A DNA stretch of 7,866 bases from a bacterium (GTDB lineage Bacteria; UBP15; UBA6099; DSWB01): positions 1 through 7,866 of the forward strand of contig JAGUYV010000300.1 in assembly GCA_020061125.1 (NCBI GenBank), written 5' to 3'. The notes under the pieces were generated by a model. The model did not search any database and had not been told where the DNA came from. It saw only the letters and a list, made by a program, of their open reading frames with translations. Below are positions 1 through 7,866 of the stretch, piece by piece; positions within the stretch are counted from its first letter, which is position 1; each line of letters starts with the position of its first letter. Made by a program: the position numbers and the translations under genes.

Positions 1-519
1 ACCGCGCAGGCGTTTGTCCTGCCCGCGCCGGACGCCGCGCATCCCGACGCGCCCGCCTTCACCGTGCTGCGCAATGTCGCCTCGGGCATGGGCGGCCGCC
101 TCTACGACGAGGTGCGCGAAAAGCGCAACCTCGCCTACACCGTGGCCGCTTACCTGGAACTCAACCGGCTCGGCGGCGCGGTCATCAACTACGCGGCCAC
201 TTCACCCGAAAACGAGCAACAGGCCCGCGATCTCATGCTTGAGGAATGGGACAAAATGGCGCGCGGCGAAATCTCCGCAGAGGAATTCGAAAACGCCTCG
301 CGGTTCACCATCGGCATCTACCAGATCCAGCTCCAGGCCAACGCGGACCTGCGCGCCCAGTACGCGCGCAACGCGTTTCTTGGCCGCAACCCCGATTTCG
401 TGGATCAATACGCGGGCCTCATCCGCGCCGTGACCCTGGAAGATGTGAAGCGCGTGGCCGCAACCCTGCAGGGCAGCCCCGCTCCCCTGGGCGCGATCCG
501 CGCCGCGGCGGGTGAATGA
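1..519 (+). CDS. M16-family zinc peptidase, C-terminal part (partial)
   Basis: The frame is open from the first base and ends at a TGA at 517-519, so about 172 C-terminal residues are present and the start lies to the left. The diagnostic stretch is GMGGRLYDEVREKRNLAYTV (about residues 29-48 of the fragment), which matches the G-M-x-x-RL-x-x-E-x-R-E-K-x-x-LAY signature of the second (C-terminal) domain of M16 peptidases (pitrilysin / mitochondrial-processing-peptidase fold). In bacterial members two such halves form a clamp. The N-terminal half carries the HxxEH zinc site and the C-terminal half supplies substrate-binding Arg and Tyr; both can be seen here (R and Y of the signature). The HxxEH site would be outside the window. 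The protein ends in an Ala/Gly/Pro-rich tail, without a membrane segment. Many relatives are periplasmic and are encoded as tandem pairs; that cannot be tested here. Confidence 0.88.
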   Translation, partial: TAQAFVLPAPDAAHPDAPAFTVLRNVASGMGGRLYDEVREKRNLAYTVAAYLELNRLGGAVINYAATSPENEQQARDLMLEEWDKMARGEISAEEFENASRFTIGIYQIQLQANADLRAQYARNAFLGRNPDFVDQYAGLIRAVTLEDVKRVAATLQGSPAPLGAIRAAAGE

Positions 520-573
520 CGCCGATCAACTCTTTCGCGCATCCCCGGCGCCTTTTCATTCCACACCCGGCCC

Positions 574-600
574 TTCAATTTCATTCGTTGCTGATATAAT
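574..600 (+). promoter_or_regulatory. Promoter with extended -10 for the creatininase-family gene
   Basis: A perfect TATAAT lies at 595-600, preceded by TG one base upstream (592-593), which makes an extended -10 element. The best -35 match, TTCAAT at 574-579, is weak and only 15 bases away, as is usual when an extended -10 is present. Transcription would start near 607, about 28 bases before the ATG at 635. No convincing hairpin plus T-run terminator for the preceding peptidase gene was seen between 520 and 573. Confidence 0.6.
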
Positions 601-634
601 GATAGAAACAGGATCTTCAGAGAGGTGAGCGGCC

Positions 635-1555
635 ATGCCGGTGAGCAACTACATCGAGTTAACTATGACGGAGATCGCTGCGCTGCCGCGCGAGGGCGCG
701 GTGTTCTTTTCGGCGATTTCTCCCATCGAGGCGCACGGGCCGCATCTGCCCGTTGGCACGGATATTTTCATCGCGGAAACTCTGCGGGACAGGGTCAGGG
801 ACGCACTGCTGGCGCGCCGGCCGCATCTGCACGCGGTGATGCTGCCCACCCTGCCCCTTGGCAGCCAGGCCATTCCCCCGGCCGGGTCGTTCGTGTTGCG
901 GCCGCAGGCCATCGAGGCGTCGTTGCTGGACTGGGGCGAATCCCTGCGCGCGCTGGGGTTCAAGTACTGGCTGCTGTCCGATAATCACGGGGGGCCGGCG
1001 CACCAACTCGCCATCGCCGTGGCCGCGCAGAAATTGCAGCGCCGCGGGTTCCACCTCATCGCCCCGTTCAATTACGAGTTCCGCCACATGGTGGCCAAGT
1101 CCGCGGAGCTGCTGGACGCCACAGGCCTGGCGCCGGACCGCTGCGGCGGCATGGACGATTCGCACGCCGGAACCAACGAGACCTCTTTAATGCGCGCGGC
1201 GCACCCGGACAAGGTGCGCGACGCGTGGAAAACCACGGGCCGCGCCAAGGAGCCGCCCTACAAGCCGCTTCACAGGCTCATCCACAAGCTGGGAGACCTG
1301 TGCGCGGCCCTGGGCTTCAAGGACGAGGCTCTGGATTTCCATTTCTTCGCGCACGGCCTGGCGTGGATTCAGGACCCGGACATGGATGCGTGGAGCGGAG
1401 ACCCGTCGCTGTCCGAACCCGAGAGCGGCGAGGCCATGCTCAAGTTTCGCACGGACGCGGGGCTGATGCTTTTGGAAAAGGCGCTGGACGGCGCGCCGGT
1501 GCGCATCAAGCCCATGGGCTGGGCCATCCGCGCCCTGCGCAACGCCGTGGCGTGA
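635..1555 (+). CDS. Creatininase-family metal-dependent amidohydrolase
   Basis: 306 residues, slightly longer than the usual 240-270. The creatininase fold is shown by ISPIEAHGPHLPVGTD (residues 28-43), which gives the metal-ligand set Glu32, His34 and Asp43, then by SDNHGG (His118) and by HAGTNETSLM (177-186; His177, Glu182). In the family these residues hold two divalent metals that activate water to open cyclic amides or hydrolyse amide bonds. Members include creatininase, formamide hydrolases in riboflavin/F420 biosynthesis and the mycofactocin peptidase MftE. The substrate here cannot be assigned: no creatine, mycofactocin or flavin gene lies nearby, and the extra C-terminal part (about 200-306) does not match anything I recognise. 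The start at 635 is supported by the purine-rich AGAGGTGAG at 621-629, five bases upstream. The protein has no signal peptide and is probably cytoplasmic. It has its own promoter and looks monocistronic. Confidence 0.85.
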   Translation: MPVSNYIELTMTEIAALPREGAVFFSAISPIEAHGPHLPVGTDIFIAETLRDRVRDALLARRPHLHAVMLPTLPLGSQAIPPAGSFVLRPQAIEASLLDWGESLRALGFKYWLLSDNHGGPAHQLAIAVAAQKLQRRGFHLIAPFNYEFRHMVAKSAELLDATGLAPDRCGGMDDSHAGTNETSLMRAAHPDKVRDAWKTTGRAKEPPYKPLHRLIHKLGDLCAALGFKDEALDFHFFAHGLAWIQDPDMDAWSGDPSLSEPESGEAMLKFRTDAGLMLLEKALDGAPVRIKPMGWAIRALRNAVA

Positions 1556-1574
1556 CCTGCGCATCTTCAATTTG

Positions 1575-1602
1575 TTGATGTATGGAACTTTTCATGTACA
1601 AT
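1575..1602 (+). promoter_or_regulatory. Candidate sigma70-type promoter for the islet membrane-protein gene
   Basis: TTGATG at 1575-1580 and TACAAT at 1597-1602 are separated by 16 bases. Transcription would begin near 1609 and leave a leader of about 40 bases before the ATG at 1651. The promoter lies where the base composition changes from GC-rich to AT-rich, just after the preceding gene's stop at 1555. AT-rich DNA yields such matches by chance more often than GC-rich DNA does. Confidence 0.45.
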
Positions 1603-1650
1603 AAGGACATCAATAGATTAGCAGGTGGCGATAAGCGATTCTATTAAGCT

Positions 1651-2166
1651 ATGAAGAACCAGAATGTTGCCATCATCATTATTTGCTTCTCAATTTTAGC
1701 AATCGTATTCTTTGAGTATACAGGAGATATTTTCAATTACACATTTTCATTGACATCAAACAATGTAAAAACCATTTGCTTCTTTATATTTATTACATAT
1801 CATGCAATCATATTGAAGAAAGCACGCGAGTATTTCAAAAATAAATTTTATCTCAATTTGCATTTTACATTCATATCTATTGCTGGTTGGAATTCTCTTC
1901 TTTTAACACTTGCGGCAAGATTTCGCATTGAAGTGTATTCTACGGTAGTTGCGAATTATGTATACTTCGGATTGCCGGTATTGTTAATTACTTTGCGTAA
2001 GGTTTTTCAACCAATCTCTAAAGAGCTTAATGATAGCGGCCTCAAGATGGATTCGATTGAAGCTGAAAAACAATTTGGACTTCGCAAGTCAACGGTAGTT
2101 ATTTCATTCGTTTATTTCATGTCTTCTTCTTTTGCAACGCTTTATTCGCTAATTCCAATCTTCTAA
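1651..2166 (+). CDS. Unrecognised multi-pass membrane protein in an AT-rich islet
   Basis: 171 residues, no family recognised. Five hydrophobic stretches are visible: about 6-21, 40-56, 69-88, 97-115 and 148-169. A charged loop (about 116-147, with a Lys/Glu/Asp-rich part) lies before the last helix. A basic patch (KKAREYFKNK, 56-65) follows helix 2, which by the positive-inside rule would be cytoplasmic. There are no Cys pairs, His clusters or catalytic motifs to suggest an enzyme. An in-frame TAA at 1645-1647 fixes the start at or after 1651. The Shine-Dalgarno sequence is poor; the nearest purine-rich match, AGGTGG at 1623-1628, is too far away. Codons are AT-rich (ATT, TTT, AAA, TTA), quite unlike the GC-rich genes on both sides, which suggests horizontal acquisition. 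The normal length and sustained hydrophobic pattern argue for a real gene, but its function is unknown. Confidence 0.7.
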   Translation: MKNQNVAIIIICFSILAIVFFEYTGDIFNYTFSLTSNNVKTICFFIFITYHAIILKKAREYFKNKFYLNLHFTFISIAGWNSLLLTLAARFRIEVYSTVVANYVYFGLPVLLITLRKVFQPISKELNDSGLKMDSIEAEKQFGLRKSTVVISFVYFMSSSFATLYSLIPIF

Positions 2167-2201
2167 ACGGCTCTCAAGACTAAAACCTATGCTTGCAACA
2201 T

Positions 2202-2264
2202 GGGCAGGCGCGTTCTATCAATAATGGACCTAACAATAGAATGCGCCCGGCGCGCTGACTGCCC
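2202..2264. repeat. Long imperfect inverted repeat downstream of the islet gene (possible terminator)
   Basis: The 12-base arm GGCGCGTTCTAT (2207-2218) pairs with ATAGAATGCGCC (2236-2247). The match is complete except for one position that forms a G:U pair in plus-strand RNA; the loop is 17 bases. The stem is extended outwards by GGGCA (2202-2206) pairing with TGCCC (2260-2264), which leaves a 12-base bulge on the 3' side. Five T residues at 2272-2276 follow after seven bases, so this could act as a terminator for the membrane-protein gene. It could equally be the end of a small mobile or cassette-like unit, because it marks the right edge of the AT-rich DNA. Confidence 0.55.
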
Positions 2265-2301
2265 CCACGAATTTTTATGCTTATAGCTCCCGTCCGTAAA
2301 T

Positions 2302-2330
2302 TTGCAGAATTATTGTCGCCCCATTAGAAT
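2302..2330 (+). promoter_or_regulatory. Candidate promoter for the pirin gene
   Basis: TTGCAG at 2302-2307 and TAGAAT at 2325-2330 are separated by 17 bases. The predicted start of transcription is near 2337 and the ATG is at 2403, leaving a leader of about 65 bases. That leader contains a perfect 6-base inverted repeat, GATGAG at 2349-2354 and CTCATC at 2361-2366 with a 6-base spacer, which could be a small hairpin or a regulator site. Confidence 0.45.
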
Positions 2331-2402
2331 TGGTTGCAGGGAACCGTTGATGAGTATTTTCTCATCCTCTCACACGACTTACATCACACAACGAGGTGCG
2401 CC

Positions 2403-3155
2403 ATGATCAATTTGATTCCCGCCGCGAAAAGGCATTTCTCGGATTTCAAATGGCTTCAGACTTACTGGCTCTTCTCTTTCGCCTCTTATTACGACCCCGA
2501 AAACATTCAGTTCGGCGCGCTGCGCGTGTTCAACGACGATGTGGTGCAGCCGGGCATGGGGTTTCCCACGCACCCGCACGATGAAATGGAGATCGTGACC
2601 ATTTGCCTCAAGGGCGAAATGACGCACCAGGACAGCCTCGGCAACAAGCAGATCATCCGCGCCGGGGATGTGCAGCGCATGTCCGCGGGCACCGGCATCA
2701 CGCATTCCGAATTCAACCTCGCCGACACTCCCGTGCATTTTTACCAGATCTGGATATTCCCCGACACAAAGGGCTTGCCGCCCAGTTACGACCAGCGCGC
2801 CTTCGACCCCGCAGCGCGAAAAAACACGCTCCTGCCCGTGGCGTCCGGACAGGGCGTTCCGGACACAGTGTCCTTCCACACCGCGGCCACAATCTACCTC
2901 GCGGATCTGGACCCCGGGGTTTCCCTTTCCCTGGACACGGACATGGCGCGCCGGGTTTTCATTTATGTGACCTCGGGGGACATCGCCGTGGACGGCGTGC
3001 GCGCGGGCGCCAGGGATCAGCTTCGCATAGACCCCGAAAGCGCGCGTCTTGAAATGTCAACCCGCGACGGTGCGGAAATCATTCTTATTGATGTTCCCTC
3101 CTGTCGGGGCTGGGGATATGACGATTCAACCCTCTCCGGACAGAAAAAGTCGTGA
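2403..3155 (+). CDS. Pirin family bicupin protein (YhhW-like)
   Basis: 250 residues from the ATG at 2403. This start is chosen because GAGGTG (2393-2398) lies just upstream and the conserved pirin N-terminus begins here; a longer in-frame reading from 2334 adds 23 residues that look like translated leader. The N-terminal cupin has FPTHPHDEMEIVT (residues 54-66) and HSEFN (101-105). The four pirin metal ligands, His57, His59, His101 and Glu103, are therefore all present. Between them lies the family block GDVQRMSAGTGITHSE. The C-terminal half (about 140-235) is the second, metal-free cupin. Bacterial pirins such as E. coli YhhW cleave quercetin as dioxygenases in vitro, while others act as iron-dependent redox sensors or bind metabolic enzymes. 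The role in this organism is unknown. The last 15 or so residues (from CRGWGYDD) extend past the usual end. The protein should be cytoplasmic; no signal peptide is seen. Confidence 0.92.
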   Translation: MINLIPAAKRHFSDFKWLQTYWLFSFASYYDPENIQFGALRVFNDDVVQPGMGFPTHPHDEMEIVTICLKGEMTHQDSLGNKQIIRAGDVQRMSAGTGITHSEFNLADTPVHFYQIWIFPDTKGLPPSYDQRAFDPAARKNTLLPVASGQGVPDTVSFHTAATIYLADLDPGVSLSLDTDMARRVFIYVTSGDIAVDGVRAGARDQLRIDPESARLEMSTRDGAEIILIDVPSCRGWGYDDSTLSGQKKS

Positions 3156-3245
3156 GTGCGAAATATCCCAAAGCAATAGATGAAAATGGACGGCCCGGAT
3201 ACCTTGCGCTCCGCCGCCGGGAGTCCTGTAACGCACAATAGTCAC

Positions 3246-3302
3246 GGTTCCCGCGCCCGTTCGGACGGCAGCACAGCCCCCTCCTTTCACGGAACGGGAA
3301 CC
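3246..3302 (+). other. Inverted repeats with two alternative pairings upstream of the phosphorylase gene
   Basis: GGTTCCCG (3246-3253) is a perfect reverse complement of CGGGAACC (3295-3302). Inside it, CCCGTTC (3256-3262) is a perfect reverse complement of GAACGGG (3292-3298). The two downstream arms overlap, so only one pairing can form at a time. The rest of the 279-base gap between the pirin and phosphorylase genes (3156-3434) holds no gene that I can support. No T-run follows the arms, so this is not a standard terminator, and it lies upstream of the likely promoter. Confidence 0.4.
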
Positions 3303-3353
3303 ACCGCGAGTTTCCACATTTCCCCGGCTGCTAACATGTTCCAAACCGCTTTG

Positions 3354-3367
3354 TGTTAAAATACAAT
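3354..3367 (+). promoter_or_regulatory. Candidate -10 region for the glucan phosphorylase gene
   Basis: Two overlapping -10-like hexamers occur here. TAAAAT at 3357-3362 has a TG one base upstream (3354-3355), making an extended -10. TACAAT lies at 3362-3367. No good -35 element stands at the right distance from either. This is the only AT-rich patch in an otherwise GC-rich gap. It would give a leader of about 60-70 bases before the ATG at 3435. Confidence 0.4.
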
Positions 3368-3434
3368 CTGGCCTTTCAGAAACCTCGCTGAAACGCATGA
3401 GCCGCGCCACGAGGACCTTTGCCGGAGGATCGCC

Positions 3435-5993
3435 ATGAAACCCGCACGCACTTTTTATGTCTCGCCATCCCTGCCCAAAGCCCTATTCCCTCTGCAGGAG
3501 CTGGCTTACAACCTGCGCTGGAGCTGGAACCACGAGACCATTGACCTGTTCCGCCGCACGGACCGCGACCTGTGGGAGAAACTCTACCAGAATCCGGTCA
3601 AGCTCCTGGGCACCATCAAGCAGGAGCGCCTGCAGGAGGTGGTGGAGGACGAGTCCATCATCAACCAGATGGTGCGCTGCTACGACGACTTCCGCCAGTA
3701 CCTCACGGACCGCACCTGGTTCGAGGCCAAGCACAAGGAGAACGACCCCGGCTTCAGCGCCGCATATTTCTCCATGGAGTTCGGGCTGACCGAGTGTCTG
3801 CCCGTGTACAGCGGCGGCCTGGGCCTGCTCGCCGGAGACCACCTCAAGAGCGCCAGCGACCTGGGCGTGCCCCTCATCGGCGTGGGCCTGCTCTACACCG
3901 AGGGCTACTTCACCCAGTACCTCAACCTCGACGGCTGGCAGCAGGAAAAATACATTGACAACGATTTCTACACCATGCCCCTCACGCGCGTGGAAGACGC
4001 CGAGGGCAAGCCGTTCTTCATCCATGTGGAATACCCCGACGGGTGGTGCTCGGCCGCGGTGTGGAAAATTGACATCGGCCGCAATGTGCTGTACCTGCTC
4101 GACACCAACATCCCCGAGAACCAGCCCGCGTTCCGCGGCATCACCGCGCAGCTCTACGGCGGCGACCTGGACATGCGCATGCGCCAGGAAATCCTGCTCG
4201 GCATGGGCGGCATCCGCATGCTCTTCGGCCTGGGCCACCACCCCAATGTCTACCACATGAACGAGGGGCACAGCGCGTTCCTGGCCCTGGAGCGCATCCG
4301 CATGTACATGCAGGAGCACGGCATCACCTTCGCCGAGGCCCGCTCCGTGGTGCGCGCCAGCAATGTGTTCACCACGCACACGCCCGTGCCCGCGGGCATT
4401 GATGTCTTCCCCCCGGACATGATGGACCGCTACTTCGCCAACTACTACAAAAGCCTGGGCATCACCCGCGACCGGTTCCTGGCCCTGGGGCGCAAGAACC
4501 ACACGGACGCCGGTGAAGGCTTCTGCATGGCCGTGCTCGCCACGCGCCTGGCCGCGTTCATCAACGGGGTCAGCGAACTGCACGGCGAGGTGTCGCGCAA
4601 AATGTGGCGCGAAATCTGGCCCGCGGTGCCCCTCGAGGAAATCCCCATCACCCATGTCACCAACGGCGTGCATCTCTATAGCTGGGCCAGCAAGGAAATG
4701 ACGGATTTGCTGAACCGCTACCTCGGCCCCCGCGCCCTGCGCGAGCCGACCAACCAGGACATCTGGAACCGCGTGGACGGCCTGCCCGCGGAAGAACTCT
4801 GGCGCACCCACGAGCGCCGCCGCGAGCGCCTCGTCGCCTTCTCCAGAAAACGCCTGCGCCAGCAGCTCATCGGCCGCGGCGCGCCCCCCGTGGAAATCGA
4901 GCGCGCCGACGAAGTCCTCAACCCCGAAGCCCTCACCATCGGATTCGCGCGCCGCTTCGCCACATACAAACGCGCCACCCTCCTGTTCCGCGATGTGGAC
5001 CGCCTCGTCCGCATCCTCAACGACAAAGAACGCCCCGTGCAGTTCATCATGGCCGGCAAAGCCCACCCCCGCGACGGCGGCGGCAAAGACCTCATCCGCC
5101 AGCTCATCCACTCCGCCCGCCGCCCCGAGTTGCGAAACCGCATCGTCTTCCTCGAAAACTACGACATCCACATGGCCCGCTACCTCATCCAGGGCGTGGA
5201 CATCTGGCTCAACACCCCGCGCCGCCCCATGGAAGCCAGCGGCACAAGCGGCATGAAAGCCTGCGTCAACGCCGTGCTCAACTTCAGCATCCTCGACGGC
5301 TGGTGGTGCGAAGGCTACAGCGTGGACAACGGCTGGGCCATCGGACACGGCGAAGTCTACGCCGACGAAGAACTCCAGGACCAGGTCGAAAGCGACGCCA
5401 TCTACGAACTGCTCGAAAACGAAATCGTCCCCGCCTTCTATGACCGCGGCGCCGACGGCCTCCCCCGCCGCTGGATCGAAAAAATGAAAAACACGCTCAA
5501 AAACCTCTGCCCGGTCTTCAACACCGACCGCATGGTCAAGGAATACACCAACCGCTTCTACATCAACTGCTCCCAGCGCCACGACAGCCTCACCGCGGAC
5601 AACTGCAAGCTCACCCGCGAATTCACCGCCTGGAAACAGTTCATCCGCGCTAACTGGGACAAAATCCGCATCAGCGGCATAGACTCACAGCTCCCCGAGC
5701 AGCCCATCGTCCACGAACACTACAGCGTCACCGCAAGAATCGAGCTGGGCGAACTCAACGCCAGCGATGTGTATGTCGAACTCATCTACGGCGTCCTGGA
5801 CGCCGAAGGCCAGATCACCGAACCGCACAAAGTCAAAATGGAGCCTGTGGGAGACAAGAAAAAGGGCGGCGTGGCGTTCGGCGCCGAACTCGCCTGCGAA
5901 ACCAGCGGCCGCTACGGATACACCGTGCGCATCATGCCCACGCACCCGCAGTTGAGCGACCCCTTCAAAATGGGCCTCATGCACTGGGCGTAG
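3435..5993 (+). CDS. glgP: Alpha-glucan (glycogen/maltodextrin) phosphorylase, GT35 family
   Basis: 852 residues, the full length expected for the DUF3417-containing class of bacterial and archaeal alpha-glucan phosphorylases. The enzyme releases glucose 1-phosphate from the non-reducing ends of alpha-1,4-glucans using orthophosphate and pyridoxal phosphate, in the cytoplasm. Residues about 10-120 form the DUF3417-type N-terminal region (LAYNLRWSWNHET early). AYFSMEFGL and YSGGLGLLAGDHLKSASD (about 110-143) are the conserved glucan-binding start of the catalytic part. VYHMNEGHSAF follows near 275. GFARRFATYKRATLL (from 503) gives Arg507 and Lys512 of the phosphate site. EASGTSGMKACVN (600-612) is the PLP-attachment motif with Lys608. 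The last 110 or so residues are a separate beta-rich segment. GGAGG at 3424-3428 sits six bases before the ATG. No other glycogen genes flank it. Glutamate and leucine codon choice changes markedly from the 5' to the 3' half. Confidence 0.95.
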   Translation: MKPARTFYVSPSLPKALFPLQELAYNLRWSWNHETIDLFRRTDRDLWEKLYQNPVKLLGTIKQERLQEVVEDESIINQMVRCYDDFRQYLTDRTWFEAKHKENDPGFSAAYFSMEFGLTECLPVYSGGLGLLAGDHLKSASDLGVPLIGVGLLYTEGYFTQYLNLDGWQQEKYIDNDFYTMPLTRVEDAEGKPFFIHVEYPDGWCSAAVWKIDIGRNVLYLLDTNIPENQPAFRGITAQLYGGDLDMRMRQEILLGMGGIRMLFGLGHHPNVYHMNEGHSAFLALERIRMYMQEHGITFAEARSVVRASNVFTTHTPVPAGIDVFPPDMMDRYFANYYKSLGITRDRFLALGRKNHTDAGEGFCMAVLATRLAAFINGVSELHGEVSRKMWREIWPAVPLEEIPITHVTNGVHLYSWASKEMTDLLNRYLGPRALREPTNQDIWNRVDGLPAEELWRTHERRRERLVAFSRKRLRQQLIGRGAPPVEIERADEVLNPEALTIGFARRFATYKRATLLFRDVDRLVRILNDKERPVQFIMAGKAHPRDGGGKDLIRQLIHSARRPELRNRIVFLENYDIHMARYLIQGVDIWLNTPRRPMEASGTSGMKACVNAVLNFSILDGWWCEGYSVDNGWAIGHGEVYADEELQDQVESDAIYELLENEIVPAFYDRGADGLPRRWIEKMKNTLKNLCPVFNTDRMVKEYTNRFYINCSQRHDSLTADNCKLTREFTAWKQFIRANWDKIRISGIDSQLPEQPIVHEHYSVTARIELGELNASDVYVELIYGVLDAEGQITEPHKVKMEPVGDKKKGGVAFGAELACETSGRYGYTVRIMPTHPQLSDPFKMGLMHWA

Positions 5994-6021
5994 CGCGCCG
6001 CGCAACCGCCTGCGCCGCGAA

Positions 6022-6039
6022 AGCGGGAGCCTCTCCGCT
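6022..6039 (+). other. Short GC-rich hairpin after the phosphorylase gene
   Basis: AGCGGGAG (6022-6029) can pair with CTCCGCT (6033-6039) around a three-base loop with one bulged G. It begins 29 bases after the phosphorylase stop, so it may help end that transcript. No T-run follows, so an intrinsic terminator is not established. Confidence 0.25.
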
Positions 6040-6047
6040 CCGCGCGA

Positions 6048-6076
6048 TTGAGCGCACGCCCCGCGCGCGCTATAAT
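6048..6076 (+). promoter_or_regulatory. Promoter of the tRNA-Val gene
   Basis: TTGAGC at 6048-6053 and a perfect TATAAT at 6071-6076 are separated by exactly 17 bases, a strong sigma70-type promoter of the kind expected for a stable RNA gene. The start would fall near 6083, giving a 5' leader of about 29 bases. Within that leader CGGCCCG (6083-6089) and CGGGCCG (6100-6106) can form a 7-base-pair hairpin just before the mature tRNA end, where RNase P would cut. Confidence 0.75.
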
Positions 6077-6111
6077 AATACCCGGCCCGCCCGCACCGCC
6101 GGGCCGAACAA

Positions 6112-6183
6112 GGGCGCATAGCTCAGCGGGAGAGCGCTTGCCTTACAAGCAAGATGTCACTGGTTCAAATCCAGTTGCGCCCA
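6112..6183 (+). tRNA. tRNA-Val (anticodon TAC)
   Basis: A complete cloverleaf of 72 bases can be drawn. The acceptor stem is GGGCGCA (6112-6118) with TGCGCCC (6176-6182), all seven pairs matched, and the discriminator is A6183. The D stem is GCTC/GAGC (6121-6124 and 6132-6135) with a GG-containing loop. The anticodon stem is CTTGC/GCAAG (6137-6141 and 6149-6153), and its loop CTTACAA gives anticodon TAC, which reads GTA and other GTN valine codons. The T stem is ACTGG/CCAGT (6159-6163 and 6171-6175) with loop TTCAAAT. The 3' CCA is not encoded (A is followed by TCG), so it must be added by nucleotidyltransferase. GC-rich chromosomal DNA lies to its left and AT-rich DNA begins directly at its 3' end. 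Confidence 0.97.
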
Positions 6184-6327
6184 TCGATAGAAAGTCACAT
6201 TACGCTCGTCGGCAGGAAGAATTTGCAGCCGCTTGTTGTTTCTTGTATGTCTTGTTCCCGATGGTAGGTTTATGATCCTTCAATTTCCATTACATCGTTG
6301 CCTTTTTGAACATGTGTTTGAGGCATT
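6184..6327. other. Gap between tRNA-Val and the mcrC stop, no gene seen
   Basis: These 144 bases are AT-rich and show no supportable gene on either strand, no convincing hairpin plus T-run, and no repeat of the tRNA 3' end. They start where the base composition changes and so form the likely left edge of acquired DNA. The short T-rich stretches near 6235 and 6302 are too weak to call as terminators for either the tRNA or the converging mcrC gene. Confidence 0.4.
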
Positions 6328-7710
6328 TTACTTTGTGATTGACAGTAGCGGAATTGATGGTATGAACACCGCTGTTTTGAATATCTCTTTAAATTCATCC
6401 TTCAAATCGTTTCGACTCTTTTGCATATCACGGCTCATATTAAGGAATTCGATTCTTATTTGTTTATTTTCATCGCCCTGCACGCAATATGTTTTTGCTG
6501 AAACACCAGATACCGCCGGGAAAAGCAGAATATTGTTGCTGCAGTTGTATCTATGGGCATAGGCAAATAACTGGTAAATATCTGCCTGAGAAATCCCGTT
6601 CTTTGAATCTTCTTGATCTGAGAGCAAATATTTCCATTTTGTATCCAATATAAAATGAGTGCCACCCCTGTCGTCATTAATCACAATATCCGGCTTCAGC
6701 CTAAACATTCCTAAAGCCTTTCCATTTGACATCTTCCTCGTCAGCAACCATTTCGCTTTTCCGGCGGCTTGTTTGTGAACGGTGCTTCTTTTTATATCAA
6801 AGTGACTGGAATACTTGTAGATAAATTCCGCCACAAAGTCTTCAAAAAGCCTATCCATCGGGAATAAGAGAGAGAAAGTCTTATTGTCCCCATAGCCGGG
6901 CGCTGGGCTACTGTCCATCAAAAATATTCGGCAGAACTCCAAAAGCGGTATGTACCTTTCGTTGCTTCTGGTTATCTGCACCTTGTCGAAATGGTACTCT
7001 TCGATCTCGAAATCCTCGACGAATTGAAAATATGCAAATGCCTTGAATATCAGATTCGCTACAGATTTCGTCTGTGTAATTTGCAGGAGTCTTTTGCAAG
7101 TCGCTTTCATGATACGGTTAAGCCATGTATCCGAAACATATTCATCGTATTTAATATATGAACGCTCTTTGTGGAACAAATTCTTTTTAATTTGTTCTTG
7201 AATCAGTATTTTTCCTTTTATAAAAAGGGAGTTCTCTTCCTGTGTCCTATACGCATGGTCAATCCCAATCACGAGTTCATCCAGCAGACGCCGTAAGAAA
7301 ATGCCAATAATCGCTTCGAGTAAAGGCATCTTATTAAGACGAAGAGGAGCAAGGTCTCTCTCCCGAATCGGGATTCGTCGTGATAATGACAACATGTATA
7401 GCAAGTTGTTCTGTGCCAAGTCCGCTTTACCATCATCTTCATAGATGAATTGTTTGTCGATTTTAGGCAGTATTTCCACTGTAAGACCTGGAATGTGAAC
7501 AACACCGACATAGTTCAAGGCACTGACATGCTTGATGTTGCTCCAGTCGAAAATCTGTATCCCATGATTCTGCCGTGCATGAGCACAGTCAAAAACTTTC
7601 AGCCTGTCTATCAGCTTCCGGTTTCCCTGCGTTATCGGGATTCTTCCAAATTCGGGTATCCTGACGATATCCACAGTATCCCCTTCAAGAAACAGCTTTC
7701 TCTCAATCAC
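6328..7710 (-). CDS. mcrC: McrC-type 5-methylcytosine restriction nuclease subunit
   Basis: 460 residues, somewhat longer than E. coli McrC (about 350) but usual for wider McrBC-family members. The C-terminal half carries the PD-(D/E)xK nuclease: PDIVIND (340-346, Asp341), LDTKWK (355-360; Asp356, Lys358) and QADIYQLFAYA (375-385), the Q-x-x-x-Y element typical of McrC. MDRLFEDFVAEFI (285-297, with Glu290) is the usual helix before it. The N-terminal 200 or so residues correspond to the McrB-contacting part. In McrBC, a hexameric McrB GTPase reads methylated DNA and McrC cuts it while stimulating GTP hydrolysis. The GTG start at 7710 overlaps the stop of an upstream frame by four bases (GTGA, 7707-7710), the usual translational coupling of mcrB and mcrC. 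The upstream frame is broken, however, so McrC may be expressed poorly and lack its partner. Codons are AT-rich, unlike the phosphorylase gene, so it is probably horizontally acquired. Confidence 0.9.
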   Translation of the reverse strand: MIERKLFLEGDTVDIVRIPEFGRIPITQGNRKLIDRLKVFDCAHARQNHGIQIFDWSNIKHVSALNYVGVVHIPGLTVEILPKIDKQFIYEDDGKADLAQNNLLYMLSLSRRIPIRERDLAPLRLNKMPLLEAIIGIFLRRLLDELVIGIDHAYRTQEENSLFIKGKILIQEQIKKNLFHKERSYIKYDEYVSDTWLNRIMKATCKRLLQITQTKSVANLIFKAFAYFQFVEDFEIEEYHFDKVQITRSNERYIPLLEFCRIFLMDSSPAPGYGDNKTFSLLFPMDRLFEDFVAEFIYKYSSHFDIKRSTVHKQAAGKAKWLLTRKMSNGKALGMFRLKPDIVINDDRGGTHFILDTKWKYLLSDQEDSKNGISQADIYQLFAYAHRYNCSNNILLFPAVSGVSAKTYCVQGDENKQIRIEFLNMSRDMQKSRNDLKDEFKEIFKTAVFIPSIPLLSITK

Positions 7711-7796
7711 TTTTCTTTTGATGAAAAGATGCCGTTAAAATAATCCACAAGCGCACCCTCATCCGCGTTATTGACATCTGCATAAGTAATGCAATA
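7707..7796 (-). pseudogene. 3' remnant of the gene upstream of mcrC, probably mcrB
   Basis: Reading the minus strand, a frame ends at TGA (7709-7707), overlapping the mcrC GTG by four bases. Its last residues are YADVNNADEGALVDY followed by FNGIFSSKEK. The frame is open only up to an in-frame TGA at 7826-7824, 38 codons in all, and has no ATG; a GTG near 7748 would give a 13-residue peptide. A complete mcrB would exceed 1 kb, so what remains is a fragment. The break lies next to the start of a transposase-like gene on the opposite strand, so I set the remnant's left end loosely at the TA dinucleotides at 7783, 7787 or 7795. The identity as mcrB rests on position and overlap; the peptide is too short to recognise by itself. 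Confidence 0.5.
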
Positions 7797-7800
7797 AACT
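7771..7800 (+). promoter_or_regulatory. Candidate promoter for the transposase-like gene
   Basis: A perfect TTGACA at 7771-7776 is followed after 18 bases by TAAACT (7795-7800), a four-of-six match to the -10 box. Transcription would begin near 7807, within the inverted repeat before the gene. The -35 box falls in the remnant of the interrupted gene rather than in the presumed transposon. Confidence 0.35.
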
Positions 7801-7828
7801 TGAGTAACGAGCTTGGAGGTTACTCAAG
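7799..7828. repeat. Perfect 10-base inverted repeat over the transposase ribosome-binding site
   Basis: CTTGAGTAAC (7799-7808) and GTTACTCAAG (7819-7828) are perfect reverse complements around a 10-base spacer. The Shine-Dalgarno sequence GGAGGT (7815-7820) lies in the spacer and first bases of the right arm, and the ATG follows directly at 7829. In RNA this would form a hairpin at the ribosome-binding site; in DNA it could be a binding site for the encoded protein. Confidence 0.7.
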
Positions 7829-7866
7829 ATGCGGCCCAATGGAACAGCCAAAGCACTGGAACAAAG
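7829..7866 (+). CDS. Start of a gene resembling an IS630-type transposase (partial)
   Basis: Only 12 codons fall in the window: MRPNGTAKALEQ, then the sequence ends. The start is well supported by GGAGGT at 7815-7820, eight bases upstream. The opening MRP-x-G-[ST]-x-x-x-LE- is what I remember from the N-terminus of many IS630-family transposases, where it precedes an arginine-rich stretch and a helix-turn-helix. These elements insert at TA. Its opposite orientation and its position against a broken gene fit an insertion sequence. With so few residues the family call is an inference. It could also be another helix-turn-helix protein or an IS with a similar start. Confidence 0.45.
   Translation, partial: MRPNGTAKALEQ

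Follow-up and report, generated by a model that had tools for sequence, protein, structure and literature searches.

An intact mcrC gene lies close to the end of the 7,866-base stretch of DNA analysed here (the window), with the mere tail of a partner gene before it, which raises the question of whether this is a nuclease without a partner or a restriction operon that has been broken apart, and in what state the system was left. The reading favoured here, at a probability of roughly 0.88, is that an insertion sequence (IS) of the IS630/Tc1-mariner type, present in several copies in the genome, recently inserted into an mcrB-mcrC operon, at a TA 20 codons short of where mcrB ends, leaving mcrB beyond the element, mcrC poorly expressed or not expressed, and restriction probably off or weak. 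The source genome is fragmented (513 contigs) and 78.8% complete. Because the window spans all 7866 bases of contig C485, position 7866 is an assembly end, so that the apparent cut at the right edge is a break in the assembly and not an end in the genome. The features of the locus are as follows.

6328-7710, minus strand: mcrC, intact and starting at GTG, coding for a 460-aa McrC-family PD-(D/E)XK nuclease subunit (PF10117 and motif alignment)
7707-7769, minus strand: remnant 3' end of the partner gene, almost certainly mcrB; last 20 codons NADEGALVDYFNGIFSSKEK plus stop, overlapping the mcrC start (translation; AAA-family gene at the same place in relatives)
7769-7770: TA dinucleotide at the insertion junction
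7771-7866, plus strand: left end of a multi-copy, putatively IS630/Tc1-mariner-like element, truncated where the contig stops (100% identical to the sequence that closes contig C242)
7771-7795, plus strand: 25-bp terminal inverted repeat of the left end (22/25 positions shared with the right end seen on contig C39)
7771-7800, plus strand: promoter-like site TTGACA-18-TAAACT that would serve the transposase, directed into the element and away from mcrC (consensus match only)
7799-7828, plus strand: perfect 10-bp stem immediately preceding the transposase ATG, its loop and 3' edge containing the GGAGG ribosome-binding site (RNA folding energy -14.2 kcal/mol, z = -1.9)
7829-7866, plus strand: start of a transposase-like frame, MRPNGTAKALEQ(R...), ATG after GGAGG

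An intact mcrC preceded by the end of a partner gene

The mcrC frame is open across 460 codons on the minus strand (7710-6328), without stop or frameshift, and a profile search matched it to almost the whole length of the Pfam McrBC model PF10117 (E = 2.4e-81, 273.6 bits, positions 3-318 of 318), in agreement with the initial annotation of an intact gene. The PD-(D/E)XK motif is kept, with KPDIVI...FILDTKWK aligning to the same motif in eight relatives. Against the E. coli McrC equivalog model the protein scores 123 bits, below the model cut-off of 338, and it is therefore a distant McrC. As had also been noted from the outset, the GTG start overlaps the upstream TGA as GTGA; mcrC has no good ribosome-binding site of its own (AAAAGAAAAGTG).

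The partner frame upstream of mcrC had been described as closed by a TGA after at most 38 codons, and another TGA is indeed found 38 codons before its stop. Only the last 20 codons of this frame are host sequence, the preceding codons lying inside the element described below. The remnant carries no damage, and its start coincides exactly with a TA. To place it, eight McrC relatives were compared, from six plasmids, one Marinilabiliaceae genome and one genome of the same order. An AAA-family (McrB) gene stands directly upstream of mcrC in 8/8, ending between -26 and +12 bases from the mcrC start, and an AAA_5 domain is carried by all seven of the upstream proteins that were scanned. On this ground of gene order the remnant can almost certainly be taken as the tail of mcrB, 20 residues being too short for homology proof. 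Between the end of the AAA_5 match and the C-terminus the relatives have 128-172 residues, of which the last 20 are not conserved, so an insertion at this point would spare the GTPase core. In the McrB of the same-order genome (G005, L030:157-2787) an EVE domain match separates the Walker A region from the remainder of the AAA domain, an unusual position for a modified-base reader.

The base composition of the window is uneven. Directly after a tRNA-Val (TAC) gene at 6112-6183, the G+C content falls at once from about 62-64% to 41% (6184-7768), with mcrC in the low part, and this stretch looks like an island acquired at the tRNA 3' end; a search of the bin for another copy of the tRNA-Val 3' end, as a second attachment site, gave no convincing one. 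A second low-G+C stretch (1600-2300, 36%) lies within DNA of 62-66% G+C and holds a 171-aa membrane-like open frame that gave no Pfam, NCBIfam or PADLOC match.

The contig ends inside a repeated, probably mobile element

The last 98 bases of the window (7769-7866) recur with 98/98 identity at the end of another contig of this genome, C242 (E = 1.7e-44). There the shared stretch forms the last 98-99 bases, and its left flank is a different, unrelated gene. C485 and C242 agree for exactly two bases, TA, to the left of the element and then diverge. A genome search with the first 17 bases of the element, allowing up to three mismatches, found one further contig, C39, with the match 80 bases from its start and in the opposite direction. 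C39 opens with 96 bases of the element, the outer 25 of which match the left end at 22 positions and are followed by TA, an inverted match reached in 0 of 100,000 shuffles. Each of the three junctions, two of them left and one right and all on different contigs, has a TA. The right end on C39 might belong to a related rather than an identical element. The other two junctions (L003:5380-6290 and L040:97-1320) lie in low-G+C (36-37%) accessory DNA, in or beside genes without NCBIfam matches, and all three junctions seen are in low-G+C accessory DNA.

All three contigs end 96-100 bases inside the element. Graph assemblers normally break on meeting real repeats, and C485 presumably stops where it does because this repeat, a mobile element, broke the assembly. 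The element interior and the far side of the mcrB insertion are absent from the 79%-complete genome bin.

On the strand opposite to mcrC, the initial annotation had placed a transposase-like gene with a strong ribosome-binding site at 7829, and GGAGG followed by an ATG is found there. The frame reads MRPNGTAKALEQR and is one residue longer (R) on C242; the 12-13 N-terminal residues visible are too short to classify. The TTGACA of the inward promoter-like site sits at the very end of the element, while a consensus scan between 7600 and 7866 gave no outward promoter-like site towards mcrC. The stem in front of the ATG may limit translation of the transposase from read-through transcripts.

The length of the terminal inverted repeat, the TA flanks and the inward transposase-like start are features of IS630/Tc1-mariner elements, to which the element is putatively assigned. 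The single DDE_3 match in the genome, on contig C432, falls below the curated cut-off, and C432 is uninterrupted and contains no repeat end of this kind. The DDE_3 elements found in order-level relatives lack these ends. No DNA match to the element ends was found in 40 other genomes, plasmids and viral contigs (the genome-contig and viral scans used an exact pattern), phages gave only a 25-base match at chance level, and the putative transposase C-terminus read from C39 had no match in plasmids. The element seems undescribed in the collections searched, although it belongs to a common kind.

These observations bear out the earlier proposal of an IS630-like insertion at a TA some 15-30 codons from the end of mcrB: the element end occurs again in unrelated DNA, TA is found at three junctions, the opposite end matches at 22/25, and the distance is 20 codons.

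Search for the body of mcrB

A search of the genome with AAA_5 returned 27 matches, and none of the 20/27 that were readable has the McrB-type DEINR or TMNT motif. Two McrB proteins used as queries matched nothing in the 79%-complete genome, and the mcrB body was not found on any binned contig by these searches or by reading the contigs. An intact mcrB elsewhere, which the initial annotation had set against its own reading, was likewise looked for by all three means and none was found. Given that the genome is 79% complete and the far-side contig is missing, absence of mcrB from the bin is not evidence of its loss. C39 was tried as the far side of the mcrB insertion and rejected, as it has no long minus-strand frame; for this reason it is probably another copy of the element, unless mcrB has been lost.

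Probable state of the interrupted system

The element has its left end towards mcrC, and the transposase would read away from mcrC and against mcrB. The rest of mcrB is expected beyond the element, lacking no more than the non-conserved tail; should the right end there resemble that on C39, McrB would exchange its last 20 residues for 17 element-encoded residues, IDLCKSNAMIKAKKAAA. Survival of mcrB beyond the element, with a short element-encoded tail of this sort, is the most likely outcome. Separated from mcrB, mcrC would lose the operon promoter and its translational coupling and would be poorly expressed or not expressed, and as a consequence restriction is probably off or weak. It is commonplace for an IS to land in a restriction gene. 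The system was probably silenced or weakened a short time ago, since mcrC is free of lesions and the copies of the element do not differ in their visible parts, an identity that is partly a condition of how the copies were found. McrC cuts only with full-length McrB and GTP hydrolysis (PMC3874153).

It is possible, if doubtful, that the interrupted system still works, with the McrB GTPase core kept behind a changed tail, McrC made from read-through transcription and the element only lowering expression. The 128-172 residues beyond the AAA_5 match in relatives, their unconserved last 20 and the undamaged 460 codons of mcrC agree with this. However, a whole element with an in-frame stop separates the two genes, its transposase gene is transcribed against mcrB, and the scan for an outward promoter-like site towards mcrC was negative. 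A deletion or rearrangement that joined the element to this site, with the body of mcrB gone and mcrC left as an orphan beside it, is unlikely. It would account for the failure to find a McrB-type GTPase in the genome, either among the readable AAA_5 matches or with the two McrB queries, but in this genome of 79% completeness the far-side contig is simply missing, and the undamaged remnant frame starting exactly at a TA is what a simple insertion leaves.

That the assembly falsely joined a repeat to the mcrC flank is very improbable. C485 does end one assembly word or so (99-100 bases) beyond the junction, where graph assemblies break, yet a break at a real repeat is normal for such assemblies, a false join would not set the terminal repeat exactly at a TA in three places, and the predicted opposite end was found independently on C39. 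On the preferred reading of an IS insertion into mcrB, the element might act as a reversible switch, cut-and-paste excision in part of the population restoring, or nearly restoring, mcrB and its coupling to mcrC and so giving a phase-variable defence, an idea to which a still slighter probability is given.

The lone intact nuclease gene at the contig end is explained, on the preferred reading, by a repeated mobile element and not by a new partnerless McrC system, and an apparently new IS630-like element is documented. It also serves as a warning that an 'orphan' mcrC in fragmented metagenome genomes can come from insertion sequences and assembly breaks.

Comparison with known systems

Type IV enzymes cleave only modified DNA, a property set by the N-terminal domain of McrB. 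Judged from its genes, the system is probably of McrBC type, and its placement as type IV or as a LlaJI-like relative hinges on the McrB recognition domain, which lies outside the window. As in EcoKMcrBC (type IV, PMC3874153), a McrC-family PD-(D/E)XK gene is directly preceded by a partner gene, although here the partner is visible only as its last 20 codons and the McrC is distant (123 bits against a cut-off of 338). LlaJI, which is McrBC-like and modification-blocked (PMC3874153), shares this McrBC-like organisation; the window shows no methyltransferase gene, and one could lie in the missing part. IS630/Tc1-mariner elements such as ISY100 are described as inserting at TA and as having inverted repeats some 24 bp long and a single transposase gene that reads inward; ISY100, a member of the IS630 family, has 24-bp imperfect inverted repeats and a duplicated TA (PMC2170065). 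The present element differs in being known from its ends alone, which have no DNA match in the collections searched beyond the 25-base chance-level phage match, but it has in common with ISY100 and the IS630 family the TA junctions, inverted repeats that are imperfect (24 bp in ISY100, 25 bp in the present element), a transposase-like frame that starts near the left end and reads inward, and several copies.
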